64,000 nucleotides of DNA from Xanthobacteraceae bacterium. Its GTDB lineage: Bacteria > Pseudomonadota > Alphaproteobacteria > Rhizobiales > Xanthobacteraceae. Under the pieces are notes generated by a model. It saw only the letters and a program-made list of their open reading frames with translations, had not been told where the DNA came from and made no database searches. Location: positions 1-64,000 of the forward strand of contig JALHLQ010000019.1 in the NCBI GenBank assembly GCA_022844485.1. The letters are read 5' to 3'. This document shows, in pieces, positions 1-64,000 of the stretch. Position numbers and translations under genes: made by a program. Each line of letters begins with the position of its first letter. Within the stretch, counting starts at the first letter, position 1.

Positions 1-224
1 TCGCCAGTCCAGCCATTGAAGGCAGAACCCCATAGTGGGCCCGGACGGTTGACCCCGAGGCCACCCGAGTGCCCAGGCTGACGAGGCCCAGGCCCGCAGG
101 CGCCGCATCTTGCTCCATCGTCCGAACGTCACCGGTTGACGCCCCTCAGCGAGCAAGACGTGTGGAGGGAAGCAGAGCGAGTGGGCCGCGCGCAAGAGAA
201 AGGCATAAATTTTTTCAGCATGTC

Positions 225-302
225 GTAGGGTGGGCGAAGCGCCGAAGGCGCGCGCCCACGCAAGCACAAGACGTGGGCTTCGCGCGGCGAAGCCCACCCT
301 AC
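225..302. repeat. Palindromic intergenic repeat, GTAGGGTGGGC...GCCCACCCTAC, copy 1
   Basis: 11-bp terminal inverted repeat GTAGGGTGGGC/GCCCACCCTAC enclosing further self-complementary arms (GCGCCCACG...CGTGGGC); nearly identical copy at 330-407. Confidence 0.9.
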
Positions 303-329
303 GATTGACATTCGCACGATCGAGATTCG

Positions 330-407
330 GTAGGGTGGGCGAAGCGCCGAAGGCGCGCGCCCACGCAAGCACAAGACGTGGGCTTCGCGCAGCGAAGCCC
401 ACCCTAC
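330..407. repeat. Palindromic intergenic repeat, GTAGGGTGGGC...GCCCACCCTAC, copy 2
   Basis: Same 78-bp sequence as 225-302 with about one difference (cgcgcggcg vs cgcgcagcg). Confidence 0.9.
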
Positions 408-634
408 GGCGCTGGATCCCGGCTCACGCTCCGGCTTCGCCTGCGCTGCGCCCGAGATACAACCGGTCAGAACACGACCCGCGCCCCGCCGCGGCCGGCC
501 AGCACGTGGCTGGAACCGTCACATCGTTTGCGGGCATACCGAGACTTCCTCGAGGGCGGCCAAGACGAGGATCGCGCAGCGCGCTAAAAGACCATCTCCG
601 AGCAACGATCGAGCATTCCGGAGCTCAAGCTGCG

Positions 635-1351
635 ATGACCCGTCCTCCGCCCGTGCAGGCGCTCTTCTTCGACGTGTTCGGTACGCTGGTCGACTGGCGG
701 ACCGGCATCGCGCAGGAGGCCGAGGCGATCCTGAAGCCGCACGGGCTCAACCTCGACTGGCTCGCCTTCGCAGATGCCTGGCGCGATCAGTACCAGCCGG
801 CGATGGAGGAGGTGCGGTCCGGCCGCATCCCGTTCTCGAAGCTCGACGCCCTGCACCGGTTGAACCTGGAACGCATCCTGCCGGCCTTCGGGATATCGGA
901 CCTCGACGAGTCGACCCTGCGCGCGCTTACTCTCGCCTGGCATCGCCTGCCCGCCTGGCCCGACGTGGCCCCTGCTCTCAACCGGTTGAAATCTAAATAT
1001 CTCCTGGCGCCGGTCTCGAACGGCAACATTTCGCTGATGATGCATCTCGCGCGTCGGAACGGCTTTCCGTGGGACGCGATTTTGGGCGCGGAGATCGCCG
1101 GCGACTACAAGCCGAAACCCATTGTGTACCAAGCCTCCGCGGACGCCTTCGATCTTCCGGCCGGAGCCTGCCTGATGGTCGCCGCACACTCCTCCGATCT
1201 TGCGGCCGCCGCCGCCGTCGGGCTTCGCACGGCGCATGTCGCGCGTCCGAATGAGAGGGGTCCGGGCAAGGGCGAAGCCGCACCGGCCGTGCCGGTCGAT
1301 ATTGCGGTGGCGAGCCTTACCGCTCTCGTCCAGGCGCTGGAAACGTCATAA
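635..1351 (+). CDS. Haloacid dehalogenase type II / HAD-superfamily hydrolase
   Basis: MTRPPPVQALFFDVFGTLVDWRTG (DxFGT motif I), APVSNGN, GDYKPKP, AAHSSDLAAAAAVGLRTAHVARPNE; the longer ORF start at 230 runs through the repeats and is unlikely. Confidence 0.85.
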   Translation: MTRPPPVQALFFDVFGTLVDWRTGIAQEAEAILKPHGLNLDWLAFADAWRDQYQPAMEEVRSGRIPFSKLDALHRLNLERILPAFGISDLDESTLRALTLAWHRLPAWPDVAPALNRLKSKYLLAPVSNGNISLMMHLARRNGFPWDAILGAEIAGDYKPKPIVYQASADAFDLPAGACLMVAAHSSDLAAAAAVGLRTAHVARPNERGPGKGEAAPAVPVDIAVASLTALVQALETS

Positions 1352-1396
1352 TCCGAAGCCTTGGCCCCGCCTTTCCCGAGGGCCGCTGGAGGCGCC

Positions 1397-2224
1397 GTGA
1401 TCGCCAACCCGACCGAGCCACCTGCCGCCTTGGCGCCGAGCCAACGTCTGACCGCACGCGCGCTGCTCCTTGGCGAGCGCCTCGACACCGCCGGCCTTGA
1501 GCGAAGCGACCTGGTCCATGTTTCGCCGCTCGCTTTTCGGGTCGGGACGACCGGTTCTGCCGTCCTGTTTCGTTACGGCGTGGCGGTGCTCATCGGGCTC
1601 TCGCCGGTGCAGGAGGATGAGGTCCTGCGCGGCCTCCGCTCGCGCATCGTCGGCCCGCTTGCTGCGTTTGAAGACGAAACGGCATTGATCGAAATTACGC
1701 CCGAGCACGAGGATCAGGTGACGCCTGGAGGCCCGATTGTCGTGCGCGACCTCTCGCCCGAACGCCTCGTGGTGATTGCCGATGCCCTCGCCAAGAACGT
1801 TGCCTTGTCGGGCGACGAAAGGCAGGTCAGCAAGGTCTTCGACGTTATCGACCCTTTCGCGGCCGAATTGGCCATGGGCGGCCGCCCGCCGGGCAACCGT
1901 CGCAGCATGTTGCGGCTGATCGGGCAGGCGCTGCTCGTCCGCCATCGTATGACCGGCCGCGTGGAAATCGAGGAGAAGCCGGACGTTCTGTGGGACCGTC
2001 CGGATCTCGAGCGCCTCTATGCCAGGCTCGCGGATGAGTACGAGCTGAAGGAGCGCGCCGGCGCGCTCGTCCGCAAGCTTGAGGTGGTCGGAGAAACCGC
2101 CCGCGCTCTCACCGACCTCATCGATGTGGAACGCACAGTTCGGCTTGAGGCTGCGATCGTGCTGCTGATCGTGCTCGAAATCTTCATTACATTTTACGAG
2201 CTTTTCTTCCGCGCGGCGAAGTGA
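1397..2224 (+). CDS. RMD1/YagE family (DUF155) protein
   Basis: [39 protein letters not shown]...[67 protein letters not shown] start proposed. Confidence 0.75.
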
Positions 2225-3141
2225 CCGAGCACGCGTTCGGCCGCCGCCTCCGGCGCAAGCCACTCGAACTCCGGCAGCTGGTGGCGGAACCAGGTCATCT
2301 GCCGTTTCGCATAATGCCGCGTATCCTGCTTCGCGCGCGCGGCCGCCTCCTCGAGCGGCAGGTTTCCTTGCAGATGCTTGATCAGCCAGGGAATCCCGTG
2401 CGCCTTCATCGCCGGCATGCGGGGGTCAAGTCCGCGCGCGGCGAGCGCTCTCGCCTCCTCCAGCGCGCCGGCCTTGAGCATCGCGTCGAAACGCGCGTCG
2501 ATACGCCGATAGAGCTCGCCGCGGTCGATATCCAGAAAGACTTTGACCGCTCGTCCGGACTCCACGAGCGGCGGCAAACCTTCGCGGTGCCAATCGACGA
2601 TGGATCGTCCCGTCGCCTCGTAAACCTCCAGCGCCCGCGCCGCGCGCATGCCGTCGCCAGGCCTGATCCGCGCTGCCGCAACGGGATCGCGGCTTGAAAG
2701 CCTCGCATGCAAGGCCGCGGCCCCCTGCGCTTCGAGCTCGGCGCGAATGCCGGTTCTGATCCTGTCCGGAATCGGCGGAACGGCGGCGAGACCGCGCGTA
2801 AGCGCCTTGAAATAAAGTCCCGTACCGCCCACGAAGATCGGCATTCTCCCGGAGGCCCGAAGATCCTCCAGCACGGCCTTCGCCTCACGCACCCACTGCC
2901 CGGTCGAATAGCTTGCGCCGGCATCCGCATGCCCGAACAGGCGATGCGGCACGCGCGCTTCCTCCGCCGCGGTCGGGCGCGCGGTGATGACCCGCAGGTC
3001 GCGGTAGACCTGCATGGAATCGGCGTTGACGATCATGGCGCGCAGTTCCTCGGCAAGCGCCAGCGCAAGCGCGGACTTGCCGCTCGCGGTCGGACCTGCA
3101 ATGAGCACCGCCTGGATCAAGGCCTTCCCCCGATGACGCAT
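2194..3141 (-). CDS. miaA: tRNA dimethylallyltransferase
   Basis: [23 protein letters not shown]-loop, [45 protein letters not shown]. Confidence 0.93.
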
Positions 3142-4035
3142 ATCTTGACGCTGATCTCGAACCCGGCCGCCCCTGCCGTGACCGGAGAGATTCTGCGTGC
3201 CGCCGCGCGAGCCCTACCACAGCCCGGCGCGCCCGTGCGCCTCGACGACGCGGTGGCCGCCGACGTGCCGTTCAGCCCGCCGCCCGGGACTGATCCTCAC
3301 GCGCTCGTCCATCAGGTCCGAGGGGCGCTGGCCGGCGCCGCGCTCGACGTGGTCGTGCAGCCGCTTGCGGAGCGTCGCAAGCGGCTGCTGGTCGCCGACA
3401 TGGATTCCACCATGATCGGTCAGGAATGCATCGACGAACTGGCGGAGATTGCCGGATTGCGCGACCATGTCGCCTCGATCACCGAACGCGCCATGCGCGG
3501 CGAGATCGCGTTCGAGCCGGCCTTGCGTGAGCGCGTCGCGCTGCTCAAAGGGCTGCCGGCCTCCGTCATCGATGACGTCATCGCCAAGCGCATCCGGCTT
3601 ACGCCCGGCGGGCCGACGCTGGTCGCCACGATGCGCGCGAACGGTGCCCATACCTGCCTCGTGTCGGGCGGCTTCACGCTGTTTGCTGCCCGCATCGCCG
3701 CCATGATCGGCTTTGACGAAAGCCGCGCCAACCGCCTCGTCATCGACGGAGACGGGAAGCTGTCAGGGCATGTGGAAGAGCCGATTCTCGGCCGCGAAGC
3801 CAAGCTGATCTGGCTCGAGGATTTGCAAGCTCGGCTGAAGCTCGAGCGCGCGCAAACCCTTGCCGCCGGCGATGGCGCGAACGATCTGGCGATGTTGCAG
3901 GCGGCAGGGCTCGGCGTCGCCTATCGCGCCAAGCCCGCCGTGGCCGCGGCGGCGCATGCCCGCATCGATCACGGCGACCTCACCGCACTCCTTTATGCGC
4001 AGGGATATCGACGCGAGGAGTTCATCAATCCGTAG
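3133..4035 (+). CDS. serB: Phosphoserine phosphatase SerB
   Basis: [25 protein letters not shown]...[10 protein letters not shown]...[15 protein letters not shown] at 3133 preferred over the longer ORF start. Confidence 0.92.
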
Positions 4036-4119
4036 GGTGGGCAAAGGCGCGCTTGCGCCGTGCTCACTTTTCACTCTTTGCACGGAAATGGTGGGCACGC
4101 TTCGCTTTGCCCACCCTAC
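4032..4119. repeat. Palindromic intergenic repeat, GTAGGGTGGGCAAAG...CTTTGCCCACCCTAC
   Basis: 15-bp perfect terminal inverted repeat; same GTAGGGTGGGC termini as 225-302 and 330-407; lies between convergent serB and degP. Confidence 0.9.
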
Positions 4120-5609
4120 TGAATCGTCAGCGCGACGAACCGCAATTCGCCTTCGGCGTTGGCGACGAGCAGCAGCGCCGACTTTCGCCCTTCCTTCTTG
4201 AGCTGATCGATCCGGCCTTGCACCTCGGTCGCATTCGCCACGGCCTGCTGCGCAATTTCGACGATGACGTCGCCGGCATTGAGCCGCTTCTCCGCCGCGT
4301 TGGAACTCGGGTCGACACTGGTAATGACGACGCCCTTCACCGTGTCCTTGATCTTGTAGCGGCGGCGCAGATCGTCCGAGAGATTGGACAGTTCGAGCCC
4401 GAGCGTCCGCTGCACGACGCTCTTTTGCTCCGGCGTGTCCGACTTGCCGCGTGCGGCGGCCGCCTGCTTCTCGCCGTCCTCGAGCCGTCCCAGTCTGACG
4501 GTCTTGGTCTCTTCCTTCCCCTTGCGGATGATGGTGACCTCGACGTCCTTGCCCACCGGCGTGTCGGCGACGATGCGCGGAAGGTCGCGCATTTCCTTGA
4601 TGTCGCGGCCGTCGAACTTGACGATCACGTCTCCCGGCTCGATGCCGGCTGGCTTTGCCGGGCCCTTGTCGTCGATCCCGGCGACGAGCGCGCCGCGCGT
4701 GGGCTTGACATTGAGGCTCTCCGCGATGTCGTCCGTGACCTGCTGGATGCGGACGCCGAGCCAGCCGCGCCGCGTTTCGCCGAAACTGCGGAGCTGATCG
4801 ATGACGGCCACCGCCGTTTTCGCGGGCACCGCAAAGCCGATGCCGATGGAGCCGCCGGAGGGCGAGATGATGGCGGTGTTCACGCCGACCACTTCGCCGT
4901 CGAGATTGAACAGGGGGCCGCCCGAATTCCCGCGATTGATCGCGGCATCGGTCTGGATGTAGTTGTCGTAAGGTCCGGACTGGATGTCGCGGTTGCGCGC
5001 CGAGACGATACCGGCAGTGACCGAGCCGCCGAGGCTGAACGGATTGCCGATGGCCACGACCCACTCACCCAGCCGCAGCCTGTCGGAATCGCCGAACTTG
5101 ACGGCCTTGAGCGCCTTCTCGGGCTTGACGCGCAGCAGTGCCAAATCGGTCTTCTGATCCCGTCCGACGATCTCGGCTTTCAGCTTCGATCCGTCGTTGA
5201 GAACCACCGTGACTTCGTCGGCGTCGGCGATCACATGGCTGTTCGTCACCACGAGGCCCGACGCATCGATGATGAATCCGGAGCCCAGCGAGTTCACGCG
5301 GCGCGGCGTCGGATGGCGGTTTTGATTGTTGTCGCCTTGACCGCGGCGGTTCTTGAAGAACTCCTCAAAGAACTCCTCGAAAGGGGAGCCCGGTGGGAGC
5401 TGCGGCCCCGAGCCGCTGCGTGATTCCACCCGCTGCGAGGTCGAGATGTTGACCACGGCGTCGATGACCATTTCGGCCACGTCGGCGACCTTTTCGGGCC
5501 CTTTCGCGAGGCCCGGAACCGTCAGTGGTGGAACCAGCAAAGCCGCTGCGACGATGGCGGCAATGGCGCCGCGGGAGCCGGGTAAAACGGAGGCATGCAA
5601 GCCAGCCAT
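4116..5609 (-). CDS. degP: Do-family serine endopeptidase (DegP/HtrA) with two PDZ domains
   Basis: VNSLGSGFIIDASGLVVTNSHVIADADEV, INRGNSGGPLFNLDGEVVGVNTAI; signal peptide MAGLHASVLPGSRGAIAAIVAAALL; start re-assigned from 5684 to 5609. Confidence 0.92.
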   Translation of the reverse strand: MAGLHASVLPGSRGAIAAIVAAALLVPPLTVPGLAKGPEKVADVAEMVIDAVVNISTSQRVESRSGSGPQLPPGSPFEEFFEEFFKNRRGQGDNNQNRHPTPRRVNSLGSGFIIDASGLVVTNSHVIADADEVTVVLNDGSKLKAEIVGRDQKTDLALLRVKPEKALKAVKFGDSDRLRLGEWVVAIGNPFSLGGSVTAGIVSARNRDIQSGPYDNYIQTDAAINRGNSGGPLFNLDGEVVGVNTAIISPSGGSIGIGFAVPAKTAVAVIDQLRSFGETRRGWLGVRIQQVTDDIAESLNVKPTRGALVAGIDDKGPAKPAGIEPGDVIVKFDGRDIKEMRDLPRIVADTPVGKDVEVTIIRKGKEETKTVRLGRLEDGEKQAAAARGKSDTPEQKSVVQRTLGLELSNLSDDLRRRYKIKDTVKGVVITSVDPSSNAAEKRLNAGDVIVEIAQQAVANATEVQGRIDQLKKEGRKSALLLVANAEGELRFVALTIQ

Positions 5610-5748
5610 GGGCGTCAGATCTCCTAAAATCTCGATTTCAGAATGCGCTCCCCGAAACCACGGCGCAAGACTCATCGAGGCCACAGGTGAAACCGGATTG
5701 GGGCGGAATAGCGACTGTTCAACGACCTCACGTTTGCGTGACGCGCAG

Positions 5749-5916
5749 CTAGTGGTCCGATTCTAACATTCGCATCCCGTTGCGGCAGGCCATTTTGCGA
5801 ATGTTAGAATCGAAGGACCACTAGCAAATTCAAATTGCTAGTGGAGTTTTGGATTTGACATTCGCCTTGTGAACCCGCTGCTAGATGGGTAGCGAATGTC
5901 AAATCCGCTCCACTAG
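5749..5916. repeat. Composite hairpin unit A+B bounded by CTAGTG...CACTAG, copy 1
   Basis: Hairpin A 5749-5824 (CTAGTGGTCC-GATTCTAACATTCGCA / TGCGAATGTTAGAATC-GGACCACTAG), spacer CAAATTCAAATTG, hairpin B 5838-5916 (CTAGTGGAG...GGATTTGACATTCGC / GCGAATGTCAAATCC...CTCCACTAG); near-identical unit at 32597-32763. Confidence 0.92.
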
Positions 5917-6098
5917 CCGCGCGCGATCCAGATCAGCACCAGCCCGAACAGCGCAGAGCCGATTCCGATCGCGCGAAGCGACCCCTCGGGGGTTTGCAAG
6001 ACGCTCTCCATGGCGCGCTTGGCGTGCTCTGGAAAGGCGGCGAATAAAAGTCCCTCCATCGCGAAGACCAATCCAAGAGCAACCACGAAGTCGGTCAT
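5913..6098 (-). CDS. DUF2065 domain-containing small membrane protein
   Basis: MTDFVVALGLVFAMEGLLFAAFPEHAKRAMESVLQTPEGSLRAIGIGSALFGLVLIWIARG; position between degP and hflC is typical for DUF2065. Confidence 0.85.
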   Translation of the reverse strand: MTDFVVALGLVFAMEGLLFAAFPEHAKRAMESVLQTPEGSLRAIGIGSALFGLVLIWIARG

Positions 6099-6103
6099 GG
6101 AGG

Positions 6104-7162
6104 TCAGCGCGCGGCGGCTCCCGGGAACTCGCGTTGCTGTCCGGCGGGCCCTTGCGGAACCTGCGCGACCGAAGGCGGCAACAACGCAGGCTGTTGCGCG
6201 CCCTGCTGGCCCGGCCGCTGCAACAGCGGAGAGGGTTGCGCGGTTTGCGGGCCGGCAGGCGGCGACCCGGTCCCCGCCTGACGCGGACCGTTCCGGCCGC
6301 TCGGATCGCCGAAGTAGCGGAAGAATTCGGAATCCGGCCGCAGGAGAAGACGCGTGTCGCGATGGCCCAGGCCCTGCTCGTAAGCTTGCATCGAGCGGTA
6401 GAACGAGAAAAAGCCGGGATCCTGGCCGAAGGCTTCCGCGAAGATGCGGTTGCGGGTGCCGTCGCCCTCGCCGCGGATCTGCTCTCCGCGCGAATTGGCC
6501 TCGGCGACGATCACGGTCGCTTCGCGCTCGGCGCGCGAGCGAATCTCCTGCCCGCGCTGCGCACCCAGCGCGCGGAATTCCGCGGCCTCGCGCTGACGCT
6601 CCGTCTGCATGCGCTGAAAGATCGCCTGGCTGTTCTGGTCCGGAAGGTCGGCGCGTCGAATGCGAACGTCGACGACATTGATTCCGAACACCTGCGCTTC
6701 GCGATCCACTTGCTCCAAGATCCGCTGCATCATCGCCGAGCGCTCGTCGCGCACGACGCGCTGGAACGTGGACTCGCCCAGCACGCGGCGCAGCGCGCTG
6801 TTGAGGTAGGTCGACAGCTGCGAATTGGCGCGCTCGACGGTGGCGACGGTTTGATAGAACCGGAGCGGATCCTGGATGCGGTAGCGCGCGAACGCATCGA
6901 CCACGAGACGCTTCTGGTCGGACGCGATCACCTCCTGCGCGGGCGCTTCGAGGTCGAGGATGCGCTTATCGATATAGATGACGTTGTCGATGAACGGCAA
7001 CTTCGCTTTCAATCCGGGCTCGGTGGCCACCCATCTGGGCTGACCGAGGCGAACCACCAGCGCCTGCTGCGTTTGCGGCACGGTGAATAGCGCGCTGTAG
7101 GCGACAATGGCCGCGGCGATCAGAAGGACCGCGACGAGCCCGCCGACGAAACCGAGTCTCAT
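6104..7162 (-). CDS. hflC: Protease modulator HflC
   Basis: MRLGFVGGLVAVLLIAAAIVAYSALFTVPQTQQALVVRLGQP...GINVVDVRIRRADLP; SPFH protein. The 724-aa ORF extends out of frame into hflK, so start set at 7162. Confidence 0.92.
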   Translation of the reverse strand: MRLGFVGGLVAVLLIAAAIVAYSALFTVPQTQQALVVRLGQPRWVATEPGLKAKLPFIDNVIYIDKRILDLEAPAQEVIASDQKRLVVDAFARYRIQDPLRFYQTVATVERANSQLSTYLNSALRRVLGESTFQRVVRDERSAMMQRILEQVDREAQVFGINVVDVRIRRADLPDQNSQAIFQRMQTERQREAAEFRALGAQRGQEIRSRAEREATVIVAEANSRGEQIRGEGDGTRNRIFAEAFGQDPGFFSFYRSMQAYEQGLGHRDTRLLLRPDSEFFRYFGDPSGRNGPRQAGTGSPPAGPQTAQPSPLLQRPGQQGAQQPALLPPSVAQVPQGPAGQQREFPGAAAR

Positions 7163-8283
7163 TGGTTGCCTCCCTGTCCGGGCGGCCTCGGCCGCAGCAT
7201 CTCGTTCAAGGGCAGCACGGGGAGGATTCCGGGCGAGCCCGCTGGTCCCCCCGTGTCGACGATGATCTTGTCGGTCCCGCCAAGAATCCGTTCCATCGTT
7301 TCGAGATACATGCGCTGGCGCGTCACGTCGGGCGCCCGGCGATATTCCTCGTAGATCTTCACGAACCGGGATGCCTGGCCGCGCGCCTCGGCCACCGTCT
7401 GCTCGCGATACGCCTCGGCGGCCTGGATGATTTGCGCGAGGCGTCCGCGCGCTTCCGGAACAACCCGGTTTGCGTAGGTCTGCGCCTCGTTCTGCGCCCG
7501 CTCGAGGTCGGCGCGCGCCGCCTGCACGTCGCGGAAGGCATCGATCACTTGCGCCGGGGGATCGACTTTCTGCAACTGCACCTGATTGATGAGAATGCCC
7601 GCACCATACTGATCGAGCGTCTTCTGCATGAGGTCGTGCACGGCGGTCTCGATGTTCTGCCGCGCCCCGGTGAGAACCGGCTGGATCTCCGACCGGCCGA
7701 TGATCTCGCGCATGGCGCTTTCGGCCACCGCCTTCACCGTGCCCTCGGGGTTCTGGATATTGAACAGGTATTCGCCTGCGCCGTTCGGCTTGATCAGCCA
7801 GAGCACGGCGAAATCGACGTCGACGATGTTCTCGTCGCCGGTCAGCATCAGGCTCTCTTCCGGCACGTCGCGCATGGTCGCGCCCCGACGGGGGTCCTCG
7901 ATGATGCGCATGCCGACATCGATGCGGTTCAGCCGCGTGACTCTCGGGGTCAGCACGCTCTCGATCGGATAGGGAAGGCGATAATTGAAGCCGGGCCCCG
8001 CGTCGCGCACGTACTGGCCGAACCGCAGGACGACGCCGAGTTCGTCCGGCTGCACGCGGTAGAAACCGGACAGGCCCCAGATCGCGAGCGCCGCAAGCCC
8101 GATGACGGCCAATCCGCGTCCGCCAAGATTGCCTCCCGGCAGCACGTTCTTGATCTTGTCCTGGCTGCGGCGCAGCAGTTCCTCGAGGTCCGGGGGCGAC
8201 GGCCCCGACGATTGCGGCCCCGATCCCCATGGGCCCTTCGGGCCGGAACCCCAGGGTCCGCCGCCTTGATTGCTCCACGGCAT
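7159..8283 (-). CDS. hflK: FtsH protease activity modulator HflK
   Basis: MPWSNQGGGPWGSG...FYRVQPDELGVVLRFGQYVRDAGPGFNYRLPYPIE; 4-bp overlap with hflC. Confidence 0.92.
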   Translation of the reverse strand: MPWSNQGGGPWGSGPKGPWGSGPQSSGPSPPDLEELLRRSQDKIKNVLPGGNLGGRGLAVIGLAALAIWGLSGFYRVQPDELGVVLRFGQYVRDAGPGFNYRLPYPIESVLTPRVTRLNRIDVGMRIIEDPRRGATMRDVPEESLMLTGDENIVDVDFAVLWLIKPNGAGEYLFNIQNPEGTVKAVAESAMREIIGRSEIQPVLTGARQNIETAVHDLMQKTLDQYGAGILINQVQLQKVDPPAQVIDAFRDVQAARADLERAQNEAQTYANRVVPEARGRLAQIIQAAEAYREQTVAEARGQASRFVKIYEEYRRAPDVTRQRMYLETMERILGGTDKIIVDTGGPAGSPGILPVLPLNEMLRPRPPGQGGNQ

Positions 8284-8408
8284 TGTGTTGGTACCTCCCG
8301 CGAACGCCCGAAAGTCAGGCGCTCGACAAGTCCGGCGCGGGTTATAGGGGACGCCCTGCCCCCTTTCAACGCTGGTCGGATGATTAACAGATGGGCGCCG
8401 CGCAAAGC

Positions 8409-8966
8409 TTATTCAATTGCGCGACCTAGGGTCGCAATCCGCTCGTAAACCACCAGGTCGAAACTGGCCTCGTCTCCTGGTGCTGCCGGATAGGGGGCGC
8501 GGGACATCTCACGCCATTCCGGCCCCGGCTCCACCGGAAACACCGTATCACCTTCGGGATTGAGATGCACCAGCGTCAAAACGATGCGATCCGCCATCGG
8601 AAGCATTTGTCGAAAAATGTCGGCGCCGCCGATAACCATGACCGCATCGACATTGCGGCGGAGCGCATCGGCGCGCGCAACCTCGAGGGCTGAACCGAGC
8701 GTCGCGGAGACGATGACGCCGGGCGCGGCAAAATCGCCCGTCGTGACGACAATGTTTGTACGTCCATCGAGCGGGCGGCCGATGGACTGATACGTCTTGC
8801 GCCCCATCACGACGGGATGTCCCATCGTCAATCGGCGGAACTGGCGCAGGTCCGATTTGAGCTTCCAAGGAAGCGTGTTGTCGCGCCCGATCACGCCGTT
8901 CTCGGCCACGGCGACGACGAGAGTAAAGCCGATCCGCGCGCTTGCCTGCGCAGGGCCGAGACTCAA
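8409..8966 (-). CDS. folA: Dihydrofolate reductase
   Basis: [61 protein letters not shown] start at 8966 proposed, overlapping the thyA stop. Confidence 0.9.
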
Positions 8967-9757
8967 ACCGCGACCTCCGCCTTGATATGCGGATGCGGAT
9001 CGTAGCCCTCGACCACGAAATCCTCGTAGCGAAACGCGAAGAGGTCGCGCACCGAGGGATTGAGCCGCATGCGCGGCAGCGCGCGCGGCGCGCGCGACAA
9101 TTGCAATCGCGCCTGCTCGGTGTGATTGAGGTAGAGATGCGCGTCGCCGAACGTGTGGATGAATTCGCCCGGTTCGAGTTCGGTCACCTGCGCGACCATC
9201 ATCGTCAGCAGCGAATAGGACGCGATGTTGAACGGCACGCCCAAGAAAACGTCCGCGGAGCGCTGATAGAGCTGGCAGGAGAGCCGGCCCATCGCGACGT
9301 AGAATTGAAACAGGCAGTGGCAGGGCGGCAGCGCCATCTTTTCCACGTCGGCCGGATTCCACGCGGTCACGATCAAGCGGCGCGAATCCGGATTGCGGCG
9401 GATGGCGGCAACGACATTTCCGATCTGGTCGATGGTCCCGCCGTCAAGCGCGGGCCAGGAGCGCCACTGATGCCCGTATACGGGACCGAGATCGCCGCGC
9501 TCGTCCGCCCACTCGTCCCAGATCCGCACGCCGTGCTCGTTGAGATACTTGATGTTCGTGTCGCCCTTCAGAAACCAGAGCAGTTCGTGCACGATCGACT
9601 TCACGTGCAGCTTCTTCGTCGTGACGAGCGGGAAACCATCGGCGAGATCGAAGCGCATCTGATGGCCGAAGATCGAGAGCGTGCCCGTCCCCGTGCGGTC
9701 GCGCTTCTCCGCCCCGTCGGCGAGGATTCGCTCCATCAGGTCGTGATACTGCCGCAT
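8963..9757 (-). CDS. thyA: Thymidylate synthase
   Basis: [38 protein letters not shown]...[14 protein letters not shown]...[12 protein letters not shown]; 264 aa. Confidence 0.95.
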
Positions 9758-9846
9758 GCCGGAATGGCTTCCCTGGTTCGACTCAACGCCAAAGATAACG
9801 CCCGCCTCGCCGTCCGCGAAGCGGGCGTCCGAGCCAAAACACAATT

Positions 9847-10827
9847 CTAGTTGAGAGCCGATCCTTTGAGGATCGGCGTCCAGCGCGCGACTTCGCTCTT
9901 CACGAGGGCGGCCAGCGCCTGCGGGGTCCGGCGCTGCGGGCCCGGGATGTCGCTGCCGAGGTCGAGCAGGCGCTTGCGCACGTTTTCGTCATCGAGCGCC
10001 TTGACCAAAGCCGCGTTCAGCTTGTCGAGGACCGGCTTCGGCGTGCCCTTGGGCGCGAACAGCGCGTTCCAGGCCGAGACCTCGAAGGCCGGCAACCCGG
10101 CCTCCTTCGTTGTCGGAAGCTCCGGCAAGGAGGGATTGCGTTCCGCCGTGGCAATGGCATAGGCCTTGATGGTCCCGCCTTTGATCTGCGGCACGGCATT
10201 GACGATCTGGTCGCACATGTAGTCGACCTGACCGCCGACCAGCGCGTTCATCGCCGGGCCCGTGCCCTGATAGGGAACCGAGGTCGGCTTGATGTTCAGG
10301 ATCGAGCTGAGCAGCGTGCAGGTCGTGAACGAAACCGAACCCACGCCGGCATGCGCCTGGTTCACCTTGTCCTCGTTCGCCTTCACCCAGGTGATGAACT
10401 CCTTGAGGTCCTTGGGCGGAAGATCTTTGCGCGCGAGAATCAGGATCGGCGTACCGGCGGCCAGGCCGATCGGCTCGAAGTCCGTCTCCGGGTTGTAGGC
10501 CAGTTTGGGGTAGAGGCCGACCGAGGCGGCATGCGTGCCCATGTGGCCCATCATGATCGTGTAGCCGTCGGGCGTTGCCCGGGCGACGCGGGTCGAGGCG
10601 GTTGTGCCGCCTGCGCCCAGCACATTTTCAATGATGATCTGCTGACCGATCGTTCGCGACATATGTTCCGCGACGATGCGCGAAATGACGTCCGTGGGCC
10701 CGCCGGCCGCGAAGGGGACGACCAGGGTCACCGTCCGCGTCGGATAGTCTTGCGCCGGCGCGGGGCCGGCGAGAACAAGCGCGGTCAGCGCACCGAGTAC
10801 CCCAACCAGAATGTTAGACGATCGCAT
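9847..10827 (-). CDS. Tripartite tricarboxylate transporter substrate-binding protein (TctC family)
   Basis: Signal peptide [56 protein letters not shown]; adjacent tctA/tctB. Confidence 0.88.
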
Positions 10828-10965
10828 GCCTTCCTCCGTAAAGTGCGGCGCCCTCGCCGAGTGCCTGCACGCTTTCAATCCGGCCCAAGCCGGGGCCCCG
10901 CGGCCCTCCGACTGCCATAATGGCGCCTCGGCCGCCTTGCTCAGCATCAATAGACCGCAGCAGGC

Positions 10966-12465
10966 CTACTCCGTAAAGACCACCTCGCGCTTCTTGCGGA
11001 ACATCGGAAGCACCGCGAGAACGAGCAGAATGGAGGCGACGAAGATCAGCCCCGCCGAGATCGGCCGCGTCAGGAACGTGGTGGCATCCCCGCGCGCGAT
11101 CAGCATGGCCCGCCGCAGGTTTTCTTCCATCAGCGGACCCAGCACAAACCCCAAGAGCATCGGGGCGGGCTCAAAATCATGCTTGATCAACCAGTACCCG
11201 ACGAGCCCGAACAGGCCCGCGATGATGACGTCGGCAGGCGCATTGTTGATGGAATACACCCCGATCGCGCAGAAGACGAGAATCGAAGGATAGAGCAGCC
11301 GATAAGGCACGCGCAGAAGCCTCACCCAGAGCCCGATCAGCGGCAGGTTGATGATCAGCAGCATCAAGTTGCCGAGCCACATCGAGGCGATCATGCCCCA
11401 GAAGAGTTCGGGCTGTTTGGTCATGACTTGCGGACCCGGCACGATGCCGTGAATGGTCATGGCGCCGACCATGAGCGCCATGACGGCGTTCGGCGGGATT
11501 CCGAGCGTCAGGAGCGGGATGAACGAAGTCTGGGCCGCCGCGTTATTGGCGCTTTCCGGCGCCGCCACGCCTTCGATCGCCCCGCGGCCGAAGCGGGAGG
11601 GATCTTTCGCTATACGTTTTTCGACCGTGTAGGCTGCGAAGGAGGCGATGACCGCGCCGCCGCCGGGCAGAATGCCGAGGATCGAGCCGAGCAAGGTCCC
11701 CCGCCCGATGGCGGGAGCGGCAGCCCAGAGATCGGCTTTGGTCGGCATCAGCCCGGTGACCTTGGCCTGCACGATGTCGCGGCTGTGCGTCTGCTCGAGA
11801 TTGCGCAGGATTTCCGCAAAGCCGAACATGCCCATCGCCAAGGTGACGAAGCCGATTCCATCGGCAAGCTCCGGGAGATCGAAGCTCATGCGTGACTGCC
11901 CGGTCTCGATATCCGAGCCGACCATCGACAGAAGCAAGCCGGCGACGATCATCGCCAGCGCTTTCACGACCGAGCCCTTCGCGAGCACGACGGCGAAGAC
12001 AAGTCCGAGCACCATCAGCGAGAAATACTCCGCTGGCCCGAACTGGAGCGCCAGGCTCGTCAGCGGTCCGCCGAGCGCCGCAATCAGGACGGTGGCGATC
12101 GATCCTGCGAAGAACGAGCCGATCGCGGCGATCGCCAGCGCCGCGCCGGCGCGGCCTTGCCGGGCCATCTGATGCCCGTCGAGCGTGGTGACGACGGAAC
12201 CGGCCTCGCCTGGAATATTGACCAGGATCGACGTGGTGGAGCCGCCATATTGCGCGCCGTAATAGATGCCGGCAAGCATGATCAAGGCGCCGACCGGATG
12301 CAGGCCGAAGGTGATCGGCAGAAGCATGGCGATGGTCGCGATCGATCCGATCCCGGGCAGCACGCCGATCAGCGTGCCGACCATGACGCCGATAAGACAC
12401 AAGCCGATATTGATCGGGGTAAAGGCGACGCCGAAACCCATATAGAGGTTAGACAAGATGTCCAT
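10966..12465 (-). CDS. Tripartite tricarboxylate transporter permease (TctA family)
   Basis: GVLPGIGSIATIAMLLPITFGLHPVGALIMLAGIYYGAQYGGSTTSILVNIPGE. Confidence 0.93.
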   Translation of the reverse strand: MDILSNLYMGFGVAFTPINIGLCLIGVMVGTLIGVLPGIGSIATIAMLLPITFGLHPVGALIMLAGIYYGAQYGGSTTSILVNIPGEAGSVVTTLDGHQMARQGRAGAALAIAAIGSFFAGSIATVLIAALGGPLTSLALQFGPAEYFSLMVLGLVFAVVLAKGSVVKALAMIVAGLLLSMVGSDIETGQSRMSFDLPELADGIGFVTLAMGMFGFAEILRNLEQTHSRDIVQAKVTGLMPTKADLWAAAPAIGRGTLLGSILGILPGGGAVIASFAAYTVEKRIAKDPSRFGRGAIEGVAAPESANNAAAQTSFIPLLTLGIPPNAVMALMVGAMTIHGIVPGPQVMTKQPELFWGMIASMWLGNLMLLIINLPLIGLWVRLLRVPYRLLYPSILVFCAIGVYSINNAPADVIIAGLFGLVGYWLIKHDFEPAPMLLGFVLGPLMEENLRRAMLIARGDATTFLTRPISAGLIFVASILLVLAVLPMFRKKREVVFTE

Positions 12466-12480
12466 GGTGATCGCGCCCGC

Positions 12481-12972
12481 TCAGAACCGCGGCCAGATTT
12501 GGAATGGCAGATTGAGGACGTAGGGAAACAGGAAGGCGCAGAAAGCTGTGAGCGCGATGGCGGCGATCAGGCTTTCGATCCAGCGCGTCTCCTCCGAAGC
12601 CATGGCCGAGATGATGAAGGTGAGAAAGCTCGAGATCACGAGCCCAAGCGGCCTTATCGTGACCGCGAACAGCAGGATTGAAGCCGTCACGAAAAGCGGG
12701 CCGCGGACGCGGTATTTCTCGAGCGGAGATCCGTCCGAGAAAAATCCGATGGCCATCACGGCTGCGCCGAGACACAGCAACAAGCCGCCAAACAGCCGCG
12801 GCGCCGTTCCGGGACCAAACGAGAAGCCTCTCATGCCGGGCAGATCGCTGCTCGCCCAGAGTGCAAAAGCCGCAAGCCCCACGAGCGCAAGCCCGCCATA
12901 AAAATCCTGGGGATTGCGCACGAACCCGTGCCAATGCGTTGCCTTGGATGGCGGATCGTTCCGCTCAGACAT
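12481..12972 (-). CDS. Tripartite tricarboxylate transporter small membrane subunit (TctB family)
   Basis: MSERNDPPSKATHWHGFVRNPQDFYGGLALVGLAAFALWASSDLPGMRGFSFGPGTAPRLFGGLLLCLGAAVM; adjacent to tctA; ATG at 12972. Confidence 0.85.
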   Translation of the reverse strand: MSERNDPPSKATHWHGFVRNPQDFYGGLALVGLAAFALWASSDLPGMRGFSFGPGTAPRLFGGLLLCLGAAVMAIGFFSDGSPLEKYRVRGPLFVTASILLFAVTIRPLGLVISSFLTFIISAMASEETRWIESLIAAIALTAFCAFLFPYVLNLPFQIWPRF

Positions 12973-13055
12973 TCCTGCCCTCCCTGCCGCGCTTCTTGGA
13001 GACGCGTGCGCGATTGGTAGCACAAGCCATCCCGCGGCCAAACGCTTTTTGGTCC

Positions 13056-13580
13056 TCACACAAGTCCCATCAAACCCAATCCGGCTGCCGCGCCAAACGC
13101 CCAGAGGGGATTGATCCGAGTGAATGTCGCGAGCGCTGCGGTGCTCGCCGTGATGACCACGGCGGCGGCGTTGTGATCGGCGGCGCGCGACAAGACGAAC
13201 GCGGTCGCGGCGACAAGACCGACGCTCACCGGCACGAGTCCGTTCTGGATCGCTATTCGCCAGGGCGCGTCCTTGAAGCGATCCCAGCTCCGCCCGACGA
13301 CGTAGGCCGCGACGCAGCTCGGCCCGACCATCGCAAAACTCGCCACCAGCGCGCCGGCGAGACCGGCGACGTGGAAGCCGATCAGCGTCACGATGATGAA
13401 ATTCGGCCCCGGGGCCGCCTGCGAGATCGCGACGAGGTCCGCGAAGGTGCGATCGCTCATCCAGCCGGCCACCTCGACGGCTTGCCGATGCATCTCCGGC
13501 ACCACCGAATTGGCCCCGCCGATCGCGAGCAGCGACAGCAACGCGAAATGCGCGGCCAGCGTGCTCAGACGCGCTTCCAA
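13056..13580 (-). CDS. Chromate transporter domain protein (C-terminal half type)
   Basis: FALLSLLAIGGANSVVPEMHRQAVEVAGWMSDRTFADLVAISQAAPGPNFIIVTLIGFHVAG. Confidence 0.85.
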   Translation of the reverse strand: MEARLSTLAAHFALLSLLAIGGANSVVPEMHRQAVEVAGWMSDRTFADLVAISQAAPGPNFIIVTLIGFHVAGLAGALVASFAMVGPSCVAAYVVGRSWDRFKDAPWRIAIQNGLVPVSVGLVAATAFVLSRAADHNAAAVVITASTAALATFTRINPLWAFGAAAGLGLMGLV

Positions 13581-14149
13581 CGCAGCCTCCCCCAGGCCAT
13601 CGCGACGCTGAGCGGCACGAGCACGAGCAACACCCAGTAGAGGGGCCAGCGCAAGATTCCGACCCCGGCGAAGGCGACGATAGCGATGGCGATTCCGGAC
13701 CGGCTGCCGCTCCTGAAAAGCGGACCGGCCATTTTGGCCGCCATCGCGACCAGCAGTCCGGCCGCGGCAGCCGCGAGTCCGGCGAGGACCCGGCGCACCG
13801 CATCTGCTTCGCCATAGTGCGAATACAGGACGCCGAGGACCAGTACGATGGCAATCGGCGGCCCGATCAGCGCCGACACGGCGACAAGCGCACCGGCAAG
13901 GCCGCGCATGCGCGAGCCGAAGACGATAGAAAAATTGACGATATTGGGCCCCGGAAGAAATTGGCAGACGGCAAAGGCTTCGTTGAACTGGTCAGCTGTC
14001 ATCCACCTGCGCTGCTCGACAACGACGCGGCGCGCCCACGGCATCACGCCTCCAAAACCCGACAGCGCCATGGTGGCGAATGCGATGAAGAGTTCAGACA
14101 AGCTTGGCGCAAGCGGCGGCGGCGAATCTCGGAGCCGGGTTTCAGCCAT
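13565..14149 (-). CDS. Chromate transporter domain protein (N-terminal half type)
   Basis: ELFIAFATMALSGFGGVMPWARRVVVEQRRWMTADQFNEAFAVCQFLPGPNIVNFSIVFGSRMRG. Confidence 0.85.
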   Translation of the reverse strand: MAETRLRDSPPPLAPSLSELFIAFATMALSGFGGVMPWARRVVVEQRRWMTADQFNEAFAVCQFLPGPNIVNFSIVFGSRMRGLAGALVAVSALIGPPIAIVLVLGVLYSHYGEADAVRRVLAGLAAAAAGLLVAMAAKMAGPLFRSGSRSGIAIAIVAFAGVGILRWPLYWVLLVLVPLSVAMAWGRLRWKRV

Positions 14150-14351
14150 GAGCGAGACTTAGCTTGTCCCGCCAGCGGGCCAAACAGGAATTCACCCTCT
14201 TGCCACGTCCCCGATTGCAGAACTCGCAGGGATCTTCAGGTCTTGCGGAATCAGCCCGTTGACGAGACGCCCGAGCCAGCCTGACCGAGTCGGCACTTAT
14301 CAAGAGCTTGACCAAATCCGGTCTTTTTCCGTCAACTTTCACCACCTATAT

Positions 14352-14690
14352 TGGGCGGGCCGGCCTTCGGGCCGGCTATGGCGATAAATGGCCGTCGTAA
14401 TAAGCCTATCGGACCCGGGGGCAGTACCCGGCGCCTCCACCAGAGCCCGTCTTGGCGGGCTGCGGCGGGGGCGAAACAGGATCGACGAGGGTGTAAAGGG
14501 CGTGCTTTTGCTCGGCATGGTTCCGCCGATATCGGGCCATTTGTATAGTTGCCAACGACAACTATGCTCCGGTTGCTCAGGCTGCGTAACGCAGCTTGAA
14601 AGACCGATCTGAAGTCCTGGCGTCTTAGCAGCGTCAGGCGGGGTTCGGGGGCACCTGGCAACAGAAGCCCCCACTTCGACTTGATAGTTG
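14352..14690 (+). ncRNA. ssrA: Circularly permuted two-piece tmRNA (outer boundaries approximate); tag peptide ANDNYAPVAQAA
   Basis: Acceptor piece ends ...GGACCCGGGGGCAGTACCCGGCGCCTCCACCA at 14443; coding piece begins GGGGGCGAAACAGGATCGACGAGGG at 14467; tag frame GCC AAC GAC AAC TAT GCT CCG GTT GCT CAG GCT GCG TAA at 14551-14589. Confidence 0.92.
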
Positions 14691-14786
14691 GGCGAACTTT
14701 TCCACTTGTAGCGTGCTTGGACTGGTTTTCGCCAGCAAGCGCGCTAGCATGTCGTTTTCCTGCGCCGGTCAGGGCGGTCGAAAGAG

Positions 14787-15377
14787 ATGGCCATCGATCA
14801 CATCCGATACGATCTTCTCGCGCAGGAGGCATTGCGATCGGTGGTGCGACGCGTGCTGACGGATGTCGCGAAAAGCGGTCTCCCCGGCGAGCATCACTTC
14901 TACATTGCGTTCGATACCCGCTATCCCGGGGTCCGCATGTCACAGCGCTTGCGCGATCAGCATCCCGAGGAGATGACGATCGTCCTGCAGCACCAGTTCT
15001 GGGACTTGGCGGTCAGCGACCAGGCCTTCGACATCGGCTTGTCGTTCAAGGGCGTGCCCGAACGCCTGCACATTCCCTTCAGCGCCATCCGGGGATTTTT
15101 CGACCCATCGGTCCAGTTCGGTCTTCAATTCCAGACGGCGGAAAGCGAAAAGGCGGTGGAGCAGTCTGCGCCAGAAGTCCCCGAGCCTTCGCAACCCGTG
15201 GCCAAAAAGCCAAAGCCGGAGCGGCAACGCGCGGAGCGACGACCGCCGGTGGCGGCCCCACCGAGCGCTCCGGCTCCGACGGCCGCACCCTCAGGTCCTG
15301 AGCCCGCACCTGAGACGCCCGACAGCGCGCCCCCGAGCGCGGAAGTCGTCAGGCTGGACCGTTTCCGGAAGAAGTGA
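14787..15377 (+). CDS. sspB: SspB-family ClpXP adaptor (stringent starvation protein B, alpha type)
   Basis: MAIDHIRYDLLAQEALRSVVRRVLTDVAKSGLPGEHHFYIAFDTRYPGVRMSQRLRDQHPEEMTIVLQHQFWDLAVSDQAFDIGLSFKGVPERLHIPFSAIRGFFDPSVQFGLQF. Confidence 0.88.
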   Translation: MAIDHIRYDLLAQEALRSVVRRVLTDVAKSGLPGEHHFYIAFDTRYPGVRMSQRLRDQHPEEMTIVLQHQFWDLAVSDQAFDIGLSFKGVPERLHIPFSAIRGFFDPSVQFGLQFQTAESEKAVEQSAPEVPEPSQPVAKKPKPERQRAERRPPVAAPPSAPAPTAAPSGPEPAPETPDSAPPSAEVVRLDRFRKK

Positions 15378-16116
15378 TCCGGCGTCCTTGCCTGCGACGG
15401 CGGACCGCCGTCAGGCGCGCCTTCAGTCTTCGCGGCAATACGCCAAGATAGACTTTGCGGAAGATCTGCAAACGCCCGAAGGGTGAGAGCGGGACGGCGT
15501 CCTCGCATGGCACGTACCAGCTATTGAGACCGGTGCGACGGACGAGTTTGTAGCCGCGCGCGAGCATGGCGCGATGCTTACGATGATAGTGAAAGTCATC
15601 CTCCAGCAGAATCAGCCGCGGCTTGAAGCGGCGATCGAGCCCTTTCAGCACTTCGACCTCGAACCCTTCGACGTCGATGGAAAGAAAATCGATGCGCCCG
15701 ATTCCGACTTCGCGAAGAATGGAGTCCAGCGTCCGGATCGGCACATTCACCATCGCGCGCGCATCGACATCCGAGCGTTGGAGCGCAAACGCCTTCACGG
15801 TATCGGTGAGCGTCGAGAGCGCGCCGGCCCGAAGCAGCGGCAGGCACGTCCCCTCCTGTTCAGGGGCGCCGCATGCGACCGAGAAGACCTGCGCTTGGCG
15901 CTGGCGCCGAAGCGGTTCAGCCAGCTCCGGCAACGGCTCGATGAGCACCCCGGTCCAACCGATTTGCTCGAGGTGATAGGTCTGCGAATACTGGACCGGA
16001 TCATTCGCGCCGACTTCGACGAATATTCCGGGGCGGTGGTCGAAGAATGCACGAATGAGCGAGCCTTCCTGTTCGACAGGCAGGATGGCCGGCCTCAGAA
16101 GGTCTGAAATCCGCAT
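15349..16116 (-). CDS. FkbM family methyltransferase
   Basis: GIFVEVGANDPVQYSQTYHLEQIGWTGVLIEPLPELAEPLRRQR...IDFLSIDVEGFEVEVLKGLD. Confidence 0.88.
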   Translation of the reverse strand: MRISDLLRPAILPVEQEGSLIRAFFDHRPGIFVEVGANDPVQYSQTYHLEQIGWTGVLIEPLPELAEPLRRQRQAQVFSVACGAPEQEGTCLPLLRAGALSTLTDTVKAFALQRSDVDARAMVNVPIRTLDSILREVGIGRIDFLSIDVEGFEVEVLKGLDRRFKPRLILLEDDFHYHRKHRAMLARGYKLVRRTGLNSWYVPCEDAVPLSPFGRLQIFRKVYLGVLPRRLKARLTAVRRRRQGRRITSSGNGPA

Positions 16117-17561
16117 CAAGGGCGCATAGAGGGTCCGCGACTTTCCGGCAAGCCGGCGCGATGCTCCAGGATCATCGGCAGTCCTCCATCCGGCCGCAGC
16201 GTCACGCGGTGCACGGGGCGGACCTCGTGCCCGGGCGCAACGCGGAGCCGGAACCGGCGGATGATGGACGCCAAGCCGAGCACGGCTTCTTGCATCGCAA
16301 AGCCGGCGCCGATGCAGACGCGCGGCCCGGCGCCGAACGGAATGAATTGATACCGGTCAATCGCGTCGCGATGGGCGGGCAGGAAGCGTTCGGGTTGAAA
16401 CAGATCCGGTCCGCTCCACAATCGCCGATGCCGGTGCAGGATCCACGGCGCGATAATGACAAGGGAGCCCTTGGGCACCGTCTTGCCCAAAACCATGTCG
16501 TCTTCGATCGCTTCGCGGCTGAGTGAGGGGACCGGCGGATAGAGGCGCAAGGTCTCCTCCACGACGGCGCGCGTGAAAGGAAGCCGCTCGAGGATTTCGA
16601 GAGCCGGCAGTGACCCGGCGAATGCGGCGTCCACTTCGGTTTCCAGCCGCTCGCGCACGCGCGGATCGGTTTGCACCAGAAACAGCGCCCAGGTGAGCGT
16701 ATTGGCGGTCGTCTCGTGACCGGCCCCGATAAACGTCACGATGTTCGCGGCCACCTCCCTTTCGGTCAGGCCGCGGCCGGTCTCCGGATCGGCTGCTTCC
16801 AGGAGAAGCGTGAGAATGTCGCGCGGCACATCGCCCGGCCGCTCGGTCATCAGCGCGCGGCGGGCCGTGACGATGGCTTCGACCTGTTCGGCAAAAAACG
16901 CAAGCGCCGGGCCCGCTTCACCGCGACCCAGGCGGGGAAGCCAGTCTGGCAAGCCCAGAAGATCGAAGGGGTGCAGCCGCCCAAGCGTATTGAAGTAGAG
17001 CGTAATCGCGTTGCCGAACTCTTCTGCGCCGCCGGGAATCGAATTCGAGAACAAAGTCTCGGCCAGCACGTCGAACGTGAGGCCGGTCATGTGCTGGTCG
17101 ATGCGCACGATCGACCGGGCCCGCCGCCGCGCAAGGCGCGCGAGACGCGCCTCGATTGCGCCAAGCATCCGATCCGCAAAGGCTGCCGTCTGCCGCGGCG
17201 TGAACAAGGGAGCGAGCGTCCGGCGCGCGACCCGCCATGCCTCGCCCTCGGCCGTGAGAAGCCCATCACCCAGACCCGGCGAAAGCACGCGCTTCTGCAG
17301 AGCATCCTTGCGGTAGTTCTCGGCGTTTTCGACCAGCACCCGCCGCACCCCGATCGGGTCGTTGATCACGGTTCCGAAGCCGAGGAGCCCTTCGCCCTGC
17401 ACGATTGGGTCTTCGAACTGCCGGCGCGTCCAGATCGTGAGCGGGTTTTGATAAAGCGCGATCGCCAGTCCGAGCCGCGACAGGGGCGCCTCCCGCGGCA
17501 CCGGCGCCGGCGGCCTTCGCCTGCGGACATTCTCCTGGTCAATGACGCTGCTTAAGGTCAC
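16116..17561 (-). CDS. Cytochrome P450
   Basis: I-helix [28 protein letters not shown] (ExxR), heme loop [21 protein letters not shown]. Confidence 0.95.
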
Positions 17562-17639
17562 GTTGTCCTAAGCCCCGGGCGGCCACGCGGCCGTTTCCAG
17601 TCATATAGGAACGCGCTGCCGTCGCATGGAGACCGTCGC

Positions 17640-19025
17640 ATGACACGCACCGAAACAGATACCTTCGGCCCGATCGAGGTCCCGTCCGATCGCTATTGGG
17701 GCGCGCAGACCCAGCGGTCGCTGCAGAACTTTCGCATCGGCTCGGAGCGGATGCCTTTGCCGCTGATCCGCGCGTTCGGCTTGATCAAGCGCGCCGCCGC
17801 GGAAACGAACCAGGCGCTCGGCTCCCTCGATCAGCGGCGCGCACGCGCCATCGTACAGGCGGCGCAGGAGGTGATCGACGGCAAGCTCGACGAACACTTT
17901 CCGCTTGTCGTGTGGCAGACCGGCTCGGGCACGCAAACCAACATGAACGTCAACGAGGTGATCGCCAACCGTGCGAACGAGCTTCTCGGCGAAAAGCTCG
18001 GCGCGAAGGCCCCGGTGCACCCGAACGATCACGTCAACATGAGTCAGTCCTCCAACGACTCGTTTCCGACCGCGATGCACATCGCTGCGGCGCGGGAGAT
18101 AACGGACCGGCTCATTCCCGCTTTGGAAGTCCTGCTGGAGGCGCTTGCGGACAAGAGCCGCGCCTTTGCAAAAATCGTCAAAATCGGTCGGACACATTTG
18201 CAGGACGCCGTGCCGCTCACGCTCGGGCAGGAATTCTCAGGCTACGCCGCGCAAGTGCAGTCCGGCATCGCCCGTCTGCTGCAAGCGCGAAAGGAACTCT
18301 TTGCGCTGGCTCAAGGCGGCACCGCCGTCGGTACCGGCATCAACGCCAAGCCGCAATTCGCCCGGCGCTTTGCCAAGCGCATTGCTGAACTGACCAAGCT
18401 TCCTTTCGTCACGGCGACCAACAAGTTCGAGGCGTTGGCGGCCCACGACGTGTTTGTTTCGGTCGGCGGCGTGCTGAGTGCGAATGCGACAGCGCTGTTC
18501 AAGATTGCAAACGACATCCGGCTCATGGGATCCGGTCCTCGCTCGGGTCTCGGCGAATTGATTCTTCCCGAGAACGAGCCGGGCTCCTCCATCATGCCCG
18601 GCAAGGTCAATCCGACACAGAGCGAAGCGCTGACGATGGTTTGCTGCCAGGTGATCGGCAATCAAACGACTGTCTCATTGGCTGCAAGCCAAGGCCATTT
18701 CGAACTCAACGTCTTCAAGCCGGTCATTGCTTATGCAACGCTGCAGTCGATCGGCCTCTTGGCGGACGCGTCGGTCTCGTTCGCGACGAACGCCATCCGC
18801 GATTTGCGAGCCAACGAGCCGCGGATCAGGGAGTTGATGGAGCGCTCGTTGATGCTGGTGACTGCCCTCGCGCCGAAGATCGGATACGAACAGGCTGCGG
18901 CCATCGCCAAGGCGGCCCATCTGCGCGGGACAACGCTGCGCGAGGAAGCGATTCGCTCCGGGAGAATCAGTGCAGCGGAATTCGACCGCATCGTCAGGCC
19001 GGAGATGATGACACGCAAAGGTTGA
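17640..19025 (+). CDS. fumC: Class II fumarate hydratase
   Basis: [34 protein letters not shown]...[24 protein letters not shown]. Confidence 0.96.
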
Positions 19026-19614
19026 AAAATACAGGCGTCACAACTCAGTATTCGCGTAGACTGACCCGAGCTTAGGTCGGTCCGTTTTCTGCGTGAGGAC
19101 GTCTCGCGATCGCATAAGCCACCGGCGCCGTAGTTTTCGAAGGCGGTTTCTAGGACTCAAGAAAAAGATGGAACCGGTTGATCTTTGCAGAATGCCCCAG
19201 TTCATCCCGTTCGCAGTGCGAAGTGCAATTTACTGAGAGATGCTTCTGTCTTACTTGATCTTTACTTGAAGCGAAACATTCTTATGTACGGATAAGTAGA
19301 TGTTTTATATGGATATTCTTGCAGGAACTTTCCTCTGTCAGTATAGTGAAAGTCCATTGTCGCTGCTTGCGGACTGACCAAATCGAGATGCGCCAGTTGG
19401 GTCCTGCTCACGCCAGGTGCCACGGAGGAGCAGAGCCGCTCCTTGGGGACGGCCCGGAAAACATCCGGACGTTCTATCTCTTTTCCGTCTCGAGCACGAC
19501 GAAGGCTGCAGGTGACCGAAATACCGATACAGGTTGGGGGAACGTCCAAAGCGGCTACGCGTTCTGGGGGCGCGGAGAGCAGAATCGAGACGAGAGAGAG
19601 CAGAGGGGAAATCG

Positions 19615-19899
19615 ATGAAGTCACCGGTAGTAAAACGCTCAATTGTCATCGCCGGTCACAAGACCAGCGTGAGTCTAGAGGATGAATTCTGGAAGGGATT
19701 GAAAGAAATTGCCGCGAGCCGCAGCATGACCTTGTCTGACCTGGTCGCGTCGATCGACGGTGGCCGGCACCAGGGAAATCTCTCATCCGCGATCCGGCTT
19801 TTTGTGCTGAACCACTATCGCTCCCGCAACCACGGTTCGGTCAACCAGCATGAACCGGCTCGGCAAGCGATACCGGTACGCGCCCTCTCAGCGGTTTGA
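19615..19899 (+). CDS. Ribbon-helix-helix domain protein
   Basis: MKSPVVKRSIVIAGHKTSVSLEDEFWKGLKEIAASRSMTLSDLVASIDGGRHQGNLSSAIRLFVLNHYR; RHH_4-like pattern. Confidence 0.8.
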   Translation: MKSPVVKRSIVIAGHKTSVSLEDEFWKGLKEIAASRSMTLSDLVASIDGGRHQGNLSSAIRLFVLNHYRSRNHGSVNQHEPARQAIPVRALSAV

Positions 19900-22800
19900 T
19901 CCAAATAGCGGATCCAGCAGGTTTCGAACGGGCGCGGTACTCGGGGGCTTCCCCGTCGCGTCATGACCGGGAACGCTGCCAGGCGGTCTGGATAACCGCG
20001 CTCCAGGGTCACGGGCCGGTCCGCCTCGACTTGGCGTGATCACGAGCGGCGGCGGAAGCGCCGGCGCTGTCTCGGCTCCCTCGGTGTTCGGGGCGCTTTT
20101 TCCCATCAATGACGGAACCACTGAATTCCCGGGCCGAGGCGCGGGATCTGGCGCGCGCTTTGGCTGCGATTGCGGCAGGACGCCTGGCACTGACCCGGTC
20201 TCGATCTCCGGCCGCATCGTTTCAAACTTCTCCAACTGCCTCGTCTGCCGCTCGACAGAGCGCAGGGCGAGCCACGCAACGAGCGGCGAACTGTCGAGAG
20301 TTCGCGTCAGCATCCCAAACGGCCCCCGGATCGCCGCGCCAATTTCCGGCCGCCCCTCCACTCCCGCCCCCGCTCCCCCGATCAGGACCAACCGCGCGTC
20401 GACTTGCTGATCGACCAGGTCAGCGCTCGCAGCGACACTCAAATCCCCCTGTCCTGACGCAATGGTCGATGATGCAAGCCGCACCGTTCCGGCCGTTGCG
20501 CTCAAGACCCCCTCCGCTCGGGAGAATGCAAAGCGCCCGCTGTTGAAAGCGGCGGCGGTCATGTCGGCGACGCGGGCGGGATCCATGATCAGGCCGCGAT
20601 CCGCCGCGCGCAAAACGACATCAAAAGCGCGAACGTCGACGCCGGTCAGCTCCCCCTGCTCGACGGAGACTTGGCCGGTCCCCACGAGCGACCCAACCAC
20701 GGCGGCAGGCGTCAGGCCCACGCCTTCCAGTTCACCTTGAATCGACATCCGGCCAGCGAGCCGCATTTTGCCCGCGAGCGGGATGACCGCATCCGCCTGC
20801 CGAAGCTCGAAACGGCCTTTGAACGAGGATCCCTCCGCAAGCCGGCGAAGCGCAAGCTCGCCCGTGAACTGGCCTCCCGCCACGACTCCGCTCAACCGGT
20901 CAATGACGAAGCCCCCGTCGGCCATGCGCAGGGTCCAACGCATGCCGCGGCCCGCGAGCGGCGACAGCGTCGCGCGCGCGGCCTGGAAGGCGATTTCTCC
21001 CGCGAGGGCATCGCCAAGCGGCGCAAACGGTTCGCTGGACCATCTTTCCGTCTTTTCCGCCTGGCGCGCGACACCGGCGAGCGTAGAAATGAATGCGGAC
21101 GCATCGATGTGGTCTGCCTCGATGCGGCCGGTGATCGTCGGAACGCCGGTGATCGCGAGAGCAAGGCGTCCTGCCACCGGCGTGTCGGCAATCGTCCCGC
21201 TGATGGCCTCGAATGCGACCGCCTCGCCGGAGAGCGTCAATTTCCATTTCAAGGAGACCGGTAACGGCGCGCCCCCTGGGTCGCGGCGCAACGGCCGTGC
21301 GTCAGCCGCGGTGAGAGCAATCGCAAGGTTGCCTGAGGCGCCTTCACTCCCGACGAGACGCAGCGGTCCCTTTGCCGAAATATCCAGACCGCCCGCCGCG
21401 AGGCGAGCGTCAATCTCGGCCTCGGAGCCCACGCCCCTGGCGCCGATCCGAAGCGACCCGCCTCGTCGCTCCACGTTGAAAGCCTGATCGAGACTCAACA
21501 TGGAAACCAGCGCCTGCCCATCGTCGGCATCGAATGCGGCGTTCATCCTCCACGCGGACGCAAGGATCGACGCGAGGCCGCCGCTTCCGTCGGCGGTCAA
21601 GCCGACGCGGATGGTTCCCGCGCGTCCCTCAATTCCCAGCCGGGTTCTCGAAAGTTCGGGTCTTGCCCCGCGTTCGATGGTGAGATGGGCGCGAAGGTTG
21701 AGGGGGGACAATTGCTGCGCCCTCGCCCGGATCCGCCCGGCAGCCTCGGGCGCGTATTGCGCCAGCAAATTCAGGATGCCGTCGAGCGAACGGCCTTCGA
21801 CATCGAGGGTGAGCGCCCCGTGCGGCGCGCTCAAAGGCTCCTCGATCGTCCCGCGTGCTTGGATGGCAGCGCCACCGAAATCGGAAACGCTCAGGCGCTC
21901 GATCGCGAGACGGCGCTCTTGCATGCGGATGTCCGCGGCCACCCCGGAGGCCTGCGTACCGAACAGCGTGGCGCGTCCGAGGTCGAGCGCAAGCGTGACC
22001 TCGCCGGGGACAATCGCGGTCGTGCCGCCGAAGATCGCCCGTAACGATGTCTGAAGCGCGTCCAGATCAAGGTCCGCCGCCTTCAGCTCGGCCTCAAGCT
22101 TGGCATTGCGGCCTGCGACGGGCCAGGCATACGCCAATCGGCCCTTCATCGGCTTGCGATCGATGTCCACAGCCAGCTGTTCGATCGACATGCGTTCGCT
22201 GCCGAGCGTGACAACGCCCTCGGCGCGCAGGCTTGCTGCCGACCTCAGTCCCTGAGTGTCGGGGTTTCCCTCAAGCCAGGCGAGGAAAGCCTTTGGGTCG
22301 GCGGATTCAACGATGGCCGGACCGGTGAATGCGGCGGCGCTGGGCAAGAGATCCAGGTGCCCGCTGACGCGAACCTGGGTCAGACCCGGAGCGCGGAATT
22401 CCACCCGTTCGATGTCCCAGCCGCTGCCCTGCGCGTTGACATCTCCCCGCACGCTTTGCAGCGTCGATCCGGCAAGCGTCAAAGCATCGATGCTGAGACT
22501 GACACGGGCGGGAATGTCCGGCCACGAGATCTGCTGCACGGCATCGCCGACCGCGCGCAGGCCCTCGGCCGGTGATTTGGTCTCGCGAGCCAAGCCGAGC
22601 ACGCGATCGAGATTGAGCTGCCGGGACGCCAGCACGCCGTCGATCCGGGGAAACCGCCCAAAGCGAACATCGAGCGACCCGCCAAGGCGGGAGGCGCGTT
22701 CATCGGATCCGATCTGAACCTCGATGCCCTCCAACGACGCGGCGGTGGAGCCGGCTCGGACCTTGCTTGTCGCGCGCCAGCCGGAATCCGGATTGGACGA

Positions 22801-23580
22801 TGTCGGCAATTGCGCCAAGGCGAGTGTCCCCTCGAACCGAGGCGAGCCGGCTTCGAAGCGTAACGCGCCATCGGCCTCGATGGATGGGGCCCGGCCGGAG
22901 GGATCGATCAGAAGCCGCGCCTTGGCCGTACCGTCATCGCCCGCTCGCGCGATGTTCAAGCGATACCCGTGCCGCGCCCCGTCGTACCAAAAGCCGCCTT
23001 CTCCCTTGTATGGCCCGGCCAGGGAGCGCAGCTCCCCCATGAACCAGAGCTTCTCGAGTTGGACCTGCGCGCCGCTTGCAGCATCGAACAGGATCGCGCG
23101 TCCGTCCTCGATGCTGAGCCGTGCGATCGACAGCGTATCGGGAGCGACCCCTTCGGGCAGACTGATCGGCCAGTCGACCCGGCCGTTGCTCTGCAAACCG
23201 AATTGCAGATTGGGACCGACGATCTTGACGTCCGACGCCCGCCATTCCCCGCGCAGGATCGGCGCCAGCGCGAACTCGACGCGCAGCTCGCGCGCCGCCA
23301 CGCTCTCCCCCACCGTCACGTCCTGCACGGTCATGTAAGGCGCGGGGAGAAGGCGGAGATCGATCGCCCCGCTGATGCGAACGGGAGTTCCGATCATCCT
23401 GCCGGCATGCGACTCGAAGGCCGCGCGGTATTGCGTCCAGTCGATGAAAAGCGGTCCGGCCAGCGCGGCCAGAAGCGCGACTATCGCAGCGATCGCAAAA
23501 CCAAGCAGCGTTGTCTGCAACGGTGTGCTCCGACCCTCTCCGGCGCGCCTGCGGGACCAGCGGCGGAGATCAGTGACCAA
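19888..23580 (-). CDS. AsmA family protein (large envelope protein)
   Basis: N-terminal TM then GTPVRISGAIDLRLLPAPYMTVQDVTVGE; C-terminal AsmA-like ALTAADARPLRRDPG...GRMSIQGELEGVGLTPAAVVGSLVGTGQVSVEQGELTGVDV; 1230 aa. Confidence 0.85.
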   Translation of the reverse strand: MVTDLRRWSRRRAGEGRSTPLQTTLLGFAIAAIVALLAALAGPLFIDWTQYRAAFESHAGRMIGTPVRISGAIDLRLLPAPYMTVQDVTVGESVAARELRVEFALAPILRGEWRASDVKIVGPNLQFGLQSNGRVDWPISLPEGVAPDTLSIARLSIEDGRAILFDAASGAQVQLEKLWFMGELRSLAGPYKGEGGFWYDGARHGYRLNIARAGDDGTAKARLLIDPSGRAPSIEADGALRFEAGSPRFEGTLALAQLPTSSNPDSGWRATSKVRAGSTAASLEGIEVQIGSDERASRLGGSLDVRFGRFPRIDGVLASRQLNLDRVLGLARETKSPAEGLRAVGDAVQQISWPDIPARVSLSIDALTLAGSTLQSVRGDVNAQGSGWDIERVEFRAPGLTQVRVSGHLDLLPSAAAFTGPAIVESADPKAFLAWLEGNPDTQGLRSAASLRAEGVVTLGSERMSIEQLAVDIDRKPMKGRLAYAWPVAGRNAKLEAELKAADLDLDALQTSLRAIFGGTTAIVPGEVTLALDLGRATLFGTQASGVAADIRMQERRLAIERLSVSDFGGAAIQARGTIEEPLSAPHGALTLDVEGRSLDGILNLLAQYAPEAAGRIRARAQQLSPLNLRAHLTIERGARPELSRTRLGIEGRAGTIRVGLTADGSGGLASILASAWRMNAAFDADDGQALVSMLSLDQAFNVERRGGSLRIGARGVGSEAEIDARLAAGGLDISAKGPLRLVGSEGASGNLAIALTAADARPLRRDPGGAPLPVSLKWKLTLSGEAVAFEAISGTIADTPVAGRLALAITGVPTITGRIEADHIDASAFISTLAGVARQAEKTERWSSEPFAPLGDALAGEIAFQAARATLSPLAGRGMRWTLRMADGGFVIDRLSGVVAGGQFTGELALRRLAEGSSFKGRFELRQADAVIPLAGKMRLAGRMSIQGELEGVGLTPAAVVGSLVGTGQVSVEQGELTGVDVRAFDVVLRAADRGLIMDPARVADMTAAAFNSGRFAFSRAEGVLSATAGTVRLASSTIASGQGDLSVAASADLVDQQVDARLVLIGGAGAGVEGRPEIGAAIRGPFGMLTRTLDSSPLVAWLALRSVERQTRQLEKFETMRPEIETGSVPGVLPQSQPKRAPDPAPRPGNSVVPSLMGKSAPNTEGAETAPALPPPLVITPSRGGPARDPGARLSRPPGSVPGHDATGKPPSTAPVRNLLDPLFGSNR

Positions 23581-23636
23581 GTCGTCATGCCTTTGGCCTG
23601 GACTCTATGTCCCGGGCCTGCCGCGCCAAAGCGCAA

Positions 23637-25055
23637 TCATGGATTCATGGCAAAGATTTTACCCGGATTCATGATGTTGGCGGGATCGAGCGCCGTTTTG
23701 ATCGCCCGCATCGCTGCGATCGCCGGCTCGCCGTGCTCGGCGGGGAGGTATTTCATCTTCCCCTGACCCACGCCATGCTCGCCGGTGCACGTGCCATCCA
23801 TGGCGAGCGCGCGTTCGGCAAGACGCTCGACGAATCGCCGCGCCGCCGCGCATTCGGCTGCGTCATCCATGTCGATCAGCACCGAAACGTGGAAATTCCC
23901 GTCGCCGACATGGCCGACAATGGGGGCGATCAATCCCATGCTCTCGATGTCGCGTTTCGTTTCGCCGACGCATTCGGCGAGGCGGGAGATCGGAACGCAG
24001 ACGTCGGTTGCAAACCCCTTTGCGCCGGGACGGAGCTGGATCACCGCCCAATAGGCATCGTGCCGCGCCTGCCACAGGCGCGTCCGGTCCTCCGGCTTGG
24101 TCGCCCAGTCGAACGGACCGCCGCCGACATCGGCTGCGATGTCCGCGAAACGCCGCGCCTGCTCGGCAACCGAGGATTCGGTGCCGTGGAATTCGAGAAA
24201 CAGCGTCGGCACTTCCTTCAAGCCGAGCTTGGCATAGGCGTTCGAAGCCTTGACCTGCAATTCGTCCAGGAGCTCGATACTGGCGACCGGGATGCCGGTC
24301 TGGATTGCCATAATGGTGGCATTGCACGCGGCCTCAACACTTGGAAACGGGCAGACGGCTGACGCGATCGCCTCCGGTATTCCATGCAGCTTCAGCGTCA
24401 GCTCGGTGATGATTCCGAGCGTCCCCTCGGAGCCCACCATGAGGCGCGTCAAATCGTAGCCCGCTGAGGACTTGCGGGCGCGCCGCGCTGTCGTCATCAC
24501 CTCGCCATTGGCCATGACGGCTTTGAGCGCGATGACATTGTCCTTCATCGTCCCGTAGCGGACGGCGTTGGTCCCGGACGCGCGCGTCGCCGCCATGCCG
24601 CCGAGCGAGGCGTCCGCCCCGGGGTCGATGGGAAAGAAAAGGCCCTGGTCGCGCAGGTGCTCGTTGAGCTGCTTGCGCGTGACCCCCGGTTCGATGACGC
24701 AATCGAGATCCTCGGCATGAACCGCGACAATTCGATTCATGTCCTTGAAATCGATCGACACTCCCCCGAAGGGGGCGTTCACGTGCCCCTCCAGCGAGGT
24801 CCCGGTCCCAAACGGGATGATAGGCACGTGGTGCTTCGCACAGATGCGCACCACGGTCTGGACGTCCCCGGTGTTCTGGGCGAACACGACACCGTCCGGC
24901 GGTTCGTTTGGCAGCCAGGTCGTTGTGTTCCCGTGCTGCTGGCGCACGGCCAGGGAGGTAACCAGCCGGTTGCCGAAAGCCGCCGCGAGTTCGGCGATGG
25001 CGGCTTCCGCTGCCTGCTTGTCAACCGGAGCCGCCCGGGCCTGCGCGATCGCCAT
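23637..25055 (-). CDS. FAD-binding oxidase (D-lactate dehydrogenase/glycolate oxidase GlcD type)
   Basis: PIIPFGTGTSLEGHVNAPFGGVSIDFKDMNRIVAV...GTCTGEHGVGQGKMKYLPAEHG...KTALDPANIMNPGKIF. Confidence 0.92.
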   Translation of the reverse strand: MAIAQARAAPVDKQAAEAAIAELAAAFGNRLVTSLAVRQQHGNTTTWLPNEPPDGVVFAQNTGDVQTVVRICAKHHVPIIPFGTGTSLEGHVNAPFGGVSIDFKDMNRIVAVHAEDLDCVIEPGVTRKQLNEHLRDQGLFFPIDPGADASLGGMAATRASGTNAVRYGTMKDNVIALKAVMANGEVMTTARRARKSSAGYDLTRLMVGSEGTLGIITELTLKLHGIPEAIASAVCPFPSVEAACNATIMAIQTGIPVASIELLDELQVKASNAYAKLGLKEVPTLFLEFHGTESSVAEQARRFADIAADVGGGPFDWATKPEDRTRLWQARHDAYWAVIQLRPGAKGFATDVCVPISRLAECVGETKRDIESMGLIAPIVGHVGDGNFHVSVLIDMDDAAECAAARRFVERLAERALAMDGTCTGEHGVGQGKMKYLPAEHGEPAIAAMRAIKTALDPANIMNPGKIFAMNP

Positions 25056-25216
25056 GTCTCACCCCAAAATCTGCGGTTTGCGAAGCAGCTTACCAAAGAC
25101 GGGCTGTCCGCAACCAGATTATGCCGAAGCCCTGGCAAACAAGGAACTTGCGCCGGCTGCTCCATCGACCCCAGACTTCATGCAATCGACAGAGACCTGA
25201 TGTAGTCTGTGAGGCG

Positions 25217-25726
25217 ATGCTTGAGCGTCTTGACCTCGAACCCGTCTTCTTCGCCCCGTTTGTCTCCTCGGCCATGCGGGTCGAGCCGGCATGGCTCGAC
25301 TACAACGGCCACCTGAACATGGCCTACTACAATGTTCTCTTCGATCGCGCGGTCGAGGAGGCTTTTTTCCTGGTTGGGCTCGGCGAGCACTACGTCAGGA
25401 CCAACAACTGCTCATATTTTTCCGCCGAAGTGCATATCCGGTACTTGCGCGAGCTCGGTCCCGGCGATGCGGTGCGCGTGACGCTGCAATTGCTCGACTT
25501 CGACGCCAAGCGGCTGCATTTCTTCCAGCAGCTCTTTCATGCCGCCGAGGGTTGGATTTCGGCGACCTCCGAACAGCTTTCCTTGCACGTCGACCTGGCT
25601 GCCAAGAAAACCGCACCGTTCCCGGACGATATCGCCCGGCGCCTGAAAGAGATGAAAACCGCGCACGCGCAGCTCCCGCAGCCGGAGGCGGTTGGGCGGC
25701 GCATCGCGATGCCGGCGAAATCCTGA
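25217..25726 (+). CDS. Thioesterase family protein (4HBT hot-dog fold)
   Basis: EPAWLDYNGHLNMAYYNVLFDRAVEEAFFLVGLGEHYVR...AEVHIRYLRELGPGDAVRVTLQLLDFDAKRLHFFQQLFH. Confidence 0.85.
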   Translation: MLERLDLEPVFFAPFVSSAMRVEPAWLDYNGHLNMAYYNVLFDRAVEEAFFLVGLGEHYVRTNNCSYFSAEVHIRYLRELGPGDAVRVTLQLLDFDAKRLHFFQQLFHAAEGWISATSEQLSLHVDLAAKKTAPFPDDIARRLKEMKTAHAQLPQPEAVGRRIAMPAKS

Positions 25727-25836
25727 ACGGCCCTCCCTTTCCGCCGCCGCAAATGCCATCTTAAGGGCCGAGATTCGCGAGGCCCAGCCACGCTGCGCCT
25801 CACTCCGGCCCTCTTGCGCCAGTTCACCAAAACCCT

Positions 25837-28410
25837 ATGGCCGAACCGTCAAAACTCCCGCCTATGAATTCGCCGCCTGCGGCGAGCGGCATCGCCGCGC
25901 GGGCCCGCGCCGCGATCGGCGCGCCTTATCTTGAGGGGCTCAATCCCGAGCAGCGTCTCGCGGTCGAGACCCTCGATGGGCCGCTGCTCGTCTTGGCGGG
26001 CGCCGGCACCGGCAAGACGCGCGTCCTGACCACGCGCATCGCCCATCTTCTGAGCCTCGGCAAGGCGCGCCCCTCGGACATCCTCGCCGTCACCTTCACC
26101 AACAAGGCGGCGCGCGAGATGAAGAGCCGCATCGGCATGATGGTCGGCCACGCGGTCGAAGGCATGCCCTGGCTCGGCACCTTCCATGCCGTCGGCGTGA
26201 AGATCCTCCGCCGCCACTCCGAGCTTGTCGGGCTGAAGCCGGATTTCACCATCCTCGATACCGACGATCAGATTCGGCTGCTCAAGCAGCTGCTCGAAGC
26301 CGACGACATCGACGAGAAGCGCTGGCCGGCGCGCGTGCTCGCCGGTCTCATCGACGGCTGGAAGAACCGCGGGCTCACGCCGGACAAGGTCCCCGCCGGC
26401 GAAGCCGCGAGCTTCGGCAACGGACGCGGCGGCAAGCTGTACGAGCAGTATCAGCAGCGATTGAAGATTCTGAACGCCGCCGACTTCGGCGATCTTCTGC
26501 TCGAGATGATCCGGCTTTTCCGCGAACACCCGGAAGTCCTGCGGCGGTATCAGGAGCGCTTCCGCTACATCCTCGTCGATGAGTACCAGGACACGAACGT
26601 CGCCCAATATCTCTGGCTGCGCCTGATTGCGCAGCGGCCAAGCGCTGCGGAGATGCCCCCTTGGCCCGACACTCTCCCCGCAAGCGGTGAGAGGGCGCCC
26701 AATATCTGCTGCGTCGGCGACGACGACCAATCGATCTATGGCTGGCGGGGCGCGGAAGTGGATAACATTTTGCGCTTCGAGCACGACTTCCCCGGCGCAA
26801 GGATCATCCGCCTCGAGCGCAATTACCGCTCGACCGGCCACATCCTCGCCGCCGCCTCGCATCTCATCGCCCACAATCAAAGCCGCCTCGGCAAGACGCT
26901 GCGCACGGAGGACGAGCCGGGCCTGAAAGTCACCGTCACCGGCGCGTGGGATTCGGAGGAGGAAGCGCGCGCGATCGGCGAGGAGATCGAGGAGCTGCAG
27001 CGTCAAGGCCGCGACAGCGGCTTCTCGCTCGACGAGGTCGCGATCCTCGTGCGCGCCTCCTTCCAGATGCGCGAGTTCGAGGACCGCTTCATCACGCTTG
27101 GCCTGCCCTATCGCGTCATCGGCGGGCCGCGCTTCTACGAGCGCGCTGAGATCCGCGATGCGCTGGCCTATCTGCGCCTGATCAACTCGCCGGCCGACGA
27201 CCTCGCCTTCGAGCGCATCGTCAACATGCCGCGCCGCGGCCTCGGCGACGCCACCGTGAAGGCGCTGCACGAGCGCGCGCGCCGCGCCGGCGTTCCGCTC
27301 TACGAGGCCGCGCGCGATATCGCGCAGACCGACGCGTTCAAGCCGAAGGTGCGCGGCGCCTTGCGCGATTTCCTGGCCTGCGTCGATCGCTGGCGCGCGC
27401 AGAAGGATGCGCTGCCGCACAACGAGCTCGCGGAGATCGTGCTGGATGAGTCCGGCTACACCGAGATGTGGCAGAAGGACCGCTCGGCCGACGCCGCCGG
27501 CCGCCTCGAGAACCTGAAAGAGCTCGTGCGCTCGATGGAGGAGTTCGAGAATCTCGCGGGCTTCCTCGAGCACATCTCGCTGGTCATGGACCGCGACGCG
27601 CGGGACGACGCCGAGGCGGTGTCGATCATGACCTTGCACTCGGCCAAGGGGCTCGAATTCGAGACGGTTTTTCTGCCCGGCTGGGAAGAAGGCCTGTTTC
27701 CGCACCAGCGCGCGCTCGACGACCAGGGCCGCGCGGGGCTGGAGGAGGAGCGCCGCCTCGCCCATGTCGGGCTCACGCGCGCGCGCCGCCGCGCGAAAAT
27801 CTACTTCGCCACCAACCGCCGCATTCACGGAAGCTGGCAGTCGAGCGTGCCGTCGCGCTTTCTCGACGAATTGCCGGTGGCGCATGTGGAAGTGACCGAG
27901 GCTAAGGGCGCCTTCGGCGGCTTTGGCGGCCATGGCGGCTACGGCCCCTCGCGCTTCGACGAGGTGGAGACCTTCGGCTCGAGCTACGGCACGCCGGGCT
28001 GGCGGCGTGCGCAGCGCCGCGGCCGCGCGCCCGATCGCGGCGGATTCGGGGAAGAACATGATGCGGACAACGAGTCGAGCGATGGCGCGCGGCGCCCATC
28101 CGGCGGCGCATTGATCGCCTCACCCGCCCTTCAGGAGAGGCCGGCGGACGAAGCGCGCCGGGAAGGAGATCCACAGCCTCGCGGCGCGCGCGCCACTTCG
28201 GAAACAACCCGCCGGCCGCCGCTCACCATCGAGGGCGAACTCGTCGCCAAATCGACCGGCGTCACGTCCGCCTTCACGGTCGGCGACCGCGTGTTTCACC
28301 AAAAATTCGGCAACGGCAACGTGACGCATGTGGACGGCAACAAGCTCACCATCCAGTTCGACCGCGCCGGCGAAAAGCGCGTGGTGGACAGTTTCGTGGA
28401 GCGGGTGTGA
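25837..28410 (+). CDS. uvrD: ATP-dependent DNA helicase, UvrD/PcrA family
   Basis: LVLAGAGTGKTRVLTTRIAHLL, VTFTNKAAREMKSRI, VDEYQDTN, CCVGDDDQSIYGWRGA, TLHSAKGLEFETVFLPGWEEGLFPHQRA; C-terminal VGDRVFHQKFGNGNVTHVDGNKLTIQFD. Confidence 0.94.
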   Translation: MAEPSKLPPMNSPPAASGIAARARAAIGAPYLEGLNPEQRLAVETLDGPLLVLAGAGTGKTRVLTTRIAHLLSLGKARPSDILAVTFTNKAAREMKSRIGMMVGHAVEGMPWLGTFHAVGVKILRRHSELVGLKPDFTILDTDDQIRLLKQLLEADDIDEKRWPARVLAGLIDGWKNRGLTPDKVPAGEAASFGNGRGGKLYEQYQQRLKILNAADFGDLLLEMIRLFREHPEVLRRYQERFRYILVDEYQDTNVAQYLWLRLIAQRPSAAEMPPWPDTLPASGERAPNICCVGDDDQSIYGWRGAEVDNILRFEHDFPGARIIRLERNYRSTGHILAAASHLIAHNQSRLGKTLRTEDEPGLKVTVTGAWDSEEEARAIGEEIEELQRQGRDSGFSLDEVAILVRASFQMREFEDRFITLGLPYRVIGGPRFYERAEIRDALAYLRLINSPADDLAFERIVNMPRRGLGDATVKALHERARRAGVPLYEAARDIAQTDAFKPKVRGALRDFLACVDRWRAQKDALPHNELAEIVLDESGYTEMWQKDRSADAAGRLENLKELVRSMEEFENLAGFLEHISLVMDRDARDDAEAVSIMTLHSAKGLEFETVFLPGWEEGLFPHQRALDDQGRAGLEEERRLAHVGLTRARRRAKIYFATNRRIHGSWQSSVPSRFLDELPVAHVEVTEAKGAFGGFGGHGGYGPSRFDEVETFGSSYGTPGWRRAQRRGRAPDRGGFGEEHDADNESSDGARRPSGGALIASPALQERPADEARREGDPQPRGARATSETTRRPPLTIEGELVAKSTGVTSAFTVGDRVFHQKFGNGNVTHVDGNKLTIQFDRAGEKRVVDSFVERV

Positions 28411-28703
28411 GCGCCGTGACCTACTACATCGCTCTCATTCATGAGACTGACGCTTCGTACGGCGTGTCGTTTCCCGATGTGCCCGGCGTCATCACGGGTG
28501 CCGGCACAATTGATGAAGCAATGCGCAAGGCCAGTGAAGTTCTCGAGTTTGCGGCCGAGAATTGGCTGGAAGACACTGGCCAGGAATTTCCCAGACCTAG
28601 GACAATCGACGAGTTGCGATCCGACCCGCAGTTTCAGGAAGACTCGATCGACGCGGTGATCGCCGCTGTGCCCTTCCGGGCCGAAGTGGAAGCAGCCGAG
28701 TGA
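28407..28703 (+). CDS. HicB-family antitoxin-like protein (no HicA partner seen)
   Basis: YYIALIHETDASYGVSFPDVPGVITGAGTIDEAMRKASEVLEFAAENWLEDTGQEFPRPRTIDEL; GTGA overlap with the uvrD stop. Confidence 0.75.
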   Translation: MSAVTYYIALIHETDASYGVSFPDVPGVITGAGTIDEAMRKASEVLEFAAENWLEDTGQEFPRPRTIDELRSDPQFQEDSIDAVIAAVPFRAEVEAAE

Positions 28704-28753
28704 GGCGACGCGCGGACCACGTTAACGACAGCTTCACCTGATGGGGGATTTCC

Positions 28754-29434
<681 letters not shown>

Positions 29435-29499
29435 TCGCGCGCTCCGCTTGGCCGCGCACACTCAAACTGTGATAGTCTGCTCGCAAGAGAGGTTTCGCC

Positions 29500-29973
29500 A
29501 TGGGCAGCCGTTCAAAGGATGACGTTGGTCTCGCCCCCGAGACTCCGGCCGCGACCTACGATCGCGATTTCTACGCCTGGTCGAACGAGCAGGCCGCGCT
29601 GATCCGCGCCGGCCGATGGCAGGATGTCGACCGCGAAAACGTGGCAGAGGAGATCGAATCCTTGGGGCGGGAACAATTCAACAAGCTGGAAAGCGCGCTG
29701 CGCGTGCTGATTCTGCACATGCTGAAATGGGACCATCAGCCGAAGCTGCGCTCGCGCAGCTGGGCGCTGTCGATCCAGGCGCAGCGTCTCGATCTCGAGG
29801 ATGTCCTTGGCGACAATCCGGGGCTCAAGCCGCGCCTCGAAGAGGCCATGTCGCGCGCCCATCGCAAGGCTCGCATCGAGGCGGCAAAGGAAACGGGATT
29901 GGACATGACCGCGTTTCCTGATGCTTGTCCGTACAGTTGGAACGACATCGTGGCGCGCCAGCACACGCTGTGA
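29500..29973 (+). CDS. DUF29 domain-containing protein
   Basis: [62 protein letters not shown]. Confidence 0.9.
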
Positions 29974-30830
29974 CGCATCAAGAACCGCGCACAATCCCCT
30001 CGACGCCCCTCCCCTCCGGCGGAAGCATGCCGGTGTTCGGGCTCGGCACCTGGATGATGGGCGAGAGCGCGAAGACGCGCGCGCAAGAGGTCGCTGCACT
30101 CCGCTGCGGGCTCGACCGCGGCGTCACGCTGATCGACACCGCGGAGATGTATGGGAACGGCGGCGCGGAACGCGTCGTGGCTGAGGCGGTCGCGGGCCGG
30201 CGAGACGAGGTGTTTCTCGTGAGCAAAGTGCTCCCGGAAAACGCCTCGCGCGCCGGCACGGTGAAGGCCTGCGAGGCGAGCCTGAAACGGCTCGAGACCG
30301 ACCGGCTTGACCTCTACCTCTTGCATTGGCGCGGCAGCATTCCGCTCGCTGAGACGCTCGAGGGCTTTGCCGCACTCGAGCGCGACGGAAAGATCCGCGC
30401 CTTCGGCGTCAGCAATTTCGACCTGGACGACATGGAGGAGCTTGCCGCGCTTGACGGCGGGGATGCTTGCGCCGCCAACCAGGTGTTCTACAACCTCGCG
30501 CATCGCGGGGTCGAATTCGGTCTCCTGCCCCACTGCCGCGCGCGAAGAATTCCGCTGATGGCCTATTCTCCGCTCGACCAGGGCGGCACGCTGCTCAGCT
30601 CTCGCACTCTCGGCGATATCGCGCGGCGCCTTGGCGCGACGCCGGCGCAGGTGGCGCTTGCCTGGCTGATGCGGGACGAAGGCGTCGTCGTCATCCCGAA
30701 ATCCTCCAGCGAAGCGCGCGTGCGCGAGAACCTGGCCGCGCTCGATCTGCGGCTCGATGCCGAGGCGCTGGCGGACCTTGACCGGGCTTTTCCCCCGCCA
30801 AAGCGCAAGCAGGCTTTGGAGATGCGATGA
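29970..30830 (+). CDS. Aldo/keto reductase
   Basis: [90 protein letters not shown] start overlapping DUF29 stop. Confidence 0.9.
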
Positions 30831-30844
30831 CAGTCCCCCTTCTA

Positions 30845-30960
30845 TCCCTCCCCTGAAAGGGGAGGGTCGGACCGCGAAGCGGTCCGGGGTGGGGTCAGTG
30901 CACGACCCCCACCCGCTCGCGACCTCCGTCGCTCGCATCCTCCCCCCTGCGGGGGGAGGG
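30845..30960. repeat. Intergenic element of four tandem hairpins
   Basis: CCCTCCCCTgaaAGGGGAGGG; GGACCGCgaaGCGGTCC; GGGTGGGGTC...GACCCCCACCC; CCTCCCCCctgcGGGGGGAGG (approximate arms read by eye). Confidence 0.8.
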
Positions 30961-31043
30961 AAAAGGACCCGGAACCAAACCGGCCACAATGGGCTTCTAA
31001 GGTTCTCGCTCGCCTTCTCGTGCTCCACGTGCTTGGATAGGCC

Positions 31044-31784
31044 ATGCTCCGGTTCCAGTTGGGTTTTCTTGTGCTGTTCGGCTGTGTTCTGGCCGCGGCG
31101 CCCGCGTCTGCCTCGCTGCTGATCGAAATCGACAAGCAGACGCAAAGCATGACCGTCTCCGTGGACGGCACGGTCCGCCACACTTGGCCGGTTTCAACCG
31201 GCCGCGCCGGTTATTCGACGCCGAGCGGCTCGTTCAAGCCGTTCCGCCTCGAGGAGGACCACTACTCGAAGGAGTGGGACGACGCCCCGATGCCGCATTC
31301 CATCTTCTTCACCGAGAAAGGCCACGCCATTCACGGCTCCTATGAGACCCGCAAGCTCGGCACGCCCGCCTCCGCCGGCTGCGTGCGCCTTGCGCCGGCA
31401 AACGCGGCAAGGCTCTTTGCGCTGGTGAAGGAAGTCGGCCTCGGCAAGACGAAGGTGGTGATTGAAGGCTCCGAGCCCCTGGTCGCGCGCGAACCGCGCC
31501 GCAACGGGTCCGAGGTCACCGCCCGCCGCGCTCCGCCGCGCGGCGAGCCCGAGCCGCGCTACTACGGCGAGCGATACTACGGCGAGCGATACTACGGCGA
31601 GCGATACTACGGCGAGCGATACGCCAGTCCCGAACAAGGCTATGGGGGCTCGTTTTATGCTGAGCGCTACCCGCCGCCGCGCGCGGCCTATGCGCCGCCG
31701 CCGGGCTCGTATCGGCGCTACGAAGCGCGGCCTATGGACATCCAGCCGCAATATTATCAGCGCCGGGGATTGTTTCCGTTCTGA
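31044..31784 (+). CDS. L,D-transpeptidase (YkuD domain) with YYGER-repeat C-terminal tail
   Basis: LLIEIDKQTQSMTVSVDGTVRHTWPVSTGRAGYSTPSGSFKP...HSIFFTEKGHAIHGSYETRKLGTPASAGCVRLAPANA (HGS...SAGCVRL catalytic motif). Confidence 0.9.
   Translation: MLRFQLGFLVLFGCVLAAAPASASLLIEIDKQTQSMTVSVDGTVRHTWPVSTGRAGYSTPSGSFKPFRLEEDHYSKEWDDAPMPHSIFFTEKGHAIHGSYETRKLGTPASAGCVRLAPANAARLFALVKEVGLGKTKVVIEGSEPLVAREPRRNGSEVTARRAPPRGEPEPRYYGERYYGERYYGERYYGERYASPEQGYGGSFYAERYPPPRAAYAPPPGSYRRYEARPMDIQPQYYQRRGLFPF
31560..31619 (+). repeat. 15-bp tandem repeat x4 inside the L,D-transpeptidase gene
   Basis: tactacggcgagcga repeated four times without differences, encoding YYGER. Confidence 0.95.
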
Positions 31785-31877
31785 GCCACGGACTTTTTGT
31801 CCCCGCATCGCGCCGGACAGGCCGAACCTTGTCGCCGCCCAGCCGTTGTCGCGCACGTTCCCGACATGGAGGTTGGA

Positions 31878-32420
31878 ATGGGACTGCTCGATGGCCTGTT
31901 AGGCGGAGACCGCTCGCGTTCAGGCGGCGGCGTCTCGCCGATCACTCTCGCGCTGTTGGCGCTCCTTGCCTATCGCACTTATCAGGGCAAAGGACGGCTC
32001 GCGGACATGCTGGACCGCGGCGAGCCCGGAGCGGCGTCCGGATCAGGCGGGCTTGGGGGCCTGTTGTCGGGATTGGGCGGCAGCGGATCCGCGGGCGGCG
32101 GGTTGGGAGGCTTGCTGGGGGGCGCCGCGGCGGGCGGGCTGCTGAGCGGCGGCCTTGCCGATCTCGTTGGCCAGTTCCAGCAGTCCGGGCGCGGCGATGT
32201 GGCGGACTCCTGGGTCGGCCGTGGGCAGAATCGCGAGATCGCGCCTCAGGATCTCGAAGACGCCCTCGGACACGACACCTTGCGCTCGCTTTCCGAACAG
32301 ACTGGCCGCTCTTATCAGGAGGTGCTCTCCGAACTGAGCCGAAGCCTGCCGGACACCGTCGACCAGCTCACGCCGGAGGGCCGCTTGCCCTCGGAAGAGG
32401 AAGCGTCTCGCTGGGTCTAG
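31878..32420 (+). CDS. YidB family (DUF937-like) protein
   Basis: MGLLDGLLGGDRSRSGGGVSPITLALLALLAYRTYQGKG...GGLADLVGQFQQSGRGDVADSWVGRGQNREIAPQDLEDALGHDTLRSLSEQTG; start could also be 31866. Confidence 0.85.
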   Translation: MGLLDGLLGGDRSRSGGGVSPITLALLALLAYRTYQGKGRLADMLDRGEPGAASGSGGLGGLLSGLGGSGSAGGGLGGLLGGAAAGGLLSGGLADLVGQFQQSGRGDVADSWVGRGQNREIAPQDLEDALGHDTLRSLSEQTGRSYQEVLSELSRSLPDTVDQLTPEGRLPSEEEASRWV

Positions 32421-32435
32421 CGAGAACGCGCTGCC

Positions 32436-32513
32436 CTAGTGTGGCGGTTCGGAAGTCCGCATCATTCTTGCCGCAAGACCGCAATGCGGACTTCCGAACC
32501 AAAGCCACACTAA
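32436..32513. repeat. Hairpin C of CTAGTG-bounded family
   Basis: CTAGTGTGGC-GGTTCGGAAGTCCGCAT / 21-nt loop with TTGCCGCA / ATGCGGACTTCCGAACC-AAA-GCCACACTAA. Confidence 0.88.
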
Positions 32514-32525
32514 ATCAATAAGTTG

Positions 32526-32600
32526 CTAGTGTCTTTCGATTCCGAAATTCGCAAACGAGGTTGCCGCACAATGATGCGAACTTCGGAATCGGGACACTGG
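32526..32600. repeat. Hairpin D of CTAGTG-bounded family
   Basis: CTAGTGTC-TTT-CGATTCCGAAATTCGCA / 21-nt loop with TTGCCGCA / TGCGAACTTCGGAATCG-G-GACACTGG. Confidence 0.88.
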
Positions 32601-32763
32601 TGGTCCGATTCTAACATTCGCATCCCGTTGCGGCAGGCCATTTTGCGAATGTTAGAATCGAAAGACCACTAGCAAATTCAAATTGCTAGTGGAGTTTTGG
32701 ATTTGACATTCGCTTGTGAACCCGCTGCTAGATGGGTAGCGAATGTCAAATCCACTCCACTAG
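32597..32763. repeat. Composite hairpin unit A+B, copy 2
   Basis: About four differences from 5749-5916 over ~167 nt including a 1-nt loop deletion. Confidence 0.92.
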
Positions 32764-33285
32764 CCGCGCTGCATAGGCGTCCACCGCCGCCCAGTCCGTG
32801 TATTCGACTTGGGCCGTGGGCTCCGTGGGCCCTCCGGTCATCCACATGATGAAACGGATGATCTGGCGGTCTCGCCATGAATAGCGCGGATAATCGAGCC
32901 GGCCGGCGAAAGCCGTCGCCAGCGTCGGATCGAGCCGGTAACGCACGATCGCTTTGCGCGCATAGACGCTGCCGTCGGCCGTATCCTTGCCGGGTTTGCG
33001 GGCTGTCAGGTTGACGGAGGCGAAGGCAAGCGGCGGCTTCGTGGGCACGGCGGCATAGGTCTCGAGAAGCCGCAAGGCTTCGGGCAAATGCCGCCCGTAG
33101 CGGACGGCGGCGATCAGCAAGACAAAGCGCGCCGCTTCGAGGTCGGCGGATGTCGGCGGGGTGATCGCCGCATCACGGGTGGTCACCTGGGCATCGTTAT
33201 CGGACAGCCGCTCGGCGATGCGCGCGGCGATACGGCGCGCCTGGCCGTCCCGCGAGGCATAGAACAGCAGGATTTCGCCGCTCAC
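32746..33285 (-). CDS. Flavodoxin-domain protein (protoporphyrinogen oxidase HemG-like)
   Basis: MSGEILLFYASRDGQARRIAARIAERLSDNDAQVTTRDA...FVLLIAAVRYGRHLPEALRLLETY...YSWRDRQIIRFIMWMTGGPTEPTAQVEYTDWAAVD. Confidence 0.82.
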   Translation of the reverse strand: MSGEILLFYASRDGQARRIAARIAERLSDNDAQVTTRDAAITPPTSADLEAARFVLLIAAVRYGRHLPEALRLLETYAAVPTKPPLAFASVNLTARKPGKDTADGSVYARKAIVRYRLDPTLATAFAGRLDYPRYSWRDRQIIRFIMWMTGGPTEPTAQVEYTDWAAVDAYAARLVEWI

Positions 33286-33593
33286 TTCTTCTCCAGCATC
33301 AGGCGCGTTTGCTTCTCGAGCGTCGGCATCACCTTGTCCGCGAGCTTCGCGAGCAGCCAGGGAAGCTGCAGTTCGAGCCGCACCTGATCCTCGCCGACAT
33401 CGATTGCGCCGCTCGCGGTCTGCCCCACGGCACGGATCGAGAAATCGAGTCGGTCGCCGCTCCAGGCCTCGTTATCGACCGACATCATCGCGCTATAGCT
33501 CGTCCGCAACTGGCCGAAGCCTGCCTTGAGGCGGCGGACGGCTTCTTCCTTTCCCAGGCGGTGCGGAATCGTGACGACGAGCGGCTGCGACAT
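33282..33593 (-). CDS. Polyhydroxyalkanoic acid system family protein (PHA_gran_rgn)
   Basis: MSQPLVVTIPHRLGKEEAVRRLKAGFGQLRTSYSAMMSVDNEAWSGDRLDFSIRAVGQTASGAIDVGEDQVRLELQLPWLLAKLADKVMPTLEKQTRLMLEKK. Confidence 0.82.
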   Translation of the reverse strand: MSQPLVVTIPHRLGKEEAVRRLKAGFGQLRTSYSAMMSVDNEAWSGDRLDFSIRAVGQTASGAIDVGEDQVRLELQLPWLLAKLADKVMPTLEKQTRLMLEKK

Positions 33594-33654
33594 GAGGGCC
33601 TCAATATGAAATTTGAGGCTCATGTAGGCCTGCGGCCGGCGTTCAGAAAGATGT

Positions 33655-34332
33655 CTAGGCCGCGACCCGGTGCATTCCCGCGCCGCCATAGGCGCCGTGG
33701 ATGGCCTTCACCGACTTCTCGATGGCCGTCCACAACCGGTTGATCTCATCGGAGGCCGGCGACGCGGCGTCGTATTCCGTCACCCCCTCCCCGCTTTCGA
33801 GCGCAAGCGAGTAGGCGGCACGGTTGGTGATCTGCCCCGACCAAATCGGCACGTTCAGCCGCGCGATCGCTTCGCGCACCTCGGTCACGTATTGGGATTC
33901 GGTGTTGTCGCGCAGCGCGGGAGCGCCATTGATCACCACCGCATAAGGCTTCTTGTATTCCCGGGCGATCTCGATCGTGTCACGGATAGCCGCCAGATCG
34001 AACACCGTAAGCCGCGCCGGAATGATGACGAGCGTCGCCGCCCGGATCGCATCCACGACGGCAGCGGAGGTATTGGGCGGAGTATCGACCAAGGCCCATT
34101 TGTACTCGTCGCGCCGCGCCACCTTGAGGATGTCGCTGATCCCGCTCCGGCTCTTGCGCAAGGCCGGGTCCCCGGTCCCCCGGAGCCCGTGCCACAGGGC
34201 CAAGGAGCCCTGTGGATCGGCGTCGATCAGAAGGCATCGGTAGCCGGCCTGGCTGACCCGCGCCGCAAGATGCGCCGAGAGCGTGCTCTTGCCGGAACCG
34301 CCCTTGCGCGAGGCAAACACGAGTACGTCCAT
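33655..34332 (-). CDS. ParA family ATPase
   Basis: VLVFASRKGGSGKSTLSAHLAARVSQAGYRCLLIDADPQGSLALWHGLRG...WALVDTPPNTSAAVVDAIRAA (deviant Walker A KGGSGKS); no adjacent ParB. Confidence 0.9.
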   Translation of the reverse strand: MDVLVFASRKGGSGKSTLSAHLAARVSQAGYRCLLIDADPQGSLALWHGLRGTGDPALRKSRSGISDILKVARRDEYKWALVDTPPNTSAAVVDAIRAATLVIIPARLTVFDLAAIRDTIEIAREYKKPYAVVINGAPALRDNTESQYVTEVREAIARLNVPIWSGQITNRAAYSLALESGEGVTEYDAASPASDEINRLWTAIEKSVKAIHGAYGGAGMHRVAA

Positions 34333-34403
34333 GGTGACGGCCCTGAGTCGTGATTCGGCCGAATCGTAACACGGGCGCTGAGTCTCAGGAATGGCAAAGG
34401 CTG

Positions 34404-35129
34404 CTACCGCGCCGCAAAAGGCCCTAAAGGCAGGCCCGCGATCTCGGCCACGAGCTTCTTGACGATTGCCTCTGCGAACTGCTCGTAGGACTTGGCCGGC
34501 ATGATGAAGGCGCCCGGCCCGCCGATCACATTATCCTGATAATAGCGGTCGAGATCGGGTTCCAAAGCGAGGATTGGCAGGCCGTTGATGCCGATTCCGG
34601 CCGCGATGGCGGCATCACGGGCCTCGGTCACGGCCCGTCCGCGATTGTTGGAGCCATCGCCCGACACGTCTATGATTCGCCGGCCGGCCTTGTAAGGGCT
34701 TCGCTCGAAGAAGGGGACGCAAAAATCGATGACCCCGGAAATCGAGGTTCCGCCGCCAAACAGGGATCGCGGGGCTTCGGCCACCTTGGCTGCAAAGGTC
34801 TCCGCGGATGCTGCGTCGTGAATCCGCATCCAGGGGACCACTTCGAATTGAATGCCGGGTCCGGTCCATTGAACCATGGAGACGGCGATGGCTCGAGCGG
34901 GGCCGGAGAGCACGGAATCCAATACCAGCCTGTTGCGAAACGCGGCGGCATAGCCGTCCCGCTGCAGATCGAATCGCTCGGCGCTGACGCTGCCGGAAAC
35001 GTCGACGGCAAGCACAAGCTGCAAATCGACAGCCCGAGATTCCGCGAGCGTCACTTTGGCCGGGACCATCGCGGTGAGTCCCGCGAGCGCCAAAGCCAGT
35101 GCGGAGCAAATCCGCGAAAACGGTCTCAC
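34404..35129 (-). CDS. DUF1194 domain-containing (VWA-like) exported protein
   Basis: DLQLVLAVDVSGSVSAERFDLQRDGYAAAFRN...RRIIDVSGDGSNNRGRAVTEARDAAIAAGIGINGLPI. Confidence 0.88.
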   Translation of the reverse strand: MRPFSRICSALALALAGLTAMVPAKVTLAESRAVDLQLVLAVDVSGSVSAERFDLQRDGYAAAFRNRLVLDSVLSGPARAIAVSMVQWTGPGIQFEVVPWMRIHDAASAETFAAKVAEAPRSLFGGGTSISGVIDFCVPFFERSPYKAGRRIIDVSGDGSNNRGRAVTEARDAAIAAGIGINGLPILALEPDLDRYYQDNVIGGPGAFIMPAKSYEQFAEAIVKKLVAEIAGLPLGPFAAR

Positions 35130-35296
35130 TCTCGAACTTCTCCGCTCGATCGATGGTCCCTTGCAATGCCGTCAGGACCCAAGAACGATGACATGAACCG
35201 CACGACAACGCTGTCCGGCGCAGTTGGGTTTCGCCGGATGCCGCGGCCGCATCGAATCGAAAGTCGGCCGCATTGCGTGGGCCACGGCTGACCGGC

Positions 35297-36193
35297 ATGG
35301 AACCGAACACCTTTGTCTGCCGCTTGACAAGCGATGAACGAACCGCGCGTCGGATCGCGGACGTGTTGAGCGAAACGTTCGAAAACGGCACCGCGGTGAC
35401 GGCTTTCGAGCGGTCGGACGGCGTGTGGTCGCTCGAGGCTCTCTTCGTTCGGCGGCCGGACGAAGAGGCTGTTCGCGACATCATCGGCTTGGTCATTGGC
35501 GTCGATGCCGCGCGAACAACGGTCTTCGAAACGCTGCCGACGCGCGATTGGGTCGAGGCGAGCCTGGCCGCGCTGACTCCGATCACGGCAGGACGGTTCG
35601 TCATTCACGGCGCACATGATCGCGCGAACATCGTTCCGAACAGAATTGCCATCGAAATCGAAGCTGCGCTCGCTTTCGGCACGGGCCATCACGGAACGAC
35701 TCGCGGCTGCCTGCTTGCGCTCGATGCCTTGGCCAAGACGGTGCGTCCGCGGCGCGTGCTCGATATCGGCACGGGCAGCGGGATTCTTGCGATTGCCGCG
35801 GCCAAGGCCCTTCGCGCGCCGACGGTGGCAAGCGACATCGATGGGAATGCAGTGGATGTGGCGACTGCGAACGCCCGGCTCAACGGCGTCGCATCGTCGA
35901 TCCGGTTCGTTTACGCCGCGGGCGTCGGCGCGCGCGCCATCGGCAAACGCGCGCCTTACGATCTGATCTTTGCCAATATCCTGCTGCAGCCGATCAAGCG
36001 GCTGGCCGCGCCGCTCGCGCGACTCATATCCGCGCGCGGCCGCATCGTGCTGTCAGGCTTGCTGGCGTCGCAAGCCAATGCCGCGATGGCCGCCTACCGT
36101 GCACAAGGTCTGTCCCTTGAGCGCAGCATTGCGCTCGAGGGATGGGTCACGCTGGTCATGCATCGCGCGCGTTTGGGAGCGGGGCCGCCTTAA
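35297..36193 (+). CDS. prmA: 50S ribosomal protein L11 methyltransferase
   Basis: EIEAALAFGTGHHGTTRGCLLALDAL...VLDIGTGSGILAIAAAKALRAPTVASDIDGNAVDVATANARLNG...DLIFANILLQP. Confidence 0.88.
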   Translation: MEPNTFVCRLTSDERTARRIADVLSETFENGTAVTAFERSDGVWSLEALFVRRPDEEAVRDIIGLVIGVDAARTTVFETLPTRDWVEASLAALTPITAGRFVIHGAHDRANIVPNRIAIEIEAALAFGTGHHGTTRGCLLALDALAKTVRPRRVLDIGTGSGILAIAAAKALRAPTVASDIDGNAVDVATANARLNGVASSIRFVYAAGVGARAIGKRAPYDLIFANILLQPIKRLAAPLARLISARGRIVLSGLLASQANAAMAAYRAQGLSLERSIALEGWVTLVMHRARLGAGPP

Positions 36194-36320
36194 ATGTCGT
36201 CACGCGCGAGCTGAGGATAGGAATCGATCATCTCTGCGCGCATGCGAAGGGCCTCGGCCATCAGGCGGCCGCTCAAGATAAAGAATGCCAACATTGTGTG
36301 ACCTCGAACCGCGTGCGCGC

Positions 36321-36539
36321 TCATCGCGTAAAGGGCAGAGCGGCGTCGCAAGACAGCGTCGCGGTGTAGCCGGCCTGTTTCACCTCATCCTCCGGGATGA
36401 GGTGGCGAAAACGTTCGATGTCGAGCATGGCCTTGCGCATGCGCGATTCGACTATCGCGTCCAGCACGCGGACGAGGAACGGCTTCTTTGGACTGCGCGC
36501 TGCCGAACCGAGACGAGCGCTGAGGGTTGCAGTAGCCAT
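36321..36539 (-). CDS. Small hypothetical basic protein
   Basis: 72 aa MATATLSARLGSAARSPKKPFLVRVLDAIVESRMRKAMLDIERFRHLIPEDEVKQAGYTATLSCDAALPFTR; length and composition only. Confidence 0.5.
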   Translation of the reverse strand: MATATLSARLGSAARSPKKPFLVRVLDAIVESRMRKAMLDIERFRHLIPEDEVKQAGYTATLSCDAALPFTR

Positions 36540-36786
36540 CGGTGTCTCTCCTGCTGTTCGAGAAGTCGACCCCGGGCATTCCTCCTGACCAGTGCTGACC
36601 TAGTTGGTCGTTCGCGCCTTGGGAAGGTTCAAACCTGCATGCGTCCGCTGACAAAGCAGCATGGGAAATTAACAGTTTCGCAGCACCTACTGCAGCGGAT
36701 TGCGATTCCGCTCCCCGATCCGGTGCGATCTTGCGTTTCGGACCGGCGACATTGCCGTTTGTTGCGCTGCTCCTTAGATTGGCGAC

Positions 36787-38619
36787 ATGTTCGAAGCCCG
36801 TTTTCAAACCTTCGATGATCCCGTATCGCTGGGCGAATCGGCGCAGCGCCTGCAGGCCTTGCGCGCGGAGCTGAGCCGTCGCGGGTTCGATGGTTTTGTC
36901 GTCCCCCGAGGCGATCGGCACCAGAACGAGACCGTGCCTCCCAGCGAGGAACGGCTTGCCTGGTTGAGCGGATTCACCGGCTCGGCGGGCCTCGCGATCG
37001 TCTTGCGCGACAGCGCCTCGATTTTCGTCGATGGACGGTATCTCTTGCAGGTGCGCGATCAGGTCGACACGAACGCCTTTCGTGTGGAGCACTCCGTCGA
37101 TACGCCGTTGTCGGAATGGATGGAACGCCACCTCGCCGCCGGAACGAAGCTCGGCTACGACCCGTGGCTGCACACCGTAGAGAGCGTCGAGAAAATGCGG
37201 CGCGCCTGCGAAACAGCCGGCGCGACGCTGACCCCCGTGACGAACAATCCGATCGACGCAGTCTGGACCGACCGCCCGCCGCCGCCGCTGGGCCCGATCG
37301 TGCTTCACGCGCTCCGCCATGCGGGCGAGGATGCGGCTGCGAAGCTCGGGCGCGTCCGCGCCGAGCTCGACAAGATCCGGGCCGGCGCGCTCGTCGTCTC
37401 GGACCCGCAGGCGATTGCCTGGACTTTCAACATCCGCGGCTCCGACGTTGCGCACACGCCGCTGCCGCTGGCTTTCGGATTGATCCCGAAAGAAGGCCGA
37501 GCCTTCCTCTATGTCGATGGGCGCAAGCTGACCAACGCGGTGCGCGACGCGCTCGAGAATCTTGCGGACATCCGTTCGCCCGATCGCTTCGCCGACGATC
37601 TGCGCGCGCTTGCGGCGCGCTCGACCATCCGGATCGACCAGGCCACCGCCGCCGATGCGATTGCAACCATCATCGCGGAAGCCGGAGGCAAAGTCTCGCG
37701 CGGGCCTGACCCGATTGCGCTCTTGAAAGCCGTGAAGAACACCACTGAGATCAACGGCGCGCGCGAGGCGCATCGGCGCGACGGCGCCGCCGTCGTTCGT
37801 TTCCTGGCCTGGTTCGACCGCGAGGCGCCGAAGGGCAAGCTGACGGAGATCGAAGCCGTTGCGGCGCTGGAGAGCTTTCGCCGCGAAACCGGCCATCTCA
37901 AGGACATTTCCTTCGACACGATTGCCGGCGCCGGACCAAACGGCGCGATCGTGCATTATCGCGTCACGCGCAAGACAAACCGAAAAATTTCTCCGGGCGA
38001 ACTCTGTCTGATCGATTCGGGCGGCCAGTATGAAGAAGGAACGACCGACATCACGCGCACGCTGACGGTGGGGCAGCCGACGGCCGAAATGCGCGAGCGC
38101 TTCACGCGCGTGCTGAAGGGACACATCGCGATTGCACGCGCGATTTTTCCCGAGGGCACGACCGGGGCGCAGCTCGACTCCTTCGCACGCCAATCCCTGT
38201 GGGAAGCCGGGATCGACTTCGACCATGGAACGGGACATGGCGTCGGCAGTTACCTGTCGGTGCACGAAGGGCCGGCGCGCATCGCCAAGCTCGGCACGAC
38301 AAGTCTGAAGCGCGGCATGATCCTGTCCAACGAACCCGGCTACTACAAGACCGGACAATACGGCATTCGGATCGAGAATCTCGTGCTTGTCGTCGAAGCC
38401 GCAGCCCCGCCCGGTGCGGAGAAGCCGCTGAACGCATTCGAGACGCTGACGCTGGCGCCGATAGACCGTCGATTGATCGCGCGCGACATGCTGAGCGCAG
38501 TCGAAACCGCATGGCTGGACCGCTACCATGCCCGTGTCGTATCGAGCCTGTCCCCGCTTGTGGACGCTGAGACTAACGCCTGGCTTGCCGAAGCGACCGC
38601 TCCCTTGTCCTCGGCCTAG
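36787..38619 (+). CDS. Aminopeptidase P family protein (Xaa-Pro aminopeptidase)
   Basis: FDGFVVPRGDRHQNETVPPSEERLAWLSGFTGSAGLAIVL...GHGVGSYLSVHEGPARIA...LSNEPGYYKTGQYGIRIENLVLV. Confidence 0.93.
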   Translation: MFEARFQTFDDPVSLGESAQRLQALRAELSRRGFDGFVVPRGDRHQNETVPPSEERLAWLSGFTGSAGLAIVLRDSASIFVDGRYLLQVRDQVDTNAFRVEHSVDTPLSEWMERHLAAGTKLGYDPWLHTVESVEKMRRACETAGATLTPVTNNPIDAVWTDRPPPPLGPIVLHALRHAGEDAAAKLGRVRAELDKIRAGALVVSDPQAIAWTFNIRGSDVAHTPLPLAFGLIPKEGRAFLYVDGRKLTNAVRDALENLADIRSPDRFADDLRALAARSTIRIDQATAADAIATIIAEAGGKVSRGPDPIALLKAVKNTTEINGAREAHRRDGAAVVRFLAWFDREAPKGKLTEIEAVAALESFRRETGHLKDISFDTIAGAGPNGAIVHYRVTRKTNRKISPGELCLIDSGGQYEEGTTDITRTLTVGQPTAEMRERFTRVLKGHIAIARAIFPEGTTGAQLDSFARQSLWEAGIDFDHGTGHGVGSYLSVHEGPARIAKLGTTSLKRGMILSNEPGYYKTGQYGIRIENLVLVVEAAAPPGAEKPLNAFETLTLAPIDRRLIARDMLSAVETAWLDRYHARVVSSLSPLVDAETNAWLAEATAPLSSA

Positions 38620-38627
38620 AGTTCATC

Positions 38628-41978
<3,351 letters not shown>

Positions 41979-41983
41979 TCAAC

Positions 41984-43654
41984 TCACCCCGCCGCCCGGA
42001 TCAGCCGATCCGCCGCCGCTCGCGCCTCGTCGGTTATTTCCGCGCCGGCGAGCATGCGCGCGATCTCCTCGCGCCGGCGCTCCGCCGCCACCTCGACCAC
42101 CCGCGTGGCGACGCGCCTGCCGCGCTCGAGCGTCTCTTTCGTGATGACGTAGTGCCGGTCGGCCTGCGCCGCGACCTGCGGCGCGTGCGTGACCGCCAGC
42201 ACCTGGACGTCCCGCCCGAGCCGCGCAAGCCGCTGGCCGATCGCATCCGCCACCGCTCCGCCCACGCCGGTATCGATCTCGTCGAAGATCAGCGTCGGCG
42301 CGGAGCCTCGGTCGGCGAGAACCACTTTCAGCGCCAGGAGGAAGCGCGCAAGCTCGCCGCCTGAGGCCACCTTCATCAGCGGACCGGGCCGCGTGCCCGG
42401 ATTGGTCTGCACCCAGAACTCCACGCGGTCGATGCCATCCGGCCCGGCTGTCTCCGGGCTTGTCACAATCTCGGTCATGAAGCGGGCACGGTCGAGCTTG
42501 AGCGGCTTCAGCTCCGCGCCGACCGATGTGTCGAGTGTTTCGGCGGCGCGCTTGCGATCGTTCGACAGCGCCTCGGCAGCGGCGCGATACACGGTCTCGC
42601 TCTCGCGCGCGGCGGTTTCGAGCCTCGCAAGCTCCTCCACCCCGGCATCGATCAACGCGAGATCGGCTGCGTGCTTGGAGGCCAGCGCCGCAAGATCGTC
42701 CACGGGCACGTTGTATTTCCGCCCGGCCGCACGCAACGCAAACAAACGCTCCTCGATCTTTTCCAGCTCGCGTGGGTCATAATCGGCGGCACGCAGCGCG
42801 GCCTCCAGATGGCCCCTCGCCTCATCCAGGGCGCTGAGCGCCGTATCGAGCGACTTGACCGCCGGCTCAACCAGTTCCGGAGCTTGCGCCGTCCGCCGCT
42901 CGAGCCGCCGCAACGTGGCGCTGAGGCCGGGAATGACGGAGCGGTTGCCGGCGACGCTCTCATGCGCCTCGCGAAGGTCCTCGGCCACCTTTTCGGCCTG
43001 CGTCATGCGCTGGCGGCGATCGGCAAGCGCCGACTCTTCGCCGGCCGCCGGCGCGAGGCGTTGCAATTCCTCCACCGCGTGGCGCAGCCAATCGGCCTCC
43101 AGGCGGGCCTGGTCCGCGCGCGCACGGTGAGCGTCGACCTTCTGCGCGGCCTCGCGCCATGCCGCGTGACTGCGCGCGACGGCGCGCGCCGGCCCCTCGA
43201 GCCCGCCATAGGCGTCGAGAAGCCGCCGATGCGCGGCGGCATCGACCAGCGCGCGGTCGTCGTGCTGGCCGTGGATTTCGACCAGCGCCGCGCCCAGAGA
43301 ACGCAGCGTCTGCACGCTGACAGGCTGGTCGTTGACGAAGGCGCGCGTACGTCCGTCCGCGAACTGCACACGGCGCAAAATGAGCTGATCGTCGACCGCG
43401 ATATCGTCCGCCGCGAGGATCGATCGGGCCGCATGGTCGGCAGCCAGTTCGAACACCGCCGTGACCTGACCCTGTTCCGCGCCGGAGCGCACGAGCGTGG
43501 CGTCCCCGCGCGCGCCCAGCGCGAGCGCGAATGCGTCGAGCAGGATCGACTTTCCCGCGCCCGTCTCGCCCGTGAGGATCGAAAGCCCGGACCTGAAATC
43601 GATGTCGAGCCGATCGATCAGGACGATGTCGCGGATCGAAAGCTGGGCCAGCAT
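41984..43654 (-). CDS. recN: DNA repair protein RecN
   Basis: MLAQLSIRDIVLIDRLDIDFRSGLSILTGETGAGKSILLDAFALALGARGD...IFDEIDTGVGGAVADAIGQRLARL. Confidence 0.96.
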   Translation of the reverse strand: MLAQLSIRDIVLIDRLDIDFRSGLSILTGETGAGKSILLDAFALALGARGDATLVRSGAEQGQVTAVFELAADHAARSILAADDIAVDDQLILRRVQFADGRTRAFVNDQPVSVQTLRSLGAALVEIHGQHDDRALVDAAAHRRLLDAYGGLEGPARAVARSHAAWREAAQKVDAHRARADQARLEADWLRHAVEELQRLAPAAGEESALADRRQRMTQAEKVAEDLREAHESVAGNRSVIPGLSATLRRLERRTAQAPELVEPAVKSLDTALSALDEARGHLEAALRAADYDPRELEKIEERLFALRAAGRKYNVPVDDLAALASKHAADLALIDAGVEELARLETAARESETVYRAAAEALSNDRKRAAETLDTSVGAELKPLKLDRARFMTEIVTSPETAGPDGIDRVEFWVQTNPGTRPGPLMKVASGGELARFLLALKVVLADRGSAPTLIFDEIDTGVGGAVADAIGQRLARLGRDVQVLAVTHAPQVAAQADRHYVITKETLERGRRVATRVVEVAAERRREEIARMLAGAEITDEARAAADRLIRAAG

Positions 43655-43659
43655 GACCC

Positions 43660-44544
43660 TCAGCCGAGGCCGATTCTCTTGAACGCCTTGCTGATCCAGG
43701 AGCCCTGGTCTTCGCGCGGCTCAAGCCCGCCGGATTTTACAAGCGCGTAAGCGTCCTTGTACCAGCGGCTATCCGGGAAATTATGACCGAGCACCGCCGC
43801 CGCCGTCTGTGCTTCTTGCACGATGCCGAGTGTCATATAGACCTCGGCGAGGCGCATGAGCGCCTCTTCGACATGGCGCGTCGTCTGATACTGCGTCACC
43901 ACGACCTTGAAGCGGTTGATCGCGCCGGTGTAGTCGCGCTTCTTCAGATAGTAGCGGCCGACGTCCATCTCCTTAGCGGCGAGTTGATCCTTGGCCACTT
44001 CGATTTTTTTCTTGGCGCTCGCGGCATATTCGGTGTTCGGGAACTTGCGGGCCACGTCATCGAGGCTTTGCATGGCGCGCTCGGTGCGGGTCTGGTCGCG
44101 CGAAATGTCCGGGATCTGATCGAAGTAGGACGCGCCGATGAGATACTGCGCATAGGCGGCGTCCACGCTTCCGGGATGAAGCGTCACATAACGCTTGCCG
44201 GCCGTGATGGCTTCCTCGTAATCGCGCGCCTCATAATGGGCGAAGGCCGACATCAACAAGGATTTGCGCGCCCATTCCGAATAGGGGTGCTGACGGTCGA
44301 CCTCTTCGAACTTTTTCGCGGCGGCCCGGAAGTCGCGCTTGTTGTTCAGAAGAAACAGGCCCTCGTTGTAAAGCTTGTCGGCCGGCTCCTCCGGAACGTT
44401 ATCCTCGCGTCCGAACAGATTGAAGCTGCTGCAGGCGGGCAGCAGCAGAGCCAAGACGGCAACCATGAGGAAACGCCCGATGCGCCCTCGCGCGCATTCA
44501 AACCGGCGGGTCGACGCCCGCGAAAAGCCAGATGCTGTTGTCAT
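43660..44544 (-). CDS. bamD: Outer membrane protein assembly factor BamD
   Basis: LLLPACSSFNLFGRED lipobox; DKLYNEGLFLLNNKRDFRAAAKKFEEVDRQHPYSEWARKSLLMSAFAHYEARDYEEAI. Confidence 0.93.
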   Translation of the reverse strand: MTTASGFSRASTRRFECARGRIGRFLMVAVLALLLPACSSFNLFGREDNVPEEPADKLYNEGLFLLNNKRDFRAAAKKFEEVDRQHPYSEWARKSLLMSAFAHYEARDYEEAITAGKRYVTLHPGSVDAAYAQYLIGASYFDQIPDISRDQTRTERAMQSLDDVARKFPNTEYAASAKKKIEVAKDQLAAKEMDVGRYYLKKRDYTGAINRFKVVVTQYQTTRHVEEALMRLAEVYMTLGIVQEAQTAAAVLGHNFPDSRWYKDAYALVKSGGLEPREDQGSWISKAFKRIGLG

Positions 44545-44677
44545 CTCCGCCCCGCGCCGAACCTGTCTAGCTGAAAACGGAAAACCCCGCCACCCGGCAA
44601 ACAATAAAGCCGACAATCGGCCGGGAATGTGGCGGAATCGTCAATCCGTCTCGGCGGCAGCGCCGATTGGCTCCGGA

Positions 44678-45631
44678 TCAGGACGCGTCGGCGCGATAGG
44701 CCGGCGCGACCCGCAAGCCGAGGTCGGCATGGCCGCGGCGCGGACGCCGCACCGGCTCGCCGACTTCGACCACCGTCCAGGCGCTGCGGTCGGCGATCAG
44801 GGCCGAGAGCACCGCATGGTTCAGCCGGTGGCCGCCGCGCAGAGTCTTGTAGGCGCCGAGGATGGGTGCGCCGGCGAGGGCCAGATCGCCGATGGCGTCG
44901 AGCGCCTTATGGCGAACGAACTCATCGGCAAATCGTAAGCCCTCGGGATTGAGCAGGCGATTGTCGGTGAGAACGATCGAATTCTGGAAGTTGGCGCCGA
45001 GCGCATAGCCGGCGCTCCACAACTTTTCGACATCGCACATGAAACCGAAGGTGCGGGCCCGTGCGACCTCGCGCCGAAACGCGTTCGGTTCGACTTCGAG
45101 AGCGATTGACTGCCGTCCGACCGAAGGGTGATCGAAGTCGATTTCGGCCTCGATGCGGAAACCGCGATCATAGGGACGCAATTCTCCGAGAGAATCGCCG
45201 CTGATCACCCGGATGGGTTTGAGCACTTTCGTGTAGCGCCGAGGTGCAGCCAGCCGAACGACGCCCACCTGGTCGATCGCATCGACAAACGCAGCGGCGC
45301 TGCCGTCCATGATCGGCGCTTCGATCGAGTCGAGCTCGACGACAGCATTGTCGACGCCGAGACCGCACAAGGCGGCCATCACATGCTCGACGGTCGCGAC
45401 GACAGGACCAGAGGCGTCGCCAAGTACGGTGGCGAGCTCGGTCGCGGTGACCGCGCGTGCCTCTGCTCGAATTTCCCGGTCCGGTTTGCCTTCGACTCCT
45501 GTACGCAGGAATACGACGCCACTATTCGGTTCCGCGGGATGAAACGTGAGCGTAACAGGTTTGCCGGAATGAACGCCGATTCCGCTAACGGACACCTGAT
45601 CGCGCAGTGTCGTCTGCCGTCCCCCGATCAT
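44678..45631 (-). CDS. lpxC: UDP-3-O-acyl-N-acetylglucosamine deacetylase
   Basis: RQTTLRDQVSVSGIGVHSGKPVTLTFHPAEPNSGVVFLRT...TVEHVMAALCGLGVDNAVVELD...VRHKALDAIGDLALAGAPILGAYKTLRGGHRLNHAVL. Confidence 0.95.
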   Translation of the reverse strand: MIGGRQTTLRDQVSVSGIGVHSGKPVTLTFHPAEPNSGVVFLRTGVEGKPDREIRAEARAVTATELATVLGDASGPVVATVEHVMAALCGLGVDNAVVELDSIEAPIMDGSAAAFVDAIDQVGVVRLAAPRRYTKVLKPIRVISGDSLGELRPYDRGFRIEAEIDFDHPSVGRQSIALEVEPNAFRREVARARTFGFMCDVEKLWSAGYALGANFQNSIVLTDNRLLNPEGLRFADEFVRHKALDAIGDLALAGAPILGAYKTLRGGHRLNHAVLSALIADRSAWTVVEVGEPVRRPRRGHADLGLRVAPAYRADAS

Positions 45632-46017
45632 TTCACCTCCGCACTCCACGGCGAATCGCACACGAACGCGGGCGATACGCTCCCCGAAGCGGACTTGACC
45701 TTTTTATGTGGGTGGAACGAATCGCGGTGTGGTCCCCAAGACCCCCGCGCCAATCCCCCTCGGCCCGAATCCCCTGTACCACAAACCTTAACGATCGATC
45801 CCGAAGACTCAATTCACGCTTTCTTACGAACTGTTACGGCCCTCCGCATGCCTGATGCCGCGATTCGGGCCCATCGAAATCCCCTCAAAGGCAGCCGTCC
45901 GTATCAGGCGCGTCCGCGATCAGGATCGCACCAGCCACGCAAATGATTTCAACCACTTGGCAACGGTCCAGAGGCTGATTGGAAGGTCCGACCAGCACTC
46001 GAATGCAGCTCGCCGGC

Positions 46018-47745
46018 TCAGCTCGACTGGCGACGGAGAAATGCGGGGATGTCGAGATTTTCGTCATCCCCGGAATTGTGCACAGGCGCAGGCCGGCCGT
46101 GGACGTCCAGGCCCTGCACCGACCGATTCGATCCACGCTTTGCGTAGTCCGAAATGGGAGGCTCCGCCCGCGGCGGCAAAGGCGGAAGCCGGTCCGCGAG
46201 CGCCGCCCTTCCCGACCCGTGATGCCCGTCCTCGACATGGTGGTCATGGTCGCGCCGCCCGAGCCCCACGGAAGCGAGGCGCTGGAGCAGGGATGTCCGT
46301 TTCTTCTCGGGCGTAGGAGGTTCCGGCATTTGCCCGCTGCGCGCGCGGAGCTGGTTTTGCGCTGGCACCGGCAATTCTTCGAGGCGCGGCATGCGCGGCG
46401 GCCGCAGCGCTGCACGTTCGGGCGCCGGCGGAATGAATGCGCGCTGTTCGGACGGCTCTTGCGAGGCCCGCGGGAACTCTTCTTCAACCGGCTCCAGAAA
46501 CAGGGTCGGCTTCGGCGCGATCGGCCGAATGGTAACGTCATCCAGCCCGGTCGCGTGCGGCATCGTGGATGTCTGCACGGGCGGCTGGGTCGCAGCCTCC
46601 TGCGAGGAGGCGCTCGCAGGCGCCGGATCTTGCCGTTCCAATCGCTCCGCAAGGCGCTGGGTATCCGCTTTCAGCTTCTGCGTGAGCTCCGCCAGTCGCG
46701 AGGACGGCGAAACGCCGCCGGCGGTTTGCGCCTGAGTGGCAGGAAGCTGAGCGCTGGCCTTCGGACGCGCAGCCGTGGCGGCGACGTCGATGCCGGTTGC
46801 CACGACGGAGACGCGGATGACCCCGTCGAGCCCCTCATCGAAGGTGGCGCCCACGATGATGTTCGCCTCCTCGTCGACCTCCTCACGGATACGGGTCGCC
46901 GCTTCATCGACCTCGTAGAGGGTGAGATCGGTGCCGCCGGTGATCGAGATCAGCAGCCCGCGCGCGCCCCTCATGCACACTTCGTCGATGAGCGGATTGG
47001 AGATTGCGGCCTCCGCGGCGCGCAGCGCCCGTTTGTCGCCCGAGGACTCGCCGGTGCCCATCATCGCCTTGCCCATTTCCCGCATCACCGCGCGAACATC
47101 GGCAAAGTCGAGATTGATAAGCCCCTCCTTCACCATCAGGTCGGTGATGCAAGCGACGCCTGAATAGAGCACCTGATCGGCCATGGCGAAGGCATCGGCG
47201 AACGTTGTCTTCTCGTTCGCCACGCGGAACAGATTCTGGTTCGGGATGACGAGAAGCGTGTCGACGTGCTTCTGCAGTTCGATGATGCCCGACTCGGCTA
47301 TCTTCATCCGGCGCTGGCCCTCGAACTGGAACGGTTTGGTGACCACGCCCACCGTCAGGATGCCGAGTTCCTTGGCGACCCGCGCCACCACCGGCGCCGC
47401 GCCGGTGCCGGTGCCGCCGCCCATGCCGGCTGTTACGAAAACCATGTGCGCGCCCATGAGATGGTCGCGGATCTCATCGATCACTTCTTCCGCCGCGGCG
47501 CGACCGACTTCGGGCTGCGATCCTGCGCCCAACCCTTCGGTCACTTGCACTCCCATCTGGATGACGCGCTCGGCTTTCGACATGGTCAGCGCCTGGGCGT
47601 CGGTGTTTGCAACCACGAAGTCGCAACCGAGCAACCCCGCGGTGATCATGTTGTTGACGGCGTTCCCGCCTGCCCCGCCGACCCCGAACACGGTAATGCG
47701 CGGCTTGAGCTCCCGGATGTCGGGCATCTTGAGGTTGATGGTCAT
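46018..47745 (-). CDS. ftsZ: Cell division protein FtsZ
   Basis: [40 protein letters not shown]...[31 protein letters not shown]. Confidence 0.97.
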
Positions 47746-47827
47746 GACTGCCTCTGCGAGTAGCGGGGGACGCGGTTACGTTCGGCCGGTCCGCCACCGG
47801 CCGCACCCGTCGTTGGTCGATCGAACC

Positions 47828-49147
47828 CTAGAATCCGTCGCGGAGCCATCGGCCAACCTTTGCGAAATATCCGTCCGTCCCTGTCATCAGATGCCGCGTT
47901 CGCCGCGGTTCGAACTGCTCGAGATACGCGGCTTGCGGGTATACAAGCAGCCCCGCAGCCGTTGCGAAGGCCGGGCCTTTGGCGGGCTCCGGCAATCCTG
48001 AAATGCCAAGCGGACGGCCGAGCCGGACCTGCCGCTTGAAAATCCGCGCAGCGAGCTCACCGAGTCCGGTGAGCTGGCTGCCCCCGCCGGTCAGCACGAC
48101 ACGGCCGCGTGGCAAACCCGCGAAAGGCGACGCAGCGAGCCGGTCACGCACCATCTCGAGCATCTCTTCGATTCGCGGCTTGATGATGCGCGCCAAGGCC
48201 GCGCGGGAGACGAGGTTGGGCCCGCCGTGGTCGGCTTCATCGACCTGCGGCACAGCGACGGTGTCGCGATCATCGAATGAATCGGAAATCGCGCTTCCGT
48301 GCAGCGCCTTGATGCGTTCAGCATCGGCCAGGGACGTCGTCAGCCCACGCGCGACGTCCATCGTGATGTGCTGGCCGCCGAGCGCAAAACCATCCGCGTG
48401 GACGAACCTCCCGCCGGAGAAGACGGCAATCGTCGTGGTCCCGGCCCCGATGTCGACCACGGCCGCGCCGAGATCCGCCTCGTCGTCTGCCAGCACCGCC
48501 AGGCCCGACACATAGGCGGCCGAGACCATCGCTTCGACGGCCAGGTGACACTGCTCGACCGTCAGCATGAGATTGCGGGCCGGCGCGAGATCGGCTGTCG
48601 CGCAATGCATCTCGACGCTCAGTTTCTGTCCCACCATACCCCGCGGTTCTCGCACGCCCTTCGTGTCGTCGATTGAGAACGAGATCGGCAAGGAATGGAG
48701 AATGACGCGTCCTTCGCGGACGGAATGGTGGTTGCCGGCGGCCAGGACGCGCTCGATGTCTCCATCGCTGACCGGGCGGTGCAGCTGCACCGTTGCGGCA
48801 TAAAGTTCGCTTCCGATCCGTCCCGCCGTCAGGGGGACGACCACGGACTCGATCTGCACTTTCGCCATACGTTCTGCGCAATGCACGGCATGACGCACCG
48901 CGTTCTCGGCTGCCGCCAGGTCGACGACGGCGCCGGCCTTCATCCCGGCGGCGCGGACATGGCCGATCCCGATCACCTCGACGGAATGGCTGCGTCGGGT
49001 CAAAACCTCTTGCGGTGGCTTCGGCGTCAACCGGCCGATCAGGCACGCGATCTTTGACGTTCCGATATCGACCGCGGCGATAACGGCGGAGCGCCGCGGC
49101 GAGAGGGGCCGCATCTTCGGGGTCAGGCCATGCGCAAGCGGATTCAT
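47828..49147 (-). CDS. ftsA: Cell division protein FtsA
   Basis: SAVIAAVDIGTSKIACLIGRL...VLADDEADLGAAVVDIGAGTTTIAVFSGGRFVHADGFALGGQHITMDVARGL. Confidence 0.96.
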   Translation of the reverse strand: MNPLAHGLTPKMRPLSPRRSAVIAAVDIGTSKIACLIGRLTPKPPQEVLTRRSHSVEVIGIGHVRAAGMKAGAVVDLAAAENAVRHAVHCAERMAKVQIESVVVPLTAGRIGSELYAATVQLHRPVSDGDIERVLAAGNHHSVREGRVILHSLPISFSIDDTKGVREPRGMVGQKLSVEMHCATADLAPARNLMLTVEQCHLAVEAMVSAAYVSGLAVLADDEADLGAAVVDIGAGTTTIAVFSGGRFVHADGFALGGQHITMDVARGLTTSLADAERIKALHGSAISDSFDDRDTVAVPQVDEADHGGPNLVSRAALARIIKPRIEEMLEMVRDRLAASPFAGLPRGRVVLTGGGSQLTGLGELAARIFKRQVRLGRPLGISGLPEPAKGPAFATAAGLLVYPQAAYLEQFEPRRTRHLMTGTDGYFAKVGRWLRDGF

Positions 49148-50085
49148 GCATCCCCCCCTTTGCGCTTTGCCTTCTTGTCCTTGAGAGCTTCGTCGCGCGC
49201 CCGCGCAGCCTCCTCTGACAGCCGCACCGTGATTCGATCGGACAGGCGGAGATCGACGGCGGTGATGTCACGCGTGAGAAGTCTCTTCTCCCGATCGAGC
49301 CGGGAAAGCGTTTCGAATGCACTCTCGACGTCGGTCTCGGGCAGCCGCACATCGATCCCATTGTGCAGGCGCAAGTTCCACCGCCGGTCCGCCACGAGGA
49401 TTGAAGCTCGCACCTGATCGCGGATGTCCGGAAAACGATCGAGCAGGCTCACGAAGCTGCGGGCTTTCGTTTGCGCGCCTGCCCCGACGAGAAACGGCAG
49501 ATGCGAAAACCGGGGATCGGCTTCCCGGCTCAGAACCGTGCCATCTGCGGCTATCAGCGCGACCCTGCGTTCCGTCTGCCAAATCGCGAACGGCTGACGC
49601 TCCTCAACCACCACTTCTATCCGATCGGGAAACAGCTTGCGGACGGTCGCTTCCGCAATCCAGGGGTTCTGCTTCAAGCGCGCTCGAGCACCCTCGACGT
49701 CGTAGAACAGCAGCGAGGTCGACTCGCTGACGCCAAGCATTCCAATGATGTCCTCGCGACCGACCCGATGCTGGCCGGCGAGCGAGATTGCAGCGATGCG
49801 GAATCCAACGAGGCTTGCGACCCCGTCGCGCGCTTCGCGCAGGTTCGACGACAGTCCCCAGATGGTTTCCCCGCGGACAAGGGCATATCCGACGCCGAGG
49901 GCCAGCACGCACAACAACGCGCACAGGCCAGTCCAGCGCGGCAGTCTGCTGCATGTCTTCACCCTGGCCGAACGCGTTTCGGCCTGGAGCATCCGGCGCC
50001 GGACGCGCAAGCGCGAAGCGAAGCCGGTCCGCCCTCCCGGCCCGTCGCGCGTCAGCGGTCGAGCGAGGCGTCCTCGATCATCCAT
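49144..50085 (-). CDS. ftsQ: Cell division protein FtsQ
   Basis: Single TM then FRIAAISLAGQHRVGREDIIGMLGV (POTRA) ...NPWIAEATVRKLFPDRIEVVVEERQPFAIWQ; between ddl and ftsA. Confidence 0.92.
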   Translation of the reverse strand: MDDRGRLARPLTRDGPGGRTGFASRLRVRRRMLQAETRSARVKTCSRLPRWTGLCALLCVLALGVGYALVRGETIWGLSSNLREARDGVASLVGFRIAAISLAGQHRVGREDIIGMLGVSESTSLLFYDVEGARARLKQNPWIAEATVRKLFPDRIEVVVEERQPFAIWQTERRVALIAADGTVLSREADPRFSHLPFLVGAGAQTKARSFVSLLDRFPDIRDQVRASILVADRRWNLRLHNGIDVRLPETDVESAFETLSRLDREKRLLTRDITAVDLRLSDRITVRLSEEAARARDEALKDKKAKRKGGDA

Positions 50086-50978
50086 CGCACGAGCTCACCG
50101 AACGAAATTCCCTCATAGGCCGCTAGCTCCGGAACGAGGGACGTTTCCGTCATGCCTGGCTGTGTATTGACTTCAAGGCAGACGAGCCCGTCTGTCCCTT
50201 CGACGGAGTCGTCGTAGCGAAAGTCAGCGCGGCTCACGCCACGGCACCCCAGAGCGCGATGCGCCTCAAGGCTCAGTCTTCGAACCTCCTGGTAAACATT
50301 TGGTAAAAGCGGCGCCGGAAGAAGGTGCTGGGACCCCCCCGGGGCATACTTCGCCTCATAATCGTAGAAGCGGACCGCCGGTACGATCTCGATGACGCCA
50401 AGCGCCCGATCGCCCATCACCGCACAAGTCAGTTCCTTGCCGGGGATGTAAGCCTCGCACAGCACCCGATCGCCGAACTGCCAGTCGTCGCGATAGAGTT
50501 CTTGCGGCGGATGGTCGTGCTTGTCGGTGACGAGAAAGACGCCGACGCTCGATCCCTCCGCCAGCGGTTTAATGACATAGGGCCGCGGCAGCACGTGCTC
50601 CTTCGCCGCTTCGAAACGGGAGACAACGAGGCCGGGCGGAACCGGAATGTCTCGTGCGGCAAACAGCGCCTTCGAGAATTCCTTCTGCATCGCCAGCGCG
50701 GAGGCGAGCACGCCGGAATGCGTGTACGGAATCCCGACGACCTCGAGGATGCCTTGGATGGTGCCGTCTTCGCCGGGCCGCCCGTGCAGCATATTGAGCG
50801 CGACCTCGGGCCGGAGGGTTTGCAGGACATTCGCAATGTCGCGCCCGATATCGATGCGGGTCACACGATAGCCCTGCTGCTCGGCCGCTTCCGCACAGGC
50901 CTTGCCGGAGCGGAGCGAAACCTCCCGCTCCGCCGACCAGCCTCCCATGAGCACCGCGACATGCTTCCCGCGCTTCAT
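50052..50978 (-). CDS. ddl: D-alanine--D-alanine ligase
   Basis: KHVAVLMGGWSAEREVSLRSGKACAEAAEQQGYRV...NMLHGRPGEDGTIQGILEVVGIPYTHSGVLASALAMQKEFSK. Confidence 0.95.
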   Translation of the reverse strand: MKRGKHVAVLMGGWSAEREVSLRSGKACAEAAEQQGYRVTRIDIGRDIANVLQTLRPEVALNMLHGRPGEDGTIQGILEVVGIPYTHSGVLASALAMQKEFSKALFAARDIPVPPGLVVSRFEAAKEHVLPRPYVIKPLAEGSSVGVFLVTDKHDHPPQELYRDDWQFGDRVLCEAYIPGKELTCAVMGDRALGVIEIVPAVRFYDYEAKYAPGGSQHLLPAPLLPNVYQEVRRLSLEAHRALGCRGVSRADFRYDDSVEGTDGLVCLEVNTQPGMTETSLVPELAAYEGISFGELVRWMIEDASLDR

Positions 50979-51068
50979 GAATCCTCTTGAGCCGTCCGAC
51001 GGGGGGCGGATGCAAGGTGCCGACAGGCTTGATTCGCCGAGGTTGTTAGAAGAGTCGATTCAGGGCGA

Positions 51069-51983
51069 TTACGCCAGACCTATCCGCTTGATTTCCCAGT
51101 CGAGTAGGGTTCCCGAATGGGCTTTGACCCGCTTGCGGACTTCTTCTCCAAGCATCTCGATATCGGCAGCGGTGGCGTCTCCGAGATTGATCAGGAAGTT
51201 GCAGTGGAGGTCCGACACTTGCGCGCCACCGCGCGTCAATCCACGGCACCCCGCCGCATCGATGAGCCGCCAGGCCTTCTGTCCGGGCGGATTCTTGAAC
51301 GTCGAGCCGCCGGTCCGACTTTTGACCGGTTGGGTTGATTCCCGCGCCTGCGTGATGGCGTCCATCTCCGCCTCGATGGCCGCGGGATCGCCGGGCGACC
51401 CCTGAAACAGCGCTTGCGTGAAAATCACGTCCTCCGGCACGCCGCAATGGCGGTAGCGAAAGCCCATTTCGGCGTTGGGATAAAGATGGGCTCGCCCAAG
51501 CCGGTCGACGCCGCGCGCCTCGATCAGGATGTCCTTCGTCTCCCGCCCGTAGGCGCCGGCATTCATTCGGAGCGCCCCGCCGATCGAGCCCGGGACGCCG
51601 CGCAAGAAGGCGAGCCCGGCCACCCCGGCCTTTGCCGCCGCCTTGGCCACCTGCACATCCGGCGCCGCGGCCCCGGCGCGAATACGATGCCCCTCCTCGA
51701 TCGCGATGGCGTTGAACCCTCTCCCGAGCCGGATGACCACCCCCGGCACGCCGCCGTCGCGCACGATCAGGTTAGAGCCGACCCCGATTGCTGTCACCGG
51801 AACGTCTTGCGGGCATTGCTTGAGGAAATAGGCGAGATCCGCTTCGTCCTCGGGGCTGAACAAAGCCTGCGCCGGTCCGCCGACCCGGAACCAGGTGAAC
51901 TCGGCAAGCGGCTGATTGGCGATCAGGCGACCGCGCAGCTGCGGCGCGTCGGCTTTCAGGTCGGCGGTGATGTCGGGAAACAT
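51069..51983 (-). CDS. murB: UDP-N-acetylmuramate dehydrogenase
   Basis: [32 protein letters not shown]...[19 protein letters not shown]...[18 protein letters not shown]; start set to MFPDITADL. Confidence 0.94.
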
Positions 51984-52014
51984 CGTGCTGCTCAAATGGC
52001 CGGGGAGACCGATG

Positions 52015-53427
52015 TCAAGAAACCGACCCCAGCGCCCCCAGCTCCGCCGGCAGCGCATAGGCCCATTGGGTAATATTGCCGGCGCCGAGGCAGACGACCG
52101 TATCGCCTGGCCGCACCAGGGACTTCACCAGCGGCGCAAGCGCCTGCGGCCCCTCGAGCGCAATAGGCTTGCGATGGCCACGAACGCGCAGTCCCTGCAC
52201 GAGCGAGTCCTTGTCCGCACCCGCAATCGGCGCCTCGCCCGCCGGATAGACGTCGGCCACAATCACCGCATCCGCATCGTTGAAGCAGGTCGAGAACTGC
52301 TCGAACAGCGCCGAGAGCCGCGTGTAACGATGCGGCTGCACGACGGCGATGACCTGGCCCGAGGTCGATTCGCGCGCCGCTTTCAGAACGGCCGCGATCT
52401 CGACCGGGTGGTGGCCGTAATCGTCGATGATCGTCACGCCATTCCACTCGCCGGTCCGTGTAAAGCGGCGTTTCACTCCGCCAAATCCCACAAGCGCCTT
52501 GCGGATCGCGTCGGCTCCCATCCCGAGTTCGCAGGCGACGGCGACCGCCGCCGTCGCATTGAGTGCGTTATGGCGTCCAGGCATCGGCAAGCGAATATCA
52601 GCCACCTCGTGCATGGCGGTGCCGGCATGCTCGCGAAGCACAACCGAGAATTCGGCGGCACCCCTCGCCTGCCTCAATCCGACGAGCCTCACATCGGCCT
52701 GCGGATTCTCACCATAGGTGATGACGCGCCGGTCCTCGACCCTGCCGATCAGCGTCTGCACCACCGGATGATCCGTGCAAGTGACGGCGAAGCCGTAGAA
52801 CGGCACGTTCTCGATAAAGGCTTGGAAGGCTGCTTGCACGGCTTCGAATGTCTTGAAATGGTCGAGATGCTCGGGATCGACATTCGTCACGATGGCGATA
52901 TCGGCGGGAAGTTTCAGGAACGTACCGTCGGATTCGTCTGCTTCGACGACCATCCATTCGCCCGCGCCAAGTCGCGCATTGGTGCCGTAGGCGTTGATGA
53001 TCCCGCCATTGATGACCGTCGGGTCGAGCCCACCGCCGTCGAGCAGCGCCGCCACCATGGATGTCGTGGTCGTTTTCCCGTGCGTCCCGGCAACGGCAAT
53101 GCAGCGCTTGAGCCGCATCAATTCGGCAAGCATCTCCGCGCGCCGCACCACGGCCATGCGCTTTCCGCGCGCGGCAACGAGCTCCGGGTTGTCTTGCTTG
53201 ATGGCCGAGGACACGACCAGCACCGACGCTCCCTCGACGTTCTTCGCCTCATGCCCGATCAGAACATGCACGCCAAGTGCGCGAAGCCGTTTGACATTCG
53301 CGCTCTCGGCGACGTCTGACCCCCGCACCGTGTAGCCGAGATTCACGAGCACCTCGGCGATCCCGCTCATGCCGATACCCCCGATCCCGACAAAATGGAT
53401 CGGCCCGATGTCGCGCGGCATTTTCAT
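52015..53427 (-). CDS. murC: UDP-N-acetylmuramate--L-alanine ligase
   Basis: [33 protein letters not shown]...[21 protein letters not shown]. Confidence 0.96.
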
Positions 53428-53431
53428 GCTG

Positions 53432-54550
53432 TTATCGATCCTTGCTGTTCAGCCCCGCCACTTTCATCACCAGGTCCGCCAATCGGTCGGCCGCGTCGGC
53501 GGCGCCGGCGGACTTTGCCGCCTGCGCCATTGCATTCAATCGTTCCGGGGCCGAGAGGAGCTCGGTCATTTCGCCGGCAAGCCTTTGCGGCGTGAACTGG
53601 TCTTGCGTCAAGAGAATGGCGGCTCCGGCCTTAGCGAGCATGGTGGCATTGGCCAATTGATCCTGATCGAGCGCGTGCGGAAACGGGACCAGGATCGAGG
53701 GCCGGCCGACGACCGCAAGCTCGGCGACGGTCGACGCGCCCGAACGCGAGATGACAAGATGCGCAGCCGCCATGCGTGCGGGCAGGTCGGCGAAAAACGG
53801 GGCAATCTCGGCGGCAAGTCCGGCCCGCTCATAGGCGTCCTCGACCCGCGCCCGATCCTCTTCGCGCGCCTGCTGGACCAGGTCGATACGACGCCGGACC
53901 TTTTCCGGAAGCGACGCAAGCGCCGGCGGCACGATGTCCGCCATGACCTTGGCGCCCTGGCTTCCGCCGAACACAAGGAGCCGGAAGCGGTCAGCGGGGC
54001 CCGGCGGGCGATACGCGTGCCTGGACAACTCGATCACGGCCGGCCGCACCGGGTTGCCGGTCTGGGCAGACTTTCCCGTCAGGTGTGGTGATAGGCCGAT
54101 CACGGAGGGAAAACTGGTTGCGATCGCGGTCACCCGCGACGCCAGCAGGCGATTGGCGCGCCCCATCACCCCGTTCTGCTCGTGAATGACCGTCGGGACA
54201 TGAACGAGCGTCGCGGCAAGCACCGGCGGAACGGTTGGATAGCCCCCGAAACCCACCAAAGCGGCGGGCCTGATCTTGCGGATGAGTCGAATGCCCCGGA
54301 CGATGCCGAAGCCGAGGACCGCGGCCGCCCGCGCCAGTTTGACGGGATTTCGCCCCGCGAACGTCGCGCTTGGAAGGATATGCGTGTGGTCCGCCGGGAA
54401 CTGCTGGCCGTAGCGCGCCGCGCGGGCATCGGTTGCAAGATCGACCCTGGCGCCGCGCGCGCGAAGCGCATTGGCAAGCGCCTCGGCGGGGAACAAGTGC
54501 CCGCCTGTGCCCCCGGCAGCGACAACGATCAGGGGCAATCCGCCATTCAC
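53432..54550 (-). CDS. murG: Undecaprenyldiphospho-muramoylpentapeptide beta-N-acetylglucosaminyltransferase
   Basis: [27 protein letters not shown]...[20 protein letters not shown]...[14 protein letters not shown] start at 54550 overlapping ftsW stop. Confidence 0.94.
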
Positions 54551-55701
54551 GCTGCGACCCCGCGAGGCGCGACGGCCAAGCGGTGCTTGACGAGCTGCGC
54601 CCGTGGGCGCTCGCGGGTCAGCGAGAGCAGCATTCCCATCCCATAGGCGAGCGAGATCAGCGAAGAGCCGCCATAGGAAATGAACGGCAGCGTCATGCCC
54701 TTGGCGGGGATGAGATGCAGGTTCACGGCCATGTTGATTGCCGACTGCGCCCCGAACAGGAGCGCAAGTCCAGCAATCGCAAAGCGAATGAAAGGATCGT
54801 CGTCGCGCAGGGCGCACATGAGCGCGCGGATCACGATGAAAGCGAACAGGGCAACCAGCACGAGACAGAGCACGATGCCGAACTCCTCGGCGGCCACGGC
54901 GAAGATGAAGTCCGCATGGCTATCCGGCAGGACCCGCTTCATGGTGCCCTCCCCGGGCCCGCGCCCGAACCAGCCGCCGCGCACGAAAGACTCGAGTGCG
55001 GTATCGACCTGGAACGTATCGCCCGAAGAGGGATCGAGGAAGCGCTTAATGCGGCGGGCGACGTGCGGAACCATGACATAGGCCCCGGCAAGTCCGGCCG
55101 TGGCGGCGCCGGCCAGCCCTGCGACCCAGACGAACCGCATGCCGGCCATGAAGAACAGCGCGCCCCAAACGAGCGCAATCAGCATGGTCTGTCCGAAGTC
55201 CGGCTGCAGCACGAGGACGGCGACGACAACCAGCAGCAGACCGAGCGCAACCGTGTTGGCCGGCACCTCCGGTTTCCGCGTGGACTCGGCGAAGAGCCAG
55301 GCGATGAGAATGACAAAGGAAGGTTTCAGGAACTCGGACGGCTGGATGTTGAGACCCATCAGGACGATCCAGCGACGCGCGCCCTTCACCTCCGCACCGA
55401 ACACCAGTGTTGCCGCCGCCAGCGCCAGGCTGCACGCGAACACGAGGAGCGCCACCCGCCGAATTTGCCGGGGCGACAGAAACGATGACGCAATGAGCAC
55501 GAGCAACGCCGGCACGAGGTAGAGAACATGCCGGTTCACGAAATAGAACGGATCAAGCCCGATGCGCGTGGCAACCGGCGGACTGGCCGCCAGCGACAGA
55601 ACGATCCCGCCCAGCATGAGCGCTGCGACAGCGGCCAGCACCAATCGATCGACCGTCCACCACCAGGCCGCGAACGGCGTGCGTTCAAGGCGCGAGATCA
55701 T
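54547..55701 (-). CDS. ftsW: Lipid II polymerase/putative flippase FtsW
   Basis: GARRWIVLMGLNIQPSEFLKPSFVILIAWLFAES...LPDSHADFIFAVAAEEFGIVLCLVLVALFAFIVIRAL...GMTLPFISYGGSSLISLAYGMGMLL. Confidence 0.95.
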   Translation of the reverse strand: MISRLERTPFAAWWWTVDRLVLAAVAALMLGGIVLSLAASPPVATRIGLDPFYFVNRHVLYLVPALLVLIASSFLSPRQIRRVALLVFACSLALAAATLVFGAEVKGARRWIVLMGLNIQPSEFLKPSFVILIAWLFAESTRKPEVPANTVALGLLLVVVAVLVLQPDFGQTMLIALVWGALFFMAGMRFVWVAGLAGAATAGLAGAYVMVPHVARRIKRFLDPSSGDTFQVDTALESFVRGGWFGRGPGEGTMKRVLPDSHADFIFAVAAEEFGIVLCLVLVALFAFIVIRALMCALRDDDPFIRFAIAGLALLFGAQSAINMAVNLHLIPAKGMTLPFISYGGSSLISLAYGMGMLLSLTRERPRAQLVKHRLAVAPRGVAA

Positions 55702-55848
55702 GAATCCCCCGGGCAGGCTGGCGCGCGCGCAACTCTCAGAGACTGTATTGCCCCGCTGACCCCGAAATTTGCTGCGGCGCCTGCGCCACAGCGCCTGCGA
55801 ACTCCGGTGCCAGACCCCAGTCCTGCCCCGGGTTTGGTTTCAAGTCGA

Positions 55849-56529
55849 TTAAGATTGGACCGTGTCGCCTCTCAGCGGCGCGAGTCGCGAGGTTCCGATC
55901 ATGACTTCAGCGGCCAGTCGAACGGCAACCGCAAGCGGCAGCGTGTGCCGCGACTCGACGATCACCATTCCTGCAGTCCAGCCGAGCACGATCACGAGGT
56001 CCGGCAGCGACAAGCCGTGGAGATCGGCGATATCGCGCACGCTCTCGCGCAAATACAGACCCGCATGGAGAGGCTTTTCGCTCGGACGATATTCGGGCGG
56101 TGCGCTCAATGGCGGAAACGGAGCCTTCCCCAGGCTCCCGGTCACGGATTCCACCAGCCTCTTGATATCGGGCAGTTGATCGGCGGCAAGCCCCGCGGCG
56201 GTTGCGGCCTGGACGATCATGGACCAGGCGGTGTGGTTGTCTCCGTCCACGAATAGAACGTGGTCTTGCACGCCGCCCGGCAACCAGGCCCCCTTATCGG
56301 GCAGCGGCAAGCCGGCCGACCGCAAGGCGAACTCCCCTGCAAGCGCGGCGGCCGCCGAGAGAGCGTCGGGCCCGCGCAAGCCGCCGTTCTGATCCGGGTA
56401 TCGCGATTTGAGCAGCGCCAGGATGTCCTCTCCTGCATTGCGTGCGCGATCATAGAACGACCGCTGTCTTGGAATGGCGTTCGCAACAGGCGAAGCGTGG
56501 GCCGGGCGGATGGCAGTTTGCATCGACAT
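55849..56529 (-). CDS. Hypothetical protein inside dcw cluster
   Basis: 226 aa, starts MSMQTAIRPAHASPVANAIPRQRSFYDRARNAGEDILALLKSRYPDQNGGLRGPDALSAAAALAGEFALRSAGLPLPDKGAWLPGG; same strand as ftsW and murD; no family recognised. Confidence 0.75.
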   Translation of the reverse strand: MSMQTAIRPAHASPVANAIPRQRSFYDRARNAGEDILALLKSRYPDQNGGLRGPDALSAAAALAGEFALRSAGLPLPDKGAWLPGGVQDHVLFVDGDNHTAWSMIVQAATAAGLAADQLPDIKRLVESVTGSLGKAPFPPLSAPPEYRPSEKPLHAGLYLRESVRDIADLHGLSLPDLVIVLGWTAGMVIVESRHTLPLAVAVRLAAEVMIGTSRLAPLRGDTVQS

Positions 56530-56643
56530 GCGAGGTACCCCTTTTGTGGTATCAGGATCGGGGCGGACCAATTGCAATTCGCCGAAGAAACTCGTTCAAG
56601 AAAGCCGCAAATTGTCTCGAAAACCGTGAAATCCGCTTTTCGA

Positions 56644-58041
56644 TCAGACAATGCCAGGGATCGCGCGCGCGAGCGCCCGAAACGCGTCTCCCCGCATCTC
56701 GAAATTGGCGAACTGGTCATAGGACGCGCAGGCGGGCGATAACAGAACCACGGGTTCTGATGCGTCCGATCGTTCGGCGTCCCGCGCCGCGAGTTCGACC
56801 GCGCGCTCGAGCGTGCCGGCGTGAACGTGCGGAACCTGCTGGTTGAGCGTGGCGGCAAAATCGTCGGCGGCCTCGCCGATCAGATAGGCTTTGCGGATAC
56901 GCGGAAAATACGCGGAGAGCGGCCGGATCCCGCCCGATTTCGCGCGCCCCCCGGCGATCCAGAAGATGTCCGCGTAGCTCGCGAGCGCCCGCCCCGCCGC
57001 GTCCGCATTGGTGGCCTTGGAGTCATTGACGAAAAGCACGCGCCCCTTGCGTCCGACCTGCTCCATCCGGTGCGCCAATCCGGGAAACGACGCGAGTCCC
57101 CTCTGAATGTCTGCCGGCGAGAGCCCGAGCGCCAGCGCGGCTGCGACCGCGCAGGCGGCGTTCTGCGCATTGTGAAGACCGCGAAGGGTTTCAATCCCGA
57201 AAAGGCGCGCAACAACGGCGCGCTTGCCGGCGCTGGCGCGCATGATGTGATCGCCGTCGAGGAAAACCCCATCCAAGAGGGGTCCTTGCACGCTGACGCG
57301 AACGGGAGTCACGCCCTTGCGCTCCAGCCGATCGGCAATGATTCGACACCACGCGTCATCGACCCCGACGACGGCCGTTCCGTGGTCGGGCACCCCGGCA
57401 ACGAGCCGCTCCTTGATGCCGGCATAATTTTCCATCGTTCCATGCCGATCCAAATGGTCCGGGCTGACATTCAAGAGAATCCCCACCGAGGGGTCGAGCG
57501 AGGGCGAAAGATCGATTTGAAACGACGAGCACTCGATGACGTGAACGCGCTCGTGCGTCGGCGGGTCGAGCGCGAGGATTGCGGTCCCGAGATTGCCCCC
57601 GACGGCGACGTTTCGGCCGGCCGATTTCAACAGATGCGCGATGAGTGCGGTGGTCGTCGACTTGCCGTTGGTGCCGGTGACGGCGACGAAGGGGGAATCC
57701 GGCGTGCTTAGCCGACGCTCCCGACAGAATAGTTCGACATCCCCGATCACCTCGACCCCGGCCTTGCGAGCCAGAAGGACGGACCAGTGCGGCTCGGGAT
57801 GGGTCAACGGCACGCCCGGCGCCATCACGAGCGCCGACACCTCGGACCAGACGATGCCTCGCAAGTCCCCGGTTTCAAGGCCCGCGGATTTTGCCTCGGC
57901 AAGCTTGCCGGCCGAGTCGTCGAAGGCAATCACCCTCGCCCCGCCCGCGAGCAATGCCCGGCAGCTTGCCAAGCCGGAAACGCCGAGCCCGAACACGGCG
58001 ACCCGGCGCCCGGCGAAGCTCGTGACCGGCGTCATGTGCAA
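56644..58041 (-). CDS. murD: UDP-N-acetylmuramoyl-L-alanine--D-glutamate ligase
   Basis: [31 protein letters not shown]...[25 protein letters not shown]...[23 protein letters not shown]. Confidence 0.96.
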
Positions 58042-58044
58042 TGT

Positions 58045-59130
58045 TCACCGCAGTTTCAACGTCGACAGCCCGATGAGCGCGAGCACGACCGACACGATCC
58101 AGAAGCGGATCACGATCTGCGACTCGGTCCAGCCGAGCTGTTCGAAGTGATGATGGATCGGAGCCATCTTGAACACGCGCTTTCCGGTCAGCTTGAATGA
58201 GGTCACTTGCACGATCACCGACACCGCCTCAAGCACGAAAAGGCCGCCGATGATGGCCAGCACAATTTCATGCTTGGTCGCGACCGCAACGCTCCCCAGC
58301 AATCCGCCCAGTGCAAGCGAGCCGGTATCGCCCATGAAGATCGATGCCGGCGGCGCGTTGAACCAAAGAAATCCGAGTCCTGCGCCGATAACGGCGCCAC
58401 ATAACACGGCGAGCTCTCCCGTGCCCGCCACATAGTGAATTTGCAGATACTCGGAAAAGACGATGTTGCCGGACAGGTAGGCGATCATCCCAAAACTCGC
58501 CGCGGCGATCATCACCGGCACGATGGCGAGTCCATCCAGCCCGTCGGTGAGATTCACCGCGTTTCCGGCTCCGACGATGATGAAGGCGGCGAAGATGATG
58601 AAGAACCATCCAAGGTCGAAAAGAAGTTCTTTGACGATGGGAAAAGCCAGCGAAGTCGCAAGTTGCGGCCGCCCGAGCTGGGACAAGGCAAAACATGCAG
58701 CAGCCGCGATCACCGCCTCGATCGCCAGCCGGGTCCGTCCCGAAAACAGATTATGGCTCTGGCGGGTGACCTTCAGATAATCGTCGTAGAAGCCGACAAG
58801 CCCGAAGCCGAGCGTCACGGCAAGCACGATCCACACGTACGGATTCGCCGGATTGGCCCAGAGCACCGTCGAGACGACAAGTCCGGACAAGATCATGAGT
58901 CCGCCCATGGTGGGCGTGCCCTTTTTCGTCAGCAGGTGCGATTTTGGTCCATCGTCGCGGATCGGCTGGCCCTTGCCCTGCTTCAGCCGCAACAGGTTGA
59001 TGATTGAAGGCCCGAACAAGAAAACGAACAACAGCGCGGTGACGACCGCGCCGCCCGTGCGGAAGGTGATGTAGCGAAACACGTTGAGCGCGTTGATCTT
59101 GTCAGAGAACTCGACCAGCAGATAGAGCAT
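58045..59130 (-). CDS. mraY: Phospho-N-acetylmuramoyl-pentapeptide-transferase
   Basis: [28 protein letters not shown]...[16 protein letters not shown]...[22 protein letters not shown]-type C-terminus ([26 protein letters not shown]). Confidence 0.97.
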
Positions 59131-59134
59131 ATCG

Positions 59135-60577
59135 TCAGCCTCGCGCGGCCGCGCGTGAACGGGCGTCCTGGGGAGCGCGGGTCCGCAGCGCCAGCACGAT
59201 GGGTCCCATGCGCGACCCCAAGGATCCCTTGACCATGACCGCGTCTCCCGCGCGCACTGCGGTCAAGACCTCCGGCTCGAGCGCTGCCGAGTTCTCCGCA
59301 TAACCGCCGCGCCGCTCCGCGGGAAGAGCGTCCCACAAGGAGCGCATCAGCGGGCCGGCGGCGAAAACGAGGTCGATCGCATTGGCAAAAATCTCATCGA
59401 GAAGATCGCGATGAAGCTTCGGGCCCATCGGCCCGAGCTCGAGCATATCGCCGAGCACGGCGATGCGGCGGCCGCCTTTCTCGATCGAGGCCTGCCCAAG
59501 CAGCGCCAGCGCCGCACGCATGGAGGCCGGATTGGCGTTGTAGCTCTCGTCGATCAGCAGCACTGTGCCGCCAGGGGCGTGCAACACGTGCTGTTCGCCG
59601 CGTCCGCTCGCCGGCTTCACGGCCGCGAGCGCGAGCGCGGCGACAGCGAGATCGGCGTCAAGCAGCGAAGCCGCTGTCAGCACCGCGAGCGAGTTCAGCA
59701 CCAGGTGCCGCCCGGGCGCACCGATCTTGTACGTCACATCGGCCCCTAGGATGCTCGCACTGACGGCAGAGCCATCCGGCCGCAAGGAAACGTCGATCAA
59801 TCGCGTATCGGCCTCCCCGTTTTCTCCGAACGACACGATGCGCTCGACTCCCGCCTCCTTGGCCCGCATGCGCAGTCGCTCGTAATGCGGGTTGTCGCGG
59901 TTGATGACCGCAGTCCCGCCGGGCTCCAGCCCCAAGAAGATCTCGGCCTTCGCGTCCGCGATGCCTTCCACGGATCCAAAGAATTCGAGATGCACCGCCT
60001 CCACGGCGGTGATGATCGCCACATGCGGGCGAACGAGCCGCGTGAGAGGCGTGATTTCGCCCGCATGGTTCATGCCGATTTCGAAAACGCCGAAACGCGC
60101 GCTCGCCGGCATCCGCGCCAGCGATAGCGGCACGCCCCAATGATTGTTGAACGACGCCGTCGAGGCATGCGTCTCGCCGAATTTTGAAAGCACGAGCCGC
60201 AGCATTTCCTTTGTGCCGGTTTTCCCGACCGAGCCCGTCACGCCGACGATCTTCGCATTCGATCTCGCCCGCGCGGCCCGTGCAAGCGAGCGCAGCGCGT
60301 CGAGCACATCCGGAACGACGAGCAATCGGGCGTCGGAGGAGAATGCGGCGCGCTTGTCCTCCGCCACGACGGCGAGGGCGGCCCCGCGCACGAAAGCTTC
60401 CTCGACGAACTCATGGCCGTCGCGGTGCTCGCCTGTGATCGCGAAGAAGGCCTCGCCTTGCTTGAGCGTCCGCGTATCGATCGAAAGCCCGGACACGGAA
60501 GCAGGCAGCGCGCCCTCTCGGCGAGCACCCATGGCCTTTGCCATCTCGTCCAAGGTCCAGAGCACGTCCGCCGTCAT
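59135..60577 (-). CDS. murF: UDP-N-acetylmuramoyl-tripeptide--D-alanyl-D-alanine ligase
   Basis: [31 protein letters not shown]...[43 protein letters not shown]. Confidence 0.96.
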
Positions 60578-62022
60578 CCCAATTCCTTCAGCACAGCCGC
60601 GACCGCCGCATGGTCGGTGAAGGGTAGCACCCGGTCGCCGACAATCTGGCCGCTTTCATGGCCTTTTCCAGCGATCAATAGCACGTCCCCGGATGCAAGT
60701 TCGCGAACCGCCTCGCGAATGGCCTCTGTACGATCTCCGATCTCACGCGCACCGGGCGCTGCGGCGAGGATTTCGGAGCGGATCGCCGCCGGCGGCTCTG
60801 TGCGCGGATTGTCATCGGTTACGATGACGATGTCCGCCTTTTCGGCTGAAATCGCCCCCATCAGCGGCCGTTTGCCTCGGTCGCGGTCGCCGCCCGCTCC
60901 AAAAACGACGATCAGCCTGTTCTTGACGAAGGGCCGCAAGGCGTCGAGCGCCTTGGCGAGAGCATCCGGCTTGTGCGCGTAATCAACGAAGATCGGCGCG
61001 CCTTTGTGCTCGCCGACGATTTCCAGCCGCCCCTTCGCGCCTTCAAGCGTTTCGAGCGCACCAAAGACCCGCGGCGCATCGCTTCCCGTGGCGATGGCGA
61101 GCCCCGCAGCGACCAGGGCGTTCTCCACCTGAAAGTGCCCGACAAGCGGAAGTCTGATCTCGAACATCCGGCCCGCATAATCGATTCGCGCGCGTTGCGC
61201 GAAACCCTCGATCGCAACCTCCTTCAGGCGGATGTCCGCTCCCTTCCGGCCGACGGTCAGCGTCTTGAGTCCGCGATTGCGGGCCGCCGAGACAAAATGA
61301 TCCGCGTGCGCGTGGTCGACATCGATGACGGCGCTCCCGCCGGTTGGCAGCAGTTCCGAAAACAGACGGAGCTTCGCCTCAAGATAGGCTTCGAAGGTGA
61401 GATGGTAATCGAGATGGTCGCGCGTGATGTTGGTGAATCCTCCCGCAGCGATGCGAAGTCCGTCGAGCCGGCGCTGATCGAGGCCGTGCGAGGACGCCTC
61501 AATGGCGAGATGTGTGGTGCCTTCTTCGGCGAGCGCGCCGAGCGTTTGGTGGAGTTCGACGGGATCAGGCGTCGTCAAGGATCCATAGGCCTCTCCCTTC
61601 GGCGACACGACGCCGACGGTGCCGACGCTTGCGGCCTGACATCCGAGCAAGCTCCAGATCTGCCGCGTGTAGGCGGCGACCGACGTCTTGCCGCTCGTCC
61701 CCGTAATCGCAGCGATTGTCTTGGGCTGTCGTGGGAAGAGTTTTGCCGCGGCCAGCGCGAGCGACCGCCGGACATTGGCGACGCGCACGAAGACGACATC
61801 ATCCGTCAGGTTCTCGGAGCGTCGCTCCGCCATCACCGCCACCGCGCCCGCCGCGACCGCCTGCGGCACGTACTGGCTGCCGTCCGCCTTGGTTCCGGGC
61901 ACGGCGGCAAACAAGAAGCCCGGCTTTACCTTCCGGCTGTCGGCCGTGAGCCCTGTGATGTCGAGCGCCGCAGCGCACGCATCGAATTCGGCATCGGCCG
62001 GCAGGAGATCGGCAAGTTTCAT
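60574..62022 (-). CDS. murE: UDP-N-acetylmuramoyl-L-alanyl-D-glutamate--2,6-diaminopimelate ligase
   Basis: GLTADSRKVKPGFLFAAVPGTKADGSQYV...IAAITGTSGKTSVAAYTRQI...DDNPRTEPPAAIRSEILAA (DNPR motif for DAP). Confidence 0.96.
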   Translation of the reverse strand: MKLADLLPADAEFDACAAALDITGLTADSRKVKPGFLFAAVPGTKADGSQYVPQAVAAGAVAVMAERRSENLTDDVVFVRVANVRRSLALAAAKLFPRQPKTIAAITGTSGKTSVAAYTRQIWSLLGCQAASVGTVGVVSPKGEAYGSLTTPDPVELHQTLGALAEEGTTHLAIEASSHGLDQRRLDGLRIAAGGFTNITRDHLDYHLTFEAYLEAKLRLFSELLPTGGSAVIDVDHAHADHFVSAARNRGLKTLTVGRKGADIRLKEVAIEGFAQRARIDYAGRMFEIRLPLVGHFQVENALVAAGLAIATGSDAPRVFGALETLEGAKGRLEIVGEHKGAPIFVDYAHKPDALAKALDALRPFVKNRLIVVFGAGGDRDRGKRPLMGAISAEKADIVIVTDDNPRTEPPAAIRSEILAAAPGAREIGDRTEAIREAVRELASGDVLLIAGKGHESGQIVGDRVLPFTDHAAVAAVLKELG

Positions 62023-62141
62023 CAGCGCTCTGACTCGTGTCCCGGCCGGCGAGGCGCGGTCCAGCCCAAGTGTCCTTACAAAGTTGATCGCGCTCTGCCC
62101 GGGTCCGCTCGGGTTGCCCGGCCTTGCGCGGCGCGCGTCTT

Positions 62142-63881
62142 TTAGCGCGCTCCCCGCACATTGGCGAGGATCAAGCGGTCCGCGGGAGGAAGGTCGTGCC
62201 GCGGCTCGAGACCCAGCATGGGTGCGACACGGGCGATGACCTTGCCTGCAGTCGGCGCGGCGTTCCAGCCGGACGTGGCGTAGCCTTGCGTTTCCGGCAG
62301 CGGCTGTGGCTCATCCAGCATGATCAGCAGGAGATAGCGCGGTTCGTCGGCCGGCATGACGGCCATGAAGGTGGTGAGCAGTTTCGATTTCACATAGCGC
62401 CCGTTAACCACCTTCTCCGATGTTCCGGTCTTGCCGCCGACATAGAAGCCTTTGACATCGGCCCGCGTCGCCGTCCCCTTCTCGGCGTTCAGCCGCATCA
62501 GGTAACGCATCATCGCGCTGGTTTCGGGCTTGACGACCTGCTTGCCGAGCGCCCGGGCGTCCGCCTCACTTCGCTTGAGAAACGTGGGCGGGATCAGCAT
62601 GCCGCCATTCATCAATGCGCCGACGGCCGCGACCGACTGCAAAGGCGCCACCGAAAGCCCGTGTCCGAACGCGATCGTCACCGTGTTCAATTCCGCCCAC
62701 CGCTTCGGCAGGATCGGCTCCGCGCTTTCCGGCAGTTCCGTGCGCAGGCGGTCAAGCTGTCCCATTCGTTTCAGGAAAGCCTTGTGATGATCGACGCCGA
62801 GCGCCAGGGCCATGCGCGCGGTGCCGATGTTGGAGGAGTAGGTGAAAATCTCGGGCACGGTGAGGACGCGTTTCTGGCCCTTGTAGTCGCCGATCTCGAA
62901 CTTGCCGTAGCGGAGCGGCACCCGCGCGTCGAAGGTGGAGGCGAGATTGATCTTGCCCGAGTCGAGCGCCATCGCCACCGTCAGGGCTTTGAAGGTCGAA
63001 CCCAACTCGAACACGCCAGTCGTGAGGCGATTGATGCGCGTCTTGTCGAGCGCCTCGCGCGGGTTGTTCGGATTGTAGTCCGGCACGGATACCATCGAGA
63101 CGATCTCGCCGGTCCGCACGTCCGTGATCAGCCCCGCCGCTGCCTGTGCTTTGTACCTCTCTTTCGCCGCAAGAAGTTCATCGCGCAGCGCGTGCTGCAC
63201 CCGCAGATCCACCGCAAGCTCGATCGGCTTCTCAATGCGGTCGACGGCAAACCCGGACGAATGAAGATCGGCGAGTCCGCTTGCATCGAGCCATTTCTCG
63301 ATGCCGGCAATGCCTTGATTGTCGACATTCACATGGCCGATGAGGTGCGAGACGACGGCGAGATTGGGATAGACCCGCTTGTTTTCGGGAAGGAAGCCGA
63401 CGCCGGGGATGCCGAGCCGGTGAATGTCCCTTTGCTGCTGCGGCGAGATTTCACGCTTGAGCCACACGAATCCGCGCTTGGACGCCAGCCGCTCGCGCGC
63501 TTCGCTGGCATCGAGGTCGGGGAGAACCGCCGTGAGAAGCTCGATGGCCTCGTCGACATCGATGATCTTGCGCGGCTCGGCGAAAAGCGACGGCGTCCGC
63601 ACATCGGTCGCAAGAACCTCTCCGTTGCGGTCGACGATGTCGGGCCGGGCGGTCGCGACGACGTCCGAGGCGCCGCGCCGCGCGGTCTGCGTTTCCGGCG
63701 CGATCGCCAGAACGACAAGGCGGACCGCAATGACGCCATAGATGATGGCGAACGCTGCGATGGCCAGCGCGATGCGCGCCTTTGCTTTGGCATGACGGTC
63801 GATCTCTTTGTCGTAAAGCAGGGCTTGAGCGAAACGCGATCGCCACGACGGATCGGGTTTTCCGAGCCCTTGCGCGCTCAT
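62142..63881 (-). CDS. ftsI: Peptidoglycan transpeptidase FtsI (PBP3-type, cell division)
   Basis: ARPDIVDRNGEVLATDVRTPSLFAEPRKI...ELGSTFKALTVAMAL (SxxK) ...YSSNIGTA (SxN) ...VGGKTGTSEKV (KTG). Confidence 0.94.
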   Translation of the reverse strand: MSAQGLGKPDPSWRSRFAQALLYDKEIDRHAKAKARIALAIAAFAIIYGVIAVRLVVLAIAPETQTARRGASDVVATARPDIVDRNGEVLATDVRTPSLFAEPRKIIDVDEAIELLTAVLPDLDASEARERLASKRGFVWLKREISPQQQRDIHRLGIPGVGFLPENKRVYPNLAVVSHLIGHVNVDNQGIAGIEKWLDASGLADLHSSGFAVDRIEKPIELAVDLRVQHALRDELLAAKERYKAQAAAGLITDVRTGEIVSMVSVPDYNPNNPREALDKTRINRLTTGVFELGSTFKALTVAMALDSGKINLASTFDARVPLRYGKFEIGDYKGQKRVLTVPEIFTYSSNIGTARMALALGVDHHKAFLKRMGQLDRLRTELPESAEPILPKRWAELNTVTIAFGHGLSVAPLQSVAAVGALMNGGMLIPPTFLKRSEADARALGKQVVKPETSAMMRYLMRLNAEKGTATRADVKGFYVGGKTGTSEKVVNGRYVKSKLLTTFMAVMPADEPRYLLLIMLDEPQPLPETQGYATSGWNAAPTAGKVIARVAPMLGLEPRHDLPPADRLILANVRGAR

Positions 63882-64000
63882 CGCGGTCTTGGCCTCTGTG
63901 GGCCCGCACTGCCGGTGGTCAGATCGCTGTCGATCTGCGTTTCGATAATCGCTCCGATCGGATCGGCAGTGCCCGGCGGCACGATCTGCACGGGCCGCTC
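63878..64000 (-). CDS. 3' end of an upstream ORF, probably ftsL (truncated by window edge)
   Basis: Frame ...ERPVQIVPPGTADPIGAIIETQIDSDLTTGSAGPQRPRPR*, ATGA overlap with ftsI start; ftsL identity inferred only from dcw position. Confidence 0.5.
   Translation of the reverse strand, partial: ERPVQIVPPGTADPIGAIIETQIDSDLTTGSAGPQRPRPR

Follow-up and report, generated by a model that had tools for sequence, protein, structure and literature searches.

The hairpin array at positions 32436 to 32763 of the window, i.e., the whole 64,000-nucleotide stretch of Xanthobacteraceae DNA analyzed here, probably comprises two members of a family of mobile DNA elements, short, noncoding, and nonautonomous, each of which is built from two bulged hairpins that face each other and is bounded by CTAG. 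Our best reading is that this family is order-wide, CTAG targeted, and apparently new, and that its elements are probably recognized as folded single-stranded DNA.

Two paired-hairpin elements with a common design

An initial inspection of the letters, made without database searches (the sequence-only reading), had placed four consecutive hairpins of common architecture at this locus. All four were confirmed (Table 1). When C, D, A, and B were folded as single-stranded DNA, none of 200 shuffles folded as well (z −6.2 to −11.8). The claim that D and B are inverted with respect to C and A was also correct: reverse-complementing B and D yielded a single-family alignment with A and C, which bears out the shared design. 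This runs from CTAGTG through an outer stem of 9 to 10 bp, an inner stem of 15 to 16 bp, a loop, and an A-rich bulge on the 3′ side to CACTAG, for a total hairpin length of 75 to 79 nt. The loop spans about 21 to 28 nt around a GCnGC core, and its length is near-constant within each hairpin type, with B departing from the 21 nt counted at first for A, C, and D.

Table 1. Coordinates of the elements, their parts, and the neighboring genes in the window
Feature	Position	Strand	Remarks
Element CD, 165 bp	32436–32600	+	Hairpin C, linker, and inverted hairpin D; left end CTAG, right end CTGG; recurs genome-wide as a separate unit
Hairpin C	32436–32513	+	AAA bulge on 3′ side; DNA fold z −9.6
CD linker, 12 nt	32514–32525	+	AT-rich
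Hairpin D	32526–32600	−	Inverted; linker-facing bulge; DNA fold z −6.2
CTGG common to CD and AB	32597–32600	.	Overlap of D and A; variant of the usual CTAG target
Element AB, 167 bp	32597–32763	+	Hairpin A, 13-nt linker, and inverted hairpin B; ends CTGG and CTAG
Hairpin A	32597–32672	+	DNA fold z −7.2
AB linker, 13 nt	32673–32685	+	CAAATTCAAATTG
Hairpin B	32686–32763	−	Inverted; linker-facing bulge; DNA fold z −11.8
Second AB element	5749–5916	+	98% identical; absent from the sequence-only reading
YidB-like protein gene (PF20159)	31830–32420	+	Upstream neighbor; gene ends 15 bp before the element
Flavodoxin-domain gene (PF12724)	32746–33285	−	Downstream, convergent; last codons (LVEWI-stop) come from hairpin B

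The repeat unit, taken at first to be the single hairpin, had to be corrected to a convergent hairpin pair, since CD and AB recur separately as units of about 165 bp each. When the genome that contains the window was searched by BLAST with the segment, 92 matches were returned, which break cleanly into query positions 14 to 179 (CD) and 178 to 345 (AB). Each unit comprises a hairpin, an AT-rich linker of 12 to 14 nt, and an inverted hairpin, with both bulges turned toward the linker; of 116 elements, 83 have a linker of 13 nt and 22 have one of 12 nt. From 37 hairpins, a covariance model was derived that identified 85 hairpin loci in the 4.15-Mb genome, 28 of which are intact convergent pairs with a gap of 12 to 14 nt, and many others are truncated by contig ends.

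Shorter derivatives accompany the full units. Solo forms of 73 to 76 bp, in which the outer arm of A is fused to the outer arm of B, are explained by deletion between the GCGAATGT direct repeats of the two hairpins, and single hairpins flanked on both sides by CTAG are also present. Perfect palindromes without a bulge, one of them with an inverted loop, were observed at two loci (L069:3723-3796 and L237:2203-2274), as if template switching had copied an outer arm anew into the place of the inner one.

Two features of the window locus itself deserve mention. Hairpin B supplies the final five codons and the TGA stop (32746 to 32763) of the flavodoxin-domain gene, whose original end appears to have been replaced through the insertion. 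Moreover, the AB linker can pair with the inner arms on its two sides into a different hairpin of 10 bp (32666 to 32692; CCACTAGCAAATTCAAATTGCTAGTGG), in competition with A and B.

Distribution across the order

Further copies were found both in the genome of the window and across the order. BLAST detected the elements in 18 of the 36 other genera of the same GTDB family and, at the same sensitivity, in 0 of 24 genera from other families. The covariance model, applied order-wide, was positive in 19 of 150 genomes and 14 of 90 genera, extending the range to at least 11 further families, and some of the positive genomes carry about 30 hairpins or more. Among the matches listed in a scan of named genomes are Nitrobacter, Afipia, Bradyrhizobium, Mesorhizobium, Rhizobium, Agrobacterium vitis, Martelella, Jiella, Aurantimonas, Pseudaminobacter, and Xanthobacteraceae metagenome-assembled genomes (MAGs), and plasmids from several of the matched genera bear single copies. 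A search of phage records gave no match; viral contigs yielded six loci. On one viral contig (IMGVR_UViG_3300010863_000004, region L374:4889-4912), a D-type hairpin has lost its loop and retained its stem and bulge. Locus L009 was considered as an ortholog of the window locus and rejected, the element being all that the two have in common.

The sequence-only reading had recognized no named family. In agreement with this, a search of Rfam gave no match at the gathering score, only subthreshold chance matches, and neither the arm sequences nor the paired-hairpin architecture was found in the literature searched.

Mobility and CTAG targeting

We are highly confident that the elements are mobile and CTAG specific. 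Copies of AB are 95 to 99% identical and lie in unrelated flanks. In three places, CD is nested within AB at the CTAG that separates the linker from hairpin B, and two such composites of 327 bp, on contigs C7 and C37, differ by 4 mismatches and again have unrelated flanks. The CD inserts of these two composites are 98.8% alike, compared with 85 to 96% to the other CDs tested; being closer to each other than to those other CDs, they indicate that the composite itself moved. Since 327 bp of CD-in-AB DNA thus moved as one, the mobile unit is defined by its outermost ends. An empty site adds to this picture. In A. vitis CG118, an element begins at the CTAG that holds the stop codon of an ABC-transporter gene, and the matching gene end in A. 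ampelinum S4 and A. vitis VAT03-9 has a bare CTAG without the element; the empty and filled sites align on one flank only, the right flank being without homology, and the palindromic CTAG masks the duplication length. Nested copies, the moved composite, and the empty CTAG site therefore bear out the mobility that had been raised as a possibility for these hairpins.

Both ends are CTAG in 63 of 120 elements, and one end is CTAG in most of the others. Where elements abut, exactly 4 nt are held in common in nine cases, with order and orientation mixed. Nested insertions convert one CTAG into two, with the palindromic target concealing the duplicated length, and the direct repeats seen at altered ends (CTGG/CTGG, CTCG/CTCG, and CCAG/CCAG) are too scarce to establish a duplication of 4 bp. 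A gene stop lies within a terminal CTAG of 13 of 76 elements; for the other CTAGs of this DNA, the figure is 31 of 269 (p 0.24), in line with what targeting of CTAG as such would give. None of the elements checked for gene disruption convincingly interrupts a gene. Six apparent interruptions were rejected as artifacts of upstream open reading frames. The elements thus multiply and insert at intergenic CTAG, sometimes at a CTAG containing the TAG stop of a gene, and they insert into each other's CTAGs.

Other insertion sequences (ISs) are also found at these sites. One of about 1.5 kb at L069:2022-3796 (G000 C3:180021-181796), encoding a 455-aa DDE_Tnp_1 protein and ending in TCGTCCGTGAAGAAC, sits in the hairpin B outer arm of an AB(CD) composite with CTAGTGGAG repeated at its flanks. 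IS427-type ISs occupy the CTAG or CTGG of elements at L080:3018-3960, L082:4510-4750 with L083:1-189, L099:437-511, and L307:1-321, and such insertions may be overrepresented at hairpin elements.

Arms kept complementary as DNA

The suspected covariation of the stems was confirmed and is strong. In the first alignment, 95.8% of cells were paired, compared with 79.8% upon shuffling and 25 to 40% in slid controls, and changes were two-sided in 17 of 26 pairs, counts that ignore kinship. Genus-weighted conservation of the four hairpin types, across 11 to 14 genera, amounted to 0.83 to 0.93 in the 5′ arms, 0.82 to 0.89 in the 3′ arms, and 0.62 to 0.64 in the loops. Pairing reached 96 to 98% in all four types with many positions altered on both sides, again counted without regard to kinship, and the inner arms and the bulge are conserved as strongly as the outer arms.

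A selected RNA helix is expected to tolerate G·U pairs. The mismatches include 56 G·T and 81 A·C, and none of the four types has an excess of G·T; as G·T is not favored over A·C, pairing is maintained as DNA rather than RNA. Recognition as either single-stranded DNA or RNA had been envisaged at the outset, and the DNA half of that proposal is favored over the RNA half by this result and by the lack of a U-tract. The arms of hairpins A and B of one element differ from each other yet match their own partners, which a protein-binding word common to them would not account for. Nearly all hairpins, moreover, retain a 2- to 4-nt A-rich bulge, which speaks against simple palindrome correction as the source of the pairing, although palindromes can be homogenized via template switching and two bulge-less palindromes were indeed seen. 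Overall, both arms are kept complementary at the DNA level with a one-sided A-rich bulge, and the loop and linker drift.

These data bear directly on the idea that the hairpins are an RNA structure maintained by the host at gene ends, i.e., a terminator, an RNase III site, or a stability element. The stems are very stable, and their position is intergenic, often directly at stop codons, as such a role would have it. However, placement at stop codons is what CTAG targeting predicts, G·T is not favored, and where the window locus seemed to have a counterpart in another genus, in a single case, the element alone is common to both and the flanks are not. A T run directly 3′ of the stems, as in Rho-independent terminators, was sought at the four window hairpins and is absent; the linker hairpin is the only terminator-like match. 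We therefore consider an RNA function of this kind very unlikely.

Candidates for the mobilizing enzyme

The proposed mechanism is that an enzyme supplied in trans would recognize the folded hairpins within single-stranded DNA, cut at CTAG, and rejoin at another CTAG; the inverted pair would present an identical hairpin on either strand, as in REPINs. Recognition of folded single-stranded DNA by the mobilizing enzyme is the likeliest mechanism, and one toward which we lean slightly. No enzyme linked to the elements was found. Nor was an autonomous copy found in the hairpin maps of genomes G000, G024, and G173 and arm scans of the fetched loci, or among the matches listed in the scan of named genomes. 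The copies seen there were tight pairs, solo forms left by deletion, or single arms in a decayed state; in the complete genomes G024 and G173, the hairpins occur as tight pairs or singles, with no widely spaced pair around a gene.

Paired inverted bulged hairpins with a short linker, present intergenically in high copy, are reminiscent of a REPIN/BIME family moved by a REP-associated tyrosine (Y1) transposase, and a linked enzyme of this kind had been suggested as the thing to look for. Three RAYT-like Y1 genes were located (L066, L067, and L068; G000 C32:6621, C10:27739, and C25:4572). Each Y1 gene of the window's own genome, however, lies within its own GTAG REP array, of the GTAGCCCGGGTTGAGCGCAGCGAAACCCGGG and GTAGGGTGGGCA types, and not among CTAG hairpins; the end tag of the elements is CTAG instead of GTAG or GGAG; and the hairpin-bearing genomes G009, G018, G024, G022, and G030, of which G009, G018, G024, and G030 are hairpin rich, have no Y1 gene. 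When the Y1 loci of the own genome and 60 relatives were checked, just one locus among the relatives had hairpin arms nearby. The suggested linkage thus failed, and the REPIN/RAYT interpretation is largely refuted and, in our judgment, extremely improbable.

The elements are noncoding and short and have terminal inverted repeats, as miniature inverted-repeat transposable elements (MITEs) do, and they could accordingly be MITEs of an IS5-family, IS427-group (IS711-like) DDE transposase, in which case the outer arms would be ordinary double-stranded terminal inverted repeats, and the hairpins would have arisen incidentally when the ends were duplicated. ISs of about 850 bp with two open reading frames (DUF4096 and DDE_Tnp_1), classified as IS427 type by Pfam and layout, also lie in CTAG in the same genomes, several of them inside or against elements. 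The outer arms of A and B are alike, forming imperfect inverted repeats of 25 bp, whereas in the inner arms CTAGTG and the core are separated by 3 additional bases; composite movement requires the outer ends only, and solo forms of 73 to 76 bp with outer arms only exist. Nevertheless, the ends of no IS found match the hairpin arms, and comparison of the ends of IS630 (one own gene) and IS5-type ISs with the arms likewise gave no match. The IS427-type ISs are present in hairpin-free genomes and absent from hairpin-bearing G002, G006, G011, and G022, and their presence does not track hairpin copy number. Conservation of the inner arms and bulge to the same degree as the outer arms also speaks against such an origin, and the solo forms are accounted for by deletion between the direct repeats. 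A MITE of this type, the main rival reading, is thus rather unlikely. Integron attC sites were dropped by eye, the ends having no R box. The fuller proposal, an order-wide family with CTAG specificity whose members travel as folded single-stranded DNA via an enzyme other than Y1/RAYT, is put forward tentatively, as a reading somewhat less likely than not.

Relation to known repeats

Several known systems resemble the elements in part. REPINs and BIMEs with RAYT, known from Pseudomonas and Escherichia coli with GTAG-tagged REPs, share the two inverted bulged hairpins, the short spacer, the intergenic position, the many copies, and the lack of coding capacity. The present elements differ in being bounded by CTAG and inserting at CTAG, in their size of about 165 bp with hairpins of 75 to 79 nt and loops of about 21 to 28 nt, and in having no Y1 link. 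GTAG- and CGTC-tagged REPs are alphaproteobacterial palindromic repeats of 20 to 40 bp, the CGTC class being without linked transposases (PMC3733652); their end tags differ from those described here, and CTAG is not mentioned in that report.

According to PMC3163539 and PMC2266754, IS711, a two-ORF IS, uses the Bru-RS1 and Bru-RS2 palindromic intergenic repeats of Brucella as insertion sites and duplicates TA at YTAR. The present elements likewise host two-ORF ISs at CTAG, and both kinds of repeat lie between genes in Hyphomicrobiales; the Bru-RS repeats appear to differ in their length of 103 to 105 bp and in being described as palindromes. The RIME, Sm, and ABC repeats of Sinorhizobium, cited in PMC2573895, are also intergenic, palindromic, and rhizobial. 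MITEs of IS5/IS630-type ISs, such as Correia/NEMIS and RUP, have in common with the elements a short noncoding sequence, terminal inverted repeats, and a specific short target. Unlike these, the elements have four arms in two self-contained bulged hairpins with equally conserved inner arms, and no parent IS was found. As for the RIME, Sm, and ABC repeats, they are shorter elements, and we know of no CTAG rule for them.

Implications

An abundant mobile element is thus common to genera as distant as Nitrobacter and Agrobacterium, and no description of it was found. If movement as single-stranded DNA without Y1/RAYT is true, it would represent a new pairing of a hairpin element with a mobilizing enzyme. 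The element raises the testable question of which enzyme moves bulged DNA hairpins at CTAG without RAYT. The CTAGs of the elements serve other insertion sequences in turn, an echo of the IS711 and Bru-RS relationship in Brucella. The CTAG rule can put copies on TAG stop codons with the gene unharmed, and the element can therefore occupy gene 3′ ends.
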